From: an uncultured Cellulomonas sp. | GTDB lineage: Bacteria > Actinomycetota > Actinomycetes > Actinomycetales > Cellulomonadaceae | Direction: 5' to 3' | NCBI RefSeq assembly: GCF_947494015.1 | Contig: NZ_CANLTL010000002.1 | Span: 124,001-188,000 of the forward strand | Length of the DNA stretch: 64,000 nt | Shown here: positions 1 through 64,000 of the stretch, piece after piece | How positions within the stretch are numbered: the stretch's first letter is position 1 | Layout: each line of letters begins with the position of its first letter | Notes under the pieces: model-generated | The model's database searches: none | Told to the model about the DNA's origin: nothing | What the model saw: the letters and a program-made list of their open reading frames with translations, nothing else | Position numbers and translations under genes: made by a program

Positions 1-1771
1 CGAGGGCCTCCTCGGGCAGGTCGGTCTCCACATGCACCGCGTCGCCGTCCTCGGTCACCCCGAACCGGACCGGCCCGGCCACGACGACCGCGTGCTGCTC
101 GTGCTCGTACGGGGCGGCGCCGTTGGCGTAGGCGTTGTGGTGGATGTACGCGGGCTGCCGGCGGGTGTGGAAGCGGCGGTGGTCCCCCTCGCTCTCCCCG
201 AGCGTGCCCAGGTAGTCGGCGAAGGTGGCGGGGTGACCGTCGTAGCCGTGGGTGCCGTACGTCGCCTGCCCGTGCGCGGTGCTGCCCGGCTCGAACGCGA
301 GGTCGGCGTCCCCCCCGAGGAAGAGGTTGCCGATGTAGCGGTCGTCGCCGCCGTAGACGACGGCGTACCCGCTGATCTGCGTGCTGTGCGGGCGGTGGTA
401 CGGGGTGGCACGGTCGACGACCGGCTCCAGCCGCACCGCCCCGGCGACGAGGTTGTCCACGAAGGCGCCACCCTGGCTGAAGACCTCCAGCGCGACCGGT
501 GAGGCCAGGACGTTGTGGTCCACCACGTACGGGCCGTGGCTGACCTCGACGAACAGGTCACGGGTGTTGGCGTAGAGCAGGTTGCGGGTCACCCGCGTGC
601 CCTGGGTCTGCCAGTCGAGCCAGATCCCGAGCGTGCAGTCGTGGATGCGGTTGTGCACGATCTGCACGTCGATGGCCGCGTGCAGCTTGATGCCGCCGAT
701 CTCGTGCCCGTAGAACTCCCGCTTGGTCGCGATGTGGTGGATGTGGTTGTCCTCGATCGTGGAGAACACGGCCCCGAGGTGCCCGACGACGGCGTTCTGA
801 CCGCAGTCGTAGATCGTGTTGCGGCGCACGACGTGCGAGCCGATGTGCTCGCGGTCCCAGCCGATCTGCCGGGCTGCGAACACGGACTCCAGCTGGTACT
901 GGTAGCCGGGCTTGTCCCCGCGCTCGGTGGACAGGTTGTGGCCGGTGGAGGCCTCCTTGCCGAGCGAGATCGCCGAGCACCTGGCGTCGTGGATGACGTT
1001 GTCCTCGATGATCCAGCCCTTGGCCCAGTTGGGCCCGACCAGACCGGGCTGGTCCGCGGTCGGCGGCGCCCACGGGGTGGCGGCGTGCGCCATCTCGAAC
1101 CCGCGCACGGTGATGTAGTCGACGTGGTGCTCGGTCGGCATGAAGACGGACCGGCGCACGTTGATCTCGACCAGCGCCGCGTTCGGGTCCGCGTCGTGGA
1201 AGTTGGCCCAGATCGACGTCGTGGACCCGCCGACCTCGGCGTACCAGACGTAGCGGGTCTGGTCCGCGTCGGCGAACGGCTCGACCGTGCCGGTCCAGCC
1301 GTCGACGGCGTCCGCGCGCCGCGGCGGGTCGTCCACCGCCCGGCGGTCGTCGACCTCGAAGAAGCTGCGGCCGTCGAGGTAGACGTCCCCGAGGTGCCTG
1401 CGGGCGCCGGCGGCCACGGGATCGATGAGCCAGTCGCCCTGCACCTCCTCGGCGAACGGGTTGACCTCGCCGAACATGGCGTTGGGGACGACGGCGACCC
1501 ACACGGTGCCGGACTCCCGGGTCCAGCCCGTGATGCGCTCGGACCCCTTGATCACGACCCGGTCGCCCGGGACCGCCGCGTAGGTGATGCGGCGGTGGTC
1601 GCTGAGGCCGCCCCGGGCCGGCCTGACCCACTCGCGGTACTCGCCCTCGTGGACGTGCACGGTGTCGCCGGGCCGCGCCAGCGCGGCCGCCCGGTTGATG
1701 GTGCGCAGCGGCGACGTCGCCGAGCCGTCGGCCTCGTCGGATCCGGTGGTCGCGACGTGGAGGTCCGTCAT
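1..1771 (-). CDS. GH120 beta-xylosidase, right-handed parallel beta-helix (3' end beyond window)
   Basis: The frame is open from ATG 1771 to the window edge, about 590 residues against roughly 640 for the family, so only the C-terminus is missing. The N-terminus (residues 1-80, beginning MTDLHVATTGSDEADGSA) and the run HAATPWAPPTADQPGL match what I remember of the GH120 beta-xylosidase XylC of Thermoanaerobacterium. Asp386 in WLDWQ and Glu409 in FVEVSHGPY are 23 residues apart, the same spacing as the nucleophile and acid/base of XylC (Asp382/Glu405). There is no signal peptide, so it probably acts in the cytoplasm, releasing xylose from imported xylo-oligosaccharides. It is the last visible gene of the importer-GH51-GH43 operon, 57 bases after GH43. 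The fold and family are fairly secure; the assignment rests on memory of the family sequence. Confidence 0.85.
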   Translation of the reverse strand, partial: MTDLHVATTGSDEADGSATSPLRTINRAAALARPGDTVHVHEGEYREWVRPARGGLSDHRRITYAAVPGDRVVIKGSERITGWTRESGTVWVAVVPNAMFGEVNPFAEEVQGDWLIDPVAAGARRHLGDVYLDGRSFFEVDDRRAVDDPPRRADAVDGWTGTVEPFADADQTRYVWYAEVGGSTTSIWANFHDADPNAALVEINVRRSVFMPTEHHVDYITVRGFEMAHAATPWAPPTADQPGLVGPNWAKGWIIEDNVIHDARCSAISLGKEASTGHNLSTERGDKPGYQYQLESVFAARQIGWDREHIGSHVVRRNTIYDCGQNAVVGHLGAVFSTIEDNHIHHIATKREFYGHEIGGIKLHAAIDVQIVHNRIHDCTLGIWLDWQTQGTRVTRNLLYANTRDLFVEVSHGPYVVDHNVLASPVALEVFSQGGAFVDNLVAGAVRLEPVVDRATPYHRPHSTQISGYAVVYGGDDRYIGNLFLGGDADLAFEPGSTAHGQATYGTHGYDGHPATFADYLGTLGESEGDHRRFHTRRQPAYIHHNAYANGAAPYEHEQHAVVVAGPVRFGVTEDGDAVHVETDLPEEAL

Positions 1772-1828
1772 GGCGGGCAGGCCTTTCGTGAGGAGCGGAT
1801 GGAGGTCCGGGCGACCGCGCCGCGGGAT

Positions 1829-2845
1829 CTACCGGGACAGGGCGGCGTGCAGGCGCGACCACTCGTCGCCTTGCAGCGGGAGCACCCCACCGTGCTTGGT
1901 GTCGGTCGGCATGAGGAACCGGTCCGCGGGGATCGGCTCCCAGCGGCCGCCGGCCAGGTCGGTCGTCCGGAAGCCGACGTAGCCCTGCGGGCGCCGCTCG
2001 TACTGGTCCAGGAACAGGTACCACACGTCCTCGTGGTGGGCCTTGAAGAGCACAGGGCCCTCGAGCTTGCCGTACGCGTCGGCACCGATCCGCCTCGCCA
2101 CGGCGCGGTACCCGCCGGACAGCAGCGCCGGCCCCACCTCGTGGTACACCCGGTCCGAGTCGGGCCCGTGGGACTCCTGCTTGGAGACGCGGTGCACGGT
2201 CCCGTCCTGGACGAGGACCGTCGTGTCGATGACGTCCGTGCCGCGGTCGATGAGGACCTGCGGCGGACCGATCCGGCGGAAGTCCGGGGTCCAGGCCGCC
2301 AGCACCCGGCTGTAGGCCTCGCCCCGGTGCTCGGTGTCGTCCGGCCCGTACAGCGCCGAGGACCAGAACAGCAGGAACTCGCCGCGGTCGGGGTCGTACA
2401 CGGCCTCGGGCGCCCACGCCATGCCCGCCTCCGGCGGCGCGACCTCGAGCTGCCACGGGTCGGACCAGGTGACCAGGTCGGTCGACCGCCACACCACGAC
2501 GCTGCGGCTGCCGTGGCGCGTCCAGGCGTCCCACCCGGCACCGTCCCCGCCGTAGATGCGCAGGTCGGTGGCCACGATGTAGCAGGCGTCCGGGCCGCGC
2601 ACCACGTACGGGTCACGGATCCCGGTGGTGCCGAGGGCGGACCGCAGGAGCGGCTCGCCCGCGTTGAGGCGGACCCACGTGCACGGGTCGTCCCCGTCGC
2701 TGAGCGAGAAGTAGACCTGCTCCCCGTACCCGTCCGGGTCCTCGACGAAGTGCACGAGGAGGTAGCCGAACCCGTCACCCGTGGGCTCCGGGACGCTCCC
2801 CCCGGCCGGCCTCAGCGGGACACCTGCACGACGAACATGCTCCAC
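1829..2845 (-). CDS. GH43-type five-bladed beta-propeller glycosidase
   Basis: A 338-residue protein with the short repeated blades of GH43/GH32-like propellers: GIRDPYVVRGPDACYIVATD near residue 75 (probable catalytic base Asp in RDP), then WAPEAVYDPDRGEFLLFWSS and a late VWYLFLDQYERRPQGYVGF. There is no signal peptide, so it is probably an intracellular arabinofuranosidase or xylosidase working with the neighbouring GH51 and GH120 enzymes. The ATG at 2845 lies 34 bases inside the end of the GH51 gene. No good ribosome site precedes it, so translation is probably coupled to GH51; a GTG near 2762 is an alternative but would cut the first blade. The precise specificity cannot be read from sequence alone. 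Confidence 0.8.
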   Translation of the reverse strand: MEHVRRAGVPLRPAGGSVPEPTGDGFGYLLVHFVEDPDGYGEQVYFSLSDGDDPCTWVRLNAGEPLLRSALGTTGIRDPYVVRGPDACYIVATDLRIYGGDGAGWDAWTRHGSRSVVVWRSTDLVTWSDPWQLEVAPPEAGMAWAPEAVYDPDRGEFLLFWSSALYGPDDTEHRGEAYSRVLAAWTPDFRRIGPPQVLIDRGTDVIDTTVLVQDGTVHRVSKQESHGPDSDRVYHEVGPALLSGGYRAVARRIGADAYGKLEGPVLFKAHHEDVWYLFLDQYERRPQGYVGFRTTDLAGGRWEPIPADRFLMPTDTKHGGVLPLQGDEWSRLHAALSR

Positions 2846-4323
2846 GACGCCGGCGGCAGCTCGGCCTGCAGGCTCGTCCCGACGACCTCGGCGGAGCGGT
2901 GCGGCTGCGGGACGACGCGGTCGGGGTCGTCCATGGTGTTGACCGCGAACAGGTCCTCGTCCCAGACCATCACCGCGTCACCGAGCGTCACCTCACCGAA
3001 CGCACGCAGGTCGGTCGAGAAGGCGACCGGCTGGGCCGGGTCGCGGTTCACCACGAACACCGCCAGCGTGCCCTCGTCGGCGTCGTAGGTCGCGACGGAG
3101 TCCAGCAGGGACACCGCGCCGTGCTTGGTGGTGTCCAGCGTGGGCGCGTCCACCCGCAGGTCCAGCACCTGGCCCTGGGCGTGCCGGGCGGTCAGGGCGA
3201 ACGGGTGGAAGATCGACTGGCGCCACGCCGGCCCGTTCGGCTCGGCCCGGATGGAGCTGATCGTGTTGACCAGCTGCGCCTGGCAGGCGGCCGTGACCCG
3301 GTCGCTGTGCCGGAGCAGGGTGATGAGCAGCGACCCGACGACGACGGCGTCCAGCACGGTGTAGGCGTCCTCGCTCAGTCGCGGGGCCACCGTCCAGTCC
3401 TCGGGCATCCCGCTGCGCTGCAGCTCGCGCAGGTACCACACGTTCCACTCGTCGAAGGCGATGTTGATCTTCTTCGCCGAGGACAGCTTCGCGCCCACGT
3501 GGTCGGCCGTGGCGACGACCTCGCGGATGAACAGGTCCATGTTGACCGACGACGCCAGGAAGCTGGCGACGTCGTCGCCCTCGAGCTCGTAGTAGGCGTG
3601 CGCCGAGATGAGGTCGACGACGTCGTAGGTGTGCTCCAGGACGGTCGCCTCCCACGCCCCGAACGTCGGCATGGCGCGCCCCGACGAGCCGCACGCGACG
3701 AGCTCGAGGTCCTTGTCGAACTGGCGCATCGCCCGCGCGGTCTCGGCCGCCAGCCGGCCGTACTCCTCGGCCGTCTTGTGACCCAGCTGCCACGGGCCGT
3801 CCATCTCGTTGCCCAGGCACCACATCCGGATGTCGTGCGGCTCCTTCGCCCCGTGCTCGATCCGGGCGTCCGACAGCGCGGTGCCCTGCGGGTGGTTGGC
3901 GTACTCCAGCAGGTCGATCGCCTCCTGCAGCCCGCGCGTCCCGAGGTTCATCGCCATGATGGGCTCGATGTCGGCCTTCGTGGCCCACTCCATGAACTCG
4001 TTGAGCCCGAACGCGTTGGTCTCGATCGTGCGCCACGCCGGGTCCAGCCGGGTCGGGCGGTCCTCGACCGGCCCGACGCCGTCCTCCCACTTGTACCCCG
4101 AGACGAAGTTGCCGCCGGGGTACCGCACCGCCGTCACCCCCAGCTCGCGCACCAGCGCCAGCACGTCACCCCGCAGGCCCGCGTCGTCGGCGGTCGGGTG
4201 GCCCGGCTCGAAGATGCCGCCGTACACGCACCGGCCCATGTGCTCGACGAACGACCCGAACACTCGGCGGTTCACGGGTGCCACGACGAACGCCGGGTCG
4301 ATCGACAGCTTGGCCCTCTGCAT
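2812..4323 (-). CDS. GH51 alpha-L-arabinofuranosidase
   Basis: A 503-residue intracellular retaining arabinofuranosidase that cleaves terminal arabinofuranose from arabinoxylan and arabinan oligosaccharides. The (beta/alpha)8 domain begins with the typical FGSFVEHMGRCVYGGIFEPG and VRYPGGNFVSGY. Glu173 in GNEMDGPW is the acid/base and Glu292 in FDEWNVWY the nucleophile. A C-terminal beta-sandwich ends in PPASWSMFVVQ. An open frame continues upstream, but ATG 4323 is chosen because AGGAG sits just before it and family homology begins there. The gene follows the sugar-binding lipoprotein gene, separated by a perfect hairpin at 4405-4442, and overlaps the following GH43 gene. Confidence 0.95.
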   Translation of the reverse strand: MQRAKLSIDPAFVVAPVNRRVFGSFVEHMGRCVYGGIFEPGHPTADDAGLRGDVLALVRELGVTAVRYPGGNFVSGYKWEDGVGPVEDRPTRLDPAWRTIETNAFGLNEFMEWATKADIEPIMAMNLGTRGLQEAIDLLEYANHPQGTALSDARIEHGAKEPHDIRMWCLGNEMDGPWQLGHKTAEEYGRLAAETARAMRQFDKDLELVACGSSGRAMPTFGAWEATVLEHTYDVVDLISAHAYYELEGDDVASFLASSVNMDLFIREVVATADHVGAKLSSAKKINIAFDEWNVWYLRELQRSGMPEDWTVAPRLSEDAYTVLDAVVVGSLLITLLRHSDRVTAACQAQLVNTISSIRAEPNGPAWRQSIFHPFALTARHAQGQVLDLRVDAPTLDTTKHGAVSLLDSVATYDADEGTLAVFVVNRDPAQPVAFSTDLRAFGEVTLGDAVMVWDEDLFAVNTMDDPDRVVPQPHRSAEVVGTSLQAELPPASWSMFVVQVSR

Positions 4324-4404
4324 TGACTGCTCCTGGAGATGTGGTGGGACTGCTCGGTCGGCGGGGATCGCGACCGGATGACGGAGGTGGGGCGGGACGG
4401 ACAT

Positions 4405-4442
4405 GGCTCCCGGGCGCCGGCGCTGGCCGGCGCCCGGGAGCC
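4405..4442 (-). terminator. Perfect 16-bp hairpin between binding protein and GH51
   Basis: The stem arms 4405-4420 and 4427-4442 are perfectly complementary over 16 bases around a 6-base loop, with no T-run after the stem. It lies inside the operon, between the binding-protein stop (4449) and the GH51 start (4323). It probably acts as a partial terminator or an mRNA-stabilising 3' structure, giving more binding-protein message than enzyme message, as is common in maltose-type operons. The effect is inferred. Confidence 0.65.
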
Positions 4443-4448
4443 GTGGGA

Positions 4449-5792
4449 CTACTCGCCGATCTGGTTCTCCAGGTCGGCCTGTGCCTGGTCGAGAGCCTCC
4501 TGCGGCTCCACACCGTTCTCGAAGATCTCGGTCCACGTGACGGTGGTGAAGATGTTGTCGACCGCCGGCAGGTTCGGGTTGCTGAACGACTCGAAGTTGC
4601 CGATGTCGTCCTTCACCGTGTTGAGCGTGTCGAACAGGTTCGTCTCGAAGTACTGGTTGAACTTGTTGTCCGGGTTCTTGGTGACCTCCTCGTCCTCCCA
4701 CACCGCCATGTTGACGGGGTCGAAGCCGAGCACCTCCCAGACCGCGACGTTCGCCGCCGGCGACAGCTTCGCGTAGGCGAGCCACTCCGCGGCCAGCTCC
4801 TTGCTCTCGCAGGCCTCGGTCACCGCGGTGCCGGTACCACCGCCGCCGATCGTCGCGACCTCGCCACCCTCGACCACCGGGGCCGGGGCGATCGCGACCT
4901 TGCCGGCGAGGTCGGGCATGTAGTCGACGAACCGCGACGTGTACCAGGCGGGGTAGACGATCGCGGCGTAGTCACCGCGGTTGATGGCACCGAACGCCTC
5001 CTCGGAGTCGGGGCTCCCACCGGGGATGGTGGAGATCGCGCCGGCGTCGAGCATGTCCTGCTCGATCTCGAGGGCCTGGACGACCTCGGGGCTGTTCACG
5101 GCGACGTTGCCGTCCTCGTCGAAGAAGTTGCCGCCGAGCTGGGCCGTGATGAGCGGCTCGACCATGTCGACGCCCGTGCTCGCCACGCCGAACGCCTTGC
5201 CGGTCGCCTGGTTGTACGCCGTGCCGGCGGCCTGGAAGTCGTCCCACGTCTCGATGGTCGTGTAGTCGACCCCGGCCGCGTCGAGCGCCTCGGTGTTGTA
5301 GAAGGCGACGAACGCGCCGACGTGCGTCGGCAGGCCGTACTGGCCACCCGCCCGGTTGTACAGGTCCATCCGCGCCTGGACGATGTCGTCCTGGTACGGC
5401 TCGGCCGCGTCCGCCAGGTCCATCAGCGGCGTCCGGCCGTCCTCCGTGACGAAGTTGCCGAACTTGCTGACCTCGATGTCCACCACGCAGGGCAGCCCCT
5501 CGCCGGCGTTGGCGGCGAGCTGCAGCTTGTTGTGCATGTCGTCGTACGGGTACACCGTCACGTTGAGGTCGACGGGGCGGTCAGGGTTCTCCTCGTTCCA
5601 GGACTCCGCCATCTGCTCGTAGTAGTCGGCGTGCAGCTCGGCGAACACCCACATGTCCAGGGGAGTGGTGCCGCCCTCCTCCGCGGGCGCCGCCCCCTCG
5701 TCGCCGTCGCCGTCGCTGCCGCACGCGGAGAGCAGGAGCAGACTCGCGACGCCTGCCGCGGCCAGTGAGGTGAGCTTTCGAGTTCCAGCCAT
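4449..5792 (-). CDS. Sugar ABC transporter substrate-binding lipoprotein (CUT1)
   Basis: A 447-residue extracellular lipoprotein. It has a signal peptide with the lipobox LLLLSAC (lipidated Cys24), a short Gly/Asp/Glu linker, then a MalE/UgpB-type bilobed binding fold (WNEENPDRPVDLNVTVYPYD, NRGDYAAIVYPAWY). It delivers oligosaccharides to the two permeases encoded immediately upstream. ATG 5792 is preceded by AAAGG at suitable spacing. No ATP-binding subunit is encoded here, as is usual for actinobacterial CUT1 operons that share an MsiK-type ATPase. Adjacent GH51, GH43 and GH120 genes point to arabinoxylo-oligosaccharides as the likely ligand. Confidence 0.93.
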   Translation of the reverse strand: MAGTRKLTSLAAAGVASLLLLSACGSDGDGDEGAAPAEEGGTTPLDMWVFAELHADYYEQMAESWNEENPDRPVDLNVTVYPYDDMHNKLQLAANAGEGLPCVVDIEVSKFGNFVTEDGRTPLMDLADAAEPYQDDIVQARMDLYNRAGGQYGLPTHVGAFVAFYNTEALDAAGVDYTTIETWDDFQAAGTAYNQATGKAFGVASTGVDMVEPLITAQLGGNFFDEDGNVAVNSPEVVQALEIEQDMLDAGAISTIPGGSPDSEEAFGAINRGDYAAIVYPAWYTSRFVDYMPDLAGKVAIAPAPVVEGGEVATIGGGGTGTAVTEACESKELAAEWLAYAKLSPAANVAVWEVLGFDPVNMAVWEDEEVTKNPDNKFNQYFETNLFDTLNTVKDDIGNFESFSNPNLPAVDNIFTTVTWTEIFENGVEPQEALDQAQADLENQIGE

Positions 5793-5824
5793 GATGTGCC
5801 TTTCGTTGTGCGTTGCGGTGTCGG

Positions 5825-6751
5825 TCAGCCCTTGAGCGCCCCGGCCGTCATCCCGGCGACGAAGAATCGCTGGAAGAGGATGAACAGGACCAGGACGGGC
5901 AGCAGGGAGAACAGCGATCCGATGATGAGCAGCTCGTAGTTGTTCGCGTGCGGGGTGAGCAGCGTGTTCAGTCCGATCGGCAGGGTGAACTTCTCCGCGG
6001 ACCGCAGGACCAGAAGCGGCCACAGGAAGTTGTTCCAGATGATCATCCCGTTGAGGATGGCCATCGCGGCTATCGCCGGACGCGCGATGGGCAGCACGAT
6101 CTTGAAGAAGATCCCGAACTCGGTGACACCGTCCACCCGCCCGGCCTCCAGCAGCTCCTTCGGGATCCCCAGGAAGTACTGCCGGAAGAAGAAGATGGTC
6201 ACCGACGCCGCGAGGAACGGGAAGACGACGACGGAGTAGGAGTCCGCCAGCCCGAAGTCGTTCACCATCACGAAGAGCGGGAGCATCATGATCTCGAAGG
6301 GCACGGTCATGAGCAGCAGCACCGTGATGAACCAGAAGTTCTTGCCCTTGAAGTCGTACATCGCGAACCCGTAGGCCACGAACGAGCTGACCAGCAGCGT
6401 GCCGGCCACCTGCACCGCGGTCAGCACGACCGAGTTCAGGAACCACCGGAAGTACAGGCCCGAGTCGGTGAACAGCATCACGTAGTTGTCCAGCGACAGC
6501 TCGCCCAGCTCGATGTCGAGCGAGAGCCCGTTGCGGATGATCTGGTTGCCGTCCTGGAACGTGGCGATGAAGATCGCCACCAGCGGCGCCAGGACGATGA
6601 GGGTGATGAGCACCAGGAAGCCGGTCTGCACGGCGGCGAACAGCCCGCGCGGGAGCTCGTGCTTGGAGCGCACCTCGGGGCGGGGCCGCCGGGGCTGCGT
6701 CGAGGCCTGCGTCGCCGTGACGGCGGTGGTCGTGCGCATCGGCGCGCTCAT
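5825..6751 (-). CDS. Carbohydrate ABC transporter permease, MalG type
   Basis: A 308-residue inner-membrane permease. A cytoplasmic Arg/Pro-rich N-terminus (about 35 residues) leads into six predicted membrane segments, the first being FLVLITLIVLAPLVAIFIAT. The ATPase-docking EAA loop reads EAGRVDGVTEFGIFFKIVLP, and the end GMTAGALKG is typical of the MalG subfamily. The ATG at 6751 overlaps the stop of the preceding permease by 4 bases (ATGA), so the two are translationally coupled. It pairs with that subunit to form the channel for the binding protein encoded 33 bases downstream. Confidence 0.93.
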   Translation of the reverse strand: MSAPMRTTTAVTATQASTQPRRPRPEVRSKHELPRGLFAAVQTGFLVLITLIVLAPLVAIFIATFQDGNQIIRNGLSLDIELGELSLDNYVMLFTDSGLYFRWFLNSVVLTAVQVAGTLLVSSFVAYGFAMYDFKGKNFWFITVLLLMTVPFEIMMLPLFVMVNDFGLADSYSVVVFPFLAASVTIFFFRQYFLGIPKELLEAGRVDGVTEFGIFFKIVLPIARPAIAAMAILNGMIIWNNFLWPLLVLRSAEKFTLPIGLNTLLTPHANNYELLIIGSLFSLLPVLVLFILFQRFFVAGMTAGALKG

Positions 6752-7704
6752 CGGGAGTCCTCCTTCTTGAAGGTGCCGGTGAAAGCGAGGTAGGTGAGGT
6801 TGATCGCCATGATCACCACCAGCAGGACGACGCCGACGGCGGAGGCGAACCCGAGGTCGTTCTCCTCGATCCCCTGGCGGTAGAGGTAGCCCACCACGGT
6901 CAGCCCCTGGTTGTTCGGCGAGTTGTTGCCGGCGTAGAGCATGAAGCTCTCGAGGAACATCGCCAGGCCGCCGTAGATGCTGATCGTCGTGACGTAGACG
7001 AGCGTCGGCCCGAGGTTGGGCAGCGTGATCTTGAAGAACTGCTGCACCCGACCGGCGCCGTCGATCGACGCAGCCTCGTAGTAGTCCTTCGGGATGGACT
7101 GCATCCCCGCGAGGAAATAGAGGATGTTGACCCCGGTGTAGCGCCACATCGCCAGGGTGAGCAGCGCGGTCAGGCCACCGATGTCGTTGCGCAGCCAGCG
7201 GACCGGGTCCACGCCGAACAGCCCGATGGTCTGGTTGATCAGTCCGGTGCCGGTCTCGGCGAACATGAGCCGGAAGATGATGCCGGCGACCACGATGGAC
7301 GTCAGCGCCGGCACGAACATCGAGGACTTGAACACGTTCTTCACGCGCTCGCTGCCGAGCTTGGAGTTGATGATGGCCGCCAGCACCAGCGGCACCGGGA
7401 TCAGCAGCAGCAGGGTGAGCACCATGTACCGCGCGCTGTTGAAGAGCGCCTGCCAGAAGATCCGGTCGCGCCAGAGCCGCTCGTAGTTCTCCATCCCGAC
7501 GAAGGCGGACTCGCCGAACAGCACCTCCTGCGTGCTCATGACGAAGGTGCGGCCGAGCGGGACGGCCCAGAACGCGAGCAGCGTGATGACGAACGGAGCG
7601 ATGAAGAAGTACGGAGCCAGGCGCTGGGAGTACAGCACGTTCTTGACCGGGCGCCTGCCGGTCCTGCTGCTCGGCGGCGACTCGAGCCGTTGCGACACTG
7701 CCAC
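6748..7704 (-). CDS. Carbohydrate ABC transporter permease, MalF type
   Basis: A 318-residue inner-membrane permease and the first gene of the operon. After a basic cytoplasmic stretch, the first membrane segment is PYFFIAPFVITLLAFWAVPL, followed by a periplasmic loop and the transmembrane core. The EAA loop reads EAASIDGAGRVQQFFKITLP. The C-terminus TYLAFTGTFKKEDSR is family-like. Transcription probably begins in the 7705-8228 region, where a near-palindromic LacI-type operator lies at 7866-7879. The length is ordinary for the family and nothing suggests damage. Confidence 0.93.
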   Translation of the reverse strand: MAVSQRLESPPSSRTGRRPVKNVLYSQRLAPYFFIAPFVITLLAFWAVPLGRTFVMSTQEVLFGESAFVGMENYERLWRDRIFWQALFNSARYMVLTLLLLIPVPLVLAAIINSKLGSERVKNVFKSSMFVPALTSIVVAGIIFRLMFAETGTGLINQTIGLFGVDPVRWLRNDIGGLTALLTLAMWRYTGVNILYFLAGMQSIPKDYYEAASIDGAGRVQQFFKITLPNLGPTLVYVTTISIYGGLAMFLESFMLYAGNNSPNNQGLTVVGYLYRQGIEENDLGFASAVGVVLLVVIMAINLTYLAFTGTFKKEDSR

Positions 7705-7835
7705 TTCGGTTCTCCTGCTCCCTCGGCGTGTCGGCCGTCGTGCACCCTCGCTCGACGGCCGTGTCCTGCGGTGCGGTGGGCCGATCTCGCCCGCCGCGGC
7801 GTCGCCGTGCCGGCGCGGTCACGTGGCACGTCGAC

Positions 7836-7879
7836 TGTGACGTTACAAATCTGTGACCTGGCTCATTACGACGTTGTAA
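7836..7879. promoter_or_regulatory. Operator-like sites upstream of arabinoxylo-oligosaccharide ABC operon
   Basis: TTACGACGTTGTAA at 7866-7879 is a 14-base palindrome with one imperfect pair. It matches the perfect palindrome TTACGACGTCGTAA (12467-12480) upstream of the LacI gene at 11263-12414 in 13 of 14 bases. TGTGACGTTA at 7836-7845 recurs exactly at 17444-17453 in front of the SLH-GH43 gene. Such centred-CG palindromes are typical LacI-family operators. Which of the local repressors binds is inferred. Confidence 0.6.
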
Positions 7880-7967
7880 GGCCGCCAGTGTTGCTTCCGC
7901 GGTGCGGGCTGTCAAGAACCGCACGGCGTGCACCGAGCCGGCCCGGCTCAGGTCCTGCCCGGGCTCC

Positions 7968-8045
7968 GCGCAGACCCTGCGCGGACCCCGCGCGGAACCC
8001 TGCGGGACCCCTGCGCGGACCCCGCGCGGACCCCGCGCGAACCCG
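7968..8045. repeat. Tandem 11-bp GC-rich repeat, about seven copies
   Basis: Roughly seven head-to-tail copies of GCGCGGACCCC, each with zero to two changes; the third copy carries one extra base. It lies in the leader region about 185 bases before the start of the LacI gene at 8229. It is not coding in any convincing frame. Possible roles are slippage-prone spacing of a promoter or simple low-complexity drift. Confidence 0.75.
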
Positions 8046-8228
8046 GCGAGGGCCCTCCGCCGCCGCCGGTCATCGTTGTAGAGTGCGCCCTGCGCCGGCC
8101 TCGCCAGATCGGGGCGCATCCTCCGGCTCGTGGAGCCGCGGGGGCCGCCGGTGCGACGCCGGGACAAGCATGCGCCGGGGCGCCCCGCGGGGCGTCGACG
8201 GCGCGACGAAGAGCGCGGAGCAGCCGTC

Positions 8229-9266
8229 GTGAGTGTGACCATGCGCGATGTGGCGCTCCTCGCCCGCGTGTCGAACAAGACGGTGTCGAACGTGGTCAAC
8301 GCGCACCCGCACGTCCACCCGGCCACGCGGGCGCGCGTGCAGCAGGCCATCGACGAGCTCGGGTACCGCCCCAACCTGTCGGCGCGGGGCCTGCGCTCGG
8401 GGCGGACCGGCGTCATCGGCCTCGCCGTGCCGGAGCTGCGCCAGCCGTACTTCGCCGAGCTCGCGGACGCGGTGATCGCGGCCGCCGAGGCCCGCAACCT
8501 CAGCGTGATCCTGGGACAGGCCGGCGCGGACCGCGCGCACGAGATGAACGTGCTCGCCCACGGGCTCCGGCAGACCGACGGGCTGCTGTTCAGCCCCGAG
8601 CGCCTGGGCACCGAGGACCGGGACCTGCTCCACGACGTGGAGTACCCGCTGGTCATGCTGGGCGAGCGCATCTTCGGCGGCCCGACCGACCACGTCACCA
8701 TGCACAACGTGGCAGGCGCCCGCGCCGCCGTCGAGCACCTGCTCGGCCTGGGACGTCGCCGGATCGCCGTGGTCGGCGCCCACCCCGACCACCGCACCGG
8801 CCAGCTGCGACCGTCCGACCTGCGGGTGCAGGGCTACCGTGAGGCCCTCGTCGCGGCCGGCCTGCCCCTGGACGCCGGACTGGAGCGCGCCGTCGCACCG
8901 TGGCACCCGGAGAACGGAGCCGACGCCACGCGGGAGCTGCTCGCCTCGGGCGTGGAGTTCGACGGCATCTTCGCGCTCAACGACACCCTCGGCATCGGGA
9001 TCCTGCGCGCGCTCGGCGAGGCGGGCTGCCGGGTGCCGGACGACGTGGCGGTCATCGGGTTCGACAACATCGCCAACGGTCAGTTCACGCTCCCGTCGCT
9101 GTCCAGCGTGGACCCCGGTCGGGAGGAGATCGCCGAGACGGCGGTCGCGATGCTCGTCGAGCGCATCGAGTCCGGCACCCGCACGCCGCAGACCCCGCGG
9201 CTGCACAAGGCCGCGTTCCACATCGTGGCTCGCGAGTCCACCGGCGGCTCCGGGCGACGCGCATGA
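8229..9266 (+). CDS. LacI-family transcriptional repressor
   Basis: A 345-residue DNA-binding repressor. The N-terminal helix-turn-helix reads VTMRDVALLARVSNKTVSNV (residues 4-23), followed by the hinge and a periplasmic-binding-protein-like sensor with VIGFDNIANGQFTLPSLSSV near the end. GTG 8229 is preferred over an upstream in-frame ATG (8130) because GGAG lies 8 bases before it and the HTH should sit at the N-terminus. It is divergent from the ABC operon and overlaps the following hydrolase start by 4 bases, suggesting both respond to the same sugar signal. The ligand is unknown. Confidence 0.92.
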   Translation: MSVTMRDVALLARVSNKTVSNVVNAHPHVHPATRARVQQAIDELGYRPNLSARGLRSGRTGVIGLAVPELRQPYFAELADAVIAAAEARNLSVILGQAGADRAHEMNVLAHGLRQTDGLLFSPERLGTEDRDLLHDVEYPLVMLGERIFGGPTDHVTMHNVAGARAAVEHLLGLGRRRIAVVGAHPDHRTGQLRPSDLRVQGYREALVAAGLPLDAGLERAVAPWHPENGADATRELLASGVEFDGIFALNDTLGIGILRALGEAGCRVPDDVAVIGFDNIANGQFTLPSLSSVDPGREEIAETAVAMLVERIESGTRTPQTPRLHKAAFHIVARESTGGSGRRA

Positions 9267-10087
9267 GGGTGCGGCACCTCGACCCGATCACGCTCGGCGG
9301 CGTCACGGCGGACGACCGGTCCATCGTCGGGCCGGCCTCGTGGGACCCCGGCGACGACCAGCCCCTGCTGCGCAACGTCACCGTCCCGACGCTCACGCCG
9401 TACCTGCCCGCGGCCGGTCGGGCCACCGGCACGGGCGTCGTCGTCGCCCCGGGCGGCGCCCTGCACTTCCTGGCGATCGAGAACGAGGGCACGACGGTCG
9501 CCGAGCGCCTCGCCGCCGAGGGCGTCGCCGCCTTCGTCCTGCGGTACCGGGTCGCACCGACGCCGGTCGCCGAGGACGCGTTCGCGGCGGTGGCGCACCG
9601 GATCGCCACCGACCGTGACTTCCTCGCCGCCGTCTCGCGGGCGCACCGGGCCACCGTCGTGGCGGACGCCACGGCCGCCCTGCGGCTGGTGCGCGACCGC
9701 GCCGCCGAGTGGGCGGTCGATCCCCAGCGACTGGGCATGCTCGGGTTCTCCGCCGGGGCGTTCGTGTCGTTGGCCGCGACGGTCGACGGGACGGCCGTCG
9801 ACCGGCCGTCCTTCCTGGCGCCGGTCTACCCCGCGTGGTGGGGCGACGTCCCGGTGCCGCAGCCGGCGCCGCCGATGTTCCTGGCCTGGGCGACCGACGA
9901 CGAGTTCGGTGAGACGGTCGTCGACGCGTGCACCCGCATCCTGGGCGCGTGGTCGCGCGCCGGCGCCTCGGTCGAGGCGCACGCCTACGCGACCGGAGGC
10001 CACGGCTTCGGGATGCAGTCCCGCGGCACCCGCTCGGACCGCTGGTTCGACGCCTTCCTGGGCTGGCTGGCGGCGTCCGGGTTCTGA
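9263..10087 (+). CDS. Alpha/beta-hydrolase, acetyl-esterase type
   Basis: A 274-residue cytoplasmic alpha/beta-hydrolase. The oxyanion region is VVVAPGGALHFLA and the nucleophile elbow is GFSAGAF (GxSxG serine). The likely acid is in AWATDDEFG and the catalytic histidine in GGHGFG. This layout is shared with BD-FAE-like carbohydrate esterases that remove acetyl or feruloyl groups from xylan fragments. It overlaps the LacI stop by ATGA, so it is co-translated with the regulator. In this setting it probably deacetylates imported xylo-oligosaccharides; the substrate is inferred from context only. Confidence 0.8.
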   Translation: MRVRHLDPITLGGVTADDRSIVGPASWDPGDDQPLLRNVTVPTLTPYLPAAGRATGTGVVVAPGGALHFLAIENEGTTVAERLAAEGVAAFVLRYRVAPTPVAEDAFAAVAHRIATDRDFLAAVSRAHRATVVADATAALRLVRDRAAEWAVDPQRLGMLGFSAGAFVSLAATVDGTAVDRPSFLAPVYPAWWGDVPVPQPAPPMFLAWATDDEFGETVVDACTRILGAWSRAGASVEAHAYATGGHGFGMQSRGTRSDRWFDAFLGWLAASGF

Positions 10088-10179
10088 CCCGGACGCGGGC
10101 GGTGTCGCGGCGGCGTCCTCGGCGGGGTCCGGCGAGGGCGGCGTCGTCCGGCGGCGTGCCGGGATGGGAGGATCGCGCC

Positions 10180-11190
10180 ATGGTGAGGATGGTCGACGTG
10201 GCACGGGCCGCCGGGGTGTCGACCATGACGGTGTCCAACGTCATCAACGGACGGCCCGGCGTCGGCGCCGACACCCGGATGCGCGTCCTGCACGCCATCG
10301 ACGAGCTGGGCTACCAGGTCAACGCGACCGCCCGCAGCCTGCGCACGGGGCGGACCGGCGCGATCGGCGTCGTCCTGCCCGAGCTGGACAGCCCGTACTA
10401 CGCCCACCTGTCGAACCGGCTCTCCGCCGCCGCGCAGGACCGCGGCCGGCACCTGCTGGTGGAGCGGACGGGCGGCACCCGGGAACGCGAGCTCGAGGCC
10501 ATCTCCTTCGGCCACCTGCGCCGGTACGACGGGGCGATCGTGAACCTGGTCCGGCTCGACGCGACGGATCTCGACTCCCTGCGCTTCGAGACGCCGGTCG
10601 TCTTCCTCGGGGAGAGCCCGGTCCCGCGCAGGTTCGACCACGTGATGATGGACAACGTCGGGGGCAGCCGGGACGCGACCAACCACCTGCTCGGCACCGG
10701 CGCGCGGCACGTCGTCATCGTCGGCGGCCGGCACGAGGACACCGAGGACATGGCGTCCCTGCGCACCCGCGGCTTCCGTCAGGCCCACGGCGACCGCGGC
10801 CTGCAGGTCGACGAGGGCCTCGTGGTTGAGGTCCGGACGTACTCGTGGGACGAGGGCTACCGCGCCGTGACGGCCTTGCACGAGGCGCGCGTGGCGTTCG
10901 ACGCCGTCTTCTGCGTCACCGACGCGCTCGCGATGGGCGCCCTGCGCGCCCTGGCCGACCTCGGCCTGCAGGTGCCCGGCGAGGTCCAGGTGATCGGGTT
11001 CGACAACGGCGAGGAGGCGGACTTCCTCATCCCCCGCCTGTCGTCGGTGGAACCGGGCAACGACGCCATCGCCGAGCTCGTCCTGGACCTGCTCGAGCGG
11101 CGCATCCGGACCGCGGGCGCCGGGGACCTGCGCTCGCAGGCGACGACGACGGTCAACTCGCACCTCGTCCTGCGCGAGAGCACCCGCTGA
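10180..11190 (+). CDS. LacI-family transcriptional repressor
   Basis: A 336-residue repressor. The HTH is MVDVARAAGVSTMTVSNVIN (residues 4-23), followed by the hinge helix region NATARSLRTGRTGAIGVVLP and a sensor domain ending VQVIGFDNGEEADFLIPRLS. ATG 10180 follows GGGAGG by 8 bases. It is transcribed in the same direction as, and 92 bases after, the hydrolase, and converges on another LacI gene. Its sensor domain resembles that of the 8229-9266 protein (shared LRTGRTG, FDN, LSSV positions), so the two are probable paralogues. The operator and ligand are not identified. Confidence 0.9.
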   Translation: MVRMVDVARAAGVSTMTVSNVINGRPGVGADTRMRVLHAIDELGYQVNATARSLRTGRTGAIGVVLPELDSPYYAHLSNRLSAAAQDRGRHLLVERTGGTRERELEAISFGHLRRYDGAIVNLVRLDATDLDSLRFETPVVFLGESPVPRRFDHVMMDNVGGSRDATNHLLGTGARHVVIVGGRHEDTEDMASLRTRGFRQAHGDRGLQVDEGLVVEVRTYSWDEGYRAVTALHEARVAFDAVFCVTDALAMGALRALADLGLQVPGEVQVIGFDNGEEADFLIPRLSSVEPGNDAIAELVLDLLERRIRTAGAGDLRSQATTTVNSHLVLRESTR

Positions 11191-11197
11191 CCCCGTC

Positions 11198-11226
11198 CCC
11201 GGCGGGCCTGGCGGCGCGCCGCCGGG
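11198..11226. terminator. Hairpin between convergent LacI genes
   Basis: Perfect 8-base arms at 11198-11205 and 11219-11226 enclose a 13-base GC-rich loop, 7 bases after the stop of the plus-strand LacI gene and 36 bases before the end of the minus-strand one. It has no T-run. The position between convergent genes favours a bidirectional terminator. Confidence 0.45.
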
Positions 11227-11262
11227 TGGCCCGACCGCGCTGGTCGATCGACATCGACGACG

Positions 11263-12414
11263 TCAGACCCGTCGGCACCCGATCGCGCCGGGCGACCGTG
11301 GTCCGCTCCCCCGGGGCGACCGACCGGCCGGCGCAGCCCGCTCCGGCGGCACGGAAGCACGAGGGCCCACCGGGGACGGCGGCGCGGTGGTGCCCCGCAC
11401 GACGAGCTCGGTGGCGAGGTCGACACGACGGTGCTCGGGCGTGCGGCCCTGCGCCAGGTCCAGCACCATGCGCGCCGCCGTGCTCGCCATCGCCCGCAGC
11501 GGCTGCCGCACGGTCGTGAGCGGTGGGTCCGTCCACGCCGCGAGCGGCACGTCGTCGTAGCCGACCAGGGACAGGTCCTGCGGCACCCGCACGCCCCGCT
11601 CCGATGCGGCGCGCAGCACGCCGACGGCCTGCAGGTCGCTGCCGGCGACGATCGCGGTGGGCGGCTCGGCCCGGGACAGCAGGTCCCGGGCCTGGGCGTG
11701 GCCGGCGTCGATCGAGAAGGCGCCGTGCCGCACCAGCGCCGGGACGACCGGCAGGCCCGCCCCCTCCAGCGCGGTGCGGTAGCCGTCGACCCGGGCCCGG
11801 CTCGCGAGCACGTCCGACGGTCCGGCGACCGCCGCGACGCGACGGTGCCCGAGGGCCAGCAGGTGCCGCGTCGCTGCCAGTCCTCCGCCCCAGTGCCCCG
11901 ACCCGACGGTCGGGACACCGGTCGCGACCTCGCCGTCGATGTCGACCAGGACCACCGGGATGCCCCGCGACTCGATCCGGCCGCGCTGCGTCGCGTCGAG
12001 CCCGGACCGCACGAGGACCACCCCGAGGGGACGCCGAGCCAGCACGTCGTCGACCCAGTCCTCGGCGTGGCGGTGCTCGCCGCCGAGGTCGGAGAGCACG
12101 ACGCCGACCCGCGCTCGGGCCGCGACCTCGTGGACGCCCTGGAGGACCTGCACGGACCAGGCGAGGTGGGACGCGTCCAGGACCAGCTCGAGGAGCGCGG
12201 GGCGCGCGGCCGCCCGGCCGGGCGGGCGCCGGTACCGGTGCTGCTCGATCGCGGCCTCGACCCGCGCCCGGGTGCCGGGGGCGACGTCACGCCGACCGTT
12301 GAGGACCTTGGACACGGTGGCGACGGACAGGCCCAGCTCCGCGGCGATGTCGGCCATGGTCCACGGCGCGCCGGCTGCATCGCTGCCGGCGGTGGTGCCG
12401 ACCTGTGAGCCCAT
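11263..12414 (-). CDS. LacI-family transcriptional repressor
   Basis: A 383-residue repressor. A short N-terminal extension precedes the HTH TMADIAAELGLSVATVSKVL (about residues 19-38); the sensor domain ends LVGYDDVPLAAWTDPPLTTV. The last 40 residues are Pro/Arg/Ser-rich, longer than usual, and look poorly conserved. The perfect palindrome TTACGACGTCGTAA lies 53 bases upstream of the start, so autoregulation is likely. A near-copy of that site stands before the ABC operon at 7704, making this repressor a candidate controller of xylo/arabino-oligosaccharide import. Confidence 0.9.
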   Translation of the reverse strand: MGSQVGTTAGSDAAGAPWTMADIAAELGLSVATVSKVLNGRRDVAPGTRARVEAAIEQHRYRRPPGRAAARPALLELVLDASHLAWSVQVLQGVHEVAARARVGVVLSDLGGEHRHAEDWVDDVLARRPLGVVLVRSGLDATQRGRIESRGIPVVLVDIDGEVATGVPTVGSGHWGGGLAATRHLLALGHRRVAAVAGPSDVLASRARVDGYRTALEGAGLPVVPALVRHGAFSIDAGHAQARDLLSRAEPPTAIVAGSDLQAVGVLRAASERGVRVPQDLSLVGYDDVPLAAWTDPPLTTVRQPLRAMASTAARMVLDLAQGRTPEHRRVDLATELVVRGTTAPPSPVGPRASVPPERAAPAGRSPRGSGPRSPGAIGCRRV

Positions 12415-12466
12415 GATCTCCCGTCACCTGGGTCGGGCCGGTGGGCGGGGTCCGGTGGCCCGAAGT

Positions 12467-12480
12467 TTACGACGTCGTAA
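12467..12480. promoter_or_regulatory. Perfect palindromic LacI-type operator TTACGACGTCGTAA
   Basis: A 14-base perfect palindrome centred on CG, 53 bases upstream of the LacI start at 12414, in a locally AT-richer patch. The same site with one change occurs at 7866-7879. This is the classic size and symmetry of a LacI-family operator; binding by the adjacent repressor is inferred. Confidence 0.7.
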
Positions 12481-12544
12481 GTCAGCGGTCCGGACATCGT
12501 GGCGTGCTACCCGGGCGCGGTCAAGGTCGACCGCGACCGGCGGC

Positions 12545-12592
12545 GCACGACCGGAGCCGGTGACCCGAGAGGGTCACCGGCTCCCGTCGTGC
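12545..12592 (-). terminator. Strong 22-bp hairpin downstream of GH62-SLH gene
   Basis: The arms 12545-12566 and 12571-12592 pair over 22 bases with a single mismatch around a GAGA tetraloop, 35 bases beyond the stop of the GH62 gene on the minus strand. No T-run follows. It probably ends the surface-enzyme transcript before the LacI promoter. Confidence 0.75.
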
Positions 12593-12626
12593 GGATGTCC
12601 CCGCGTGGGCTGCGGGGACCTTGCGG

Positions 12627-14300
12627 CTACTGCACGACGACCGCCGCGGTGAGGAAGGTGTCGAAGCGGTGCAGGAAGGCCGCCATCGCCTGCCGCGTCA
12701 CCGGACGCGTCACGCCGAAGGAGCCGTCGTCGTACCCGTCGGCGATGCCGCTGGCCCGCGCCCAGGCGATCGCCTCGGCGAAGGGGTCGTCGGCGTGCAC
12801 GTCGGTGAAACCTGGGCCGGTCGCGACCGCGGGCGACCCGGCCAGACGGTGCAGGAAGGCGGCGGTCGCCTGACGCGAGACCGGGGCCGCTCCACGGAAC
12901 GTGCCGTCGGAGTAGCCGTCGGCGTAGTCCATGGCCGCCAGCCACTCGATCTGCGGGTAGAACCGGTGGTCCGGGCCCACGTCGGTGAAGGTCTGCGTCC
13001 CCGCGGCCGGCTGCCAGTCGTCACCGGCATACCGGTACAGGAAGGCCGCCATCGCCTGCCGGCTCATCGGCGCGGCCGGCTGGAACACGGTCTGCCCGTC
13101 CACCTGGTAGCCGGTGGACAGCCCGCGCTCGGCGAGCCAGGCGATGTCGACCGCGAACGGGGAGTCCGCCGGCACGTCGGCGAAGGCCGGCACCTCGGCG
13201 CTGCACATCGCGCTGATCGGGTTGTCACCCTGGGCGGTCAGCAGCGCCAGCCGGTAGGGCAGGTCGCCGTACGCGGCCTCGATCTCGGGGTCGCGGCCCT
13301 GGTAGAGGAACTGCAAGGGGGTGCAGGGGTCGATCGTCGGGGTCTGGTCGACGTTGCTGCGCAGCAGCTCCCCGTGCGACACGTCGCGCGTCCACGCGTC
13401 GGACTCGAACGTCACGTTGGGCCAGGCGAGGAAGGGGTTCTCCAGCGTGGCTGCCAGCGGGACCCACTCGTCCCCCACGGCATCGAGCGAGTCCGCCACC
13501 CAGGACCGGAACCAGCGCACGCCCTCGTCGTCGATCGCCTCGACGCTCAGCAGGTACCGACCCGTGTCGCCGATCCGGTAGACGGCACCGCCCTCGAAGA
13601 GGTCGAAGCGCTCGGCCTCCTCCTTGGCGATGACCGTCTTGGTGTAGCCGTTCGGGAAGTCCTCGAGCGTGGTCTCGGCCCGGTACAGGTGGCCGTTGTC
13701 GTCGGAGGAGTAGAGGTAGCACATCTCCTCGTCGCAGATGTTCCAGAAGTCCAGCCAGAACCCGTTACCGATGTTGTCCCGGATGATCTGGGGCATGTCG
13801 GCGAAGAAGTTGGTCGGCTCGCTCCACGACAGCGGGTCGCTGATGTCGTCGGTCGTGGAGTAGCTGGCGTTGCCCGTCTGGTAGACGAGGTACCACAGGC
13901 CGTCGGGCTCGTGGAAGAAGATCTGGGGTGCGGCCCGGTACCCCTCCCCGATGCCGGACTGGTCGAGGTAGGTGATCGGGGCGTCGTCCGCGTCGGCCCA
14001 GTCGGCGAAGTGCGTGTACGCCAGCGCCCACCCCTCGCCCTCGCCGGGGGTCGTCGTCATGAAGACGTGGTACTCGCCGTCGTGGAACACGATCGTCGGG
14101 TCCTTGACGGCGACCGACCCGTGGGTCGCGTCGGGCTGCGGGGTGATCAGGGGGCCGGTCGAGCTCCACTCGAACGTGTCGGGGGAGTCGGTGGCCGCAG
14201 CGGCCGGGACGGCGAGCACGGACGCGGCGGCGGCCAGCGCGAAGGCGGCGGCCACGCCCGTCCGGGCGGCTCGACGGGCGGCGGGCAGGGTGGATCTCAT
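12627..14300 (-). CDS. Secreted GH62 alpha-L-arabinofuranosidase with three SLH repeats
   Basis: A 557-residue exported enzyme. A signal peptide covers residues 1-36 (cleavage near AVPAAA-ATD). The GH62 five-bladed propeller spans about 45-360, with GSVAVKDPTIVFHDGEYHVF (catalytic base Asp67) and APQIFFHEPDGLWYLVYQ. Three S-layer-homology-type repeats occupy about 370-420, 432-485 and 497-550, each ending in a SRQAMAAFLYR-like segment. It would remove arabinofuranosyl side chains from arabinoxylan at the cell surface, anchored through the SLH repeats. AGGAG precedes ATG 14300. It follows the GH43-SLH gene in the same direction, with a hairpin between them. Confidence 0.88.
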   Translation of the reverse strand: MRSTLPAARRAARTGVAAAFALAAAASVLAVPAAAATDSPDTFEWSSTGPLITPQPDATHGSVAVKDPTIVFHDGEYHVFMTTTPGEGEGWALAYTHFADWADADDAPITYLDQSGIGEGYRAAPQIFFHEPDGLWYLVYQTGNASYSTTDDISDPLSWSEPTNFFADMPQIIRDNIGNGFWLDFWNICDEEMCYLYSSDDNGHLYRAETTLEDFPNGYTKTVIAKEEAERFDLFEGGAVYRIGDTGRYLLSVEAIDDEGVRWFRSWVADSLDAVGDEWVPLAATLENPFLAWPNVTFESDAWTRDVSHGELLRSNVDQTPTIDPCTPLQFLYQGRDPEIEAAYGDLPYRLALLTAQGDNPISAMCSAEVPAFADVPADSPFAVDIAWLAERGLSTGYQVDGQTVFQPAAPMSRQAMAAFLYRYAGDDWQPAAGTQTFTDVGPDHRFYPQIEWLAAMDYADGYSDGTFRGAAPVSRQATAAFLHRLAGSPAVATGPGFTDVHADDPFAEAIAWARASGIADGYDDGSFGVTRPVTRQAMAAFLHRFDTFLTAAVVVQ

Positions 14301-14384
14301 CGGTGCTCCTGGGTGGTCGTCAGTGACGGTGTGGTCACCGGGTCGCTGTGGGGTGGCCGTCGGCGCCGACGGCTCGTGCGGTGA

Positions 14385-14417
14385 CCGCGGGCTGCTGCGC
14401 GGTGCAGCAGCCCGCGG
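14385..14417 (-). terminator. Perfect 14-bp hairpin between the two SLH enzyme genes
   Basis: The arms 14385-14398 and 14404-14417 are perfectly complementary with a 5-base loop. A second hairpin (10-bp arms 14429-14438 and 14455-14464) lies nearer the upstream gene's stop at 14489. Either may terminate or attenuate transcription of the GH43-SLH gene, so the GH62 gene could be expressed less or separately. There is no T-run. Confidence 0.6.
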
Positions 14418-14488
14418 CTGCCGCGGGGTGGGTGGCCGACGAGGTGCGACTCACCGGCCACCCAGGCCGGTCCCTTGCCGCCGGCCGG

Positions 14489-17212
14489 CTACCCCAGGGC
14501 GTTCCTGGCGTCGGACAGGAACGCGTCGTACCGGTGCAGGAAGGCCGCCATGGCCTGGCGGGTCACCGGACGCGTGGTGCCGAAGGTCCCGTCCGGGTAC
14601 CCCTCGGCGATGTCGGCGGACTCGAGCCACGCGATCGCCTCGGCGAACGGGGCGGCGTCGGTCACGTCGCTGAACGTCACCGGCGCAGCCGCGTCGGGCT
14701 CCCCCGCCAGACGGTGGAGGAACGCGGCCATCGCCTGGCGCGAGACCGGCCGGGTGGCGCCGAACGTGCCGTCGGCGTACCCGTCGGCGAGCCCCTCGGC
14801 CTTCATCCACTCGACCGCGTCGTAGAACTGGTGGTCGACCGGGACGTCGGAGAACGTCTGCGTCCCGGGCGCCGGGGTCCAGCCCGCCCCGGCGTAGCGG
14901 TACAGGAAGGCCGCCATCGCCTGCCGGCTCATCGCCGATGCCGGGTAGAACCAGGTGTCCTCACCCACCTGGGTGCCCAGGGACAGCCCGTTGTCGGCCA
15001 GCCACCGGATGTCGGAGTAGAAGGCGGCCCCCGGCTGCACGTCGACGAACACCGGGGACGTCGGCCCGGCGTCCTCGGCCGCCTCGAACGACCAGGTGTC
15101 GACCTCGAACAGGTCCTCGCCGGTCGGGCCCTCGACGGTGAAGTACACGTCGTGCACCCCGCTGACTCCGGCCAGCGCGGCGCTGACCTCGGTCCACTGC
15201 CCGGGCTCGCCGCTCACGTCGACGGTCGCCACGGGCGCGGACTCCCGGTCGTCGAGCCGCACCCGGATGCGGCCGCCGTCGACGAGGGGGCGCACCGTCG
15301 CCGTCACCCGCGCCGCACCCGCACCGAAGTCGACCGCGGACAGGGACGTCCAGTCGCCGTCGTCGACGTCGTGCAGGGCGAGGTTGGGGGCACCGGCACC
15401 GAACTGCGTCGACGGGGCGTCGATCACGGTCGTGGCCAGACCCTGCTGCCAGGCGATGGTCTCGGCCTCGATGACGCGGTAGGGGTCGAAGTCGCGCACC
15501 TGCTCGGGCCCCGCGTAGGTGCCCACCACGGGCTCGATGGTCCCGTCGTCGTTGAACTCCAGCTTCTGGATGTGCGGGCTGCGGTACCCCTGCGTGGTGT
15601 CCCCGTTGATCCGCTTGTTGAGCGTCGGCGCGTGGTACGTGAAGTAGTACTCGCCGTCGAGCTCGAACACGGACTGGTGGTTGTTCCCGCCGGTCCCTGG
15701 ACCGAAGAACTGCGCCTGGTTCGGGAAGAGCACGCCGGCGTAGGTCTCCTTGGGCCAGGTCATGGGGTCGTCGGAGATCATGTAGCCGATCTGGCCACCC
15801 CCGGGGTAGCCCGGCACGCGCGGCTGGTTGCCGCCGAAGTCCGGACCACCGAAGTGCGAGGAGTAGGAGAAGTAGTACCGGCCGTCACGCTCGAACACGT
15901 GCCCCGCCTCGAACGCGACCGGGGCGTCGACCACGACCGCCGACCCCTCGGTCGAGACCATGTCGTCCCCGAGCTCGATCGCCCGCAGGTTCTTCGGGTT
16001 GTTGAACCGCTCCTCGGGCGGCAGGTCCGCCGCGGCCGGGCCACCGCCGAAGTACAGGTAGGGCTGACCGTCGTCGTCCACGAACGGGGCCGGGTCGAAC
16101 AGCCAGTTGACCCCCTCGGCACCGGGGGTGCTGCTGTTGATCAGGGTGCTGGACCGCTCGCTGCTCCACGGGCCGAGCGGGGACTCACCGGTGATGACGT
16201 TGCTCGACCCGCCGCCGTTCGCGTAGTAGAGGAAGTACTTCTGCTCGCCGTCGACCATCTTCGTGGCCATGCCGGGGGCCCACGAGTTGTTGGTGAAGGG
16301 GGCGACACCGTCAGGCCCCGCGACCTGGATCTCCCCGTGGTCGGTCCAGTTGACCAGGTCCTCGGAGGAGATGACCGTGATCTGGTTGATCTGGCCGTAG
16401 TTGATCTGCGGCGAGATCCCGGTCTGCGGGTCCGGCGCGTACCCCTGCGTGTCGTTGGTCATGTACATGTACACGCGACCGTCGTCGACGAAGCCGAAGC
16501 CGTCCGCGCCGAACTTGTGCGAGATGAGCGGGTTGTGCTCGCCCGGCAGCTTGCCCACGACCTCGATCGTCTTCGACGGCGCAGCCGGGGGCTCGGGCGC
16601 GGCCGCCCCGATCAGGGACACCTCGTCGACCATGAAGTCCATCAGGTGCAGGTCGGGCGCCGCCTGCGCGTCGGCCGGCGGGACCCACGGCGTCTCGAAG
16701 AACAGCCGCGCGGTGGCCACGTCCTGGCCGGCGGGGATCGTGAAGGTGCTCTCGAGCAGCGCCCACTCACCGCGCGTCGCCTCGACCGTCCCGACGTTGG
16801 TGTACGTCCCGCCGCCGTAGTGCATCGTGGCGAAGAACTGCTTCGTCTCGGGGCTGGCGGCGTCGTCGTACCGGATCCTGGCGGTGACCGTGTAGGTGCC
16901 GCCGGCCTGCAGCTCGCCGGACAGGTCCTGCATCGGACCCGACCCGGTGGTCGTCCGGCCGGTGATGGCGATCGCGCCCGTCCCGGCGAAGGCCTCGCCC
17001 ACCACGGACAGCGTGCCGCCGTCGTCGGCGTTGCCGTTGTTGGGGAACCAGTCGGTCAGTCCGGCCTCGAAGCCACCGTTGACGATCAGCTGGACGTCGT
17101 CCGCGGCGGACGCGGGCAACGTCGACCCGACCAGGCAGGCCGAGACCAGCGCGCCGACCGTCGCCAGCGTGGCCCCTCGGACACCCGCTCGATGCATGTG
17201 CAGTAGTCGCAC
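14489..17212 (-). CDS. Secreted multidomain GH43 arabinoxylan hydrolase with CBMs and three SLH repeats
   Basis: A 907-residue exported protein. Its signal peptide ends near STLPASA. A CBM4/9-like jelly roll follows (about 40-200, NGGFEAGLTDWFPNNGNADD), then a GH43 catalytic propeller (about 215-545: GEHNPLISHKFGADGFGFVD, NWLFDPAPFVDDDGQPYLYF, AGHVFERDGRYYFSYSS), a CBM6-like module (about 575-710) and three SLH repeats (about 720-900). It probably acts as an arabinoxylan arabinofuranohydrolase or xylosidase on the cell surface. GTG 17212 is chosen because AGGAGG lies 5 bases upstream; ATG 17197 is an alternative. An operator-like inverted repeat lies at 17443-17475. Confidence 0.87.
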   Translation of the reverse strand: MRLLHMHRAGVRGATLATVGALVSACLVGSTLPASAADDVQLIVNGGFEAGLTDWFPNNGNADDGGTLSVVGEAFAGTGAIAITGRTTTGSGPMQDLSGELQAGGTYTVTARIRYDDAASPETKQFFATMHYGGGTYTNVGTVEATRGEWALLESTFTIPAGQDVATARLFFETPWVPPADAQAAPDLHLMDFMVDEVSLIGAAAPEPPAAPSKTIEVVGKLPGEHNPLISHKFGADGFGFVDDGRVYMYMTNDTQGYAPDPQTGISPQINYGQINQITVISSEDLVNWTDHGEIQVAGPDGVAPFTNNSWAPGMATKMVDGEQKYFLYYANGGGSSNVITGESPLGPWSSERSSTLINSSTPGAEGVNWLFDPAPFVDDDGQPYLYFGGGPAAADLPPEERFNNPKNLRAIELGDDMVSTEGSAVVVDAPVAFEAGHVFERDGRYYFSYSSHFGGPDFGGNQPRVPGYPGGGQIGYMISDDPMTWPKETYAGVLFPNQAQFFGPGTGGNNHQSVFELDGEYYFTYHAPTLNKRINGDTTQGYRSPHIQKLEFNDDGTIEPVVGTYAGPEQVRDFDPYRVIEAETIAWQQGLATTVIDAPSTQFGAGAPNLALHDVDDGDWTSLSAVDFGAGAARVTATVRPLVDGGRIRVRLDDRESAPVATVDVSGEPGQWTEVSAALAGVSGVHDVYFTVEGPTGEDLFEVDTWSFEAAEDAGPTSPVFVDVQPGAAFYSDIRWLADNGLSLGTQVGEDTWFYPASAMSRQAMAAFLYRYAGAGWTPAPGTQTFSDVPVDHQFYDAVEWMKAEGLADGYADGTFGATRPVSRQAMAAFLHRLAGEPDAAAPVTFSDVTDAAPFAEAIAWLESADIAEGYPDGTFGTTRPVTRQAMAAFLHRYDAFLSDARNALG

Positions 17213-17528
17213 CAGATCCTCCTCGATCCTCTGCTCGCCCCGCCGGCCGTGCACCGGCAGGACGGACGTCCCGCTCCTCGAGCGGTCGCCCCCGTGGCCA
17301 CACCAGCCGGTCCCGGGTCACCGCCGGCACCGACGCCGGCGACACACCTCGTCCGCTCCCCTGGCACGGACGTCGATCGCCCCCTCGCGGTCCGCACGGA
17401 CCGGGGCGCGCATCCTCGAGCGCCCGACGACGACACCGCTGAGTGTGACGTTAAACTTATTGTTAACGCTCACACGTGCCCACCGCAAGAGGGGCGGGCC
17501 CCTGGGTGCGGCGCGAGGACCCGGCCGT
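17213..17528. other. Promoter region of the SLH enzyme genes (316 bp, no gene)
   Basis: Between the flavoprotein stop (17529) and the GH43-SLH start (17212). Its one notable element is the AT-rich inverted repeat at 17443-17475. I see no supported coding frame. Confidence 0.6.
17443..17475. promoter_or_regulatory. AT-rich inverted repeat, LacI-type operator candidate
   Basis: The left arm GTGTGACGTTAA (17443-17454) and right arm TTAACGCTCACAC (17463-17475) are reverse complements except for one inserted base. They surround an AT-rich centre that stands out in GC-rich DNA. The site lies about 230 bases upstream of the GH43-SLH start. TGTGACGTTA is also present at 7836-7845 before the ABC operon, which would allow surface enzymes and importer to share a regulator. 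Confidence 0.6.
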
Positions 17529-18071
17529 TCAGGTCAGGTGCCGTCCGACCGCGCGGAGGATCGCCGCCCACGGCAGCTCACGGGTGCCGGGCGCGCGCGG
17601 CTCGGCCAGCGGCCAGACGTCGTCACCGACCAGGAGCTCCACGCCCGCCGACGCCAGGGTCGCCAGGTGCCCGGGCCAGGCCGGGTGGCGGGCGTGCGCG
17701 GCGTTGATGCACGGGAACAGGACCAGGGGGGCGGCCGTGCCGATCGCCTCGGTCAGCACGGTGAGGGCCTGGTTGTCCCCGAGGCCCAGGGCCAGCTTCG
17801 CGGTCGAGCCGGCGGTCATCGGTGCGGCGACGTAGACGTCGATCGGCGGGTGCGGGCTCGGTGCGCTCGGCAGCCGCGGCCGGTCGCGCACCGGCAGACC
17901 GGTCGCCTCCTGCAGCAGCCGGCGCTCGCCGACGTCGGTCAGCCACGCGCCCGCCGTCGGCGTCAGGGTGACGGCGACGGTGTGCCCGTCCCGCAGCAGC
18001 GGCTCGACCAGGCCGGTGCGCACGGACTGCACCCCGCCGGCGCCGGCCGCGACGACGGCGACGGTGCTCAT
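17529..18071 (-). CDS. Flavoprotein of the PPC-decarboxylase-like family
   Basis: A 180-residue protein with the Rossmann-like fold of flavoprotein decarboxylases. It begins MSTVAVVAAGAGGVQSVRTG and has an FMN-site-like segment VYVAAPMTAGSTAKLALGLG, where CoaC/Dfp/EpiD-type enzymes carry a P-A-(S/T)-A-N motif. It ends with NAAHARHP (family His/Asn region) and a hydrophobic tail. It is the last gene of the formate dehydrogenase operon, 66 bases after the NrfD stop. The gap holds an unusual 11-bp repeat that supplies a chain of ATG codons ending in this gene's own start. A role in formate dehydrogenase maturation or redox is only a guess. Confidence 0.72.
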   Translation of the reverse strand: MSTVAVVAAGAGGVQSVRTGLVEPLLRDGHTVAVTLTPTAGAWLTDVGERRLLQEATGLPVRDRPRLPSAPSPHPPIDVYVAAPMTAGSTAKLALGLGDNQALTVLTEAIGTAAPLVLFPCINAAHARHPAWPGHLATLASAGVELLVGDDVWPLAEPRAPGTRELPWAAILRAVGRHLT

Positions 18072-18122
18072 CGGCTGCTCATCGGCTGCTCATCGGCTGC
18101 TCATCGGCTGCTCATCGGCTGG
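18068..18122 (-). repeat. Five perfect 11-bp repeats giving a chain of overlapping ATGA start/stop motifs
   Basis: Five exact copies of CTCATCGGCTG (plus strand), then a degenerate sixth. On the message strand, ATG codons fall at 18126, 18115, 18104, 18093, 18082 and 18071. Each of the first five reads only four codons and stops at a TGA that overlaps the next ATG (ATGA); the last is the flavoprotein start. The NrfD stop is 12 bases before the first ATG. The layout would let ribosomes re-initiate stepwise from NrfD to the flavoprotein. Confidence 0.85.
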
Positions 18123-18137
18123 TCATCCGGTCACCGG

Positions 18138-19286
18138 TCAGGTCGCCGGGTGCGACGTGCGTGGCGCGGCCGGCCCGGACCGGACGGGCATCCCGGCCGC
18201 CAGCCGCTCCCGCTGCGGGACGACGGTGTACCGCGGATCCTTGGCGGACTCCTGCCCGGCCTCGAAGATGCCGAAGCGGGTGCACACCGACCCGGCGAGC
18301 AGGGCCGTCCCCGACACGACGGCGACCGCGCGGCTGCGCCCCGCGAGCAGGGAGCCCGCTGCTCCGGCGACGGTCAGCGCCTTGGCCGCCCGCATCCACC
18401 GACCTGCCGTGCCCCGGTGCAGCGGCTCGGCGGTGATCCCCATCGAGCGCTCCATCCGGTGCTCCATGACGAGCTCGAGGGCCGCCCCGCCCACCGCGAA
18501 CCGGCGGGCCGGGCCGGTCTCGCCGACCGGCGAGGTGACCAGGCCCAGCCCCGCCGAGGCCGCCGCTGCGGAGCCGACGAACACGAAGGGCAGCTCCCGG
18601 TAGGCGGCGTGCCACGACGGGGTCGCCGTGTCGGCGAGCAGCACGGCGGTGTACGCCGCCACGGGCGGGGCGAACAGGGCCGCGAGCAGGCCTGCCGGGC
18701 GGTCCACGACGGCGGCCAGCCGCAGCGGCCCGACGCGCCAGCGCGCCGGCAGCATGGCGACGACCTCGGTGGCGGCGACCGCCCCGGCGAACGGTCCGTA
18801 CAGCGTCAGGATCCAGGTGCCGACCGACATCGGCGACGTCACCTTCGCCACCCGCAGCATGTTCAGGAACCGGCTGGGCTTCCCGAGGTCGTGCACCAGG
18901 GCGACCATGGACACTGACAGCGCGGCGACGGCCCCCAGCCGTCCGGACCGGCGCAGCGTCGGGCGACCGGTCAGGTCGGCACCGGCGGCGATCAGCGAGG
19001 ACCCCGCCGCGACGCCGCCGGCGAACAGGTACGTCGGGATGTCGGCCTCCCACGGCGACGGCTTGACGATCGGCCGCCCGTAGTAGGAGGTGAACGTCGC
19101 CTCGGGGACCATCGGTCGATCCCCGCCCCCGCCGCGGCCGCCACGACGCCGCCTCGATCGGCCGCCCGCCGAGCCCGGCGTGGCGGCCCGGTCCGGCCGC
19201 GCGTCCTGGACGCCGTCGCGGCCCACCGATCCGCCGTCGTGGGTCGCGGCGTCGTCGGTCGCGCCGTCGTCGGTCGCGGCGCTCAC
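18138..19286 (-). CDS. nrfD: NrfD/PsrC-family membrane subunit of formate dehydrogenase
   Basis: A 382-residue polytopic protein. A low-complexity Asp/Arg/Gly-rich N-terminal tail (about 55 residues) is followed by the NrfD/PsrC domain, beginning TSYYGRPIVKPSPWEADIPT and LFAGGVAAGSSLIAAGADLT, and about eight hydrophobic segments. It would anchor the enzyme and pass electrons from the Fe-S subunit to menaquinone. GTG 19286 overlaps the Fe-S subunit stop by GTGA, which decides the start; an internal methionine just before the conserved domain is an alternative. It is third in the selD-fdhA-fdhB-nrfD set. The long charged tail is unusual and poorly conserved-looking. Confidence 0.85.
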   Translation of the reverse strand: MSAATDDGATDDAATHDGGSVGRDGVQDARPDRAATPGSAGGRSRRRRGGRGGGGDRPMVPEATFTSYYGRPIVKPSPWEADIPTYLFAGGVAAGSSLIAAGADLTGRPTLRRSGRLGAVAALSVSMVALVHDLGKPSRFLNMLRVAKVTSPMSVGTWILTLYGPFAGAVAATEVVAMLPARWRVGPLRLAAVVDRPAGLLAALFAPPVAAYTAVLLADTATPSWHAAYRELPFVFVGSAAAASAGLGLVTSPVGETGPARRFAVGGAALELVMEHRMERSMGITAEPLHRGTAGRWMRAAKALTVAGAAGSLLAGRSRAVAVVSGTALLAGSVCTRFGIFEAGQESAKDPRYTVVPQRERLAAGMPVRSGPAAPRTSHPAT

Positions 19287-20245
19287 CGGCGCCGGCCCAG
19301 GAAGGACAGGGCGGCACCGGCCAGCAGCGTCAGGGCCGCGACCCCGGCCCGGTTGAACATGTGCGGCAGGTCCTTGGTCGTCACGACCGGGTCCGGCGGA
19401 AGGCCGTAGACCTCCGGCTCGTCCAGCAGGAGGAAGAACGCCCCGGCCCCGCCGACGCCGTCCTCGGGGTCGTGGCCGTAGAGCCGGGCGTCGGTGGTCC
19501 CCGCCTCGTGCAGCTGCGCGAGCCGGGCGTCGGCCCGCTCGCGCAGCTCGTCGACGTCGCCGAACTGGATGGACTGCGTCGGGCACGCCTGCGCGCACGC
19601 CGGGGTGCTGCCGGCGCCGAGGCGGTCGTAGCACAGCGTGCACTTCTGGGCGATGCCGACGTTCTTGGCGCCCTCGGGCCCCTTGCGGCGCTCGATCACG
19701 CCGTAGGGGCAGGCAGGCACGCAGTAGCCGCAGCCGTTGCAGATGTCGTCCTGCACGACGACGGTGCCGAACTCGGTGCGGAACAGCGAGCCGGTCGGGC
19801 ACACGTCCAGGCAGGCGGCGTGCGTGCAGTGCTTGCACACGTCGGAGGACATCAGCCAGCGGAAGTCGGGCCGACCGGCGTCGTCGTCCTGCCCCGCGTG
19901 CGCGGCCGACGCCCCGTCGGGCGGCGCCATCCCGGGCATCCCCAGGTCCACGGCCTGTCGCCTCAGCCCGGACTCCTGCTCGCCCAGGGGCTTGGCCTGC
20001 TCGATGAACGCGACGTGGCGCCACTGGTTCGCGTTCAGCGAGAGGCTGTTGTCGTAGGACGAGCCGAGCATGTCGAAGTGCGTGGCCGGCACGTCGTTCC
20101 ACTCCTTGCACGCCACCTCGCACGCCTTGCAGCCGATGCAGATGCTGGTGTCGGTGAAGAACCCCATCCGCGGGGGGTGGTCCTCGCCGTAGCCGGCATC
20201 GGCCGCCGGGTCCACCGGGCCGAAAAGGCTGTGCTTGCCTGCCAT
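19283..20245 (-). CDS. fdhB: Formate dehydrogenase iron-sulfur (beta) subunit
   Basis: A 320-residue electron-transfer subunit with four 4Fe-4S binding stretches: CIGCKACEVAC (near residue 36), CKHCTHAACLDVC, CNGCGYCVPAC and CTLCYDRLGAGSTPACAQAC. A C-terminal hydrophobic helix (AALTLLAGAALSFLG) would tether it to the membrane, as in FdnH-type subunits. There is no signal peptide, so the active site appears to face the cytoplasm. Its ATG overlaps the last base of the catalytic subunit's stop (TGATG) and its own stop overlaps the NrfD start, so all three are translationally coupled. Confidence 0.93.
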   Translation of the reverse strand: MAGKHSLFGPVDPAADAGYGEDHPPRMGFFTDTSICIGCKACEVACKEWNDVPATHFDMLGSSYDNSLSLNANQWRHVAFIEQAKPLGEQESGLRRQAVDLGMPGMAPPDGASAAHAGQDDDAGRPDFRWLMSSDVCKHCTHAACLDVCPTGSLFRTEFGTVVVQDDICNGCGYCVPACPYGVIERRKGPEGAKNVGIAQKCTLCYDRLGAGSTPACAQACPTQSIQFGDVDELRERADARLAQLHEAGTTDARLYGHDPEDGVGGAGAFFLLLDEPEVYGLPPDPVVTTKDLPHMFNRAGVAALTLLAGAALSFLGRRR

Positions 20246-23200
20246 CAGGTGCCTCCTGCGGGGTCGGGCGTCTCGTCGCCGTCGTCGGGTGCCTGGGCCC
20301 CGGGACCGACGGTCACGATGGGCCGGGCATGGTCGTCGTGCACGCCGGAGCGGCGCTGGTAGCCCTCGACGAAGGCGAGGAGGTCACGGCCCGTCGGGCG
20401 ACGCCCGGGCAGCACGTCGCAGGTGCCGGCCTTGCTCTCCTGGATCAGGACGTTCGGGTCCAGCGAGATCCCGAACAGGTCGTTGGCGGAGTCGCCGGTG
20501 ACCATGCCGCCCGTCCCCCAGTGGTACGGCAGCCACACCTGGTGGATGACCCGGCCCTCGACGCGCAGCGGGGAGAGGCGGTCGGTCACCAGCACCCGGC
20601 CCTCGACCGCTGCGCGGGCCGTGACCACGTGGCACCAGCCACCGTTCTGCAGCCCGCGCTCGGCGGCGAGCTCCGGGGAGACCTCGACGAACATCTCCGG
20701 CTGCAGCTCGGCCAGTCGCCCGACGTAGCGGCTCATCCCGCCGGCGGTGTGGTGCTCGGTCAGCCGGCTGGTGGTGAAGACGTACGGGAAGACCTCGGCG
20801 TGCGGCTCCGGCGGGCTCGGGTTCAGGCGGTTCGCCGGCCGCGAGTACTCCTTGCGCGTGGGGTTGGCCTGCTGACCGTGGATCGGGTTGCGGAACGGCG
20901 ACTCCACCGGCTCGTAGTGGGTCGGCAGCGGACCGTCGATGAGGCCCTTCGGGACGAACAGGGAGCCCTTCCCGTCGCCCTGCATGATGAACGGGTCCAC
21001 CCCCTCGATGGCCTCGACGCCGTCGCTGCCCGCCGGCGCCCGGTACGACGGCGGCTTGGTGACCTCGAAGTCGGGGACGTCGTGCCCGGTCCACTCCCCC
21101 GCCGCGCCGCGCGAGGCGTCCCACCAGACGTAGGCCTTGCGCTCGCTCCAGGGCCGCCCCTGCGGGTCCGCGGAGGCGCGGTTGTACAGGGTCCGCCGGT
21201 TCGCCGGCCAGGCCCATCCCCACTCGGGCGCCACGTAGCTCTGCTCGGAGCCGGGCGTGCGCCGCGCCGCCTGGTTCACCCCGTCCGCGAAGACGCCGGT
21301 GTAGATCCAGCACCCGCCGAGCGTGGAGCCGTCCGCCTTCATCTCCGTGAACGAGGACAGCGGCCGGCGGGTCGCGACGTCGTACCCGTTGATCTCCATC
21401 AGCACGGCCTCGGCGTCGGGGTCGTCCGTGTCGCCGAGCATCGGGTAGTCCCAGGCGAGGTCGAGAAGCGGCCGGTCACGCTCGGCGGTGGAGCCCGCCA
21501 GGCGCTCCCGGATCAGCCGGCCCAGGTGGTAGAAGAACCACAGCTCCGAGCGGCAGTCGCCCGGGGGCTCGACGGCCTTCTCCCGCCACTGCAGCATGCG
21601 CTGGGTCTGGGTGAAGGTGCCCTCCTTCTCCACGTGCGACGCCGCGGGCATGAGGAACACCTCGGTGCGGCACTCCTGGGGCACGATCTCGCCGGTCTCG
21701 ACCTCGGGCGAGTTCTTCCAGAACGTCGCGCTCTCGATCTCGAACAGGTCCCGCACCACCAGGAAGTCCAGGTTGGCCATCCCCAGCCGCTGCGCCTTGC
21801 CGTGCGCGGAGCCGACGGCCGGGTTCTGCCCGAGCAGGAAGTAGCCCTTGACCTTGCCGTCGATCATGTCGAGGACGGTGCGGTAGGTGCCGTGGTCGCC
21901 GGTGATCCTCGGCAGGTAGTCGAAGCAGAAGTCGTTCTCGGCGGTGGCGGCGTCGCCCCAGTAGGCCTTGAGCAGGTTCACGCCGTAGGCGCGCGCATTC
22001 GCCCAGTACCCCTTGGACCCGGGGTGGCTGATCCCGTCGAGCCAGTCGTCGAGGCTGTCGTCCACACCGGCGGTCGGCATCGGCAGGTAGCCCGGGAGCA
22101 GGTTGAACAGGGTCGGGATGTCCGTGGAGCCCTGGATGCTGGCGTGCCCGCGCAGCGCCATGATCCCGCCGCCGGGACGGCCCATGTTGCCCAGCAGCAG
22201 CTGGAGGATCGCGCCGGTGCGGATGTACTGCACCCCGACGCTGTGCTGGGTCCAGCCCACGCTGTAGACGAGCGCCGTCGTCCGGTCGCGACCGGAGTTC
22301 TCCGTGAAGGCGCGCGCCACCTCGAGGAAGGCCTCGGTCGACACGCCGCAGGTCTGCGACACCAGCTCGGGGGTGTACCGCGCGAAGTGCCGCTTGAGGA
22401 TCTGGTAGACGCACCGCGGGTGCTGCAGGGTCTCGTCGCGCGGCGGGTCGCTCTCCACGCCGATGCCGTGCGTCTCGTGCTGCAGGGCGCTGGCCGTCTC
22501 GCGCTGGACGACGTGGTCCTGGTCGTCGCCGTCCTGCGCCGAGTCCCGGCCGGCGTACTGCCAGCTGGCGGGGTCGTAGGTGCGCGTCGCCGGGTCGAAC
22601 CCCGAGAACAGCCCGTCGAGGTCCTCGGTGTCCTGGTAGTCGTCGCTGACGATCACCGCGGCGTTGGTGTAGGCCACGACGTACTCGCGGAAGTCCAACC
22701 CGTTCTGCAGCACGTAGTTGATGACGCCACCGAGGAACGCGATGTCCGTGCCGACGCGCAGCGGCACGAACGTGTCGGCCAGCGCGCTGGTGCGGGTGAA
22801 CCGGGGGTCGACGTGGATCACCGTCGCACCCCGCGCCTTGGCCTCCATCACCCACTGGAACCCCACCGGGTGGGCCTCGGCCATGTTGGAGCCCTGGATG
22901 ACGATGCAGTCCGCGTTGGCCAGGTCCTGGAGGAACCCGGTGGCGCCGCCGCGCCCGAACGAGGCCCCCAGACCGGGGACCGTGGCGGAGTGTCAAATAC
23001 GCGCCTGGTTCTCGATCTGGATGGCGCCCATCGCGGTGAACAGCTTCTTGATGAGGTAGTTCTCCTCGTTGTCGAGGGTCGCCCCACCGAGGCTCGCGAT
23101 GCCCAGCGTCCGCCGGACCGTCTTGTCGTCGTCGAGCTCCTGCCAGGTGTCGTCGCGCGCCTTGACCACCCGGTCGGCGATCATCTCCATCGCGACGTCG

Positions 23201-23571
23201 AGCTCGAGGTCCTCCCACTCGGTGCCGAAGGGCGCGCGGTAGCGCACCGTGGTCTGCCGCAGCGGGCTGGTGACGAGGTTCTTGCTCGCGGACCCCTTGG
23301 GGCACAGCCGCCCGCGCGAGACCGGGCTGTCGGGGTCACCCTCGATCTGGACGACCTGCTCGTCCTTGACGTACACGAGCTGGCCGCAGCCCACGGCGCA
23401 GTAGGGGCAGACGCTGCGGGCGACGCGGTCGGCGGTCTCGGTGCGGGCGGTCAGGCCGTCGGTGTGCGCGGACCGGGCCGCGGGACCCCGGCCGAGCGGG
23501 TCGGCACCGGTGACCTGGCGCACCACGGGCCACGACAGGAACGTCCTGCTCAGCCCGTCACCGATGCCCAT
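20245..23571 (-). CDS. fdhA: Formate dehydrogenase catalytic subunit, selenocysteine-containing
   Basis: A 1108-residue molybdenum/tungsten bis-MGD formate dehydrogenase read through an in-frame TGA at 22995-22993 (residue 193). An N-terminal 4Fe-4S site uses Cys55, Cys58, Cys62 and Cys90 (SVCPYCAVGCG, LCPKGS). The context ENQARI-Sec-HSATVPGLG is the Sec site of FdnG/FdhF-type enzymes, and a SECIS hairpin follows. After it come VIQGSNMAEAHPVGFQWVME and the C-terminal molybdopterin-dinucleotide domain (FTTSRLTEHHTAGGMSRYVG). There is no Tat signal. AGGAGG precedes ATG 23571 by 7 bases. selD, tRNA-Sec, selA and selB next door supply selenocysteine, so this is neither a frameshift nor two genes. 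Confidence 0.95.
22963..22995 (-). promoter_or_regulatory. UGA selenocysteine codon with bacterial SECIS hairpin
   Basis: On the message strand, the TGA (22995-22993) is followed after 11 bases by the arm GGTCCCC (22981-22975), the loop GGTCT (22974-22970) and the arm GGGGGCC (22969-22963), pairing over 7 bases with one G-U. As I recall it, the E. coli fdhF SECIS that SelB recognises has the same GGUCU apical loop at about this distance. The structure is seen in sequence; SelB recruitment follows from family knowledge. Confidence 0.9.
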
Positions 23572-23637
23572 GCCACGCCTCCTCGCGCGTCGCCCACCCG
23601 TACCCGACGGGTGGATCCCCGGATCCTCGCAGACCTG

Positions 23638-24654
23638 TCACCTGATCACGAGCGGGAACTCGCCGGCGGGCACCAGCTCGCCGATGACGGGATGCCCGGG
23701 CAGCTCCCCGGCGACCAGCAGCCCGCCGGAGGTCTGGGCGTCGGCGAGCATCAGCAGCTCGTCGTCGTCCACCCGGGCATCCAGGTGCGGGCGCACCCAG
23801 TCGAGGTTCCGCCTGCTCCCGCCGGGCACGAAGCCCTGCGTGAGGGACTCGCGCGCCTCGGGCAGGTAGGGCACCGCCGCGGCGTCGACGACCGCGGTGA
23901 CCCCGCTGGCGCGCGCCATCTTGTACAGGTGACCGAGCAGGCCGAAGCCGGTGACGTCCGTGGCCGCCCGGATCCCCGCGGCCACGGCGGCCCGGGAGGC
24001 GTCGCGGTTGAGGGCGACCATGGTCGCAATCGCCTGCTCGAAGCGCTGCCCGGTCGCCTTGTGCCGGTTGTTGAGGATGCCCAGGCCGAGGGGCTTGGTC
24101 AGGGTCAGCGCGGCACCGGGGGTCGCGCCGTCGTTGCGCAGCAGCGAATCGGCTGCGGCGAGCCCGGTGACGGCCAGGCCGTACTTCGGCTCCGGGTCGT
24201 CGATGCTGTGCCCGCCGGCCAGGTGCGTGCCGGCCTCCCGGCAGATGTCGGCGCCGCCCCGCAGGACCTCGGCGGCGAGCTCGAACGGGATCCTGCTGCG
24301 CGGCCACCCCAGCAGGTTGATCGCGAGCAGCGGCTCGCCGCCCATCGCGTACACGTCGGAGAGAGCGTTGGCGGCGGCGATCCGCCCCCAGTCGTACGCG
24401 TCGTCGACCACCGGGGTGAAGAAGTCAGCGGTGGCGATCACCGCACGCCCGCCCGGACCGTCGTCGATCCGCACCGCGGCGCCGTCGTCGCCGTGCTCCA
24501 GACCCACCAGCAGGTCGCCGACCCCGGTCCCGGCGGCGCGCCCCCCGGGCAGGCCGGCCAGCACCCGCTCGAGCTCACCGGGCGGCACCTTGCAGGCGCA
24601 CCCCCCACCGGCGGCGTACTGGGTGAGACGGACGTCGGTGAGCCCGGTGGTCAT
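23638..24654 (-). CDS. selD: Selenophosphate synthetase
   Basis: A 338-residue AIRS-family enzyme making selenophosphate from selenide and ATP, the donor for Sec-tRNA synthesis. The N-terminal glycine-rich loop LTQYAAGGGCACKVPPGEL carries a Cys where some SelD proteins have Sec, with the essential Lys two residues later (CACK). The metal/ATP-site segments TADFFTPVVDDAYDWGRIAA and LSDVYAMGGEPLLAINLLGW follow. The length is normal. It is the first gene of the leftward operon, 66 bases ahead of fdhA, and is divergent from tRNA-Sec across a 50-base gap. The ribosome site is weak. Confidence 0.95.
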   Translation of the reverse strand: MTTGLTDVRLTQYAAGGGCACKVPPGELERVLAGLPGGRAAGTGVGDLLVGLEHGDDGAAVRIDDGPGGRAVIATADFFTPVVDDAYDWGRIAAANALSDVYAMGGEPLLAINLLGWPRSRIPFELAAEVLRGGADICREAGTHLAGGHSIDDPEPKYGLAVTGLAAADSLLRNDGATPGAALTLTKPLGLGILNNRHKATGQRFEQAIATMVALNRDASRAAVAAGIRAATDVTGFGLLGHLYKMARASGVTAVVDAAAVPYLPEARESLTQGFVPGGSRRNLDWVRPHLDARVDDDELLMLADAQTSGGLLVAGELPGHPVIGELVPAGEFPLVIR

Positions 24655-24691
24655 CGCGTCGGGCCGGTCGGTGCGTCAGGGTGCATCTGCC

Positions 24692-24697
24692 TAGGAT
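24692..24697 (+). promoter_or_regulatory. selC: Probable -10 box of tRNA-Sec
   Basis: TAGGAT lies 7 bases before the mature tRNA 5' end, the expected distance for a -10 hexamer. A convincing -35 was not found. The 50-base gap must also hold the promoter of divergent selD. Confidence 0.4.
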
Positions 24698-24704
24698 GAC
24701 CCGC

Positions 24705-24799
24705 GGAGGCGTTCCTCGTCTGGTGACGGGCGCGGTCTTCAACACCGTAGTGACCGAGCATCTCGGTCAGGCGGGTTCGATTCCCGTCCGCCTCCGCCA
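24705..24799 (+). tRNA. selC: tRNA-Sec (anticodon TCA)
   Basis: A 95-nucleotide tRNA, the same length as E. coli selC. The acceptor stem GGAGGCG pairs with CGCCTCC before the discriminator G and an encoded CCA (24797-24799). The long 6-bp D stem (CTCGTC/GACGGG) is characteristic of tRNA-Sec. The anticodon stem GCGGT/ACCGT carries loop CTTCAAC with TCA at 24739-24741. A long variable arm (GACCGAG/CTCGGTC) and the T loop GGTTCGATTCC follow. The extended acceptor's eighth pair appears mismatched (T-C). It reads the UGA in fdhA after charging by SerRS and conversion by SelA. Confidence 0.96.
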
Positions 24800-24854
24800 C
24801 ATGACGGGGTGTCCCTGGGCCCGCTCCGGCCCGAGTCGGCGCGGAGAGGTGAAC

Positions 24855-26174
24855 GTGACGGACCCGCGCAGTGCGACGCCCCGGACAGACACCGTGCTGC
24901 GCGACCCGAGGCTGCAGGACGCGGCCCGACGTCTGGGCACCGACCTCGTCAAGCGGGTCGTGGCAGCGACGCTCGAGCGGTGCCGCGCCGGCGAGGTCGC
25001 GCCCGACGACGTCGTCGCGCAGGTCGTGGCCGGTCTGCCGGCGCACGCCACCGCCCTGCGCCGGGTCGTCAACGCCACCGGGATCGTCATCCACACGAAC
25101 CTCGGGCGGGCGCCGCTGTCCGCGTCGGCCGCCGAGGCGCTGGGCGTGGCCGCCGGCACGACCGACGTCGAGCTCGACCTGGCGACCGGGCGGCGCGGCC
25201 GGCGCGGACGCTCGGCGCTGGCGGCGCTGGCCGCCGCCGTGCCCGACGCCGGCGGGGTCCACGTCGTCAACAACGGCGCCGCGGCCCTCGCCCTGGTCAC
25301 GTGCGCGCTCGCGTCCGGCCGCGAGATCGTCATCGCGCGCGGTGAGCTGGTGGAGATCGGCGACGGGTTCCGGATCCCGGAGCTGCTGGAGTCGCTGGGC
25401 GCCCGACTGCGCGAGGTGGGGACGACGAACCGGGTCCGCCTGGCCGACTACGCCGCCGCGGTGGGCGAGCGGACGGCGTTCGTCCTGAAGGTGCACCCGT
25501 CCAACTTCGTCGTGTCCGGGTTCACCTCCTCCGTCGGGATCGCCGAGCTCGCCTCGCTGCCGGTGCCCGTGGTCGCGGACATCGGCTCCGGCCTGCTCGC
25601 CCCCCACCCCCGGCTCCCCGACGAGCCGAGCGCTGCGTCCGCCCTGCGCGCCGGCGCCGACCTGGTCACGGCGTCCGGGGACAAGCTGCTCGGCGGCCCG
25701 CAGTGCGGGCTCATGCTCGGTCGCGCCGACCTGGTCGAGGCCCTGCGCCGGCACCCGTTCGCCCGGGCGCTGCGGGTGGACAAGCTGACGCTGGCCGCGC
25801 TCGAGGCCACCCTCACCGGGCCGCCGCCGCCGGTCGTCACCGCGCTCGCCGCGAGCCCCGACGCGCTGCTCGCCCGGGCCGGGAGCATCGCGGCGCAGCT
25901 CGCGGACGTCGTCGACGCCCGCGCGGTGACGTCCGTCGCGGCGGTCGGCGGCGGGGGCGCGCCGCAGGTGCCCCTGCCGAGCGCCGCCGTGTCGGTGCCC
26001 GCCCACCTGGCCGAGCCCCTGCGGCGGGACGCCGTTCAGCCGGTGATGGGCCGGGTCGAGCGCGGCCGCCTGCTGCTGGACCTGATCGCCGTGCCCGCCG
26101 AGGACGACGGGCTGCTGGTCGACGCCGTCCGGCGTGTGGTGGTGCAGCCGGTCCGCCCGGACGGCGAGGCGTAG
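24855..26174 (+). CDS. selA: L-seryl-tRNA(Sec) selenium transferase
   Basis: A 439-residue PLP enzyme converting Ser-tRNA-Sec to Sec-tRNA-Sec with selenophosphate. The N-terminal helical domain is followed by the family signature RVVNATGIVIHTNLGRAPLS, then VNNGAAALAL and the PLP-binding Lys277 in TASGDKLLGGPQCGL. The frame is open back into the tRNA, so the start must be internal. GTG 24855 is chosen because GGAGAGG lies 5 bases upstream; GTG 24849 is possible. It follows tRNA-Sec by 55 bases and precedes selB by 5 bases, so selC-selA-selB is probably one transcription unit. Confidence 0.95.
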   Translation: MTDPRSATPRTDTVLRDPRLQDAARRLGTDLVKRVVAATLERCRAGEVAPDDVVAQVVAGLPAHATALRRVVNATGIVIHTNLGRAPLSASAAEALGVAAGTTDVELDLATGRRGRRGRSALAALAAAVPDAGGVHVVNNGAAALALVTCALASGREIVIARGELVEIGDGFRIPELLESLGARLREVGTTNRVRLADYAAAVGERTAFVLKVHPSNFVVSGFTSSVGIAELASLPVPVVADIGSGLLAPHPRLPDEPSAASALRAGADLVTASGDKLLGGPQCGLMLGRADLVEALRRHPFARALRVDKLTLAALEATLTGPPPPVVTALAASPDALLARAGSIAAQLADVVDARAVTSVAAVGGGGAPQVPLPSAAVSVPAHLAEPLRRDAVQPVMGRVERGRLLLDLIAVPAEDDGLLVDAVRRVVVQPVRPDGEA

Positions 26175-26179
26175 GCGTC

Positions 26180-27931
26180 GTGCACGTCGTCGCGACCGCG
26201 GGGCACGTCGACCACGGCAAGTCGTCCCTGGTGCGCGCCCTGACCGGGACCGATCCGGACCGCCTGGAGGAGGAGCGGCGGCGCGGCCTGTCGATCCAGC
26301 TCGGCTACGCCTGGACGTCCCTGCCCGGTGCCGGTGATCTCGCCTTCGTCGACGTGCCCGGTCACGAGCGGTTCATCACCACCATGCTGGCCGGCGTCGG
26401 ACCGGTGCCGGCTGTGCTGTTCGTGGTCGCGGCCGACGACCCGTGGATGCCGCAGGCCGCCGAGCACCTGGCCGCCCTCGACGCCCTGCGGGTCGAGCAC
26501 GCCGTCGTGGCGGTCACGCGCAGCGACCTCACCGACCCCGGCCCGGCCGCCGCCCGGGCGGCGGCCGAGCTGGCCGGCACGTCGCTGCGGGGCGCCCCCG
26601 TCGTGCCGGTGAGCAGCCGCACCGGCGACGGGCTGCCCGCACTGCGCAGCCGGCTGGTCGAGCTGGTCACCGCGGTCCCGGCGGCCGATCCGCACGCCGG
26701 CGTGCGGCTGTGGGTCGACCGCCGCTTCACGGTCAGCGGCGCGGGCACGGTCGTCACCGGGACGCTGCCGGCCGGGACCGTCGCCGTGGGTGACCGGCTC
26801 AGCACCGGGACGGGGACGGTCCGGGTCCGGGGCGTCCAGACGCTGGGCCGGACGGTCGAGTCGGTGTCCGGGGTCGCCCGGGTGGCGCTCAACGTCTCCG
26901 GCGACGTCACCGATCTCGACCGCACCAGCAACCTGACCACGCCCGGTGCGCACCGCTGGACCCAGGTCGTGGACGTCCGGCTCACCGGCGGGTCGGACGG
27001 GGTGCCGCTGCGGCCGATGCTGCACGTCGGCGCCATGTCGCTCCCGACGCGGTGCCGGCCCCTGGCCCGGGACCTGGTGCGCCTGACCCTGCAGCGTCCG
27101 CTGCCCCTGCACGTGGGTGACCGGGCGCTGCTGCGCGACCCCGGCAGCCGGCAGGTGTGGGGCGTGCAGGTCCTGGACCCGCTGCCGCCGCCGCTGCGCC
27201 GGCGCGGGGCGGCCCTCGAGCGGGCCCGCGTGCTCGAGACCGTGACCGGCCCCGACGTCCTCTCGGAGGTGCGGCGGCGCGCGGTGGTGGACCTGGACAC
27301 CCTGCGCCAGATCGGGGTCCCCGACCTCCCGGCGCCGGCGTCCCTCGTCCGGGCCGGACGCTGGGTGATGAGCGCGGACCGGGCGGAGCAGGCCGCCCAC
27401 CAGGTGCGCGAGGCCCTCACCGAGCACGACCGCGCGCACCCGCTGGACCGCGGTCTGCCGCTCACGGTGCTCGCCGACCGGGTCGGCCTGCCGTCGCCCG
27501 ACCTCGTCGCCGCCGTGGTCCGCGCGCCGCTGCGGGTCGAGGGCGGCCGGGTGACGGCCGTCGACGGACTCCCGGCGGGGCTCGAGCGCGCGCTGGCGAC
27601 GCTGGCCGGCGACCTCGCCGAGCACCCGTTCCAGGCACCCACCGCCGACCGGCTCGGTGACCTGGGGCTCGACGCGGCGGGGGTCGCCGCGGCGGCGAGG
27701 GCCGGACGGCTGCTCCGGCTGGCGCCGGGCATCGTGCTGATGCCCGACGCCGACCGGCGTGCGGTGGACGAGCTCGCGCAGCTCCCGCAGCCGTTCACCG
27801 CCAGCGAGGCGCGGTCGCGCCTGGCGACCAGCCGCCGCGTCGTGCTGCCCCTGCTGGAGCACCTGGACCGCGCCCGGCTCACCCGGCGGCTGCCGGACGA
27901 CCGACGGATGGTCGTGCCGCCGCCGACGTAG
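26180..27931 (+). CDS. selB: Selenocysteine-specific elongation factor
   Basis: A 583-residue GTPase that brings Sec-tRNA-Sec to the ribosome at UGA-SECIS sites. The G1 loop AGHVDHGKSS starts at residue 7, switch II is DVPGHERF, and the guanine-specificity motif is altered to TRSD from NKxD. EF-Tu-like domains 2 and 3 follow. Domain 4 (about residues 370-583) has the winged-helix repeats that bind SECIS, ending LPLLEHLDRARLTRRLPDDR. GTG 26180 is chosen because the P-loop must lie at the N-terminus; the upstream open frame is antisense noise. It is co-transcribed with selA. Confidence 0.95.
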   Translation: MHVVATAGHVDHGKSSLVRALTGTDPDRLEEERRRGLSIQLGYAWTSLPGAGDLAFVDVPGHERFITTMLAGVGPVPAVLFVVAADDPWMPQAAEHLAALDALRVEHAVVAVTRSDLTDPGPAAARAAAELAGTSLRGAPVVPVSSRTGDGLPALRSRLVELVTAVPAADPHAGVRLWVDRRFTVSGAGTVVTGTLPAGTVAVGDRLSTGTGTVRVRGVQTLGRTVESVSGVARVALNVSGDVTDLDRTSNLTTPGAHRWTQVVDVRLTGGSDGVPLRPMLHVGAMSLPTRCRPLARDLVRLTLQRPLPLHVGDRALLRDPGSRQVWGVQVLDPLPPPLRRRGAALERARVLETVTGPDVLSEVRRRAVVDLDTLRQIGVPDLPAPASLVRAGRWVMSADRAEQAAHQVREALTEHDRAHPLDRGLPLTVLADRVGLPSPDLVAAVVRAPLRVEGGRVTAVDGLPAGLERALATLAGDLAEHPFQAPTADRLGDLGLDAAGVAAAARAGRLLRLAPGIVLMPDADRRAVDELAQLPQPFTASEARSRLATSRRVVLPLLEHLDRARLTRRLPDDRRMVVPPPT

Positions 27932-27947
27932 CGGGCGAGCGCCCGCT
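27930..27947 (+). terminator. Short hairpin overlapping selB stop
   Basis: Perfect 7-base arms (27930-27936 and 27941-27947) with loop GAGC begin inside the selB TAG codon. There is no clear T-run; plausible as the end of the selC-selA-selB transcript. Confidence 0.4.
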
Positions 27948-28114
27948 GTCCCGATGGCAGGGGCCGGCGGCGGGCTTCGGCCGGAGGCTCGTTCCCATGC
28001 CGTCGGTTCGCGGTCGCCGCCAGGGACAGGGGTGCCGTCGCACACCGTGTCCGATCCTGCGAGGGCACCGAGCTGCGGACACACCGTCGCCTGGGCGGGC
28101 ACCGGCGCGGCTGC

Positions 28115-29419
28115 TCAGCGGGTCGCCTCGGTGTGGGCTCGCGCCGGCCTGGGCATGGCCACGGTCGGCAGCGGGGCCCCGGCGCGTGACCGCTGGTTCG
28201 CGAGTCGGACCAGCGTCGGGTGAGGAATCGCGGCGGGCAGCGGACCGGGTCGTCCGACGACGTACCCCTGGACGGCGTCGGCACCCATGGCGGCCCAGGC
28301 CTGCAGATCCGCCATCTCCTCGATGCCCTCGACCACGAGCCTGGCCCCGGACCGGCGGGCGAAGTCGAGGATCGACTGCCCCATCGCCATCAGCGTGCGG
28401 TTCGTCGCGACACCCTGGGCCAGGCTTGCGTCCAGCTTGATGACGTCCGGGCACAGCTGGACGATGTGACGCACGCTGGACACACCGGCACCGGCGTCGT
28501 CCACTGCCAGCAGGACGCCGAGGCGGCGCAGGTCGCCGATGCTCTCCAGGAGCGCCGCGTAGTCGTCCACCGCGTCGTGCTCGGTGAGCTCGATCGTCAG
28601 CGGCCGGTCCGTGTGCTTCTGGACCAGGTCACGCAGCGCCGGGTGGATCAGCGTGGTCGGTGACGCGTTGACCGACAGCGGGACACCCTCGAGGCTTCCG
28701 CTCGCCTCCAGGGCGGACTCGATGGCCGCGACCTCCAGCTCGACCCGCAAGCCGGCGCACCGGGCGGCGGCGAACCAGGCGTCGGGTGGGCGTCGGGGCA
28801 CCGTGTCGAAGCGCGTCAGGGCTTCCACCGCCACCAGGCGGCCGTCGTTGAACGAGTAGATCGGCTGGAACACGGGGTGGAACTCCCGCCGCTCGAGCAC
28901 GCCCGCGACCAGGGGCACCAGGGCGATCTCGGCCGCACGTGACCCGGTCGGGAAGAGCACGCTGCTCATCGCCCCGGTGACCTCCTGGCCGATGCGCCGC
29001 TCGCGCGAGGCCAGCGCCGCGCTGACGACGAGGCCCACGCACAGGAACATGGCACCGCGCAGGCTCCACCCCGCGACACTCTGGGCAGCGCCGGTGGCCG
29101 AGTCGATCGGCATGAGGGGTCCGCACAGGATCGCCGCGGCGACGGCGGTCGGCACAGCACCGCGGGCACCGAGCATCATCGCGCTCAGCATGATCGGCAG
29201 ATAGAACAGATGGGGCAGAGCGGTCCTGGTGCCCGCGACCGAGACCACCGCCCAGACGATGGCCAGCATCGTGGCCAGGACGACGACCGCCGCGGCGGGC
29301 GAGAGCCGGGCTGCAGCGTGGGACCGCCGATCCACGACCGCCGCCAGGCCCTGCATCACCGCCGTCACCGGAGCGGCGCGGGCAGCGAATGCACGGTGGT
29401 CGGGGACATGCCTGGCCAT
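28115..29419 (-). CDS. Membrane-bound EAL-domain cyclic-di-GMP phosphodiesterase
   Basis: A 434-residue protein. Residues 40-145 contain about four hydrophobic helices (a MASE-like sensor), then an EAL domain from about 175 to 410. The motif VEALTRFD supplies the metal-binding Glu, with NASPTTL, ELTEHD, KLDASL and VVEGIEE following the family order. The loop usually reading DDFGTGYSS is DDAGAGVSS; both Asp residues remain, but the change could weaken activity. GGAGG precedes ATG 29419. It stands alone between selB (convergent) and a 359-base gap. It probably lowers c-di-GMP; there is no GGDEF partner domain. Confidence 0.87.
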   Translation of the reverse strand: MARHVPDHRAFAARAAPVTAVMQGLAAVVDRRSHAAARLSPAAAVVVLATMLAIVWAVVSVAGTRTALPHLFYLPIMLSAMMLGARGAVPTAVAAAILCGPLMPIDSATGAAQSVAGWSLRGAMFLCVGLVVSAALASRERRIGQEVTGAMSSVLFPTGSRAAEIALVPLVAGVLERREFHPVFQPIYSFNDGRLVAVEALTRFDTVPRRPPDAWFAAARCAGLRVELEVAAIESALEASGSLEGVPLSVNASPTTLIHPALRDLVQKHTDRPLTIELTEHDAVDDYAALLESIGDLRRLGVLLAVDDAGAGVSSVRHIVQLCPDVIKLDASLAQGVATNRTLMAMGQSILDFARRSGARLVVEGIEEMADLQAWAAMGADAVQGYVVGRPGPLPAAIPHPTLVRLANQRSRAGAPLPTVAMPRPARAHTEATR

Positions 29420-29778
29420 TCGAGCCCTCCGGACGATCTCATCGCGAGGCCCGGTCGGCCTCGTCGCTCACCATCGGCACGGAGCCCGCGAATGTGAACG
29501 CTCGCCCTCGACGGTGGCGACAGCATGAGGCCAGCCCGGTTCCCGCTCAACCCCCGTCCCACCGTCGCGCGCCCGGATGCGGGCGCCCACCTCGAACCCG
29601 TGCGCACGTCCACACAGGCCCACGGGCACGCGGCAGCCGCCTGTGAGCCACCTCACTCGTTCGAGCGGTGGACGGCCCGATGGTGCGGTATGACTGCATC
29701 GCCGTGACCTCCGGTCGGTCGAGCAGCGGCTCGGTCACGGCACAGTCGTCCCGCTGCCGCTGACTGCCGGGGGGCACC
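29420..29778. other. Divergent promoter region, EAL gene and LuxR gene (359 bp)
   Basis: No coding frame is supported. It contains the motif at 29493-29507 described separately. Both flanking genes start within it and run outward. Confidence 0.55.
29493..29507 (+). promoter_or_regulatory. Recurrent operator-like motif TGTGAACGCTCGCCC
   Basis: Matches TGTGAACGTTCGCCC (47962-47976) at 14 of 15 bases and the minus-strand site at 56957-56943 at 13 of 15. It lies 74 bases upstream of the EAL gene start. A shared regulator is inferred from sequence alone. Confidence 0.45.
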
Positions 29779-30861
29779 ATGCGCTCGTACGGAGCCGACG
29801 AGCTCCTGCTGGCCGAGACCGCGGCCGCCACGACGACCTCCGACCGCGCGCAGGCGCTGCTCGAGGTGCTGCGCCGGACGGTCCCGTTCGACGCAGCCTT
29901 CCTGGCCATCGCCGACCCCCTGGCCGAGGGGTACCGCTCGCTGGTCACCGTCGACCTGGACGCCCCGGCGGTGGAGTTCCTGTCCGGCCCGCAGATCGCC
30001 CATGACATCGAGGTGACCGGCACCGACCGCAAGCGTCCGCCGTTGGGCCCGTCGGACCTTCCATACCCCGCCGAGGAGCTCCCGACCTGGGCCGAGTGCC
30101 TGATCCCGTCCGGCATCCACGAAGGTCTCGGCCTCGCCCTGTTCGCCCCCGGCGGGCGGCACGTGGGCCACCTGGCCGTGCTGTCCGGCAGTCGCCGGCC
30201 GCCGTCGCCGGAGACCCGGCGCCGACTCGCGCGGCTCGCTCCGGTGTTCGCGCACGGGATCGATCCCATGCGTTCCCTGCTCGCCGGCGCACGCCTCGTC
30301 CGTGGCGCCACAGCCGGCGCAGTTCTTCGCGCGGGCGGCGGCTGCGAGGCACTGCCCGGCCTGCGGACGGATGGGCTGCTGGCCCCGGGCTCGCCCGTCC
30401 TGGCCGCCGCACGGGACCGGATCGGCGGCGGGCAGGTCTACTGCACCTTCGTCTGGCCGCTGGGCGGCGCCCACGCCCCCGACGGGCACGTGCGCGTGAC
30501 CGTCCTGGCCGCGCCCGAGGACGCGCCGCCCGACCTGACAGCCGTGGCCCTGCTCTCACCGGCGGCCGACCTGCGCGGGCTCACCCCACGAGAGCTGGAG
30601 GTGCTGGGCCTCCTGACCGAGGGGTGCTCGAACCAGCAGATCGCCCACCGGCTGGTCGTCGCCCCGCGAACTGTGGCCGCCCATGTCGAGCACGTGCTGG
30701 TGAAGCTGGGCACACCGACCCGGACACTCGCCGCGGTCCGCGCCGAGCGGGACGGCCTCTACGTCCCCGCGCCGCCCTGCCCGCGGGCGCATCACGCCGC
30801 CCCCGATCCCGCGGCCGTGCGGCACGGGGCCGCTCGGCCGCCGGCCACGAAGCCACCCTGA
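29779..30861 (+). CDS. LuxR-family transcriptional regulator with N-terminal sensor domain
   Basis: A 360-residue protein. Residues 1-160 look GAF-like (LLEVLRRTVPFDAAFLAIAD ... HVGHLAVLSGSRR). A middle segment (about 170-265) is shared with the short paralogue at 38800-39339 (VYCTFVWPLGGAHAPDGHVR). The C-terminal LuxR/GerE HTH is LTPRELEVLGLLTEGCSNQQ to HVEHVLVKLG (about 268-320). ATG 29779 follows a G-rich stretch. There is no receiver-domain Asp pattern, so it is not a classical response regulator. The signal and targets are unknown. Confidence 0.85.
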   Translation: MRSYGADELLLAETAAATTTSDRAQALLEVLRRTVPFDAAFLAIADPLAEGYRSLVTVDLDAPAVEFLSGPQIAHDIEVTGTDRKRPPLGPSDLPYPAEELPTWAECLIPSGIHEGLGLALFAPGGRHVGHLAVLSGSRRPPSPETRRRLARLAPVFAHGIDPMRSLLAGARLVRGATAGAVLRAGGGCEALPGLRTDGLLAPGSPVLAAARDRIGGGQVYCTFVWPLGGAHAPDGHVRVTVLAAPEDAPPDLTAVALLSPAADLRGLTPRELEVLGLLTEGCSNQQIAHRLVVAPRTVAAHVEHVLVKLGTPTRTLAAVRAERDGLYVPAPPCPRAHHAAPDPAAVRHGAARPPATKPP

Positions 30862-30967
30862 GCGACGCACGCCGACCACGGACCTCCGCACGTCACGTCC
30901 TCGCGAGACGAGCGGATCGCGCCGTGGTCGAGCCGTACCCCGACGACCTGACCGGCGGCGCCGCTCC

Positions 30968-32002
30968 TCAGCCGTCGCCGAGCACCTGTGCAGGAGGCAG
31001 GAGGTGGTGCTCGGCGAGGTCGTCGAGGAACGCCTGGGACCGCCCGAGGAAGAGCGCGAAACGGCGAAGGTCGGTCTCGTCCACGACGGGCTCCGCGCCG
31101 TCGGCGCCGGCTGCGCGGCGCAGTCGCTCCAGTCGCCTCCGCGCGTCGTCCGGGTCGAGAGACTCGCCAAGCGGCTCCCGGGCGCGCATGAGGAAGCGGG
31201 TCGCGTAGTGAGCCATGACCCGCTCCAGCCGCAGCTGCAGCTCGTCCCCGAGGAGCCGTGCGTGAGGGGTCGACTCCGCGCTGACGCCCCAGCGCGCCGC
31301 CAGGCAGACCACCGTGGCTCCGTGCATCAACGTGTGGAGTGATGCGTCGGGGTCCTTGGCCCGGAAGTAGTACAGGAAGGGGAAGCGCTCGAAGTTCTCG
31401 TCGATGGTCAGCAGGTCGTGCTGGAGGTCCTGGAGGTACGAGGCCCCGCCCAGGACGACCAGCCGCGTGGCCCGAGCGGTGTCGCCCGCTTGCGTCGAGA
31501 CCATCCGTGCGGCGCTGCGGACGTCGGTCGTCAGCGGGTAGATCGACAGGACGTAGGTGATCGCTGCGGTCATGAGACCGAATCCGGCGGCGGCCTCGGC
31601 GACGGTGGCCAACCGCATCGGGTCGGTGGCCCCGACGACGTCGCCGTACCCCACCGTCGTCAGCGACATCCCGCTCAGGTACAGCGCCTCGGCCAGCCCC
31701 CGGTCGCCGTAGGGAACCGCGCTGTCGAACGAGAAGTCACCGAGGTTGGGCAGGTAGACCAGGGCCCAGCCGAGCCACATCAGCGCCGTCCAGACGGCGA
31801 AGACCGCGACGACGGCCAGCATCCCGGCCCCAGCCAGCAGGCCGGGACGTCCGACGGCCCGGGCAAGGGCCCGCGCCGTCGTCCAGACGGCCGCACCGGT
31901 CACGAGCGTCAGCGGGCCACGACGCGTGGGGTGCAGCACGGTGAGCACGGCGTCCCCAGTCACGAGCCCCACCAGCAGCAGACCGACCACCACGGCGAGC
32001 AC
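30968..32002 (-). CDS. Two-pore-helix type potassium channel
   Basis: A 344-residue membrane protein. There are hydrophobic segments at 1-20 and about 58-84, a pore loop with the K+ filter TTVGYGD (about residue 114) and a following segment AEAAAGFGLMTAAITYVLSI. The C-terminal half is a cytoplasmic helical domain of about 200 residues with no RCK nucleotide-binding motif that I recognise. GTG 32002 is preceded by GGAGG. It is 46 bases after the DUF1345 gene in the same direction, so probably co-transcribed. A role in potassium flux or osmotic balance is likely. Confidence 0.85.
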   Translation of the reverse strand: MLAVVVGLLLVGLVTGDAVLTVLHPTRRGPLTLVTGAAVWTTARALARAVGRPGLLAGAGMLAVVAVFAVWTALMWLGWALVYLPNLGDFSFDSAVPYGDRGLAEALYLSGMSLTTVGYGDVVGATDPMRLATVAEAAAGFGLMTAAITYVLSIYPLTTDVRSAARMVSTQAGDTARATRLVVLGGASYLQDLQHDLLTIDENFERFPFLYYFRAKDPDASLHTLMHGATVVCLAARWGVSAESTPHARLLGDELQLRLERVMAHYATRFLMRAREPLGESLDPDDARRRLERLRRAAGADGAEPVVDETDLRRFALFLGRSQAFLDDLAEHHLLPPAQVLGDG

Positions 32003-32048
32003 GACTACCTCCGGGCGTCCGCGACGGGCAGGTCTCGGCAGCCGCGGC

Positions 32049-32783
32049 TCACGACGACTGCCCCAGGTCGGTCACGAGGTTCACGGCCACGGCGATCACC
32101 ACGGTGCCGAAGAGGTAGGACATGAGGGCGTGCCCCAGCCCGACCTTGCGGATCCGCGTGTCCACGAGCGGCGTCTCCGGCACGGCGAAGGACATGCCGA
32201 CGGTGAAGGCGACGTACGCGAAGTCGCTGTAGGCGGGAGGCTGCTCCTGGTGGAAGTCGATGCCACCGTCCCCGCCCGAGTAGTACAGACGCGCGTACTT
32301 GAGGGCGAAGACCGTGTTGACCAGCGCCCACGACAGGATGACCACAAGGACGGCGAGCAGCACGGTGAGCACCCCGACGGCGTCCCTCGTCCCGGAGCGG
32401 ACAAGCCCCTCCACGACGGCGGCCAGGCTCGCCACCGCCGCGCCCAGCACGACCGTGTCCGTGACTCGGGTCCGCCCCTCCTCCTCGGCGAGATGCTTGG
32501 TCCCTCCCGGGTCGCGCGGCCAGCTGATCTGCCAGACCCAGACCAGCAGGGCGCCGGCGGCGACGACCCACCCGAGGAGCACGGCGGTCCCCGGGACGCC
32601 GAGGACCGCGGCCAGGGCTCCGGCGACCAGGCCGCCACCGAGACAGATCAGCAGGCGGCGCCACGACAGGATCGTCGGCCGCGGGTCCGGATCGGCCCCC
32701 GAGCTCCCCCGTGCGTCACTCACCGTGGTGGCTCCCGCCAGGCCGACGGGCGTCCGGCCCGCCTCGGACGTCGCGCCCGGCAC
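32049..32783 (-). CDS. DUF1345 integral membrane protein
   Basis: A 244-residue protein with about five transmembrane helices. The C-terminal half has the family's diagnostic order: LVNTVFALKYARLYYSG, GGIDFHQEQPPAYSDFAYVA, FTVGMSFAVPETPLVDTRIR, then HALMSYLFGTVVIAVAVNLV. The biochemical function of DUF1345 is not established; some members sit beside ion channels, as here. The N-terminal 35 residues are hydrophilic and the exact start is uncertain (ATG 32783 is used). Confidence 0.83.
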   Translation of the reverse strand: MPGATSEAGRTPVGLAGATTVSDARGSSGADPDPRPTILSWRRLLICLGGGLVAGALAAVLGVPGTAVLLGWVVAAGALLVWVWQISWPRDPGGTKHLAEEEGRTRVTDTVVLGAAVASLAAVVEGLVRSGTRDAVGVLTVLLAVLVVILSWALVNTVFALKYARLYYSGGDGGIDFHQEQPPAYSDFAYVAFTVGMSFAVPETPLVDTRIRKVGLGHALMSYLFGTVVIAVAVNLVTDLGQSS

Positions 32784-32858
32784 GGGGCCGGCGCGGGCCC
32801 GGCGCGGGCCGGCCGACCGGCTCCGCGCCGGGCCCCAGGCCCTCCGCCCTGCGGCCCC

Positions 32859-34034
32859 TCACGCGCCCGGCCGGAACACCGCCCGGACGCACCCGTCCTC
32901 CTTCTCCTTGAACATCCGGTAGCCCGTCGGCCCGTCGTCCAGCGGCATGACGTGGGTGGCGAGGTGCTCGGTCCGCACCTCGTCCCGGCTCATGCGCTCG
33001 AGGATCTCCGGGATGAAGCGGTGCCCGTGCTGCTGGGCGCCGCGCAGGGTCAGCGCCTTGTTCATCACGGCGCCGAGCGGGAACTTGTCCACCAGGCCGG
33101 CGAACACCCCCAGGGTGAACACGGTCCCGCCCTTGCGGCACGCGTAGATCGCCTCGCGCACCGCCGGGGTCCGGTCGGTCTGCAGCCGCATCTGCTGCTT
33201 GACCTGGTCGTACAGGTACTGCGGACCCGGGCTGTGCGCCTCCATGCCCACGGCCTCGATGCAGACGTCCGGTCCGCGGCCACCGGTCATCTCCCGCAGC
33301 TCCGCCGGGACGTCGACCTGCTCGTAGTCGAGCGTGTCGGCGCCGATGTGCGTGCGGACCTGCTCGAGCCGGTTGTCGAACCGGTCGATCACGACGACCC
33401 GCTCGGCCCCCATGAGCATCGCGGCGCGGGCCGCCATCTGTCCCACTCCCCCGGCACCCCACACCGCGACGACGTCACCGGGCCGCACCTCCGCCCCGTG
33501 CGCGCCGGTCCAGCCGGTGGGTGCCGCGTCGGAGGCGAACAGGGCCCGCTCGTCGGAGACGCCGTCGGGGATCGCGAACGCCCCCTGGTCGGCATAGGGC
33601 ACCCGGATGTACGGGGCGTGGCTGCCCGCCCACCCGCCGAGTGCGTGGGAGTACCCGTAGCAGCCGCCGATGGCCTGTCCCCACAGCGCCTCGGTGATCC
33701 CCGGGTTGGGGTTGCCGTTGTCGCACAGCGACCACAGCCCCTGCCGGCAGTACCAGCACTGCCCGCAGCTGGTGAAGGACACCACGACCACCCGGTCACC
33801 CACGCGGTGCTTGGTGACGCCACGGCCGACCTCGGCGACCGTTCCCATGAACTCGTGCCCGAGCACGTCGCCCGCGCGCATGGCCGGGATGTAGCCGCCC
33901 ATGAGGTGCAGGTCCGAGCCGCACGTCGCCGTGAGGGTGACCTCGAGGATGATGTCGTGCTCGTTGTGGATCGTGGGCTCCGGGACGTCCTCGACGCCGA
34001 TCTCGTTGACGCCCCGCCAGGTCACCGCCTTCAT
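32859..34034 (-). CDS. Zinc-dependent alcohol dehydrogenase (MDR family)
   Basis: A 391-residue medium-chain dehydrogenase. Catalytic zinc ligands lie in TCGSDLHLMGGY and GHEFMG, the structural zinc cysteines in SCGQCWYCRQGLWSLC, and the nucleotide site is WGAGGVGQMAARAA followed by an acidic end to the strand (VVIDRFDN, suggesting NAD). It belongs to the group annotated as threonine or formaldehyde dehydrogenase-like. It is close to the 37041-38216 enzyme (shared GRGPD.CI.AVGMEA and GLVDKFP segments), so the two are paralogues. The ATG overlaps the preceding small gene's stop by ATGA. Confidence 0.9.
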   Translation of the reverse strand: MKAVTWRGVNEIGVEDVPEPTIHNEHDIILEVTLTATCGSDLHLMGGYIPAMRAGDVLGHEFMGTVAEVGRGVTKHRVGDRVVVVSFTSCGQCWYCRQGLWSLCDNGNPNPGITEALWGQAIGGCYGYSHALGGWAGSHAPYIRVPYADQGAFAIPDGVSDERALFASDAAPTGWTGAHGAEVRPGDVVAVWGAGGVGQMAARAAMLMGAERVVVIDRFDNRLEQVRTHIGADTLDYEQVDVPAELREMTGGRGPDVCIEAVGMEAHSPGPQYLYDQVKQQMRLQTDRTPAVREAIYACRKGGTVFTLGVFAGLVDKFPLGAVMNKALTLRGAQQHGHRFIPEILERMSRDEVRTEHLATHVMPLDDGPTGYRMFKEKEDGCVRAVFRPGA

Positions 34035-34525
34035 CGCACACCTGCCTTGGGTGCCACCTTGGTCCAGGCTTCCAGCAGCGCACCGCCGGGCGTCGCCGTC
34101 CGCCTGCCGTGCGGCACCGGGTCCACCGCCAGCACCTCCCCGACCTCGATCAGCTGCTTGGCCCGGCGCAGCGCGGACCGCAGGTCGGCCTGCGGATCCT
34201 GGCCGCTGAGGCGACCGACGACGGTGCCCGTCGACGGCTGGTCGCGCAGCCGGGCGGCCAGCTCGGTGCCCTTGCCACCGGGGGCCGGGCGGACCCGGGT
34301 CTCGATCCGGTCGCCGAACGCCGCCAGGGGCTCGGGGAGCCGGGCGCTGTCGACCTCGGACGGCTCGACGAACAGGGTCACCGCGAGCCACCCGGACGCC
34401 GACGTGCCCGTGCCTGCCGGCCCGCCACCGGACGGATCGACGGCCGACCGCGCCAGGCGGACGGCTCCCACGGCTCCGATGGCGACGACGGCCCCGACGG
34501 CGACCTTCCCGGCCGCGGCGCTCAT
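34031..34525 (-). CDS. Small SRPBCC-like protein with N-terminal membrane helix
   Basis: A 164-residue protein with an N-terminal hydrophobic segment (AVGAVVAIGAVGAVRLA) and a soluble domain. Its C-terminal part (DLRSALRRAKQLIEVGEVLA) aligns with [20 protein letters not shown] of the SRPBCC protein at 36505, suggesting a divergent, membrane-attached relative. ATG 34525 overlaps the DJ-1 stop and its own stop overlaps the dehydrogenase start, so three genes are coupled. The function is unknown. An open frame extends upstream, but the overlap logic favours this start. Confidence 0.65.
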   Translation of the reverse strand: MSAAAGKVAVGAVVAIGAVGAVRLARSAVDPSGGGPAGTGTSASGWLAVTLFVEPSEVDSARLPEPLAAFGDRIETRVRPAPGGKGTELAARLRDQPSTGTVVGRLSGQDPQADLRSALRRAKQLIEVGEVLAVDPVPHGRRTATPGGALLEAWTKVAPKAGVR

Positions 34526-35097
34526 GCCGTGCCTCCCGTGCCAGGGGACTGCGGCGCCCGGGCGAACTCCTGCACGATGCGCTCGCAGAAGGCGGGGAGG
34601 TCGTCCGGTGACCGGCTCGTGGTGATGTTGCCGTCGGTGACGACCTCCTCGTCCACCACCTCGGCGCCGGCGTTGCGCAGGTCGGTGCGCACGCTCGGCC
34701 AGGAGGTCAGGCGCCGTCCGCGTGCGACGTCGGCCTCGACGAAGTTCCACGGGCCGTGGCAGATCGAGGCGACCGGCTTGCCCGACCGGACGAAGTCCCG
34801 GACGAACTGCACCGCGGCGGGCTCCATCCGCAGCTTGTCCGGGTTCACCGTCCCGCCCGGCAGGAGGAGCGCGTCGTAGTCGTCGAGTGACGCGCCGCTG
34901 ACCAGCTCGTCCACGCCGAACACGCCCGCGTCCTCCAGGTCGTTGTTGCGGGCCTGGATCTCCCCGGGGCTGATGGAGAGGACGACCGTGCGCGCACCGG
35001 CGTCGTCCAGCGCCTTGCGCGGCTCTTCCAGCTCGACCCGCTCCACCCCGTCGGCCGCCAGGATGGCGACCCTGCGTCCCTCCAGCGTCCCGGCCAT
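34522..35097 (-). CDS. DJ-1/PfpI-family protein
   Basis: A 191-residue protein with the DJ-1/PfpI flavodoxin-like fold. It begins RRVAILAADGVERVELEEPR (acidic residue of the active site) and has LDDYDALLLPGG and the nucleophile elbow VASICHGPWNF (Cys-His). Members act as deglycase/glyoxalase-like or chaperone/protease-like stress proteins. One base separates it from the preceding dehydrogenase stop. Together with zinc dehydrogenases it suggests detoxification of reactive aldehydes, which is inference. Confidence 0.9.
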   Translation of the reverse strand: MAGTLEGRRVAILAADGVERVELEEPRKALDDAGARTVVLSISPGEIQARNNDLEDAGVFGVDELVSGASLDDYDALLLPGGTVNPDKLRMEPAAVQFVRDFVRSGKPVASICHGPWNFVEADVARGRRLTSWPSVRTDLRNAGAEVVDEEVVTDGNITTSRSPDDLPAFCERIVQEFARAPQSPGTGGTA

Positions 35098-35098
35098 G

Positions 35099-36250
35099 TC
35101 AGGCCCCCTGCCCGGGGTGCAGGACGACCTTGGTCCAGCCGTCGTCCCGCTTGTCGAAGTGCTCGTAGGCCTCCGGTGCCCGGTCGAGCGGCAGCTCGTG
35201 GCTGACGATGAACGACGGCTCCGCCTTGCCTCCCGCGATGAGGTCGCGCAGCTGCCGGTTGTACTTCTTGACCGGCGCCTGGCCGCTACCGATGTGCTGG
35301 CCCTTGAACCAGAACATGCCGAAGTCGAAGGCGAGCTTTCCCTGCTTGGCGAGCTCGTCGTTCGCCCCGGGGTCCTGCGGCACGAAGACGCCGACCGTGC
35401 CGATCTTCCCGGTGAAGCGCACCGAGGCGACGAGGCGGTTCATCGTCAGGTTCGCCTGCTCCTGGCCGTCGGGCTCGTGCGCCTGGTAGCCGACGCACTC
35501 GCAGCCGTTGTCGGCGCCCAGCCCCATCGTCTGGTCGAGAACCGCTTGCACCGGGTCGACCGTGGAGTCGTCGATCGCGATCGCCCCGATCGACTCGGCC
35601 AGCCGGAGCCGGTCGGGCTGCCGGTCGACGACCATCACCTTGCCGGCGCCGCGGATCGTCGCCGAGAGCGCGGCCATCAGACCCACCGGTCCCGCACCGA
35701 AGATGACCGTCTGGTCGCCGGGCTTCACGCCCGCCATCTCGGTGGCGTGGTACCCGGTGGGGAAGATGTCGGAGAGCATCACGTAGTCGGTCTGGCGCTG
35801 CTCGGCGTCCTCCCCGAGCCGCAGGCAGTTGAAGTCACCCCACGGCACGCGCAGCAGCTCCGCCTGTCCACCCGCGTACGGACCCATGTCGGCGAACCCG
35901 TACGCGGCGCCGGCCATGCTGGGCTCGGGCTGTGCGGTCAGGCAGTAGTTCGTCAGCTGACGCTCGCAGTTCTTGCAGTGGCCGCAGGCGATGTTGAACG
36001 GCAGGACGACCCAGTCGCCCACCTGGACCTTGTCGACGCCGTCGCCGACCTCGATCACCTGCCCGAGGTTCTCGTGCCCGAACGAGCGGCCCGTCTCGAA
36101 GTCGGTCCGCCCCTCGTACATGTGCAGGTCCGAGCCGCAGATGTTCGCGGAGGTGATCCGCACCAGGACGTCGGTCGGCCGCTCGATCCGGGCGTCCGGG
36201 ACGTCCTTGACGCTGACCTGCCGCGGTCCCTCGTAGACGACTGCCTTCAT
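35099..36250 (-). CDS. Zinc-dependent dehydrogenase, glutathione-independent formaldehyde dehydrogenase type
   Basis: A 383-residue MDR enzyme. It has zinc ligands in [12 protein letters not shown] and GHENLG, the structural zinc site [15 protein letters not shown], and the nucleotide site [14 protein letters not shown] followed by an acidic VVDRQPDR (NAD). The insert around [12 protein letters not shown] is typical of the Pseudomonas-type formaldehyde dehydrogenase (dismutase) branch. ATG 36250 is preceded by GAGGAGG. It is first in a leftward four-gene set and divergent from the SRPBCC-dehydrogenase pair. The substrate is uncertain. Confidence 0.9.
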
Positions 36251-36504
36251 GATGCCTCCTCGTCGTGGCGACCCCACCGGTCGGGGCACGGGTTGGGGCA
36301 GCCATTGGACTCCCGTGCGGGTCCGGTCCGGTATCGGCAGACATGCCCATTCCGTCTCCGATGTCTGCGGCGGCTGGGTGCCCCGTCGTGTCGGGCCCCG
36401 CTGCCCATCGCGTTCCCGCGATATCGGTCGAACGACCCATGGCAGTCGACATGCCGGTGGGCCTTGTCTTGGTCTGACCCGACTCCCCCACACAGGAGCA
36501 GCCC

Positions 36505-37044
36505 ATGGAACTGACCGCCACGACCACCGTGACGCGGCCGGTCGAGGACGTGTACGCCTTCTGGCGCGACCTGGAACGGTTGGCCACCTTCATGGCCCAC
36601 CTCGACGACGTCCGCACCACCGGGCCGCGGACCAGCCACTGGAAGGCGAGCGCGCCCTTCGACACGACAGTCGAGTGGGACGCCGAGATCGTGGACGAGG
36701 TCACCGCGGAACGGATCGCGTGGCGATCCGTCGAGGGTGCCGACATCGACAACGCCGGGGAGGTGATCTTCGCGCCGGCGCCCGGCGGCCGCGGCACCGA
36801 GGTGCGCGTGACGCTGCGCTACGACGCGCCTGCCGGGCCGCTGGGCAAGGCGGTGGCGAAGTACTTCGGCGAGGAGCCGTCCCAGCAGCTCGACGACGAC
36901 CTGCGCCGGTTCAAGCAGGTGATGGAGACGGGCGAGGTGGTCCGCTCCGACGGCGCCCCGTGGGGCAAGCGGGCACGCAAGGAGTTCCCGCAGCGTCCGG
37001 CACAGCCGCTGACCGAGGACGAGTGGAGGGAGATCCAGGCGTGA
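36505..37044 (+). CDS. SRPBCC-family (coenzyme Q-binding/cyclase-like) protein
   Basis: A 179-residue START-like protein. [20 protein letters not shown] at the start is the classic first strand and helix, followed by [20 protein letters not shown] and [22 protein letters not shown]-terminal helix ([17 protein letters not shown]) and a basic tail follow. Such proteins bind small hydrophobic ligands. AGGAG precedes ATG 36505. It overlaps the following dehydrogenase by GTGA and is divergent from a related operon. Confidence 0.88.
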
Positions 37045-38216
37045 AGGCGAACTGCTGGGTGAAGCCGAACAAGGTCGAGGTCCGGGACGTCCCGGACCCG
37101 CGCATCTTGAACAGCAGGGACGCGATCGTGCGGATCACCTCGACGGCGATCTGCGGGTCGGACCTGCACCTCCTGGACGGCTACGTGCCGACCATGCAGG
37201 AGGGCGACGTCATGGGGCACGAGTTCATGGGCGAGGTCGTCGAGGTCGGGCCCGGGGTGGACGCCTCGCGGCTACGGGTCGGGGACCGCGTCGTCGTCCC
37301 CTTCCCCATCGCCTGCGGGGCGTGCGCCGCCTGCCGAGCCGAGCTGTACTCGTGCTGCGAGAACACCAACCCCAACGCGGGCATCGCGGAGAAGATGTTC
37401 GGGCACCCGACCGCGGGCATCTTCGGGTACTCCCACCTCACCGGCGGGTTCGCCGGTGGGCAGGCGCAGTACGCCCGCGTCCCCTTCGCGGACGTCAACC
37501 CGCTGCGGATCGAGTCCGACCTCAGCGACGAGCAGGTCCTCTTCCTGTCAGACATCCTCCCGACCGGCTACATGGGCGCCGAGATGTGCGACATCCAGCC
37601 CGGGGACGTCGTCGCCGTCTGGGGGGCGGGGCCCGTGGGACAGTTCGCGATGGACAGCGCCCGGGTGCTCGGCGCGGCCCAGGTCGTGGCTATCGACAAG
37701 GAGCCCTACCGCTTGTCGATGGCCGCCGACCAGGGGTATGCCACCATCGACTTCGACCAGGTCGACGTCCGGTCCGCGCTGCTCGAGCTGACCGGCGGCC
37801 GGGGACCGGACAAATGCATCGACGCCGTCGGCATGGAGGCGACGCACGGCGCCGCCCACATCCACCTGTACGACCGGCTCAAGCAGGCGACGCGCTCCGA
37901 GAGCGACCGGCCGCACGCCCTGCGTCAGGCGATCATGGCCTGCCGCAGCGGCGGCGTCGTCTCGGTCATCGGCGTCTACGGCGGTCTGGTCGACAAGTTC
38001 CCGGCCGGGGCCTGGATGAACCGGTCGCTGACCCTCCGGACCGGGCAGTGCCACGTCCAGCGGTACATGCGCCCGCTGCTGGACCGGATCGAGCGAGGCG
38101 AGATCGACCCCACGCGGGTGATCACCCATCGGCTGCCCCTGGCCGAGGCCCCGCACGGCTACGACATCTTCAAGAACAAGGAGGACGACTGCGAGAAGAT
38201 CATCCTGAAGCCGTGA
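37041..38216 (+). CDS. Zinc-dependent alcohol dehydrogenase (MDR family)
   Basis: A 391-residue enzyme of the same length and layout as the 32859-34034 protein. Zinc site [13 protein letters not shown] and GHEFMG, structural cysteines [15 protein letters not shown], nucleotide site [14 protein letters not shown] with acidic [13 protein letters not shown] 37041 overlaps the SRPBCC stop, which sets the start. A 17-bp hairpin at 38278 closes the operon. It is probably NAD-dependent; its substrate is unknown. Its paralogue lies across the divergent promoter, suggesting local duplication. Confidence 0.9.
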
Positions 38217-38799
38217 CCGCGGCCACGCGGGACAGCTGAGCCCGAAGACGGCCGGCCCGCTCGCCACGGCCTCGCCTGCCTCCGGCTCGGCGACACGTGT
38301 TGCCGGGCCGGAGGCATGTCGGATCGCCGTCGGCCGAGTGCGGCGCGCAGTCCTGCCGGCGCGACATCGCCGCCGCGCGCCCCCGTCACGACGCGGGTAG
38401 GCTCGGTCGTCGACGACATGGCGCCCACCGGGCGGCCACGAACGGACCGCACGGTGGTCCGCGGGACCTGCAGCGGTCTTCGTCCGCGCTGAGCATCTGC
38501 CTCCGTGACGGGAGGCTCACGAGGCGCCCCGTGGCCGGGAACCTCTCCCCCTCGCCGCCGCGCGATCACTCGATGACCGAGGCGGCCGACGGACGCCCGC
38601 GCCAGGCGTCCGCCGCAGCGGGGCGACCGTGCGGGAACACGTACCGAGGGTTTCTCCGGGCCCCGATAGCCGCGCCCGGGGATGCCCCAGGCGGCGCGAT
38701 GAGGCCCCCGTCCCTCGGCCGGCTGCAGCGCCGCTCGTCGCTCCGCGGGCGAAGACGTCCCCCCACGCCGGCGCCGTGGCTCCAGAACCGGTTCGCCCG
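38217..38799. other. Long gap before short LuxR gene (583 bp)
   Basis: It holds the terminator at 38278-38315 and otherwise no supported gene. A frame open from GTG 38629 continues into the LuxR gene, but its third-position GC (about 76% by hand count) is well below the neighbouring genes. It shows no homology to the longer LuxR paralogue, so I regard it as non-coding or decayed. Confidence 0.5.
38278..38315 (+). terminator. 17-bp hairpin downstream of dehydrogenase operon
   Basis: Bases 38278-38294 pair without interruption with 38299-38315 (two G-U pairs) around the loop ACGT, 61 bases after the dehydrogenase stop. No T-run follows. Its strength and position suit a terminator. Confidence 0.7.
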
Positions 38800-39339
38800 A
38801 TGCACTCCCTGCTCATCACCGCACGCCTGGTCCACGGGGCGACTGCCGGGACAGTGCTCCTCCTGGACGGCCTCACCCGACGACTGCCGGGCCTGGCCGA
38901 CGACCCGCTGCTCGGGGTCGGCTCTCCAGTTCTGGCCGTGGCTCGCGAGCGGATCGCGGACGGGCAGGTCTACCTGGCCTTCGTGTGGCCGTTGGGTGGC
39001 CGGCATGCCCCCGACGGGCACACGCGCGTCACGGTGCTCGCCGCACCCGACGACGTGCCGGCGCTCGTGGTGGGTGCGGTGGTGCTGTCGTCCGGGCCTG
39101 ACCTGCACGGTCTGACGCCCCGGGAGCTGGAGGTGCTCGGGCTCCTGGTCGACGGGTCCTCGAACCAGGAGATCGCCCGTGCACTGGTGGTGGCCCCACG
39201 CACGGTCGCGGCGCACATCGAGCACCTGCTGGCCAAGCTGGCGGTCTCCACGCGGACGCTCGCGGCCGTGCATGCCTACCGGGAGGGCCTGTACGTGCCC
39301 GCGGCTGCCGGGGCGGGTCATGCAGGCCACGTCCCCTGA
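38800..39339 (+). CDS. Short LuxR-type regulator lacking the sensor domain
   Basis: A 179-residue protein that aligns with the C-terminal half of the regulator at 29779-30861, from PMHSLLITARLVHGATAGTV through VYLAFVWPLGGRHAPDGHTR to the LuxR HTH LTPRELEVLGLLVDGSSNQE. The GAF-like half is missing, and the upstream DNA has non-coding base use. It is either an N-terminally truncated duplicate or a genuine short regulator. ATG 38800 is where homology starts but has no good ribosome site; GTG 38629 would add 57 Arg/Pro-rich residues without homology. Confidence 0.62.
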   Translation: MHSLLITARLVHGATAGTVLLLDGLTRRLPGLADDPLLGVGSPVLAVARERIADGQVYLAFVWPLGGRHAPDGHTRVTVLAAPDDVPALVVGAVVLSSGPDLHGLTPRELEVLGLLVDGSSNQEIARALVVAPRTVAAHIEHLLAKLAVSTRTLAAVHAYREGLYVPAAAGAGHAGHVP

Positions 39340-39391
39340 GCCGCCGGTGCTCGCCGTACGGGACCCGCACCCGGGAGTCATCGAGCTGCGC

Positions 39392-39435
39392 GCGTGCCCG
39401 GGCGTCGCGGTCCTCACCGCCTCGCCCGGGCACGC
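39392..39435. terminator. Two-part hairpin between convergent LuxR and GMC genes
   Basis: The outer arms 39392-39404 and 39423-39435 pair perfectly over 13 bases. A 2x2 internal loop is followed by an inner 5-bp stem (39407-39411 with 39416-39420). It lies between the convergent gene ends, so is probably a bidirectional terminator. Confidence 0.65.
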
Positions 39436-39449
39436 CTCGGCGTCGGCCG

Positions 39450-41096
39450 TCAGCTCCGGCTGCCCGCGTCGCGGCCGTCCGCGATGCGCTCGGCCACCCG
39501 CCAGGCGTTGGCCATGATCGTGAGCGTGGGGTTGGCCCCGGTGCCGGTCGGGAACGGGCCGCCGTCGACGACGAAGAGGTTCTCCACGGTGTGCGCCCGG
39601 CAGTCCCGGTCGAGGACCGACGTGCCCGGGTCGTCGCCCATGCGGGTGGTCCCGTGCTGGTGCGAGCAGTTCCCGGTGATGCGCTCGGGGTAGACCTTCT
39701 GCACGCTCGTCGCGCCGGCGGCCTCGAGGATCTCCGCGCTGCGGTCGATGAGGAACCGGCCCATCGCGAGGTCGTTCTCGTGCGGGGTGAGGGTGATGCG
39801 CGCGACCGGGAGGCCCCAGTCGTCGACGACCGTGTCGTCCAGGTCGACCCGGTTGTCGTGCTGCGGCAGGTCGTGGACGACCATGGACGCGGCCATGGAG
39901 TGGTTGAACAACTCCCGGTCGACCCGCTTGGCTTCCGCTCCCCATGCCGGACGGTCCGGGAGGGACCAGTTGATGGGCAGCGGGATCCCGACGCCCGACG
40001 TCGCCAGGTGCCCGCCGCCGGCGAAGCCTCGGCTGTCGTCGTGCCCGTAGAACTCGAACGAGCTCGCGCTGACGTAGCCGCCACCGGCCCACGCGTAGAT
40101 CGGGTCGTCGAATGTGCCGACCGCCGAGCTGAACTCGTGGAACGTGACGTTGCGACCCACGAGGTCGTTCTCGTTCCCCAGACCGTGCGGGTGCTGCGCC
40201 GAGGTGGACAGCAGCATGAGGCGGGCCGTCTCCACCGCCCCGCAGGCCAGGACGACGACGTCGGCCTCCTGCTCGTGCAGGCGGCCCTGGGCGTCCTCGT
40301 AGACGGCGCCCTTGGCGCGTCCGCGCGCGTCGACGGTGATCTCCCGGACGTAGCTCTCCGGGCGCAGGTCGTACCGGCCGGTGGCCACCGCGTGGGGGAC
40401 GAAGACGTTGAGGGCGCTCGAGCGGGTTCCGGACGGGTCGCCGTGCTGCTGCGCGAACGCACTGAGGACCGTCGCGGGGCGACCGTCGAACGGCTGGGAC
40501 AGGGCGGCCTGCGGGGTCGGGAAGGTGTTCCAGCCGAGCTTCGCGGCGCCCGCGTGGTACTTCTCGGCGTACCGCGACATCGGCATCGGCGGGCACGGGT
40601 AGCCCTTGGACCGGAACGACTCGTACCGGTTGGCCCCGGCCTTGCCGGAGACCCCGAACGCCCACTCGACAGCGGTATAGTAGGGCTCGAGCTCGGCGTA
40701 GGTGATGGGCCAGTCCGCGAGCGAGGCGCCGGCCACGTCCCCGACGATGCTGTGGAAGCGGAAGTCGTCCTCGGTGAAACGCGGCAACCAGCCCTGCCAG
40801 TGCACCGTCCCACCACCGACCATCTGCGGCACGGGGCAGAACAGCTCGGTCCTGGTCTCCTCGTCGACGCCGTCGCGCACGGTCCGCGGGTTGAGCAGCG
40901 GGTCCGGCCATAGGTCGTACCTGTTGATGCTGGCGAGCTCGTCGCCGCTGAAGCTCTCCTTGGTGCGCCAGGGGCCCTTCTCGAGGGCGACCACGCGCAA
41001 CCCACGCTCGGTGAGGACCTTGGCGGCGGTGGCGCCGGAGGCGCCGGCCCCGATGATCAGGACGTCGGTGCGGTCGTGGTTGGTCGTGCGGCTCAT
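39450..41096 (-). CDS. GMC-family FAD oxidoreductase, large subunit
   Basis: A 548-residue flavoenzyme. The FAD Rossmann motif GAGASGATAAKVL begins at residue 16, PQMVGGGTVHWQGWLPRF is the family signature, and the catalytic His region reads SHQHGTTRMG, with FPTGTGANPTLTIMANAWRV near the end. It pairs with the small subunit encoded 5 bases upstream. Such pairs include gluconate/2-keto-gluconate dehydrogenases and the glucoside 3-dehydrogenases. No signal peptide is seen on either subunit, so the complex seems cytoplasmic. It is last in a seven-gene sugar operon. The sugar and electron acceptor are unknown. Confidence 0.88.
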   Translation of the reverse strand: MSRTTNHDRTDVLIIGAGASGATAAKVLTERGLRVVALEKGPWRTKESFSGDELASINRYDLWPDPLLNPRTVRDGVDEETRTELFCPVPQMVGGGTVHWQGWLPRFTEDDFRFHSIVGDVAGASLADWPITYAELEPYYTAVEWAFGVSGKAGANRYESFRSKGYPCPPMPMSRYAEKYHAGAAKLGWNTFPTPQAALSQPFDGRPATVLSAFAQQHGDPSGTRSSALNVFVPHAVATGRYDLRPESYVREITVDARGRAKGAVYEDAQGRLHEQEADVVVLACGAVETARLMLLSTSAQHPHGLGNENDLVGRNVTFHEFSSAVGTFDDPIYAWAGGGYVSASSFEFYGHDDSRGFAGGGHLATSGVGIPLPINWSLPDRPAWGAEAKRVDRELFNHSMAASMVVHDLPQHDNRVDLDDTVVDDWGLPVARITLTPHENDLAMGRFLIDRSAEILEAAGATSVQKVYPERITGNCSHQHGTTRMGDDPGTSVLDRDCRAHTVENLFVVDGGPFPTGTGANPTLTIMANAWRVAERIADGRDAGSRS

Positions 41097-41101
41097 GTCG
41101 G

Positions 41102-41749
41102 TCAGTCCTCCGTGCCGGGGTGCACCCGGTTCTCGGCGAAGTAGTCGATGGTCGTGTAGCGGCCCTGATGGACCTCCGCGAGGTTGGCGGGACCGGGGAA
41201 CCCGATCACCTGCCAGCCGACGTGGTCCCGGTTGCCGCCGTATACCGGGTCGGAGTAGAAGCCCTGGCGGGTGTGCAGGGCGAGCAGCGGGATGAAGCCG
41301 AGGTCGACCTCTGCGCTCGTCTGCTGCAGAGCCGTCTCGACCGGGGCGCCGTACAGGGTGACCTGGCTGCGGGCCAGGTCGGCCTCCTGCTCACGCCCCT
41401 CGGGGCGCTCGACCTCGCGCAGGACGTCGTCCTGCGCGTCGGGGTCGAGGTCGACGAAGTCGGCCCCGCGCTTGCGGGCCGCGGCGTCCAGTGCCTGGAT
41501 GCCGGCGACGTACCGCTCCCGGACGAGCTCGATGCGGCGCGTCCAGGCGTCGCGCCGGCGCCCGGAGAGGGTCTCGAAGCCGCTGCCGTCCGGGGTCGCG
41601 TAGACGTACCGGGGACCGGACAGGTAGCGGTCGAGGAAGTCGATCGTCCCGGCCTCCGCCGCGCCGGGCGTGTCGTCGGTGGGGATCATCCGGGCCATCG
41701 CCGCGGCGACGGTCGCCCGCTGGTGCGGATCGAAGAACGTGTCGGTCAT
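41102..41749 (-). CDS. Gluconate 2-dehydrogenase subunit 3-type small subunit
   Basis: A 215-residue protein with the family's opening (FFDPHQRATVAAAMARMIPT, DDTPGAAEAGTIDFLDRYL) and the C-terminal YGGNRDHVGWQVIGFPGP. It is the accessory subunit of the adjoining GMC dehydrogenase. The usual Tat signal of periplasmic members is absent. The ATG overlaps the preceding Gfo/Idh gene stop by 4 bases. Confidence 0.88.
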   Translation of the reverse strand: MTDTFFDPHQRATVAAAMARMIPTDDTPGAAEAGTIDFLDRYLSGPRYVYATPDGSGFETLSGRRRDAWTRRIELVRERYVAGIQALDAAARKRGADFVDLDPDAQDDVLREVERPEGREQEADLARSQVTLYGAPVETALQQTSAEVDLGFIPLLALHTRQGFYSDPVYGGNRDHVGWQVIGFPGPANLAEVHQGRYTTIDYFAENRVHPGTED

Positions 41750-42831
41750 ACGGGTACCTCCACCCAGGTCCGGGTGCGCGACGAGCGCACCACCGCGTCA
41801 GTGATCCGAGCGGCGCGGGCGCCGTCGGCGAAGGTCGGCAGGCCGGGCACGTCCTCGCCGCGGACCCGGCGCGAGACGTCGGCCACGAAGGCGTCGAAGC
41901 TGTCCTGGTAGCCCTGCGGGTGCCCCGCCGGAAGGACGGCGTAGGGGGCGGCGGCCGGTTCCAGTGCGGCGGGGTCCCGCAGGACGGTGCGGTTCACGTC
42001 CGTGCCGCCCACCCACAGCTCCTCGGGGCGCTCCTGGTCGAAGGCCAGGGAGGCGAGCGTCCCGTCGAAGGAGAACGCGAGGCGGTTCTTGCGTCCCGGC
42101 GAGGCCTGGGAGACGACGAGCGAGCCGGTCGCTCCGCGGTCCGTCTCGAAGAGCACCGAGGCGCCGTCCTCGGTCGTCACCGCACGACCGGCGCGCTCCG
42201 GGTGCACCACGGCGGTCCGTGCGGTCAGAGCCGTGATGCGGTGCCCGGTGACGAACTCCATGAGGTCGCACCAGTGGATGCCCACGTCACCGAACGCCCG
42301 CGACGCCCCGCCGCGCGCCGCGTCCACCCGCCAGTTCGTGCCCGAGGCTGCGGCCAGCCAGTCCTGCAGATACGAGCCGTGCAGCAGCCACAGTGTCCCC
42401 ACGTCGCCGCGGGCCACCATGGCCCGGGCGTGCCGGACGGTGGCGTAGAAGCGGTAGACGAACGGGACGGCGGCGACGACGTCCGCCTCGGCGGCGAGCC
42501 GTTCGAGCTCGGCCGCGTCGGCGGGGTCGGTCGCGAGCGGCTTCTCGCACACGACGTGCTTGCCGGCCGCCAGCGCCAGGCGCACCAGCGACGCGTGCGT
42601 GTCGTTCGGTGTGCAGACGTGGACGACGTCGACGTCGTCCGAGGCCACGAGCTCGGCCGCGTCGGCGGACGCGGCCTCGGCGCCGAGCCGTGCCGCGGCG
42701 GACTGCCCCCGCTCCGGGGTGCTGCCGGCCACGAGGGTGACCACTCCTGCGCCCCGGCGGACCGCGCGGGCATGGACGTCGGCCATGAACCCCGTGCCGA
42801 CGATGCCGTGGCGCAGCGGCTTGCCGTTCAC
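41746..42831 (-). CDS. Gfo/Idh/MocA-family sugar dehydrogenase
   Basis: A 361-residue NAD(P)-dependent oxidoreductase. The Rossmann motif GIVGTGFMADVHARAV begins at residue 9, followed by VHVCTPNDTHASL and the signature Lys in VCEKPLATD. The substrate domain holds FGDVGIHWCDLMEFVTGHRI, with the conserved Asp/His pair. GTG 42831 overlaps the permease stop (GTGA) and follows AGGCGG, which sets the start. It probably oxidises or reduces a sugar or inositol at one carbon; with the GMC enzyme and isomerase it suggests keto-sugar chemistry. Confidence 0.9.
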   Translation of the reverse strand: MNGKPLRHGIVGTGFMADVHARAVRRGAGVVTLVAGSTPERGQSAAARLGAEAASADAAELVASDDVDVVHVCTPNDTHASLVRLALAAGKHVVCEKPLATDPADAAELERLAAEADVVAAVPFVYRFYATVRHARAMVARGDVGTLWLLHGSYLQDWLAAASGTNWRVDAARGGASRAFGDVGIHWCDLMEFVTGHRITALTARTAVVHPERAGRAVTTEDGASVLFETDRGATGSLVVSQASPGRKNRLAFSFDGTLASLAFDQERPEELWVGGTDVNRTVLRDPAALEPAAAPYAVLPAGHPQGYQDSFDAFVADVSRRVRGEDVPGLPTFADGARAARITDAVVRSSRTRTWVEVPV

Positions 42832-43817
42832 TTCCGCCTCGCCAGGGCCACCGCGAGGATGATGATGACGCCCCGGACGACCTGCTGCTGGCTGGTGTCC
42901 AGCCCGGCGAGCACGAGCCCGTTGTTGATCAGGCCGATCAGCAGGGCGCCCACGAGGGTCCCCACGACGGAGCCGGCGCCGCCGAAGAGGCTGGTGCCGC
43001 CGAGGATGACCGCCGCGATGGCGGACAGCTCGTCGCCGCTGCCCCACTGGAAGCGTCCGGACTCGAGCCGGCCGGCGTAGAGCATGCCGGCCAGGGCGGC
43101 CAGCACGGAGGAGATCACCAGGACCTGGAACTTGATCCGCCGGGTGTTGATCCCGGTGAACTCGGCGGCCATCCGGTTGCCGCCGGTCGCCAGGACCTTC
43201 CGTCCGAAGCGCGTCTTGGCCAGGCCGACGGCGCCGATGACCACGACGATCGCCATCCACCCCAGCAACCCGGGCACAGGCCCGAAGTTGCCACCGCCGA
43301 AGACGAGGTTGTAGGTGGGGTCGAGGATCGGCTGCGGGGCGGACTGGGTGATCCACTGGGCGATCCCGACGGCGATGCCCAGCATGCCGAGGGTGACCAG
43401 GAAGGACGGGATGTTGAGCAGGCTGACCAGTGCGCCGTTGATCGACCCCACGACGACGCCCACCAGCAGCCCGGCGACGATGCCGGCCACGAGGCCGTAG
43501 TCGGAGATCGCCATCGCGGTGACCACGCTGGCCAACCCTGCGGTGGACCCGACGGACAGGTCGATCTCCGCGCACGCGATCACGTAGGTCACGCCCACGG
43601 CGATGATCGCGATGATCGCCGACTGCCGCACGATGTTGAGCAGGTTGTTGGCGGTCAGGAAGCCGTCGTCGCCGAGAGTCACCGCGAAGGCGACGAAGAC
43701 GAGGGCGAAGCCGATGTAGATGATGTAGCGGCGCCAGTCGAACCCCTGGAGGAACGAGCCGGGGCTCGCCGCGACGGTGCCGCGGCCGGTGGCGGGCGTG
43801 GACGTGGTGGTGGGCAT
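42828..43817 (-). CDS. Sugar ABC transporter permease, CUT2/ribose type
   Basis: A 329-residue permease of the RbsC/XylH family with about nine membrane segments. The diagnostic CAEIDLSVGSTAGLASVVTA, GRKVLATGGNRMAAEFTGIN and AAVILGGTSLFGGAGSVVGT are all present. It is encoded directly after the ATPase (2 bases between) and is overlapped by the Gfo/Idh start. It forms the homodimeric channel for the monosaccharide-binding lipoprotein of this operon. Confidence 0.94.
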   Translation of the reverse strand: MPTTTSTPATGRGTVAASPGSFLQGFDWRRYIIYIGFALVFVAFAVTLGDDGFLTANNLLNIVRQSAIIAIIAVGVTYVIACAEIDLSVGSTAGLASVVTAMAISDYGLVAGIVAGLLVGVVVGSINGALVSLLNIPSFLVTLGMLGIAVGIAQWITQSAPQPILDPTYNLVFGGGNFGPVPGLLGWMAIVVVIGAVGLAKTRFGRKVLATGGNRMAAEFTGINTRRIKFQVLVISSVLAALAGMLYAGRLESGRFQWGSGDELSAIAAVILGGTSLFGGAGSVVGTLVGALLIGLINNGLVLAGLDTSQQQVVRGVIIILAVALARRK

Positions 43818-43819
43818 GG

Positions 43820-45385
43820 TCAGGCTCCTTGGACGGAGAGTTGGAGGGACTGCTCGTCGGGGATGTCGGCCCGCGCCAGGACGCGGTGGACTTTGCCGTC
43901 GCGCAGCACCACGACGCGGTCGCTGACAGCGAGCAGCTCGGAGTACTCGGAGGAGATGACGAGGACCGCCATGCCCTCGTCGGCGAGGGCGCGGATGGTC
44001 TCGAGGATTTCGGTCTTGGTGCCGATGTCCACCCCTGCCGTCGGCTCGTCCATGAGCAGGACGGCCGGGTCGGTGCCCAACCACTTGGCGATGACCACCT
44101 TCTGCTGATTGCCGCCGGACAGGCGGCGCACGGCCCGGGAGTCGTCCGCCACCTTGATCCGGAAGCGCTGGATCAGCTCGCGGGCCGCCGTCCGGGCGGC
44201 TCGGTCGTCGACGAGCGGCCCCCTGCGGAACCGGCCCAGCAGTGGCAGCAGGAGGTTGTCCCGGACCGAGTGGTCCAGGACGAGGCCCTGGGCGCGCCGG
44301 TCCTCGGGGATCATCGCGATCCCGGCGGCGATGGACGTGCGCGGGTTGGCGAGCTTCACCGCGCGGCCACGGATGAGCACCTCGCCGGACGTGATCGGGT
44401 CGATCCCGAACAGCGCCCGGGCGAGCTCGGTGCGTCCGCTTCCCATCAGCCCGGCCACACCGACGATCTCGCCGCGCCCGATGGAGAAGGAGATGTCCTG
44501 GACCCGCGGGCCGGCGGTCACGCCGCGCAGCTCGATGACCGGGACAGCGGCGGCGCCGGTGGAGTCGGCGGACCCGGAGTGGGCCGCGCGGAGCCGGTAC
44601 TCCAGCTCGCCGTCCATCTGCTGCCCGACGATGCCCTCCACCACCTGTGCCGGGGTGAGGTCGCTCAGCGCCTCGGTGAGCAGGCAGCGGCCGTCGCGCA
44701 GGATGGTGATGCGGTCGGCGATCCGGAACACCTCGTCCATCCGGTGCGAGATGTAGATGACCGAGATGCCCCGGGCCTTCAGCCGGCCCACCAGGTCGAA
44801 CAGGGTGTCCGCCTCGTGCTTGGCGAGGCTGGCGGTCGGCTCGTCCATGATGAGGATCCGGGCATCCTGGGCGAGCGCCTTGGCGATCTCGGTGAGCTGC
44901 CAGTACGCCGTGCCGAGCTGTCCGAGGGTGGCCTCCGGGTCGACGTCGACCTCCATCCGGGCGAAGACCTCCCGGGACCGGGCCACCGCCTCCCTGTCCC
45001 GGATGAGCCCGGACGCCAGCGGCTCGACGCCGAGGAAGATGTTCTGCGCCACCGTGAGGGTCGGCACCAGGCTGAACTCCTGGAACACCATCCCGATGCC
45101 GACCGCGCGGGCGTCGTGCGTGCTGCTGAGAGCCACCGCGCGTCCGTCGACCTCGATCGCACCGGAGTCCTTGCTGTAGACCCCCTGCAGGATCTTCATC
45201 AACGTGGACTTCCCGGCGCCGTTGCCCCCGGCGAGCGCGTGGACCTCTCCGGGCCGCACCTCGAAGTCGACGTCCTTGAGCACCGGGACCCCGTCGAAGC
45301 TCTTGTGGATGGCACGCATCCGCACAGCGGGCACGTCGACCGTCGCGTGGCCGACGTCGCTGTGGCTCTCGTTGACGTGACTCAT
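43820..45385 (-). CDS. Sugar ABC transporter ATP-binding protein, two NBDs (RbsA/XylG type)
   Basis: A 521-residue ATPase with two fused nucleotide-binding domains. The first has Walker A GGNGAGKST and Walker B ILIMDEPTA, with a degenerate signature (LGTAYWQ). The second has the RbsA-style degenerate Walker A GLMGSGRTE but an intact LSGGNQQK signature and VLLMDEPTAGVD. ATG 45385 is preceded by GGGAG; the upstream open frame is discarded. It energises the CUT2 importer. Confidence 0.95.
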   Translation of the reverse strand: MSHVNESHSDVGHATVDVPAVRMRAIHKSFDGVPVLKDVDFEVRPGEVHALAGGNGAGKSTLMKILQGVYSKDSGAIEVDGRAVALSSTHDARAVGIGMVFQEFSLVPTLTVAQNIFLGVEPLASGLIRDREAVARSREVFARMEVDVDPEATLGQLGTAYWQLTEIAKALAQDARILIMDEPTASLAKHEADTLFDLVGRLKARGISVIYISHRMDEVFRIADRITILRDGRCLLTEALSDLTPAQVVEGIVGQQMDGELEYRLRAAHSGSADSTGAAAVPVIELRGVTAGPRVQDISFSIGRGEIVGVAGLMGSGRTELARALFGIDPITSGEVLIRGRAVKLANPRTSIAAGIAMIPEDRRAQGLVLDHSVRDNLLLPLLGRFRRGPLVDDRAARTAARELIQRFRIKVADDSRAVRRLSGGNQQKVVIAKWLGTDPAVLLMDEPTAGVDIGTKTEILETIRALADEGMAVLVISSEYSELLAVSDRVVVLRDGKVHRVLARADIPDEQSLQLSVQGA

Positions 45386-45423
45386 GTCGCTCCCTCTGCG
45401 CTCTGGACCGTGTCGTCCGGGCG

Positions 45424-46617
45424 TCAGTCGACGTAGGAGTCGGTGAGGTCCGCGGGCGGCTCCTCGCCGTACACCGTCTGCCACGCGTCGAGGACGTTCT
45501 CGTGCGTCACCCCGAGAGAGGGCAGCGCCACGTAGGCGGGGGTGGGCTCGCCGAGGAGCGAGAGGGCAGCCAGCCGGGCCTCGGTGACCCCCTGCTGGTA
45601 GGGCCGCTGCGCGCCGAGCCCGACGACGGTCTGGTCCCGGGCGAGGCCGATCGCCACGTTGAGCCCGAGGTCCTGGGTCGCGACCTTGAGGTCGGTGCGC
45701 CCGGCGGAGCGGGCGGCGGCCAGCACACCTTCGGCGGGCACGTCCCAGACCGCCCAGAGGCCGTCGAGGTCGGGGTTCTGGCTCAGCATGGCGTTGGCCG
45801 CGGTCTGCGCGTCGCCGGCGAAGTCGGGGCCGGCGATGCCCTGCTCCGCGACGATCTCGATGTCGGGGTAGTCCTCCTCGATCGTCTGCGTGAAGCCGTC
45901 GAAGCGCTGCTGAGTCACGAAGAAGTCGGCCTCGTGGTAGATCGCGCCGATGGTCCCCTCGCCCCCGAGCGCACGGGCCAGCAGGTGCGCGGAGATGACG
46001 CCGTTGCCGAAGTTGTCCGCCGATACCGCCGACACGTAGTCCTCGCCGGCCACGAAGCCGTCGGGGACGTTGTCCATGAAGACGAGCTTCACGCCCGCCT
46101 CGGCGGCCGCGCGGTACGCGCCGGCGGTCGCCACCGGGTCGGTGGGCAGCGAGACGATGACGTCGGGCTGCTGCGTCAGCGCGTTCTCGATGTCCGACAC
46201 CTGCTGAGCCGGGTCGAAGTCGGCGTCGGTGACGGAGGTGACCTCGATGCCGAGGCGGCCGAACTCGTCCCGCAGACCCTTGATCTGCGACGTCGACCAG
46301 TCGTCGCCGGCGTAGTGCATGACGATCGCGGCGCTCGCGCCGAGCGCCTTGACCTGCTCGACCTGCTCGTCGGTCAGCTCGGCCGCCTCGGCCGACTCGG
46401 GCTCCTCCCCGTTCGGGCCGGTGCTGAGCACCTGCGCCTCGACCTCGGCGAGAGCGGCGTCGACCTGCTCGAGGAAGCCTTCGTCCACCTCACCCGCGGG
46501 CTGCGACGCGCCGCCGTCGGCGGGGGTGCAGGCGGTGAGGACGAAGCAGAGCGCGGCGGGGAGGGCGAGGTAACGGACGGCGAGGTCGCGGCGTCCGGAC
46601 CGGGTGATTCCGGGCAT
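45424..46617 (-). CDS. Sugar ABC transporter substrate-binding lipoprotein (CUT2)
   Basis: A 397-residue lipoprotein. The signal peptide has the lipobox FVLTAC. A linker of about 50 acidic residues precedes a RbsB/LacI-like type I periplasmic-binding fold (VKALGASAAIVMHYAGDDWS, VSLPTDPVATAGAYRAAAEA, VFMDNVPDGF). The C-terminal segment PTPAYVALPSLGVTHENVLD resembles inositol/rhizopine-type binders, but the ligand is not fixed by sequence. AAAGG precedes ATG 46617. Confidence 0.92.
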   Translation of the reverse strand: MPGITRSGRRDLAVRYLALPAALCFVLTACTPADGGASQPAGEVDEGFLEQVDAALAEVEAQVLSTGPNGEEPESAEAAELTDEQVEQVKALGASAAIVMHYAGDDWSTSQIKGLRDEFGRLGIEVTSVTDADFDPAQQVSDIENALTQQPDVIVSLPTDPVATAGAYRAAAEAGVKLVFMDNVPDGFVAGEDYVSAVSADNFGNGVISAHLLARALGGEGTIGAIYHEADFFVTQQRFDGFTQTIEEDYPDIEIVAEQGIAGPDFAGDAQTAANAMLSQNPDLDGLWAVWDVPAEGVLAAARSAGRTDLKVATQDLGLNVAIGLARDQTVVGLGAQRPYQQGVTEARLAALSLLGEPTPAYVALPSLGVTHENVLDAWQTVYGEEPPADLTDSYVD

Positions 46618-46689
46618 GGCTGTGCCTTTCGATGGGTGTGGCTGAGGGTGGGGCGGGGAGAAGGCAGGGAGTGCGGCGGTGGAGGACCG

Positions 46690-47520
46690 TCAGGCCGGCA
46701 GGCGGCTCAGCAGCTCCGTGAGATGGGCGTGGCTGACGGCCGCGGCGTCCCGGGGGGCACCGTCGGTGGAGTCGAGCTCGACGACGAGCCAGCTGTCGTA
46801 CCCGGTCTCCACGACGGCGCGCACGACGTCGTCGAGGTCGAGGTCGCCCTGGCCGAGCGGCAGGAACGTCCCCGTGGCCAGGTCGATGTCCTTGAGGTGC
46901 ACGTGCGCGAGCCGCTCGGGGTAGCGGCGGATGAGCGTCGCCGGGTCCCCGCCACCGGCTGCGAGATGCGCCGTGTCGGGGCAGAAGCCGATCCGGGTGA
47001 CAGCCATCAGCCGCTCGAGCTCCGCCGGTGACTCCACGATCGTGGACAGGTGCGGGTGGTAGCTCGCCTCCAGCCCGTGCTCCGCGGCGAGGTCGCACAC
47101 CCGGTCGAGCGCTGCGCCCAGCCGGTCGTAGTCCTCGTCGGGAGTTCCCTCGGCCCGGCGGGCTCCCCCGCCGACCACCAGGCGTGAGGCGCCGAACTGA
47201 CGTGCCAGCTCGCAGGCGCGGCGGAGACGAGCCATCTCGTCGGGCAGGGCGTCGGCGTACACGAAGTTGGCACCCGAGTAGACGCTGACCAGCTCGACGC
47301 CCGCCGAGGCGAGCGCGTCGAGGAACGGCTGCGGGTCGTCGGCGATCGCGGCGAGGTTGCCGTCGAACACCTCGGTCCCCTCGTACCCGGCGGCGCCGAT
47401 CTCCCGGACGGCGTCGACGATCGAGCCGTTCGAGAGGTAGTAGAGGTCCTTGACGCTGGTCACCCCGGCGGGATGGCCCACGACTCCGCCCCAGGTGATG
47501 GTGTGGTGAGCGATGCGCAT
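46690..47520 (-). CDS. TIM-barrel sugar phosphate isomerase/epimerase (AP endonuclease 2 family)
   Basis: A 276-residue xylose-isomerase-like barrel. Metal-site residues appear in order: GYEGTEVFDG (Glu), SYHPHLST (His), GFCPDTAHLAAGG (Asp/His), VHLKDID (His/Asp) and LVVELDST (Glu). Relatives isomerise or epimerise keto-sugars, and a branch catalyses beta-elimination of 3-keto-glycosides. ATG 47520 follows AAGGG. It is the first gene of the CUT2 operon, preceded by a long untranslated region. Confidence 0.88.
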   Translation of the reverse strand: MRIAHHTITWGGVVGHPAGVTSVKDLYYLSNGSIVDAVREIGAAGYEGTEVFDGNLAAIADDPQPFLDALASAGVELVSVYSGANFVYADALPDEMARLRRACELARQFGASRLVVGGGARRAEGTPDEDYDRLGAALDRVCDLAAEHGLEASYHPHLSTIVESPAELERLMAVTRIGFCPDTAHLAAGGGDPATLIRRYPERLAHVHLKDIDLATGTFLPLGQGDLDLDDVVRAVVETGYDSWLVVELDSTDGAPRDAAAVSHAHLTELLSRLPA

Positions 47521-48106
47521 CGTCGCGCCCTTCTGACTGGTGTGGTGCACCACGGCCCGGCCGTGGTCTGGACAGCTGTCGGTGCCGCTGCGCCCGCAGG
47601 ACGGCGTTCCTCGATGGGGCGGTGCGGCTGCAGCCCGCACCGCGAGACCGCACCGCGTGAAGGCGGCGCCGCCGGATCGGTGCTCCGGTGCTGCGCGCCG
47701 CTCCGGTGTCTCAGCCGGGGGTGACGGACCGCGTCAGGGTCGAGCACGTCCCCCGCGGCCTCGTCGTCCGAGACGGCTCGACGTCGCGTGGGCTCGCTCC
47801 CCCGCGTCGACCGACTCACGAGGTACCCAGGGGCTCGTCCTGGACGACATCGACGATCTCCCTCGATCGGTGCGGTGGTGGTGGTGCAACTGCCTGGGAC
47901 GTCGCCCGTCGGCACGTCCGCGCCGCTCTGCCTCGATCCCGGGCAACGCCGACGTCACGAGTGTGAACGTTCGCCCTCGGTCCAGTCAAGCCCGATGGCG
48001 AACGTTCGCCCAACCGATGGGCGATCGCAGCGCGTCCAGGAGCCGTTCTCGTCCTGCCTCCGAGACTGCGTCGCCCACTGCGTCGCCCACCGGGGCGTCC
48101 CGGCGG
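47521..48106. other. Long control region ahead of CUT2 operon (586 bp)
   Basis: No coding frame is supported. Two operator-like palindromes lie at its far end (47962-48010), 440-490 bases before the first gene. This implies a long leader or an unseen small gene or RNA. I could not identify a riboswitch. Confidence 0.5.
47962..48010. promoter_or_regulatory. Paired palindromic operators
   Basis: TGTGAACGTTCGCC at 47962-47975 and the perfect palindrome GGCGAACGTTCGCC at 47997-48010 share the core GAACGTTCGCC, with centres 35 bases apart (about three and a third helical turns). Their placement between the LacI gene and the CUT2 operon suggests they are that LacI protein's binding sites. Confidence 0.65.
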
Positions 48107-49111
48107 TCAGGGACGAGCGGTCGACCGACGGACGATCAGCTGCGGGGTGGCGGGCGTCGTGTCCGGCTCCCGGCCCTCGATCAGGCCGAGGAGGATCTCC
48201 ATGCATCGTGCACCGACGGTGGCGAACGACTGCCGGACCGTGGTCAGCGGCGGGTGCACCTCGGACGCGAACTCGTTGTCGTCGAACCCCACGACGGAGA
48301 TGTCCCGCGGGACGGATGCGCCGGCTTCGTACAGGGCACGCATGAAGCCGAGCGCCATGAGATCCGAGGCGATGAAGATCGACCTCGGCAGTCCCTCCGC
48401 GGACATCCGCTGCCCGATCCGGTACGCGCTCTCCCCCGTCCAGTCCCCGAACTGCACCGTCGCGGCCGGCAGGCCGTGGGCGCCCAGCTCCGCCTGCCAG
48501 CCGCGAAGCCGCACCTGGCCGTCGAGCCACTCCTGGCTGCCGGCCAGGTGGGCGATGTCGCGGTGCCCGAGGTGCACGAGGTGACGGACCGCCAGCCGCG
48601 CGCCGAGCTCCTGGTCCTCGTAGAACACCGTGATCCCCGGCTGACTCGCTTCCCCGGGCGCCAGCATCACCACCGGGATCCCGGCGGAGGTCCTCTCAGC
48701 GACGTGGGCCATCGACACGCGAGGTGCGATGACGACGATGCCTTCCACGTCCCGCTCGTTGAAGTCGCGGAAGGTGTCCGCGAGCAGCTCCCCGCTCGGG
48801 TTGCTCATCGTCGCGACCAGCGCGGTGTACCCCGCGTTCCGGGCCGCGGACTCGACCGCGGCCAGCGTGCTCACCGGGCCGAAGCGGGGTGAGGCGTCGG
48901 CGATGACCCCGATGGTCCGCGACCGCTTCGTCACGAGCGCACGGGCGGCCTCGTTGCGCCGGTAGCCCAGCTCCGCGATCGCGGCGAGCACGCGATCCCG
49001 GGTCGCGATCGAGACCCGCGGCCCGTCGTTGATGACGCGCGAGACCGTCTGGTAGGAGACCCCTGCCTCCCGGGCGACGTCCTTCAACGAGGGCGGCCTG
49101 GCCCTGGACAT
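48107..49111 (-). CDS. LacI-family transcriptional repressor of the CUT2 operon
   Basis: A 334-residue repressor. The HTH is SLKDVAREAGVSYQTVSRVI (about residues 8-27), and the sensor ends VVGFDDNEFASEVHPPLTTV. ATG 49111 has GGAGGAG at 8 bases; ATG 49117 would be too close to it. It is transcribed in the same direction as the CUT2 operon and ends 586 bases before it. Palindromic sites lie just beyond its stop. The ligand is probably the imported monosaccharide. Confidence 0.9.
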   Translation of the reverse strand: MSRARPPSLKDVAREAGVSYQTVSRVINDGPRVSIATRDRVLAAIAELGYRRNEAARALVTKRSRTIGVIADASPRFGPVSTLAAVESAARNAGYTALVATMSNPSGELLADTFRDFNERDVEGIVVIAPRVSMAHVAERTSAGIPVVMLAPGEASQPGITVFYEDQELGARLAVRHLVHLGHRDIAHLAGSQEWLDGQVRLRGWQAELGAHGLPAATVQFGDWTGESAYRIGQRMSAEGLPRSIFIASDLMALGFMRALYEAGASVPRDISVVGFDDNEFASEVHPPLTTVRQSFATVGARCMEILLGLIEGREPDTTPATPQLIVRRSTARP

Positions 49112-49584
49112 CACCATGCTCCTCCGAGGTTCGGTTCGCGTGCGGCCGTGGAGGCGCTCGTGGCCCGGTCCCCCAGCGCAGCGCCGACACGCGCCACGGG
49201 GATCGGGCCGGCGGTTCCATCCGTAGCGTAGAGGTCGGTCGAGAGGTGTCGACCCGAGGTGCCGAGCGAGCCGCCGTGGGCCCAGCCGGATCCACCGTGT
49301 CGCCGCACCACGGCAGCGCCTGGGCCCGGCACGCGTCGGGCCGACGGGAGCGGCACCGACACCGCGGCCGGCGCCGTGCCCACCCGTCGACCACACGACC
49401 AAAGGCCCTGCCGCTCTCGTGAGCGACAGGGCCTCTGCCTGCTACGTCGTCGTCGTCGGGGCAGGCCCCCATTTGTGAACCCCGCGGTCATGAGCGGCAC
49501 CTCATCGGCGTGCGGCAGGGCTCGTCCGACGACGGGCCCACGGCCATCCTCGCTCGCTGGGACCGGCGGGCGAAGGGCGACGTG
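49112..49584. other. Intergenic region upstream of LacI (473 bp)
   Basis: It contains the terminator at 49403-49434. The remainder is GC-rich with no supported gene; the LacI promoter must lie in its left part. Confidence 0.5.
49403..49434 (-). terminator. Rho-independent terminator of the second CUT1 operon
   Basis: An 8-bp and a 5-bp stem separated by one mismatch (arms 49403-49416 and 49421-49434, loop TCGT), followed on the minus strand by TTTGG. It lies about 150 bases after the stop at 49585. The short T-run makes it the most classical terminator in the window. Confidence 0.75.
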
Positions 49585-51906
49585 TCATTGTGCTTCGGCG
49601 CTCGAGAGTGCCGGCGTGGCCAGCAGCCGGATCTGCGAGAAGTCCACGGTGGCGAACATGTCGCGGATCGAGTCCAGGCCGTAGCAGGCGGCTGCGGCGA
49701 CGAAGCCGTTGCACGTGTCGTTGTCGTCGCCCTTGACCTTGCCGACGGCACCGGAGAACTTCGTCGCCTCCGGGGCGCTGAGCCAGTAGGACGTCATGAA
49801 GCCCTCGCACTGGATACCCGGTGCTGCGTAGCCGAACATGCGGCCGGGGAGCGAGACGCCTTGCTGCATGCCGTGGAGCACCACTTCGGCCACATCGACG
49901 AATTCCGGGACACGGGCCGCACGTGCGACCTCGAGCAGGTCACCCACGAACTCCAGGAACACGTCCTCGACATAGGAGCCGCCGGGGATCGCGTCGCACA
50001 CCGCCCACCCCGTCGTCCGGAAGTCCGCGTCTGCCAGCAGCGTCCCCTCCGGGAACGGCACGTCCCAGCAGAACAGCCAGGAGCTGGCGACCTTGGCGGC
50101 GCGCACAGCGCCGTCGAGATGGCGAGGGTCCCCGCCCAGCCGGTACGCGGTGATCAACGAGCGCATCGCGAACAGCACGCCCGTCGAGTCGACCTTGACC
50201 GACTTGATCTGAGCGGTGTCGTTCAGCCCGCCGCAGTAGCGCACGCCCTGGACGAACGTCCGCAGGATGTGGTCGGCGGCGCGCAGGGCAGCCGAGGCGT
50301 ACTCGGCCCGACCCGTCAGCCGGTGCAGGTCTGCCAGCACCGGGACGGGGAAGATCGCACCGGAGCCCTGCTCGAGGTCGCTCTTGCCGAACCACTCCGT
50401 CGGCTCGGTGAGCGGGCTGCCGTCCGGCGAGTACGCCCGGTACCAGGATCCGTCGTCCCGCTGGGTCGCCAGCAGGAAGCTTCCGAAGCGCTCTCCCGCC
50501 CGCAACCACTCGGGCTGGTCGACACCGTGGCGCTTCTCCTCCTCGTAGCCGAGCAGCACGGCGTGCACCGCCTCGCACATGGTGCGCGTGTAGTTCCCCG
50601 GCACGCCGCGCAGGCGCGCCGCGACGGGAGCGAGGGCGTCCGTGATCTGGGATCCGAGGTAGTCCCGCAGGGTCTCCTCGTCCTGCGCGTACTGGAACGG
50701 CATGAGGATGCCGGTGAACCAGTCCACGAACTGGCCTCGCTGGGTGTCGTACAGGCCGTCGCAGAACCCGTTGTCGTGCTGGCACGACCGCACGAAGAAG
50801 TCGTTGACCCGCCGCGCGCGGTCCGTCCACAGGCGCACGCCGTCGCGGTGCCCCCGCCGCAGACCGGCGAGCGCGAGGAGCGACTGCGCGCCCGTGAAGC
50901 CGAACTCGAGAAGGGAACCGAGCGTCCGCCCGTCCCGTGGCGAGAAGTGCGTCAGGTATCCGGCCGGCTCGCGGGGGTCGTCCGCCGCGGACCATTCCCG
51001 GTAGTACTGCTGGGTCAGCGAGAAGCGATGTGCCTCGATCTCCTCGAGCGGCAGGGGCAGGGGGCTCGGAGCCGTGCCGAGCCGGACCCACTGGCGCCGC
51101 GACACGGACCAGATGGCTTCGGTCAGGTCGGGCGCGTCCACCACGCTGAGCTCGTACGTGACCGAGCTCCTGAGCCCCGTCTCGTTCGGCAGGTACCCCG
51201 CCCAACCCCGCCCCGAGGTGTCCAGGCAGTAGGAGCGCTCTTCCCGGAACGGATAGCCGGCTCGCAGCACCAGCGGGCCGTCCTGCGCCGCGACGACACC
51301 GAGCGAGCCGATGTCGGTGTCAGCGATCACGGCCCCGGTGACCAGCTGCTCGGGGGTCACCGCGGAGTCGTGCCGGGGCGCCTCGACGCGCGCCAGGCAC
51401 AGGCCGTACTGGGCGCTGGGCAGGAAGGCGAGTGCCGCGAGGTGCCCGTTGCGGTCGTCGCGGAACTCGTGGACGTCGGTCCCCAGGTAGTCCTCGCGGC
51501 CGTCGAGATCGGTGTCGTTGAGGTTGTACAGGTTGCCGGAGATGAACAGCTGCCACTGCTCGCTCGGACCGACTGCCGGGCCCTCCACCGCGAAGTCCCA
51601 GCGCACTCCCGCGGCTGTCGCAGCCCGGCGGACGACGACATCCCTGCGGACGACGACGCGGCCCTCGTCGCCGACGGCGTGCCAGCGGTCGCTGATCTCG
51701 ATCTCGCTGCCGTCGTCGGTGACGACGGTCGCTCCCGCGACCAGCGCGTCACCGTCGTGGCTCAGCGTCTGGTAGGCGCTGGCCACACCGGCGCCGTCCG
51801 TCGTCTCCACCTGCACCGGTGCAACCGCCCGAACCAGCGTCTGCTCGCCGGCACGCACAACCACGACATTCCCGCCGTCTGCGACGGAGACCTCTACGTG
51901 CACCAT
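49585..51906 (-). CDS. Large conserved protein of unrecognised family (paralogue of 58191-60527)
   Basis: A 773-residue cytoplasmic protein, no signal peptide. Residues 1-270 look like a beta-sandwich with an Asp-rich strand pair (LYNLNDTDLDGREDYLG). From about 300 on, helical repeats resemble an (alpha/alpha)-barrel enzyme: HFSPRDGRTLGSLLEFGFTG, FCDGLYDTQRGQFVDWFTG, VPGNYTRTMCEAVHAVLLGY, YCGGLNDTAQIKSVKVDS and GYAAPGIQCEGFMTSYWLSA. It is the last gene of an importer-GH43 operon and is about 60% identical by eye to the 58191-60527 protein in the central part. It may be an uncharacterised glycosidase or lyase. ATG 51906 follows GAAGGAG. Confidence 0.85.
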   Translation of the reverse strand: MVHVEVSVADGGNVVVVRAGEQTLVRAVAPVQVETTDGAGVASAYQTLSHDGDALVAGATVVTDDGSEIEISDRWHAVGDEGRVVVRRDVVVRRAATAAGVRWDFAVEGPAVGPSEQWQLFISGNLYNLNDTDLDGREDYLGTDVHEFRDDRNGHLAALAFLPSAQYGLCLARVEAPRHDSAVTPEQLVTGAVIADTDIGSLGVVAAQDGPLVLRAGYPFREERSYCLDTSGRGWAGYLPNETGLRSSVTYELSVVDAPDLTEAIWSVSRRQWVRLGTAPSPLPLPLEEIEAHRFSLTQQYYREWSAADDPREPAGYLTHFSPRDGRTLGSLLEFGFTGAQSLLALAGLRRGHRDGVRLWTDRARRVNDFFVRSCQHDNGFCDGLYDTQRGQFVDWFTGILMPFQYAQDEETLRDYLGSQITDALAPVAARLRGVPGNYTRTMCEAVHAVLLGYEEEKRHGVDQPEWLRAGERFGSFLLATQRDDGSWYRAYSPDGSPLTEPTEWFGKSDLEQGSGAIFPVPVLADLHRLTGRAEYASAALRAADHILRTFVQGVRYCGGLNDTAQIKSVKVDSTGVLFAMRSLITAYRLGGDPRHLDGAVRAAKVASSWLFCWDVPFPEGTLLADADFRTTGWAVCDAIPGGSYVEDVFLEFVGDLLEVARAARVPEFVDVAEVVLHGMQQGVSLPGRMFGYAAPGIQCEGFMTSYWLSAPEATKFSGAVGKVKGDDNDTCNGFVAAAACYGLDSIRDMFATVDFSQIRLLATPALSSAEAQ

Positions 51907-52039
51907 CTTCTCCTTCTCGAAATTTGGGGTCGACCGGCGAGCGACCTCGCGGCGACAGCCGGACGCCGGACCGCCTGCGCGGTGCGGCACCGTTTCCCGC
52001 AGGGCTGTCGCACGGTGCACGCGCCTCGCGCTGCTCGCG

Positions 52040-53653
52040 TTAGGGGGACGTCAGGACCGCCCGGTCCGGTTCGATCACGCGCTCGTCGTCGTCCCTGGGG
52101 ACGCTCCCGCCGGACGACAGCGGCGTGTAGTCGAACCAGTCGAACCATCCCCGGCCGCCACCGGCTCCCGCCGCATACATGCCGACCATCACGCCGGTGA
52201 AGCCACCGGCGACCTCGGCGCTGAGGAACTTGGCGTCCACGGGCGGGGCCGCGACCTCATGGCCGGCGTCGTCGACCATGCTGAAGACGTACGAGTCCAC
52301 ACTGCCGCGCACGGTCACGTCGACCTCGGCGAGGCCGTGCGTGGTCCCGAGCGTCCGGACCAGGTCGAGGCGACCCAGGCGGATCCGCAGGACGATCTCG
52401 TTGACCGCACCAGCGCGGCGCAGCCCGAGGGCGTAGTGGTGGTCTCCGTTCATGCGCACGGCGATCCCCGCCTCGTCTCCCTCGGCAGCCGCCTCGAGAC
52501 GGAGCCGGGCACCGGCGGTGAACGCGTGGTGCTGCTGACGACGTCCGACGAAGGTGGGCGACGGGCCGTCCAGTCGGGACTCCGTCGGCAGGGCGAGCAG
52601 ACCGCGCCGCGCGTGCAGGACGGCCGGCTCGAGCGGGCGCCGGACGAACTGCCAGCACGGTGCGAGCCGGTCCGCGCCGAAGTCGTCGCGCACGGGCGGC
52701 GGCTCGGCGCCCGTCGCCGGCAACCCGGGGCGCTGCTGCACCGCGGCCACCTCGCCGCGCTCCCCCACCCGGGGCCATCCGTCGTCGGTCCAGCGCACGC
52801 GGGCCAGGAACGTCTCTCGTCCCAGCAGGTGACGCGGCCACTGGCCGACCGGCCGGACTCCTAGGCAGACCATCCACCACTCGTCATCCGCCAGCTCGAC
52901 GAAGTCGGCGTGGCCCATCGCCTGGAACGCGCTGGTCATCCCGGCATGGCTCACGACGGGACCGTAAGGCGACGCCGAGAACGGTCCCCAGGGCGAGGTG
53001 GACCGACCCACTCCCACCCGGTGCCCGTACTCCGTGCCGCCCTCGGCGGTCAGCAGGTAGTAGTAGCCGCCGCGTCGGAACAGGTGGGGACCCTCGGGAT
53101 AGCGCGCACCGGTCCCGCCCCAGATGAAGCGCGGTGCCACGAGGACCTCTCCCGTGGCCGGGTCGACGACCGACTGCTGGATCCCGCGCTCGAAGTCCGG
53201 CTCCGCCAGGTGCGGACCGCTGGGGTCCGGTTCCACGTTCGAGGTGAAGTAGACCTCGTCGTCGGCGAAGTAGAGGGAGGGGTCGATGCCGTTCTGGTCC
53301 ACCCATACGGGGTCCGACCACGGACCAGCGGGGTCCGTCGCCTGGACGATGAAGTGCCCGCGGCCCGAGACGTTGGTCGAGGTGACGTAGAACGTCCCGT
53401 CGTGGTGACGGATCGTGGGGGCGAAGATGCCACCCGAGTCCGGGGCGCCGCTCAGGTCGACCTGGCTGACTCGCGTGAGCACGTGCCCGATCTGCGTCCA
53501 CGACACCAGGTCGGTGCTGGTGAAGATCGGGATCCCGGGGAAGTACTCGAACGAGCTGGTCACCAGGTAGAAGGTGTCTCCCACGCGACAGATGCTGGGG
53601 TCCGGGTGGAAGCCCGGGATCACCGGGTTCGCGAAGGTGTCCGCGGAAGTCAT
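52040..53653 (-). CDS. GH43 beta-xylosidase/arabinofuranosidase with C-terminal beta-sandwich
   Basis: A 537-residue intracellular enzyme. It begins TFANPVIPGFHPDPSICRVG (catalytic base Asp18), with QNGIDPSLYFADDEVYFTSN (pKa-tuning Asp) and GARYPEGPHLFRRGGYYYLL (acid Glu). The C-terminal half is the concanavalin-like domain found in xylan 1,4-beta-xylosidases of this family. ATG 53653 overlaps the permease stop (ATGA). It acts on oligosaccharides brought in by the adjoining transporter. Confidence 0.92.
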   Translation of the reverse strand: MTSADTFANPVIPGFHPDPSICRVGDTFYLVTSSFEYFPGIPIFTSTDLVSWTQIGHVLTRVSQVDLSGAPDSGGIFAPTIRHHDGTFYVTSTNVSGRGHFIVQATDPAGPWSDPVWVDQNGIDPSLYFADDEVYFTSNVEPDPSGPHLAEPDFERGIQQSVVDPATGEVLVAPRFIWGGTGARYPEGPHLFRRGGYYYLLTAEGGTEYGHRVGVGRSTSPWGPFSASPYGPVVSHAGMTSAFQAMGHADFVELADDEWWMVCLGVRPVGQWPRHLLGRETFLARVRWTDDGWPRVGERGEVAAVQQRPGLPATGAEPPPVRDDFGADRLAPCWQFVRRPLEPAVLHARRGLLALPTESRLDGPSPTFVGRRQQHHAFTAGARLRLEAAAEGDEAGIAVRMNGDHHYALGLRRAGAVNEIVLRIRLGRLDLVRTLGTTHGLAEVDVTVRGSVDSYVFSMVDDAGHEVAAPPVDAKFLSAEVAGGFTGVMVGMYAAGAGGGRGWFDWFDYTPLSSGGSVPRDDDERVIEPDRAVLTSP

Positions 53654-54486
53654 CCCTTGACCGCCCCTGCCATCAGGCCCTGCACCAGGTAGCGCTGGAG
53701 GAAGACGAAGAGCACCAGCACGGGCAGCACCGTGACGACGCCCGAAGCCAGCAGGGGCCCCCACTGGACGGTGAGGTTCCCCATGAATCCGGCCACGCCG
53801 ATCGGCAGCGTCTTGCCGTCCTCGGAGTTCACGAGCACCAGCGGGAACAGGTACTCGTTCCAGGAGAAGATGAAGGCGAACACGGCGATCGCGATAATGC
53901 CCGGCCGGGCGACGGGAACCATGATGCTCCACAGCACCCGGAGGTGGGACGCCCCGTCCATGCGCCCCGCCTCGAACAGCTCCTTGGGGATCTCCTTGAA
54001 GAAGCTGCGCAGCATCCAGACGCAGAAGGGAACGGTCAGCACCAGCTCGACCAGCACGATCCCGACGATGCTGTCCACCAGCCCGAGCTGGCTCAGGATC
54101 CGGTAGGCAGGGACGACGATCACGACGCCCGGGAACATGTACGTGAACAGGATGAGCTGACCGGCGGCCTGTCCCAGCCGGGTCCCGAAGAAGGCGAGGC
54201 TGTAGGCGCCCATGACGGCCACGACGACCGTGGCCACCGTGACCACCACGGCCACCACCACGCTGTTGCGCATCCACGTCAGCACGGCGGTCTGCGCGAA
54301 GAGCTCGGCGTAGTTGTCGAGGGTGTAGTCCGACGGCACGAGCGCGCCGCCGAAGAGCTGGCTGGGGTCGGTGATCGAGGAGATGAACAGCCAGTAGAAC
54401 GGGAAGGCCGAGTAGATCGTCGCTGCGAGGATGGCGACCCACAGGGCCGCTCGCGCACCGGTTCGCGTCTTGCGCTGGGACACCAT
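53650..54486 (-). CDS. Carbohydrate ABC transporter permease, MalG type
   Basis: A 278-residue inner-membrane permease with six predicted helices. The EAA loop is EAGRMDGASHLRVLWSIMVP, with a FSWNEYLFPLVLVNSEDGKT signature and a typical end LVQGLMAGAVKG. Its start overlaps the previous permease stop by one base (TGATG), and its own stop overlaps the GH43 start. Confidence 0.94.
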   Translation of the reverse strand: MVSQRKTRTGARAALWVAILAATIYSAFPFYWLFISSITDPSQLFGGALVPSDYTLDNYAELFAQTAVLTWMRNSVVVAVVVTVATVVVAVMGAYSLAFFGTRLGQAAGQLILFTYMFPGVVIVVPAYRILSQLGLVDSIVGIVLVELVLTVPFCVWMLRSFFKEIPKELFEAGRMDGASHLRVLWSIMVPVARPGIIAIAVFAFIFSWNEYLFPLVLVNSEDGKTLPIGVAGFMGNLTVQWGPLLASGVVTVLPVLVLFVFLQRYLVQGLMAGAVKG

Positions 54487-55451
54487 CAGTGCTTCGCCTC
54501 CCTGCGCCGCATGTAGGCGAAGTAGATGCCGGCGATGACCGCGATGGTGATGAGGGTGAGGGTCGCCCAGGCGCCCGACTCACCCACCTGCAGACCGTTG
54601 AAGGCGACGTCGTAGGTCTTGACGGGAAGGATCATGGTCTGGTCTCCGGGTCCACCGCGGGTGCCGAGGTAGATCAGGTCGAAGTTGTTGAAGTTGAACA
54701 TCGTGAAGATGAGCGCGACCGTCAGGAGGATCCCGCGCAGGTGCGGCAGGGTGACGGTGGCGAAGGTGCGGAGGCGACCGGCCCCGTCCACCGACGCGGC
54801 CTCGACGAGCTCCCCCGGGACGCTCTGCAGCCCGGCCAGGAGGATGATCATCGTGAACGGCACCCCGCGCCAGACGTTGACCCCGATGACGGTGGCCAGC
54901 GCCAGGGACTGGTCGGAGAACCACGCGAGGTCGCCCCACTCCGGGCGCACGGCACCCAGAAGGTTGTTGATGATCCCGTAGAGGTCGTTGAGCATCCACT
55001 TCCAGATGAGCGCCACCACGACCACCGGGGTGATCCACGGGAGCAGGAAGATCGCCCGCAGCCCGCCCCGTCCCCGGAAGCGTTGGTTGAGCAGCATCGC
55101 GAAGGCGAGCCCGATGGCGATCTGGAAGAACACCGAGACGCCCGTCCACAGCAGCGTGCGGCTCCAGGTCGGCCAGAAGGCGTCGCCGGTCAGCACATCG
55201 CTGTAGTTCTCGAAGCCGACGAAGGAGCTGGTGGGGCTGATGAAGCTGCGGTCGGTGAAGCTGTCGGCCACGACCGTCACCAGCGGGACGGCCATGAGCA
55301 GCACGATGACCGCCGCCGCAGGTGCCAGGAGGGCGAGGCTGACGAGCAGCTCGCGGCGCTGACGCGACCGACGTGGCGCGGGGCTGGAGGGACGCGAGGG
55401 GGTCAGTCCGCGGGTCGGCGGACTCGACTGGACGATCGAACTGCCGGACAT
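54486..55451 (-). CDS. Carbohydrate ABC transporter permease, MalF type
   Basis: A 321-residue permease. A Ser/Pro/Arg-rich cytoplasmic N-terminus precedes LLVSLALLAPAAAVIVLLMA, and the EAA loop is EAASVDGAGRLRTFATVTLP. ATG 55451 is preceded by GGAGG at 5 bases. It is 71 bases downstream of the binding-protein gene. Together with the MalG-type partner it forms a channel needing an ATPase encoded elsewhere. Confidence 0.94.
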   Translation of the reverse strand: MSGSSIVQSSPPTRGLTPSRPSSPAPRRSRQRRELLVSLALLAPAAAVIVLLMAVPLVTVVADSFTDRSFISPTSSFVGFENYSDVLTGDAFWPTWSRTLLWTGVSVFFQIAIGLAFAMLLNQRFRGRGGLRAIFLLPWITPVVVVALIWKWMLNDLYGIINNLLGAVRPEWGDLAWFSDQSLALATVIGVNVWRGVPFTMIILLAGLQSVPGELVEAASVDGAGRLRTFATVTLPHLRGILLTVALIFTMFNFNNFDLIYLGTRGGPGDQTMILPVKTYDVAFNGLQVGESGAWATLTLITIAVIAGIYFAYMRRREAKH

Positions 55452-55522
55452 GGCTGCCTCCACGAGCAGGACTGGGGGCGACCGGAAGCGCTCTGCGCGC
55501 TTCCGTCGGTGGACGGGGTGCG

Positions 55523-56830
55523 TCACTCGTCGATCGAGTCGCGCATCTGGTCGGCGACCTTCGTCGCCGCGGCCTGCGGGTCCTCGCCACCCTCGATGAC
55601 CGCCGTGGCCGCCTGGGCGACGAGGTTCAGTCCCTCCCACTCACCGGCGTGCGGGTTGGGGAGGCCGAAGACCCAGGCGTTGGGCAGGGTCTGACGCACG
55701 GCGTCCAGGAGCTCTTCCATGCCGGCCACGTGCTCGTCGTTCAGGTACGTCTCGCTGGTCTTAACCTCGGCCAGCACCGGGAGGTAGGACGACGGGTTGG
55801 CGAGCACGAGCTCCTCGTAGTGAGCCGGGTCCAGCAGGTAGGCGAGGAAGTCCTTCGCCTCGTCCGGGTGCTCGCTCTGGTTGAACGCCATGAGCGTCGA
55901 GTTCCCCATGAACGCCCCGGCGCCGCCGTTGGTGGGGACCGGCACCGCCCCGAACTGGGCGGCCACGTCGGGGCCGGCCGCCTCCAGGGCGCCCTGCATC
56001 CAGCTGCCGTAGACGAACATGCCGAGCTTCCCGGTGGTCATCGCGGCCTGGGCTTCGGGACGGTCGTAGCCGCCGGACCCGGGCGGCGAGTACCGGGCGA
56101 GCGACGAGTAGAAGTCGAGGGCCTCCACGGCCTCCGGGCTGTCGAACGTGACGGTGGTCGGGTCATCCCGGTCCACGAGGTCACCGCCGGCGGACAGGAT
56201 CATGCTGTACAGGCTCTGGGTGGTGACCATGCTCGTCGACGAGGGGACGAGGATGCCGTACTGGTCGCCGTGGGTCATCGCCGCCGCGGCGGCCTCGAGC
56301 TCGTCCCACGTCGTCGGCGGCTGCAGGCCGGCGTCGGCGAGCATCTCCTTGCTGTACCAGAGGACGACGGAGTTGTTGACGAACGGCAACGTGAAGTAGT
56401 CGCCGTCGGAGGTCTTGCTCATCTCCACCAACGTCGAGGCCGTGTCCGCCCACGCCGACTCGCCGCCGATGTCGGCTACGACGTCGTCGAGCGGCTCGAG
56501 GACGCCCTGGGCCTGGAACGACGTGGCGAACCCCGCGGACCCGATGGTGACGTCCGGGGCGTTGCCTGCGGACAGGGCGGTCTGCCACTTGGTGTAGATG
56601 TCGGCCCACGGGACGTTCACGAGGTTGACCGTGACGCCAGGGTTCTCGGCCTCGTAGTCGGCGATGGTGTCCTCGAGCACCGAGACGACGGCCGGGTCCG
56701 TCTCCGGGTTCCAGAACTCGAGCTCGACGGACCCGCCCTCGGCGGCGTCCGAGCCACCGCACGCCGTGAGCCCGAGGGCCATCGACAGGGCCATCGAGGA
56801 GACGAGGTACTTCCTGACGTTGCGCGACAT
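55523..56830 (-). CDS. Sugar ABC transporter substrate-binding lipoprotein (CUT1)
   Basis: A 435-residue lipoprotein with signal peptide and lipobox LGLTAC, then a MalE-type fold (VELEFWNPETDPAVVSVLED, NVPWADIYTKWQTALSAGNA, KLGMFVYGSWMQGALEAAG). It is the first gene of the second CUT1 operon. ATG 56830 has GGAAGG at 9 bases. CGAA-N5-TTCG dyads lie upstream and may be operators of the divergent LacI gene. Confidence 0.94.
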   Translation of the reverse strand: MSRNVRKYLVSSMALSMALGLTACGGSDAAEGGSVELEFWNPETDPAVVSVLEDTIADYEAENPGVTVNLVNVPWADIYTKWQTALSAGNAPDVTIGSAGFATSFQAQGVLEPLDDVVADIGGESAWADTASTLVEMSKTSDGDYFTLPFVNNSVVLWYSKEMLADAGLQPPTTWDELEAAAAAMTHGDQYGILVPSSTSMVTTQSLYSMILSAGGDLVDRDDPTTVTFDSPEAVEALDFYSSLARYSPPGSGGYDRPEAQAAMTTGKLGMFVYGSWMQGALEAAGPDVAAQFGAVPVPTNGGAGAFMGNSTLMAFNQSEHPDEAKDFLAYLLDPAHYEELVLANPSSYLPVLAEVKTSETYLNDEHVAGMEELLDAVRQTLPNAWVFGLPNPHAGEWEGLNLVAQAATAVIEGGEDPQAAATKVADQMRDSIDE

Positions 56831-56871
56831 GGTGGTCACCCTTCCGCGCGAGCTGCTCTGCTCGCATCGAG

Positions 56872-57006
56872 TCGAAAAACCTTCGGCCTTTCTTTCGGCC
56901 GTCACGGACGCTACACCGCCGCAACTTGGCCTGGCAACCATCGGGCGCACGTTCACATCGCTTGCCGCACGCGCCCCCGTCCGACTACGCTTCGAAAACT
57001 ATTCGG
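56872..57006. promoter_or_regulatory. Operator-like dyads between CUT1 operon and LacI gene
   Basis: TCGAAAAACCTTCGG (56872-56886) and TCGAAAACTATTCGG (56992-57006) share 12 of 15 bases and the dyad CGAA-N5-TTCG. They stand 120 bases apart at the two ends of this short, relatively AT-rich divergent region. Between them, on the minus strand at 56957-56943, is TGTGAACGTGCGCCC, nearly the motif seen at 47962 and 29493. Binding of the adjacent LacI protein to the dyads is inferred. Confidence 0.5.
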
Positions 57007-57032
57007 ACGGCAGATCACGCGGAGGAGCCACC

Positions 57033-58052
57033 ATGGGGAGAACCCTTCCGACTCAGACGGAGGTCGCGGCCCGCGCCGGGGTCTCCGCCGCGACGGTGTC
57101 CAAGGTGCTCAACGGCCACAAGGACGTGGCCGCCGCGACCCGGGCGCGCGTCTACCAGGCGATCGAGTCGATGGGCTACCGCAGCCCGTCGGCGCGTGCC
57201 CATGCGGCGCAGCTCCCTCAGGTGCTGGCGTTCGCCGATGGGATCGCGACCGCATACACCGCCACGCTGCTCGACGGCGTGATCTCTGCCGGGCAGTCGC
57301 TGGGCGTCGACATCGTCGTGCGTTTCGGTGCCCGACCTGCGGCAGGCGACCCGGCGACGAGTCGCACCCTGCCCCTCGGATGCATCGGGATCGTCGCGAT
57401 CACCTACGGGATGCGCAGTGTGGACGGCCTGGAGGCCCCGGCGAACCTCCCCGTCGTGGTCATCGACCCGTCGACGACGCAGCCGGAGCACTGGATGACC
57501 ATCGCCAGCACGAACTGGGCCGGCGCCAAGGCCGCCACCGAGCACCTGATCGATCTCGGGCACCGCCGCATCGGCTGGCTCGGAGGGCCGACCGAGTCCG
57601 TGGCGTCGTCGGACCGGCTGCACGGCTACCGGGCCGCGCTGCAGTCCGCCGGTCTCCCGCTGGACGAGGAGATCGAGGTCAACGGGGACTTCAGCGTCGA
57701 CTTCGGCCGGACGGCCGCCAGGTCGCTGCTCTCGCGGGAGCCGCGCCCCTCGGCGCTCGTGGCGGCCAACGACGAGATCGCCATCGGTGCCATCGAGGCG
57801 GCCCGGTCCATGGGCCTGGGGATCCCCGACGACGTCTCGGTCGTCGGCTACGACGGCATCCCGCAGGCGTCGTGGAGCACGCCCCGCCTCACGACGGTCC
57901 AGCAACCACTGACCGACATGGGACGCATGGCTGTCCGGATGATCGTGGACAGCGCGCGCGGAGTCCCCCCGGAATCTCGCAACATCCAGCTCGTCACCCG
58001 GCTCCTGCAGCAGGAGTCCACCTCGGCGCCGAGGGTCACCGCCGGCGCGTGA
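57033..58052 (+). CDS. LacI-family transcriptional repressor
   Basis: A 339-residue repressor. The HTH is TQTEVAARAGVSAATVSKVL (about residues 7-26), and the sensor carries VSVVGYDGIPQASWSTPRLT. ATG 57033 follows GGAGGAG. The open frame upstream is discarded because the HTH must lie at the N-terminus. It is divergent from the second CUT1 operon and likely controls it. The closest local relative by HTH (VSAATVSKVLNG) is the 11263-12414 repressor. Confidence 0.92.
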   Translation: MGRTLPTQTEVAARAGVSAATVSKVLNGHKDVAAATRARVYQAIESMGYRSPSARAHAAQLPQVLAFADGIATAYTATLLDGVISAGQSLGVDIVVRFGARPAAGDPATSRTLPLGCIGIVAITYGMRSVDGLEAPANLPVVVIDPSTTQPEHWMTIASTNWAGAKAATEHLIDLGHRRIGWLGGPTESVASSDRLHGYRAALQSAGLPLDEEIEVNGDFSVDFGRTAARSLLSREPRPSALVAANDEIAIGAIEAARSMGLGIPDDVSVVGYDGIPQASWSTPRLTTVQQPLTDMGRMAVRMIVDSARGVPPESRNIQLVTRLLQQESTSAPRVTAGA

Positions 58053-58062
58053 GATCCCGTGA

Positions 58063-58083
58063 GCGCCCCGCGAACAGGGGTGC
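58063..58083. terminator. Weak hairpin between convergent genes
   Basis: Seven-base arms 58063-58069 and 58077-58083 with one G-T pair, 10 bases after the LacI stop. It is marginal. Confidence 0.3.
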
Positions 58084-58190
58084 AGGGACAGGCGCGCCGT
58101 GTCGTCGGACCCCGAGCGCCCAGGGAGGGCGGAGCCCAGCAGATCGCCGGACTCCGCCTTCCCCCGTCGCGCGTGGAGACGCGCCGTGGT

Positions 58191-60527
58191 TCAGGCGCCT
58201 GCGCTCGTCACCCCCATGAGTCGGCGGATCTCTGAGAACTCGATGGTGCCGAACGTGTCGCGGAGGACGTCCAAGCCGTAGAGCGCCTGCGCGTTGACGA
58301 GCCCGTTGCAGGTGTCGTTGTCGTCACCCTTCTTCTTGTTCACCGCTCCGGAGAACGCGGTCTCCTCCGGAGCGCTCAGCCAGTACGCGGTCATGTAGCC
58401 CTCGCACTGGATGCCCGGGGCCGCGTAGCCCAGCATGTTGCCCGGGATCGACAGCCCGTGCTGCATGCCGGCCAGCACGATCTCGACGATGTCCACGAGC
58501 CTCGACTCTCCGGCAGCCTTCGCGACGTGGAGCATGTCGCCGACGAACTCGAGGAACTCGTCGTCGACGTATCCGCCGCCGGGGATGGCGTCGCAGACCG
58601 CCCATCCGGTGCTCCGGAAGCCACCGACGTCGAGGAGGGACCCCTCGGGGAACGGGACGTCCCAGAGGAAGAGCCACGAGCTCAGGACCTTGGCCGCCTT
58701 GAGCGCCGCGTCGAGGTGACGCTGGTCGCCGCCGAGCCTGTGGGCCATGATGAGCGACCGCATGGCGAACATGACACCGACCGAGTCGATCTTCACCGAC
58801 TTGATGTGCGAGGTGTCGTTGAGACCCCCGCAGTAGAGGATCTCCGGCACGAACGTGTCGGTGATGTAGTCGGCCGCGCGGAGGGCTGCTTCCTTGTAGT
58901 CCTCCCTGCCGGTGATCCGGTGCAGCGTCGCGAGCACCTCGATCGGGAAGATCGTGCCGGATCGCTGCTCGACGGCGGACCTCCCGAACCACTCGACCGG
59001 GTGGGTGAGCCCCTCGCCCTCCGGCGAGTACCCGCGGAACCACGCGCCGTCGTCTCCCTGGACCTCCAGGAGGAAGGCCCCGAACCGGTCCCCCGCCGCC
59101 AGCCACGCGCTCTGCTCGACCCCGTGGCGGCGTTCCTCCTCGTACGCGAGCAGAAGGGGATAGATCGATTCGCACATGGTGCGCGTGTAGTTGCCCGGCA
59201 CCGAGCGCAGGGCCCGGGCGATGGGGCCGAGGGCCCCGGTCATCTGGCTGCCCAGGTACGCGCGGGCCTCCGCGTCGTCGTCCGAGTACTGGAACGGCAG
59301 CAGGATGCCCGTGAACCACCGGACGAAGCTCTTGCTGTGCACGTCGTAGATGCCTTCGGAGAACCCGTTCTCGGCCTGCATCTCCCGCACGAAGAAGTCG
59401 AGGACCTTCCGCGCCCGATCGGTCCACAGCGGGGCGTCCTCGCGGTAGCCGCGCCGGATCGCGTTGAGGGCGTGGAGGGCCTGGGCGCCGGTGAAGCCGA
59501 ACTCGATCAGCGAGCCCAGGGTCTCGCCCGTCCGTGGCGAGAAGTGGGTCATGTAGCCGGCCGGCTGCCTCGGGTCCTCTTCGGCGTCCCACTCCCGGTA
59601 GTACAGCTGGGTGAGGAGGAAGCGGTGGCGCTCCAGCTCCTCCATGGGCAGGGGCAGCTCGGCGGGGCGCGTGCCGAGACGCTGGATCTGCCGCTGCGTG
59701 ACGCCCCAGATGGCCTCGGTCAGGTCGTCGGCGGAGAACACCCGGAGCTCGTAGTCGACGGCGGCGCTGCGGCCTTCTCGGACCGGCAGGAATCCGGCCC
59801 ACCCGCGTCCGCTGGTCTCCAGGCTGAAGGTGACCTCCTCACCGAAGGGATATCCCGCCCGGAGCGCGAGGGCCTCGCCCTCGCGGGAGACGATGCCGAG
59901 GGAGCCGATGTCCGACTCGGTGATGACCACTCCGCTGACGAGCTCGGCCTCGGAGATGGCGGCGTCGAAAGTCGGAGCACTGGTGCGGGCGAGCGAGAAG
60001 GCCTGACGCTCGTGCGGGAGGTAGGCGAGGACCGCCAGATGCCCGTTGCGGTCGTCCCGGTACTCCTGGACGTAGCCGCCGAGGTAGTCCTCCTTGCCGT
60101 CGAGGTCGGTGTCGTTGCGGTTGTACAGGGCACCGGTCACGTAGAACTGCCAGTCGGTCTGCTGTGCGGCCACCGTGCTCTCGACGACGAGCTCGGCGCG
60201 GACACCGGCCGCGGAACCTGCCTGAGGGATGGACAGCGTCCGGTTCACCAGGACGCCGTCCCCTTCGGGCGAGGGCGACCAGCGATCCTGGACGATGACT
60301 CGCGTGCCGTCGGGGAGGACGGTGTCCAGCCGACCGAGGGTCGCCTCCTCGTCCTGGTCGAGCGAGTCGTAGGGGCAGGCGGTCACGACACCGTCAGCGG
60401 TGATGAGGCGCACGGGGGACGCGGCTGCGAGAACCGGGTCGCCTCCGGAGCTGAGGATCAGCCCCAGGCCTCCTCCCACGTCGAGGGGCGTCAGTGCCAG
60501 TCGGGATCCGGTCGTGAGGTCGGTCAT
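58191..60527 (-). CDS. Large conserved protein of unrecognised family (paralogue of 49585-51906)
   Basis: A 778-residue cytoplasmic protein with the same architecture as the 49585-51906 protein: beta-rich N-terminus with LYNRNDTDLDGKEDYLGGYV, then helical repeats with HFSPRTGETLGSLIEFGFTG, FSEGIYDVHSKSFVRWFTG, VPGNYTRTMCESIYPLLLAY, YCGGLNDTSHIKSVKIDS and KKGDDNDTCNGLVNAQALYG. Conserved acidic and aromatic positions in these shared runs would suit a carbohydrate-active site. It is a single gene divergent from its own LacI regulator, with operator CTTAACCGGTTAAG between. ATG 60527 is used; an upstream open extension lacks similarity. Confidence 0.85.
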   Translation of the reverse strand: MTDLTTGSRLALTPLDVGGGLGLILSSGGDPVLAAASPVRLITADGVVTACPYDSLDQDEEATLGRLDTVLPDGTRVIVQDRWSPSPEGDGVLVNRTLSIPQAGSAAGVRAELVVESTVAAQQTDWQFYVTGALYNRNDTDLDGKEDYLGGYVQEYRDDRNGHLAVLAYLPHERQAFSLARTSAPTFDAAISEAELVSGVVITESDIGSLGIVSREGEALALRAGYPFGEEVTFSLETSGRGWAGFLPVREGRSAAVDYELRVFSADDLTEAIWGVTQRQIQRLGTRPAELPLPMEELERHRFLLTQLYYREWDAEEDPRQPAGYMTHFSPRTGETLGSLIEFGFTGAQALHALNAIRRGYREDAPLWTDRARKVLDFFVREMQAENGFSEGIYDVHSKSFVRWFTGILLPFQYSDDDAEARAYLGSQMTGALGPIARALRSVPGNYTRTMCESIYPLLLAYEEERRHGVEQSAWLAAGDRFGAFLLEVQGDDGAWFRGYSPEGEGLTHPVEWFGRSAVEQRSGTIFPIEVLATLHRITGREDYKEAALRAADYITDTFVPEILYCGGLNDTSHIKSVKIDSVGVMFAMRSLIMAHRLGGDQRHLDAALKAAKVLSSWLFLWDVPFPEGSLLDVGGFRSTGWAVCDAIPGGGYVDDEFLEFVGDMLHVAKAAGESRLVDIVEIVLAGMQHGLSIPGNMLGYAAPGIQCEGYMTAYWLSAPEETAFSGAVNKKKGDDNDTCNGLVNAQALYGLDVLRDTFGTIEFSEIRRLMGVTSAGA

Positions 60528-60743
60528 TCTCTCTGTCTTCCTAGGAGGGGTGGCACGCGGACAGAACGGCACCGAGCCCGCCGGACGCTCCCAGCGGCCA
60601 CCCGGCGAGGTGCCGCACGGGGACTTCTCTGGAGCCGTTGCCTTCCGCTCGGGCGGGCACGTCACCGTGCACCGCGGCGAGACGTCGACATGCGGATCGG
60701 CCGGCCGCCGTCGACGTGACCAGCGGCCTCGCGCAGAGAATCA

Positions 60744-60757
60744 CTTAACCGGTTAAG
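60744..60757. promoter_or_regulatory. Perfect palindromic operator CTTAACCGGTTAAG
   Basis: A 14-base perfect palindrome, AT-rich against its background, 8 bases before the GTG start of the LacI gene and 216 bases upstream of the divergent 58191-60527 gene. It is a textbook LacI-family operator in form; autoregulation is the likeliest role. Confidence 0.75.
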
Positions 60758-60765
60758 GTGCAACC

Positions 60766-61806
60766 GTGATCCGACCGAAGACGCAGCAGCCGATCGTCAG
60801 GCGCCCTCGCATCAGCGACATCGCGCGTGAAGCGGGAGTGTCGACGGCCGCCGTGTCGTATGCCCTGAACAACCGGCCTGGAGTCTCCGCCCAGACCCGG
60901 GATCGCATCCTCGAGGCGGCCGCCCGCCTCGGCTGGTCGCCGCACGACGCAGCCCGGCGTCTGTCGTCGGCGCGCTCCGAGACGATCGGCATGGTGATCG
61001 GGCGTTCGGCCGAAGTGGTGGCGACGGAGCCGTTCTTCAGCTCCTTCACGGCAGGGGTGAGCGAGGTGCTCTCAGGGGAGGGCCATTCCCTGATCCTCCA
61101 GGTGGTTCCCGATGTCGACGCGGAGATGTCGACCCTCGAGAAGTGGTGGGCACGAAGGACTGTGGATGGCGTCCTTCTGCTGGACCCCCGTGTGGGCGAC
61201 CAGCGGGTCCGCCTCGTCGAGGAGCTAGGAGTGCCGGCAGTGGTGGCGGGAGGTCCGGTGGAGAGCGCATCGGTCACGTCGGTCTGGACGGACGACGAGA
61301 TGGGGATGCGTGAGGCCGTCGGGCACCTGGTCGCCCTGGGCCACCGGCACTTCGCGCGAATCAGTGAGTCGCCCGCGCTGCTCCACAGTCGCATCCGGAC
61401 CGAGGCGATGGTCACGGCCCTTCGGGACGCCGGACTTCCGGAGCCGACAGTCCTCGAACTCGACGACACGCCGGACTCCGCGTCGACACTCACGCACCGT
61501 CTGCTCGATCAGGACGTGCGGCCGAGCATCCTCATCTGCGACAACGACCTCGTCGGGATCTCCGCCCTGACAGCACTGCGCGACCGAGGACTGGAGGTGC
61601 CGCAGGACATCTCGCTGATGGTGTGGGACGACTCGTTGCTCTGCCAGCGGATGACCCCGACCCTCTCCGCGATGCGGCGCGACGTTCTGGGCTACGGGGC
61701 TCAGGCCGCACGCGCCCTACTCGGCGCCGTCCAGGGAGCGGCGACGTCCGTGCAGCTGCACAGCGTCCCTGTCTTCATCGACCGCGAGAGCACTGGCCCC
61801 GCCTGA
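60766..61806 (+). CDS. LacI-family transcriptional repressor
   Basis: A 346-residue repressor. After about 14 basic residues the HTH reads RISDIAREAGVSTAAVSYAL, followed by the hinge and a sensor domain ending LMVWDDSLLCQRMTPTLSAM. GTG 60766 is the only usable start; it has no ribosome site and the palindrome CTTAACCGGTTAAG ends 8 bases before it, so the message may be leaderless. It is divergent from the unknown 778-residue protein and probably controls it. Confidence 0.9.
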   Translation: MIRPKTQQPIVRRPRISDIAREAGVSTAAVSYALNNRPGVSAQTRDRILEAAARLGWSPHDAARRLSSARSETIGMVIGRSAEVVATEPFFSSFTAGVSEVLSGEGHSLILQVVPDVDAEMSTLEKWWARRTVDGVLLLDPRVGDQRVRLVEELGVPAVVAGGPVESASVTSVWTDDEMGMREAVGHLVALGHRHFARISESPALLHSRIRTEAMVTALRDAGLPEPTVLELDDTPDSASTLTHRLLDQDVRPSILICDNDLVGISALTALRDRGLEVPQDISLMVWDDSLLCQRMTPTLSAMRRDVLGYGAQAARALLGAVQGAATSVQLHSVPVFIDRESTGPA

Positions 61807-61981
61807 CCGACGGCCGGTCCGCCAGGCGGCGAGAAGTACGCGATACGCGCGGTGAGAGCGTCGATGGAGTCTTCGGTGTCCGGAGACATTGCAGGCCGAG
61901 GTGGTGGCACGACGACGCCCGGGGCCGCGCAGGACTACCAGGCCGTCGCCAGATGCCGGACCCAAGGCCCGCGTCGCCTAC

Positions 61982-62446
61982 CTAGCAGTGACCCACGCGT
62001 CCGGGTCGCGGGTGGTGGCACGCAACATTGCTGTTTTGATGCTGAGGTAGAGGTCCTGCATCGCCGAGAGTGTGTGGGCGTCGGCGACCTGGAGTTGAGT
62101 GTCGGGGATGGCCCGCAGCTTGTTGAGGATCTCGGTGCGGGTGGGGCCGTCGTGCAGCAGGCGCCTGGTGGCGTGTGGTCGGATGCGGACGCTGAGCAGG
62201 CTTGTGGCATGCAGGTCCGTTGCGGCGATGTCATCGCAGTAGACGGGTTCCAGTTGCGCGAAGGTGGAGCCGGCGTAGTCCCCGTCTACGTCGTAGAAGG
62301 CTCGCAGCCGATGGTGCGCGGGGCGGTTCAGGCCCGTCGAGCGCCAATGCGGTCAAGGCGCGACGGTGGGCGTGCTCCAGGAGCACCTGACTGGGCGTGT
62401 CCCCGCCGTCCGGAACCTGGAACCATGGCGTGGCGGCGCTCGTCAT
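61982..62446 (-). pseudogene. Frameshifted remnant of a DUF6308-like gene
   Basis: A coding-like stretch starts MTSAATPWFQVPDGGDTPSQ at 62446. Near 62334 it must change frame to continue as HHRLRAFYDVDGDYAGSTFA, then DIAATDLHATSLLSVRIRP and LLHDGPTRTEILNKLRAIPD, and it ends early at a TAG (61984-61982). The second frame has the flavour of actinobacterial DUF6308 proteins as I remember them. The frameshift plus short C-terminus suggests a dead gene; a sequencing error is possible. The family name is tentative. Confidence 0.5.
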
Positions 62447-62574
62447 GCGGTGATCCTTACGTATGGGGCCGCCGGCATGGTCGCGTTCACCACGGTTGAG
62501 ACGCTTGTCCGCTGCAACTCGCCCGGGCGTTGCTGATATTGCCGTGCGCGTTGTGCGACATCCTGGCCACGCTT

Positions 62575-62612
62575 CAGAGCGCCCCCGCCGAAACGCCCGC
62601 GGGGGCGCTCTG
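62575..62612 (-). terminator. Perfect 14-bp hairpin after the small unknown gene
   Basis: The arms 62575-62588 and 62599-62612 are perfectly complementary with a 10-base loop, 4 bases beyond the stop of the minus-strand gene at 62617. There is no T-run. Confidence 0.7.
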
Positions 62613-62616
62613 AGGG

Positions 62617-62895
62617 TCAGGCGTCGATCCGTGCGTCGAACTCTTCGGTGGAAAGGACTTCCACGGCGAGTACGGGAACCGGGGCTCCAGCGGACTGGGC
62701 CAGTGCCAGTCCGCGGCTGAACGCGTCGGTCAGGTCGCGCGCGGGGATGGTGATGTGAACCTGCACCCAGTGCCGATGCGCCGTGACGCTGGCGGCGGGG
62801 TGATGTCCGCTCAGGTTGTCGAGCAGCTGATCGACGAAGTTCTCGGCGTAGTGGGTGGCGTACTCCACGCGCAGGTTGTGGTCGATGAAGGTCAT
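62617..62895 (-). CDS. Small hypothetical protein (92 aa)
   Basis: Begins MTFIDHNLRVEYATHYAENF and contains VTAHRHWVQVHITIPARDLT and PVPVLAVEVLSTEEFDARID. It alternates short strands and helices, with no signal peptide or membrane segment. GAGGAG precedes ATG 62895 by 6 bases and a strong hairpin follows, so it looks like a real, independently transcribed gene. I do not recognise the family. A longer frame from 62946 lacks a good start. Confidence 0.68.
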   Translation of the reverse strand: MTFIDHNLRVEYATHYAENFVDQLLDNLSGHHPAASVTAHRHWVQVHITIPARDLTDAFSRGLALAQSAGAPVPVLAVEVLSTEEFDARIDA

Positions 62896-63201
62896 GCGGT
62901 TCTCCTCAACGGCGTGCTGCGCCGCCGCCGGACGGGGCGGCGCCAAGGGGGCGCCCCTCGGGTGTCATCCGAGGAGCTGGCCTTGCCTCCGCCGCGCGTT
63001 CCGCATCGTCGCAACCTATCGAGGCGCGAGCGTCGTCGTCGCCCGTGCACGCCACCCACGGCTATCCGAAGCAACGGTCAGCCGCCACGCAGTACCCCGG
63101 CCAGACCCCTGCGGGTGCCGGTCGCGCGCCGAGAAGCAGATGTGCGCCACGTCGTCGCTGCGCGGACCGGCGCGATCGAGAGGCTCGGCATACTTGGTCG
63201 G
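62896..63201. other. Divergent gap (306 bp)
   Basis: Lies between the small gene and the glycolipid-binding-type gene. No motif or gene stands out; the promoters of both genes are presumed here. Confidence 0.4.
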
Positions 63202-63801
63202 GTGACCGATCGCCTCCTCTCCTGGACCGGAGTCGATGACCCCGCGCGGGTCGACCACGCCAGCGTCCAGCTGGGCGACGACTGGATGCGCGCGATCGGC
63301 AGCTCACGCTCGAAGCGGTTCACTACCAGTTGGGAACTCGACGTCGCGGAGGGCTGGCAGACCCGGGCCCTGAAGGTCACGGCGCGCGGCTTCGGCTGGT
63401 CGCGCACGCTGGAGCTGAGCAGATCTGCACGTGGCCGGTGGTCCGCCGTCGCCGACCACCACGGCAGCATCGACCTGCCCGAGCCCGGGCTCGGCGAGCC
63501 CGACAGTCTCGACGGTGCGACCGATTGCGACCTGGGTCTCTGCCCAGTCACCAACACCATGCCGATTCGGCGACTCGGCGTGCTGGATCACGACGTCGAT
63601 GACAAGCACCTGGTCATGGCCTGGGTCGAGGTGCCCTCGCTCCGGGTGCTCCGAAGTGACCAGGTCTACGCCTCGGCCCCCAGCGACGACGACGGGCGGA
63701 GGGTGCGGTACGCCAGCTACAGCGGCGACTTCAGCGCAGTCCTCTCCGTCGACGAGGACGGCCTGGTGGTCGACTACCCGGACCTGGCTCGGCGCTCCTA
63801 G
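63202..63801 (+). CDS. Putative glycolipid-binding protein (DUF1089 type)
   Basis: A 199-residue protein whose order of segments matches this family: SWTGVDDPARVDHASVQLGD, VTARGFGWSRTLELSR, DCDLGLCPVTNTMPIRRLGV, VMAWVEVPSLRVLRSDQVYA, and a late YASYSGDFSAVLSVDEDGLV. The ligand and role of the family are not settled. GTG 63202 is chosen because similarity begins just after it; the open frame continues upstream without similarity. It is probably monocistronic. Confidence 0.78.
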   Translation: MTDRLLSWTGVDDPARVDHASVQLGDDWMRAIGSSRSKRFTTSWELDVAEGWQTRALKVTARGFGWSRTLELSRSARGRWSAVADHHGSIDLPEPGLGEPDSLDGATDCDLGLCPVTNTMPIRRLGVLDHDVDDKHLVMAWVEVPSLRVLRSDQVYASAPSDDDGRRVRYASYSGDFSAVLSVDEDGLVVDYPDLARRS

Positions 63802-64000
63802 CGAGCCGACTCGTCAGCGATAGCGCGCCGAAGAAGCGCCTCCTCACCGGATGATGGCCTGCGCGGGAGCGGCGCGCGTAGCCGCTGTGACGGTGAACGC
63901 CGCAGCGCCGCAGGCGTCCTGCCGAGGTGGACGAGCAGCGATCAGCGCCGTCGCCTGCGTCGAGGTGGGGTCGACATGTCGCTCGTGCCCGGCCTCGTGC

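Follow-up and report, generated by a model that had tools for sequence, protein, structure and literature searches.

The 64-kb stretch of DNA that we analyzed, hereafter the window, carries a selenocysteine formate dehydrogenase operon composed of fdhA, an fdhB-like gene, an nrfD-like gene, and a flavoprotein gene (Table 1). All coordinates are positions in the window; nrfD, the flavoprotein gene, and the array between them lie on its minus strand. FdhA scored 1933 bits against NF041513, for which the cut-off is 1400. The top NCBIfam match of the FdhB-like protein was FDH-beta, under the cut-off of that model, and the flavoprotein has weak similarity to CoaC/HAL3-type decarboxylases, far under the NCBIfam cut-offs. 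nrfD starts at GTG 19286 (alternatively, at ATG 19112) and ends with the TGA at 18140-18138. The two upstream joints of the operon are overlaps, TGATG between fdhA and fdhB (20247-20243) and GTGA between fdhB and nrfD (19286-19283), and AGGAGG is present upstream of both the fdhA and fdhB starts. A gene with AIRS domains (Pfam) lies upstream of the operon and would be selD-like, a name that we infer from these domains; a tRNA-Sec is predicted at 24705-24799.

Table 1. Features of the formate dehydrogenase operon and of the nrfD-flavoprotein junction (window positions; rungs are described in the text).
Feature	Position	Strand	Evidence
fdhA, formate dehydrogenase, in-frame TGA codon 193 (selenocysteine)	20245..23571	-	NF041513
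fdhB-like iron-sulfur subunit	19283..20245	-	Pfam Fer4 domains
nrfD-like membrane subunit, upstream partner	18138..19286	-	Pfam NrfD, E=1.4e-16
GGTGA, weak Shine-Dalgarno-like match, 4 nt 5' of first ATG	18131..18135	-	Motif search
Extra first link, GTG ACC GGA TGA	18123..18134	-	Its TGA overlaps first ATG
Five perfect tandem copies of 11-bp AGCCGATGAGC	18120-18066	-	Tandem Repeats Finder and sequence inspection
Rung 1 (ATG 18126), ATG ACC AGC CGA TGA (M T S R)	18112..18126	-	Sequence
Rung 2 (ATG 18115), ATG AGC AGC CGA TGA (M S S R)	18101..18115	-	Sequence
Rung 3 (ATG 18104), ATG AGC AGC CGA TGA (M S S R)	18090..18104	-	Sequence
Rung 4 (ATG 18093), ATG AGC AGC CGA TGA (M S S R)	18079..18093	-	Sequence
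Rung 5 (ATG 18082), ATG AGC AGC CGA TGA (M S S R), TGA overlaps flavoprotein ATG	18068..18082	-	Sequence
Flavoprotein (PF02441, 180 aa), downstream partner, ATG 18071	17529..18071	-	Pfam, E=1.7e-9

The space between nrfD and the flavoprotein gene is filled by a ladder of minute open reading frames, which we call rungs. After the nrfD TGA come, in this order, CCG, the GTG link, rung 1, rungs 2 to 5, and the flavoprotein ATG; the GTG link, the first ATG, and the flavoprotein start lie 3, 11, and 66 nt from the nrfD stop, respectively. Each rung spans 15 nt (4 codons plus a stop). Its TGA overlaps the following ATG as ATGA, and the reading frame shifts at each rung. The initial annotation of this DNA had described such a chain of Met-Ser/Thr-Ser-Arg mini-ORFs, with a new frame at every start and its end at the flavoprotein start, and inspection of every rung bears this description out. 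It had also counted an 11-bp unit repeated exactly five times. This count holds in the AGCCGATGAGC register, where the copies have their 5' ends at 18120, 18109, 18098, 18087, and 18076; in the register used at the time, one unit is off by one base (ATGACC), which is why rung 1 reads Met-Thr-Ser-Arg. The GTG ACC GGA TGA link was absent from that description.

The period-11 array is not due to chance. Exact period-11 repetition extends over at most 46 matched positions in the 64 kb, compared with no more than 14 in any of 200 first-order simulations, and the array received the highest Tandem Repeats Finder score in the window (119). The same program reports a separate, imperfect 11-bp-period array at 7966-8060. 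A search of the 4.28-Mb genome for three ATGA at 11-bp spacing gave four matches, which overlap one another and lie inside the ladder without exception; no second ladder with this pattern was found elsewhere in the genome. A ladder arises automatically, with no further coincidence needed, whenever an ATGA-bearing unit is 2 modulo 3 in length and free of in-frame stops. Since 11 is 2 modulo 3, each added copy is a further mini-ORF, and the frames of nrfD and the flavoprotein remain unchanged. Genome annotation calls for caution here, as gene starts within such arrays offer several equivalent-looking ATGs. At this locus, the flavoprotein start proposed earlier, 18071, stands: no in-frame ATG, GTG, or TTG lies between the preceding in-frame stop (18092-18090) and this position, and the alignment of the nearest orthologue, from C. 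aerilata (78% identity), begins at residue 1. As for other start signals, the GGTGA near the first ATG is a weak match to the 16S tail, and none of the six Shine-Dalgarno-like motifs searched was found within 20 nt upstream of rungs 3-5 or of the flavoprotein start.

On balance, we lean slightly toward reading this region as a start-stop ladder that replication slippage generated at a junction with translational coupling and along which ribosomes would hop from rung to rung by termination-reinitiation. To judge from its letters, a single-copy ancestor, ATGACC AGCCGATGAGC ACC, would already have held one rung, and slippage of AGCCGATGAGC would have added the others. A ribosome ending nrfD would restart at the GTG or at the first ATG and would then move rung by rung over the gap to a flavoprotein start devoid of a Shine-Dalgarno-like motif. 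Each rung probably costs some ribosomes, and downstream output may therefore drop with rung number. A re-initiation relay had been proposed from the outset, and it gains indirect support from the lack of such a motif at the flavoprotein start, from the length of the gap, and from a phase preference of similar arrays described below. The overlaps at the other joints of the operon, fdhA-fdhB and fdhB-nrfD, speak for a relay as well.

With regard to the gap, in three Escherichia coli gene pairs a distance of 14 nt gave a 40-80% cut in reinitiation and 38 nt nearly abolished it, and the terminal 15 nt of the upstream gene sufficed for reinitiation (PMC10666635); strict coupling was observed for 13 of 14 overlapping gene pairs tested (PMC6728339). 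The 66 nt between nrfD and the flavoprotein exceed the distances of about 14-38 nt that weakened or abolished reinitiation in the E. coli study. Other studies, according to a review, find a much weaker distance dependence, with little effect up to 25-nt gaps or over much longer ones (PMC12548453), and the ladder would be unnecessary if reinitiation tolerates such gaps.

We examined how the junction is arranged in relatives. The flavoprotein is present in two of five genomes of the genus, our own included. In the other carrier, C. aerilata, it has a single start (CCGATGAGCACCGTC) with no array and stands in a different neighborhood, and nrfD, with a convergent frame after it, lies on a separate contig. 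Within the family, nrfD was found in 4 of 150 genomes, a count that includes our own and one weak match; at locus L089 of a family genome, a transporter-like frame, identified by reading, follows nrfD. Among the 5 genus and 150 family genomes searched, the nrfD-flavoprotein neighborhood was seen in our genome only.

Rung number could be compared at a homologous junction in Streptomyces, where a six-rung array (L135) lies at a permease junction. We read the best 30 loci from 150 genus genomes and counted 29 junctions, one locus being dropped for want of a homologous upstream gene. Twenty-four of the 29 have no extra rung but a direct ATGA, three have one 14-bp rung, one has six, and the remaining one has four 12-bp in-frame units. 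The permeases of the six-rung genome and of one one-rung genome are 99% identical (L452, L453). The unit at L135, GAGGAGTCAGCGAT, is a local duplication covering the Shine-Dalgarno motif and the start codon, and slippage may begin at the similar letters of these two elements, GAGGA/GATGA. At an 11-bp ladder upstream of a fructosamine kinase gene (L095), the best 30 loci from 196 genomes were read in the same way; the 11-bp ladder is found in the query only, and one of the other loci (L484) has a 9-bp array that forms one mini-ORF closing in an ATGA overlap. Ladders thus look sporadic, since 24/29 permease junctions lack extra rungs and 29/30 fructosamine-kinase loci lack the ladder. The earlier proposal that copy number can change without altering the protein agrees with the Streptomyces permease junction, where rung number differs between species and neither reading frame is affected.

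To place the ladder in a wider context, we searched for four ATGA spaced by k, with the reversed pattern as control, across one set of 296 genomes of the class at k of 10, 11, 13, and 14 and in 148 genomes for k of 15 and 17. Matches were obtained in 4 of 296 genomes at k=10 (control, 2), 6 at k=11 (4), 9 at k=13 (1), and 28 at k=14 (5), and in 28 of 148 genomes at k=15 (15) and 11 at k=17 (1). The raw k=11 count is hardly an excess over its control; the counts at k=14 and k=17, and also at k=13, are in excess. ATGA arrays exist at every period tested, many of them not at a gene start. Arrays with a mean unit identity of at least 0.75 were considered tandem, which left 6 at k=10, 5 at k=11, 11 at k=13, 26 at k=14, 30 at k=15, and 12 at k=17; L150 and L156, both included in the 11 at k=13 and in the 17 arrays of 1 modulo 3 discussed below, may be one array split over two contigs. 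Lower unit identity excluded L094 (k=11), L107 (k=10), L195 and L197 (k=17), and L116, L121, L126, and L129-L131 (k=14). Four of the excluded arrays, L121 (hemA-like), L126 (RuvX), L195, and L197, nevertheless end on Pfam-supported genes. Start-stop ladders like this one, built from unrelated units of 11, 14, or 17 bp, stand at further actinomycete gene junctions.

The period of an array, modulo 3, would determine the fate of a ribosome that restarts within it. In a 2-modulo-3 array, such a ribosome would halt exactly on the next ATG; in a 1-modulo-3 array, one that restarts at an upstream ATG would read across the true start in another frame; and in a 0-modulo-3 array it would enter the gene in frame. 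Expansions of 1 modulo 3 would then be lost because restarted ribosomes pass the real start out of frame, and those of 2 modulo 3 would be tolerated because every rung hands over. In this regard, a script placed the first rung on the stop of a coding-like upstream frame in 15/43 arrays with k of 11, 14, or 17 and in 0/17 with k of 10 or 13 (Fisher P=0.006), and within the same 296 genomes in 8 versus 0 (P=0.008), P values that are indicative only because the classification criteria were set after the loci had been inspected. This count is independent of start calling. The lack of 1-modulo-3 arrays on upstream stops suggests that ribosomes really start on such ATGs, and this phase pattern is what mainly speaks, at the level of sequence, for the relay.

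A second count concerns the other end of the arrays. The last rung was judged to be a gene start in 3/5 arrays at k=11, 13/26 at k=14, and 4/12 at k=17, compared with 0/6 at k=10 and 1/11 at k=13, numbers that rest on a manual judgment of starts departing from the GC-frame rule of the script. By that rule alone, the proportions are 18/43 for 2 modulo 3 and 5/17 for 1 modulo 3 (P=0.56) and, within the same 296 genomes, 14 versus 5 (P=0.06). Three starts were added to those of the script: L113 (k=14, no Pfam match), L164 (k=14, low-GC genome, Pfam cation efflux), and L199 (k=17), whose gene begins at a GTG one further rung on. Five were removed: L200 (k=17; 52 codons, no Pfam match), L112 (k=10), and, at k=13, L147 (no Pfam match), L151, and L156. 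In L112, L151, and L156, 15-42 residues precede the Pfam domains, and the true start was therefore judged to lie downstream; L143 (k=13) was retained as a gene start. Apart from L113, all of the k=14 gene-start arrays (12/13) have a Pfam match downstream. Pfam matches in downstream frames include a MurG-type glycosyltransferase, fructosamine kinase, DUF7059/methyltransferase, histidine kinase, OMP decarboxylase, ABC ATPase, RsmA-type, DMFA2_C, DUF2017, CrcB, WbqC, beta-CASP, ABC permeases, cation efflux, PNPOx, amine oxidase, and RecG-type.

Arrays of 0 modulo 3 show no significant difference from either class: at k=15, the upstream stop is overlapped in 5/30 (P=0.11 versus 2 modulo 3; P=0.14 versus 1 modulo 3). 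At L182 and L185, the repeat can be read in frame as an addition to the N terminus. Since period-15 arrays also reach junctions, the constraint is seen mainly against 1 modulo 3. Viral contigs, considered as an independent test of the modulo-3 rule and rejected, yielded many repeats that were 7-bp based or noncoding. The automatic junction count there gave no difference between k=14 (11/144 rows) and k=13 (4/68; P=0.78), with rows that include several overlapping registers of the same arrays and come from scans of 80 listed of at least 119 stretches and 80 listed of 109; we gave it no weight, and the phase rule is unsupported in these contigs. Single viral arrays point in both directions, with L290 (period 14) placed on an upstream stop and L362 (period 13) opening a 598-codon frame. 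Counted against the relay are the start-rule result taken alone (18/43 versus 5/17), the k=11 control count, the viral contigs, and the fact that the neighborhood was seen in a single genome.

The ladder could also be an accident of slippage at a start region, with rungs that are rarely or never translated and a flavoprotein that is started independently; the pattern would then be a by-product of an ATGA start and a 2-modulo-3 length. This neutral explanation agrees with the perfect unit copies, as recent slippage would give, with ATGA arrays at every tested period and often away from gene starts, with last rungs that open a coding-like frame about equally often in both phase classes under the script rule, and with the genus, in which two of five genomes carry the flavoprotein and the one besides ours lacks the array. 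Yet if ribosomes ignored the arrays, no phase preference would be expected, at odds with the 15/43 and 0/17 on upstream stops, and the flavoprotein start has no Shine-Dalgarno-like motif. We consider this explanation a possible but rather unlikely account of the locus.

Rung number might instead be a selected, mutable dial on the nrfD:flavoprotein ratio, reset by slippage in populations. The 0, 1, and 6 extra rungs among relatives at one Streptomyces junction, including the pair of 99%-identical permeases, are what such a dial might produce, but the predominance of junctions without an extra rung (24/29) and of fructosamine-kinase loci without the 11-bp ladder (29/30) makes it improbable. The initial annotation also had the relay set the number of ribosomes that reach the flavoprotein and had slippage tune expression; these two ideas are unsupported, and neutral, frame-tolerated slippage fits as well as copy-number tuning. 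Finally, it is hardly credible that the array acts as a DNA or RNA structure (a binding site, spacer, or hairpin) rather than through its start and stop codons: although 11 bp is close to one helical turn of DNA and the window holds the second, imperfect array of this period, the ladders elsewhere have different units and the RNA around this one is no more stably folded than shuffled sequences (z = +1.94, +0.93, and -0.48), a result that speaks against RNA structure as what makes the array work.

Should the rungs be translated, ladders would amount to natural experiments in multistep reinitiation, each rung being a 15-nt cistron. The loss at each reinitiation step could be measured by comparing species that have 0, 1, and 6 extra rungs at one junction, and this would inform the debate about whether ribosomes scan after termination or require overlaps. 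A tandem repeat could then expand inside an operon with both proteins unchanged, provided that its length obeys the phase of the ribosome. A broader view, in which ATGA ladders form a general, undescribed class of tandem repeats in actinomycete operons, continually created by slippage at Shine-Dalgarno/start regions, purged of 1-modulo-3 members by the relay, and serving through rung number as a heritable, mutable dial of the stoichiometry between neighboring proteins, seems doubtful to us.

Several known systems resemble the ladder in part. In simple-sequence contingency loci, which underlie phase variation, slippage near a start codon switches a frame or the spacing of a promoter on and off. 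Copy-number change by slippage near a start is common to both, but the ladder keeps the frames of both genes at any copy number, so that copy number does not switch expression by frame.

Mycobacterial interspersed repetitive units (MIRUs) form a family with lengths of tens of base pairs, and the ladder, judged on its unit length of 11 bp, falls outside it. A review presents MIRUs as apparently mobile mycobacterial elements whose insertion at a start codon, with coupling to the gene at -4 nt, leaves expression largely unharmed (PMC12548453). The ladder shares with them, as far as this source describes them, a repeat at a start codon and an internal ORF joined to the gene at -4 nt. Unlike the apparently mobile MIRUs, the ladder consists of an 11-bp unit of local start-region sequence, and the Streptomyces units are likewise local duplications; there is no sign of a mobile element from elsewhere, as the pattern of three ATGA at 11-bp spacing occurs nowhere else in the genome.

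In ppe2 of Mycobacterium tuberculosis, reporter evidence points to a relay by a single uORF through an AUGA overlap (PMC11260477). Here too, a short ORF passes ribosomes through such an overlap to a gene without a Shine-Dalgarno motif; in the account available from that paper, the uORF of ppe2 is single and tied to a riboswitch, and the tandem repeat is a feature of the ladder. Along with MIRUs, the closest precedent is translational coupling at NTGA (-4 nt) or TGATG overlaps (PMC6728339, PMC10666635), and the joints between rungs 1-5 and between rung 5 and the flavoprotein are all of the ATGA form. In the coupled pairs covered by the available parts of these papers, one overlap joins two genes, whereas here five or six serial overlaps link cistrons of 3-4 codons, arranged as a tandem repeat, across a 66-nt gap. 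Among the matches listed in the open-licence PMC literature, no title or abstract describes tandem ATGA ladders. Overall, the ladder is a MIRU-like start-stop array derived from local duplication and represents a new variant of translational coupling.

A selenocysteine formate dehydrogenase locus lies within the window, and its components are listed in the table below together with the other features considered here. Beyond the tRNA-Sec, plus-strand frames look, by reading, like selA and selB.

Features of the window considered in this part
Feature	Position	Description
Selenocysteine formate dehydrogenase locus	20245-24799	
fdhA	within 20245-24799	In-frame TGA at codon 193
selD-like gene	within 20245-24799	Basis: AIRS domains
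tRNA-Sec	24705-24799	Predicted
nrfD 15-bp repeat	19235-19281	Three units
tRNA-Ser (gct)	13493-13587	Called by ARAGORN; probably a false positive
Open frame	12627-14300	Contains the tRNA-Ser call
Second period-11 array	7966-8060	About 7.5-8.4 copies, matches 78-82%

Other repeats occur in the window. The 15-bp repeat falls in the N-terminal extension that nrfD has when started from GTG, directly past another overlapping junction, the GTGA shared by fdhB and nrfD; its unit has a length divisible by three and, translated in the nrfD frame, gives ATDDG-like residues. The second period-11 array is imperfect and GC-rich, and the open frame downstream of it looks, as judged by reading, like a LacI-type regulator. 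On reading, the frame around the tRNA-Ser call resembles a glycoside hydrolase that carries S-layer repeats.

Regular spacing of ATGA was also seen elsewhere. At three actinomycete census loci (L129, L130 and L131; ladder strand, 1500-1545), four ATGA lie exactly 14 bp apart in a stretch that is not tandem. The three genomes belong to one family and have a similar stretch in common, located in apparently noncoding DNA. At the Streptomyces permease junction already compared for rung number, one genome (L457) differs: a 12-bp unit is repeated four times upstream of the permease start, and the ATG has been lost from units 3 and 4, resulting in an in-frame N-terminal extension.

Among the flavoprotein homologs in other genomes (L005-L082), many from Streptomyces seem, on reading, to begin at a GTG that overlaps the stop of the upstream gene (GTGA), which is a different gene there. 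This apparent overlap suggests that coupling of the flavoprotein gene to a neighbor may recur with other partners.
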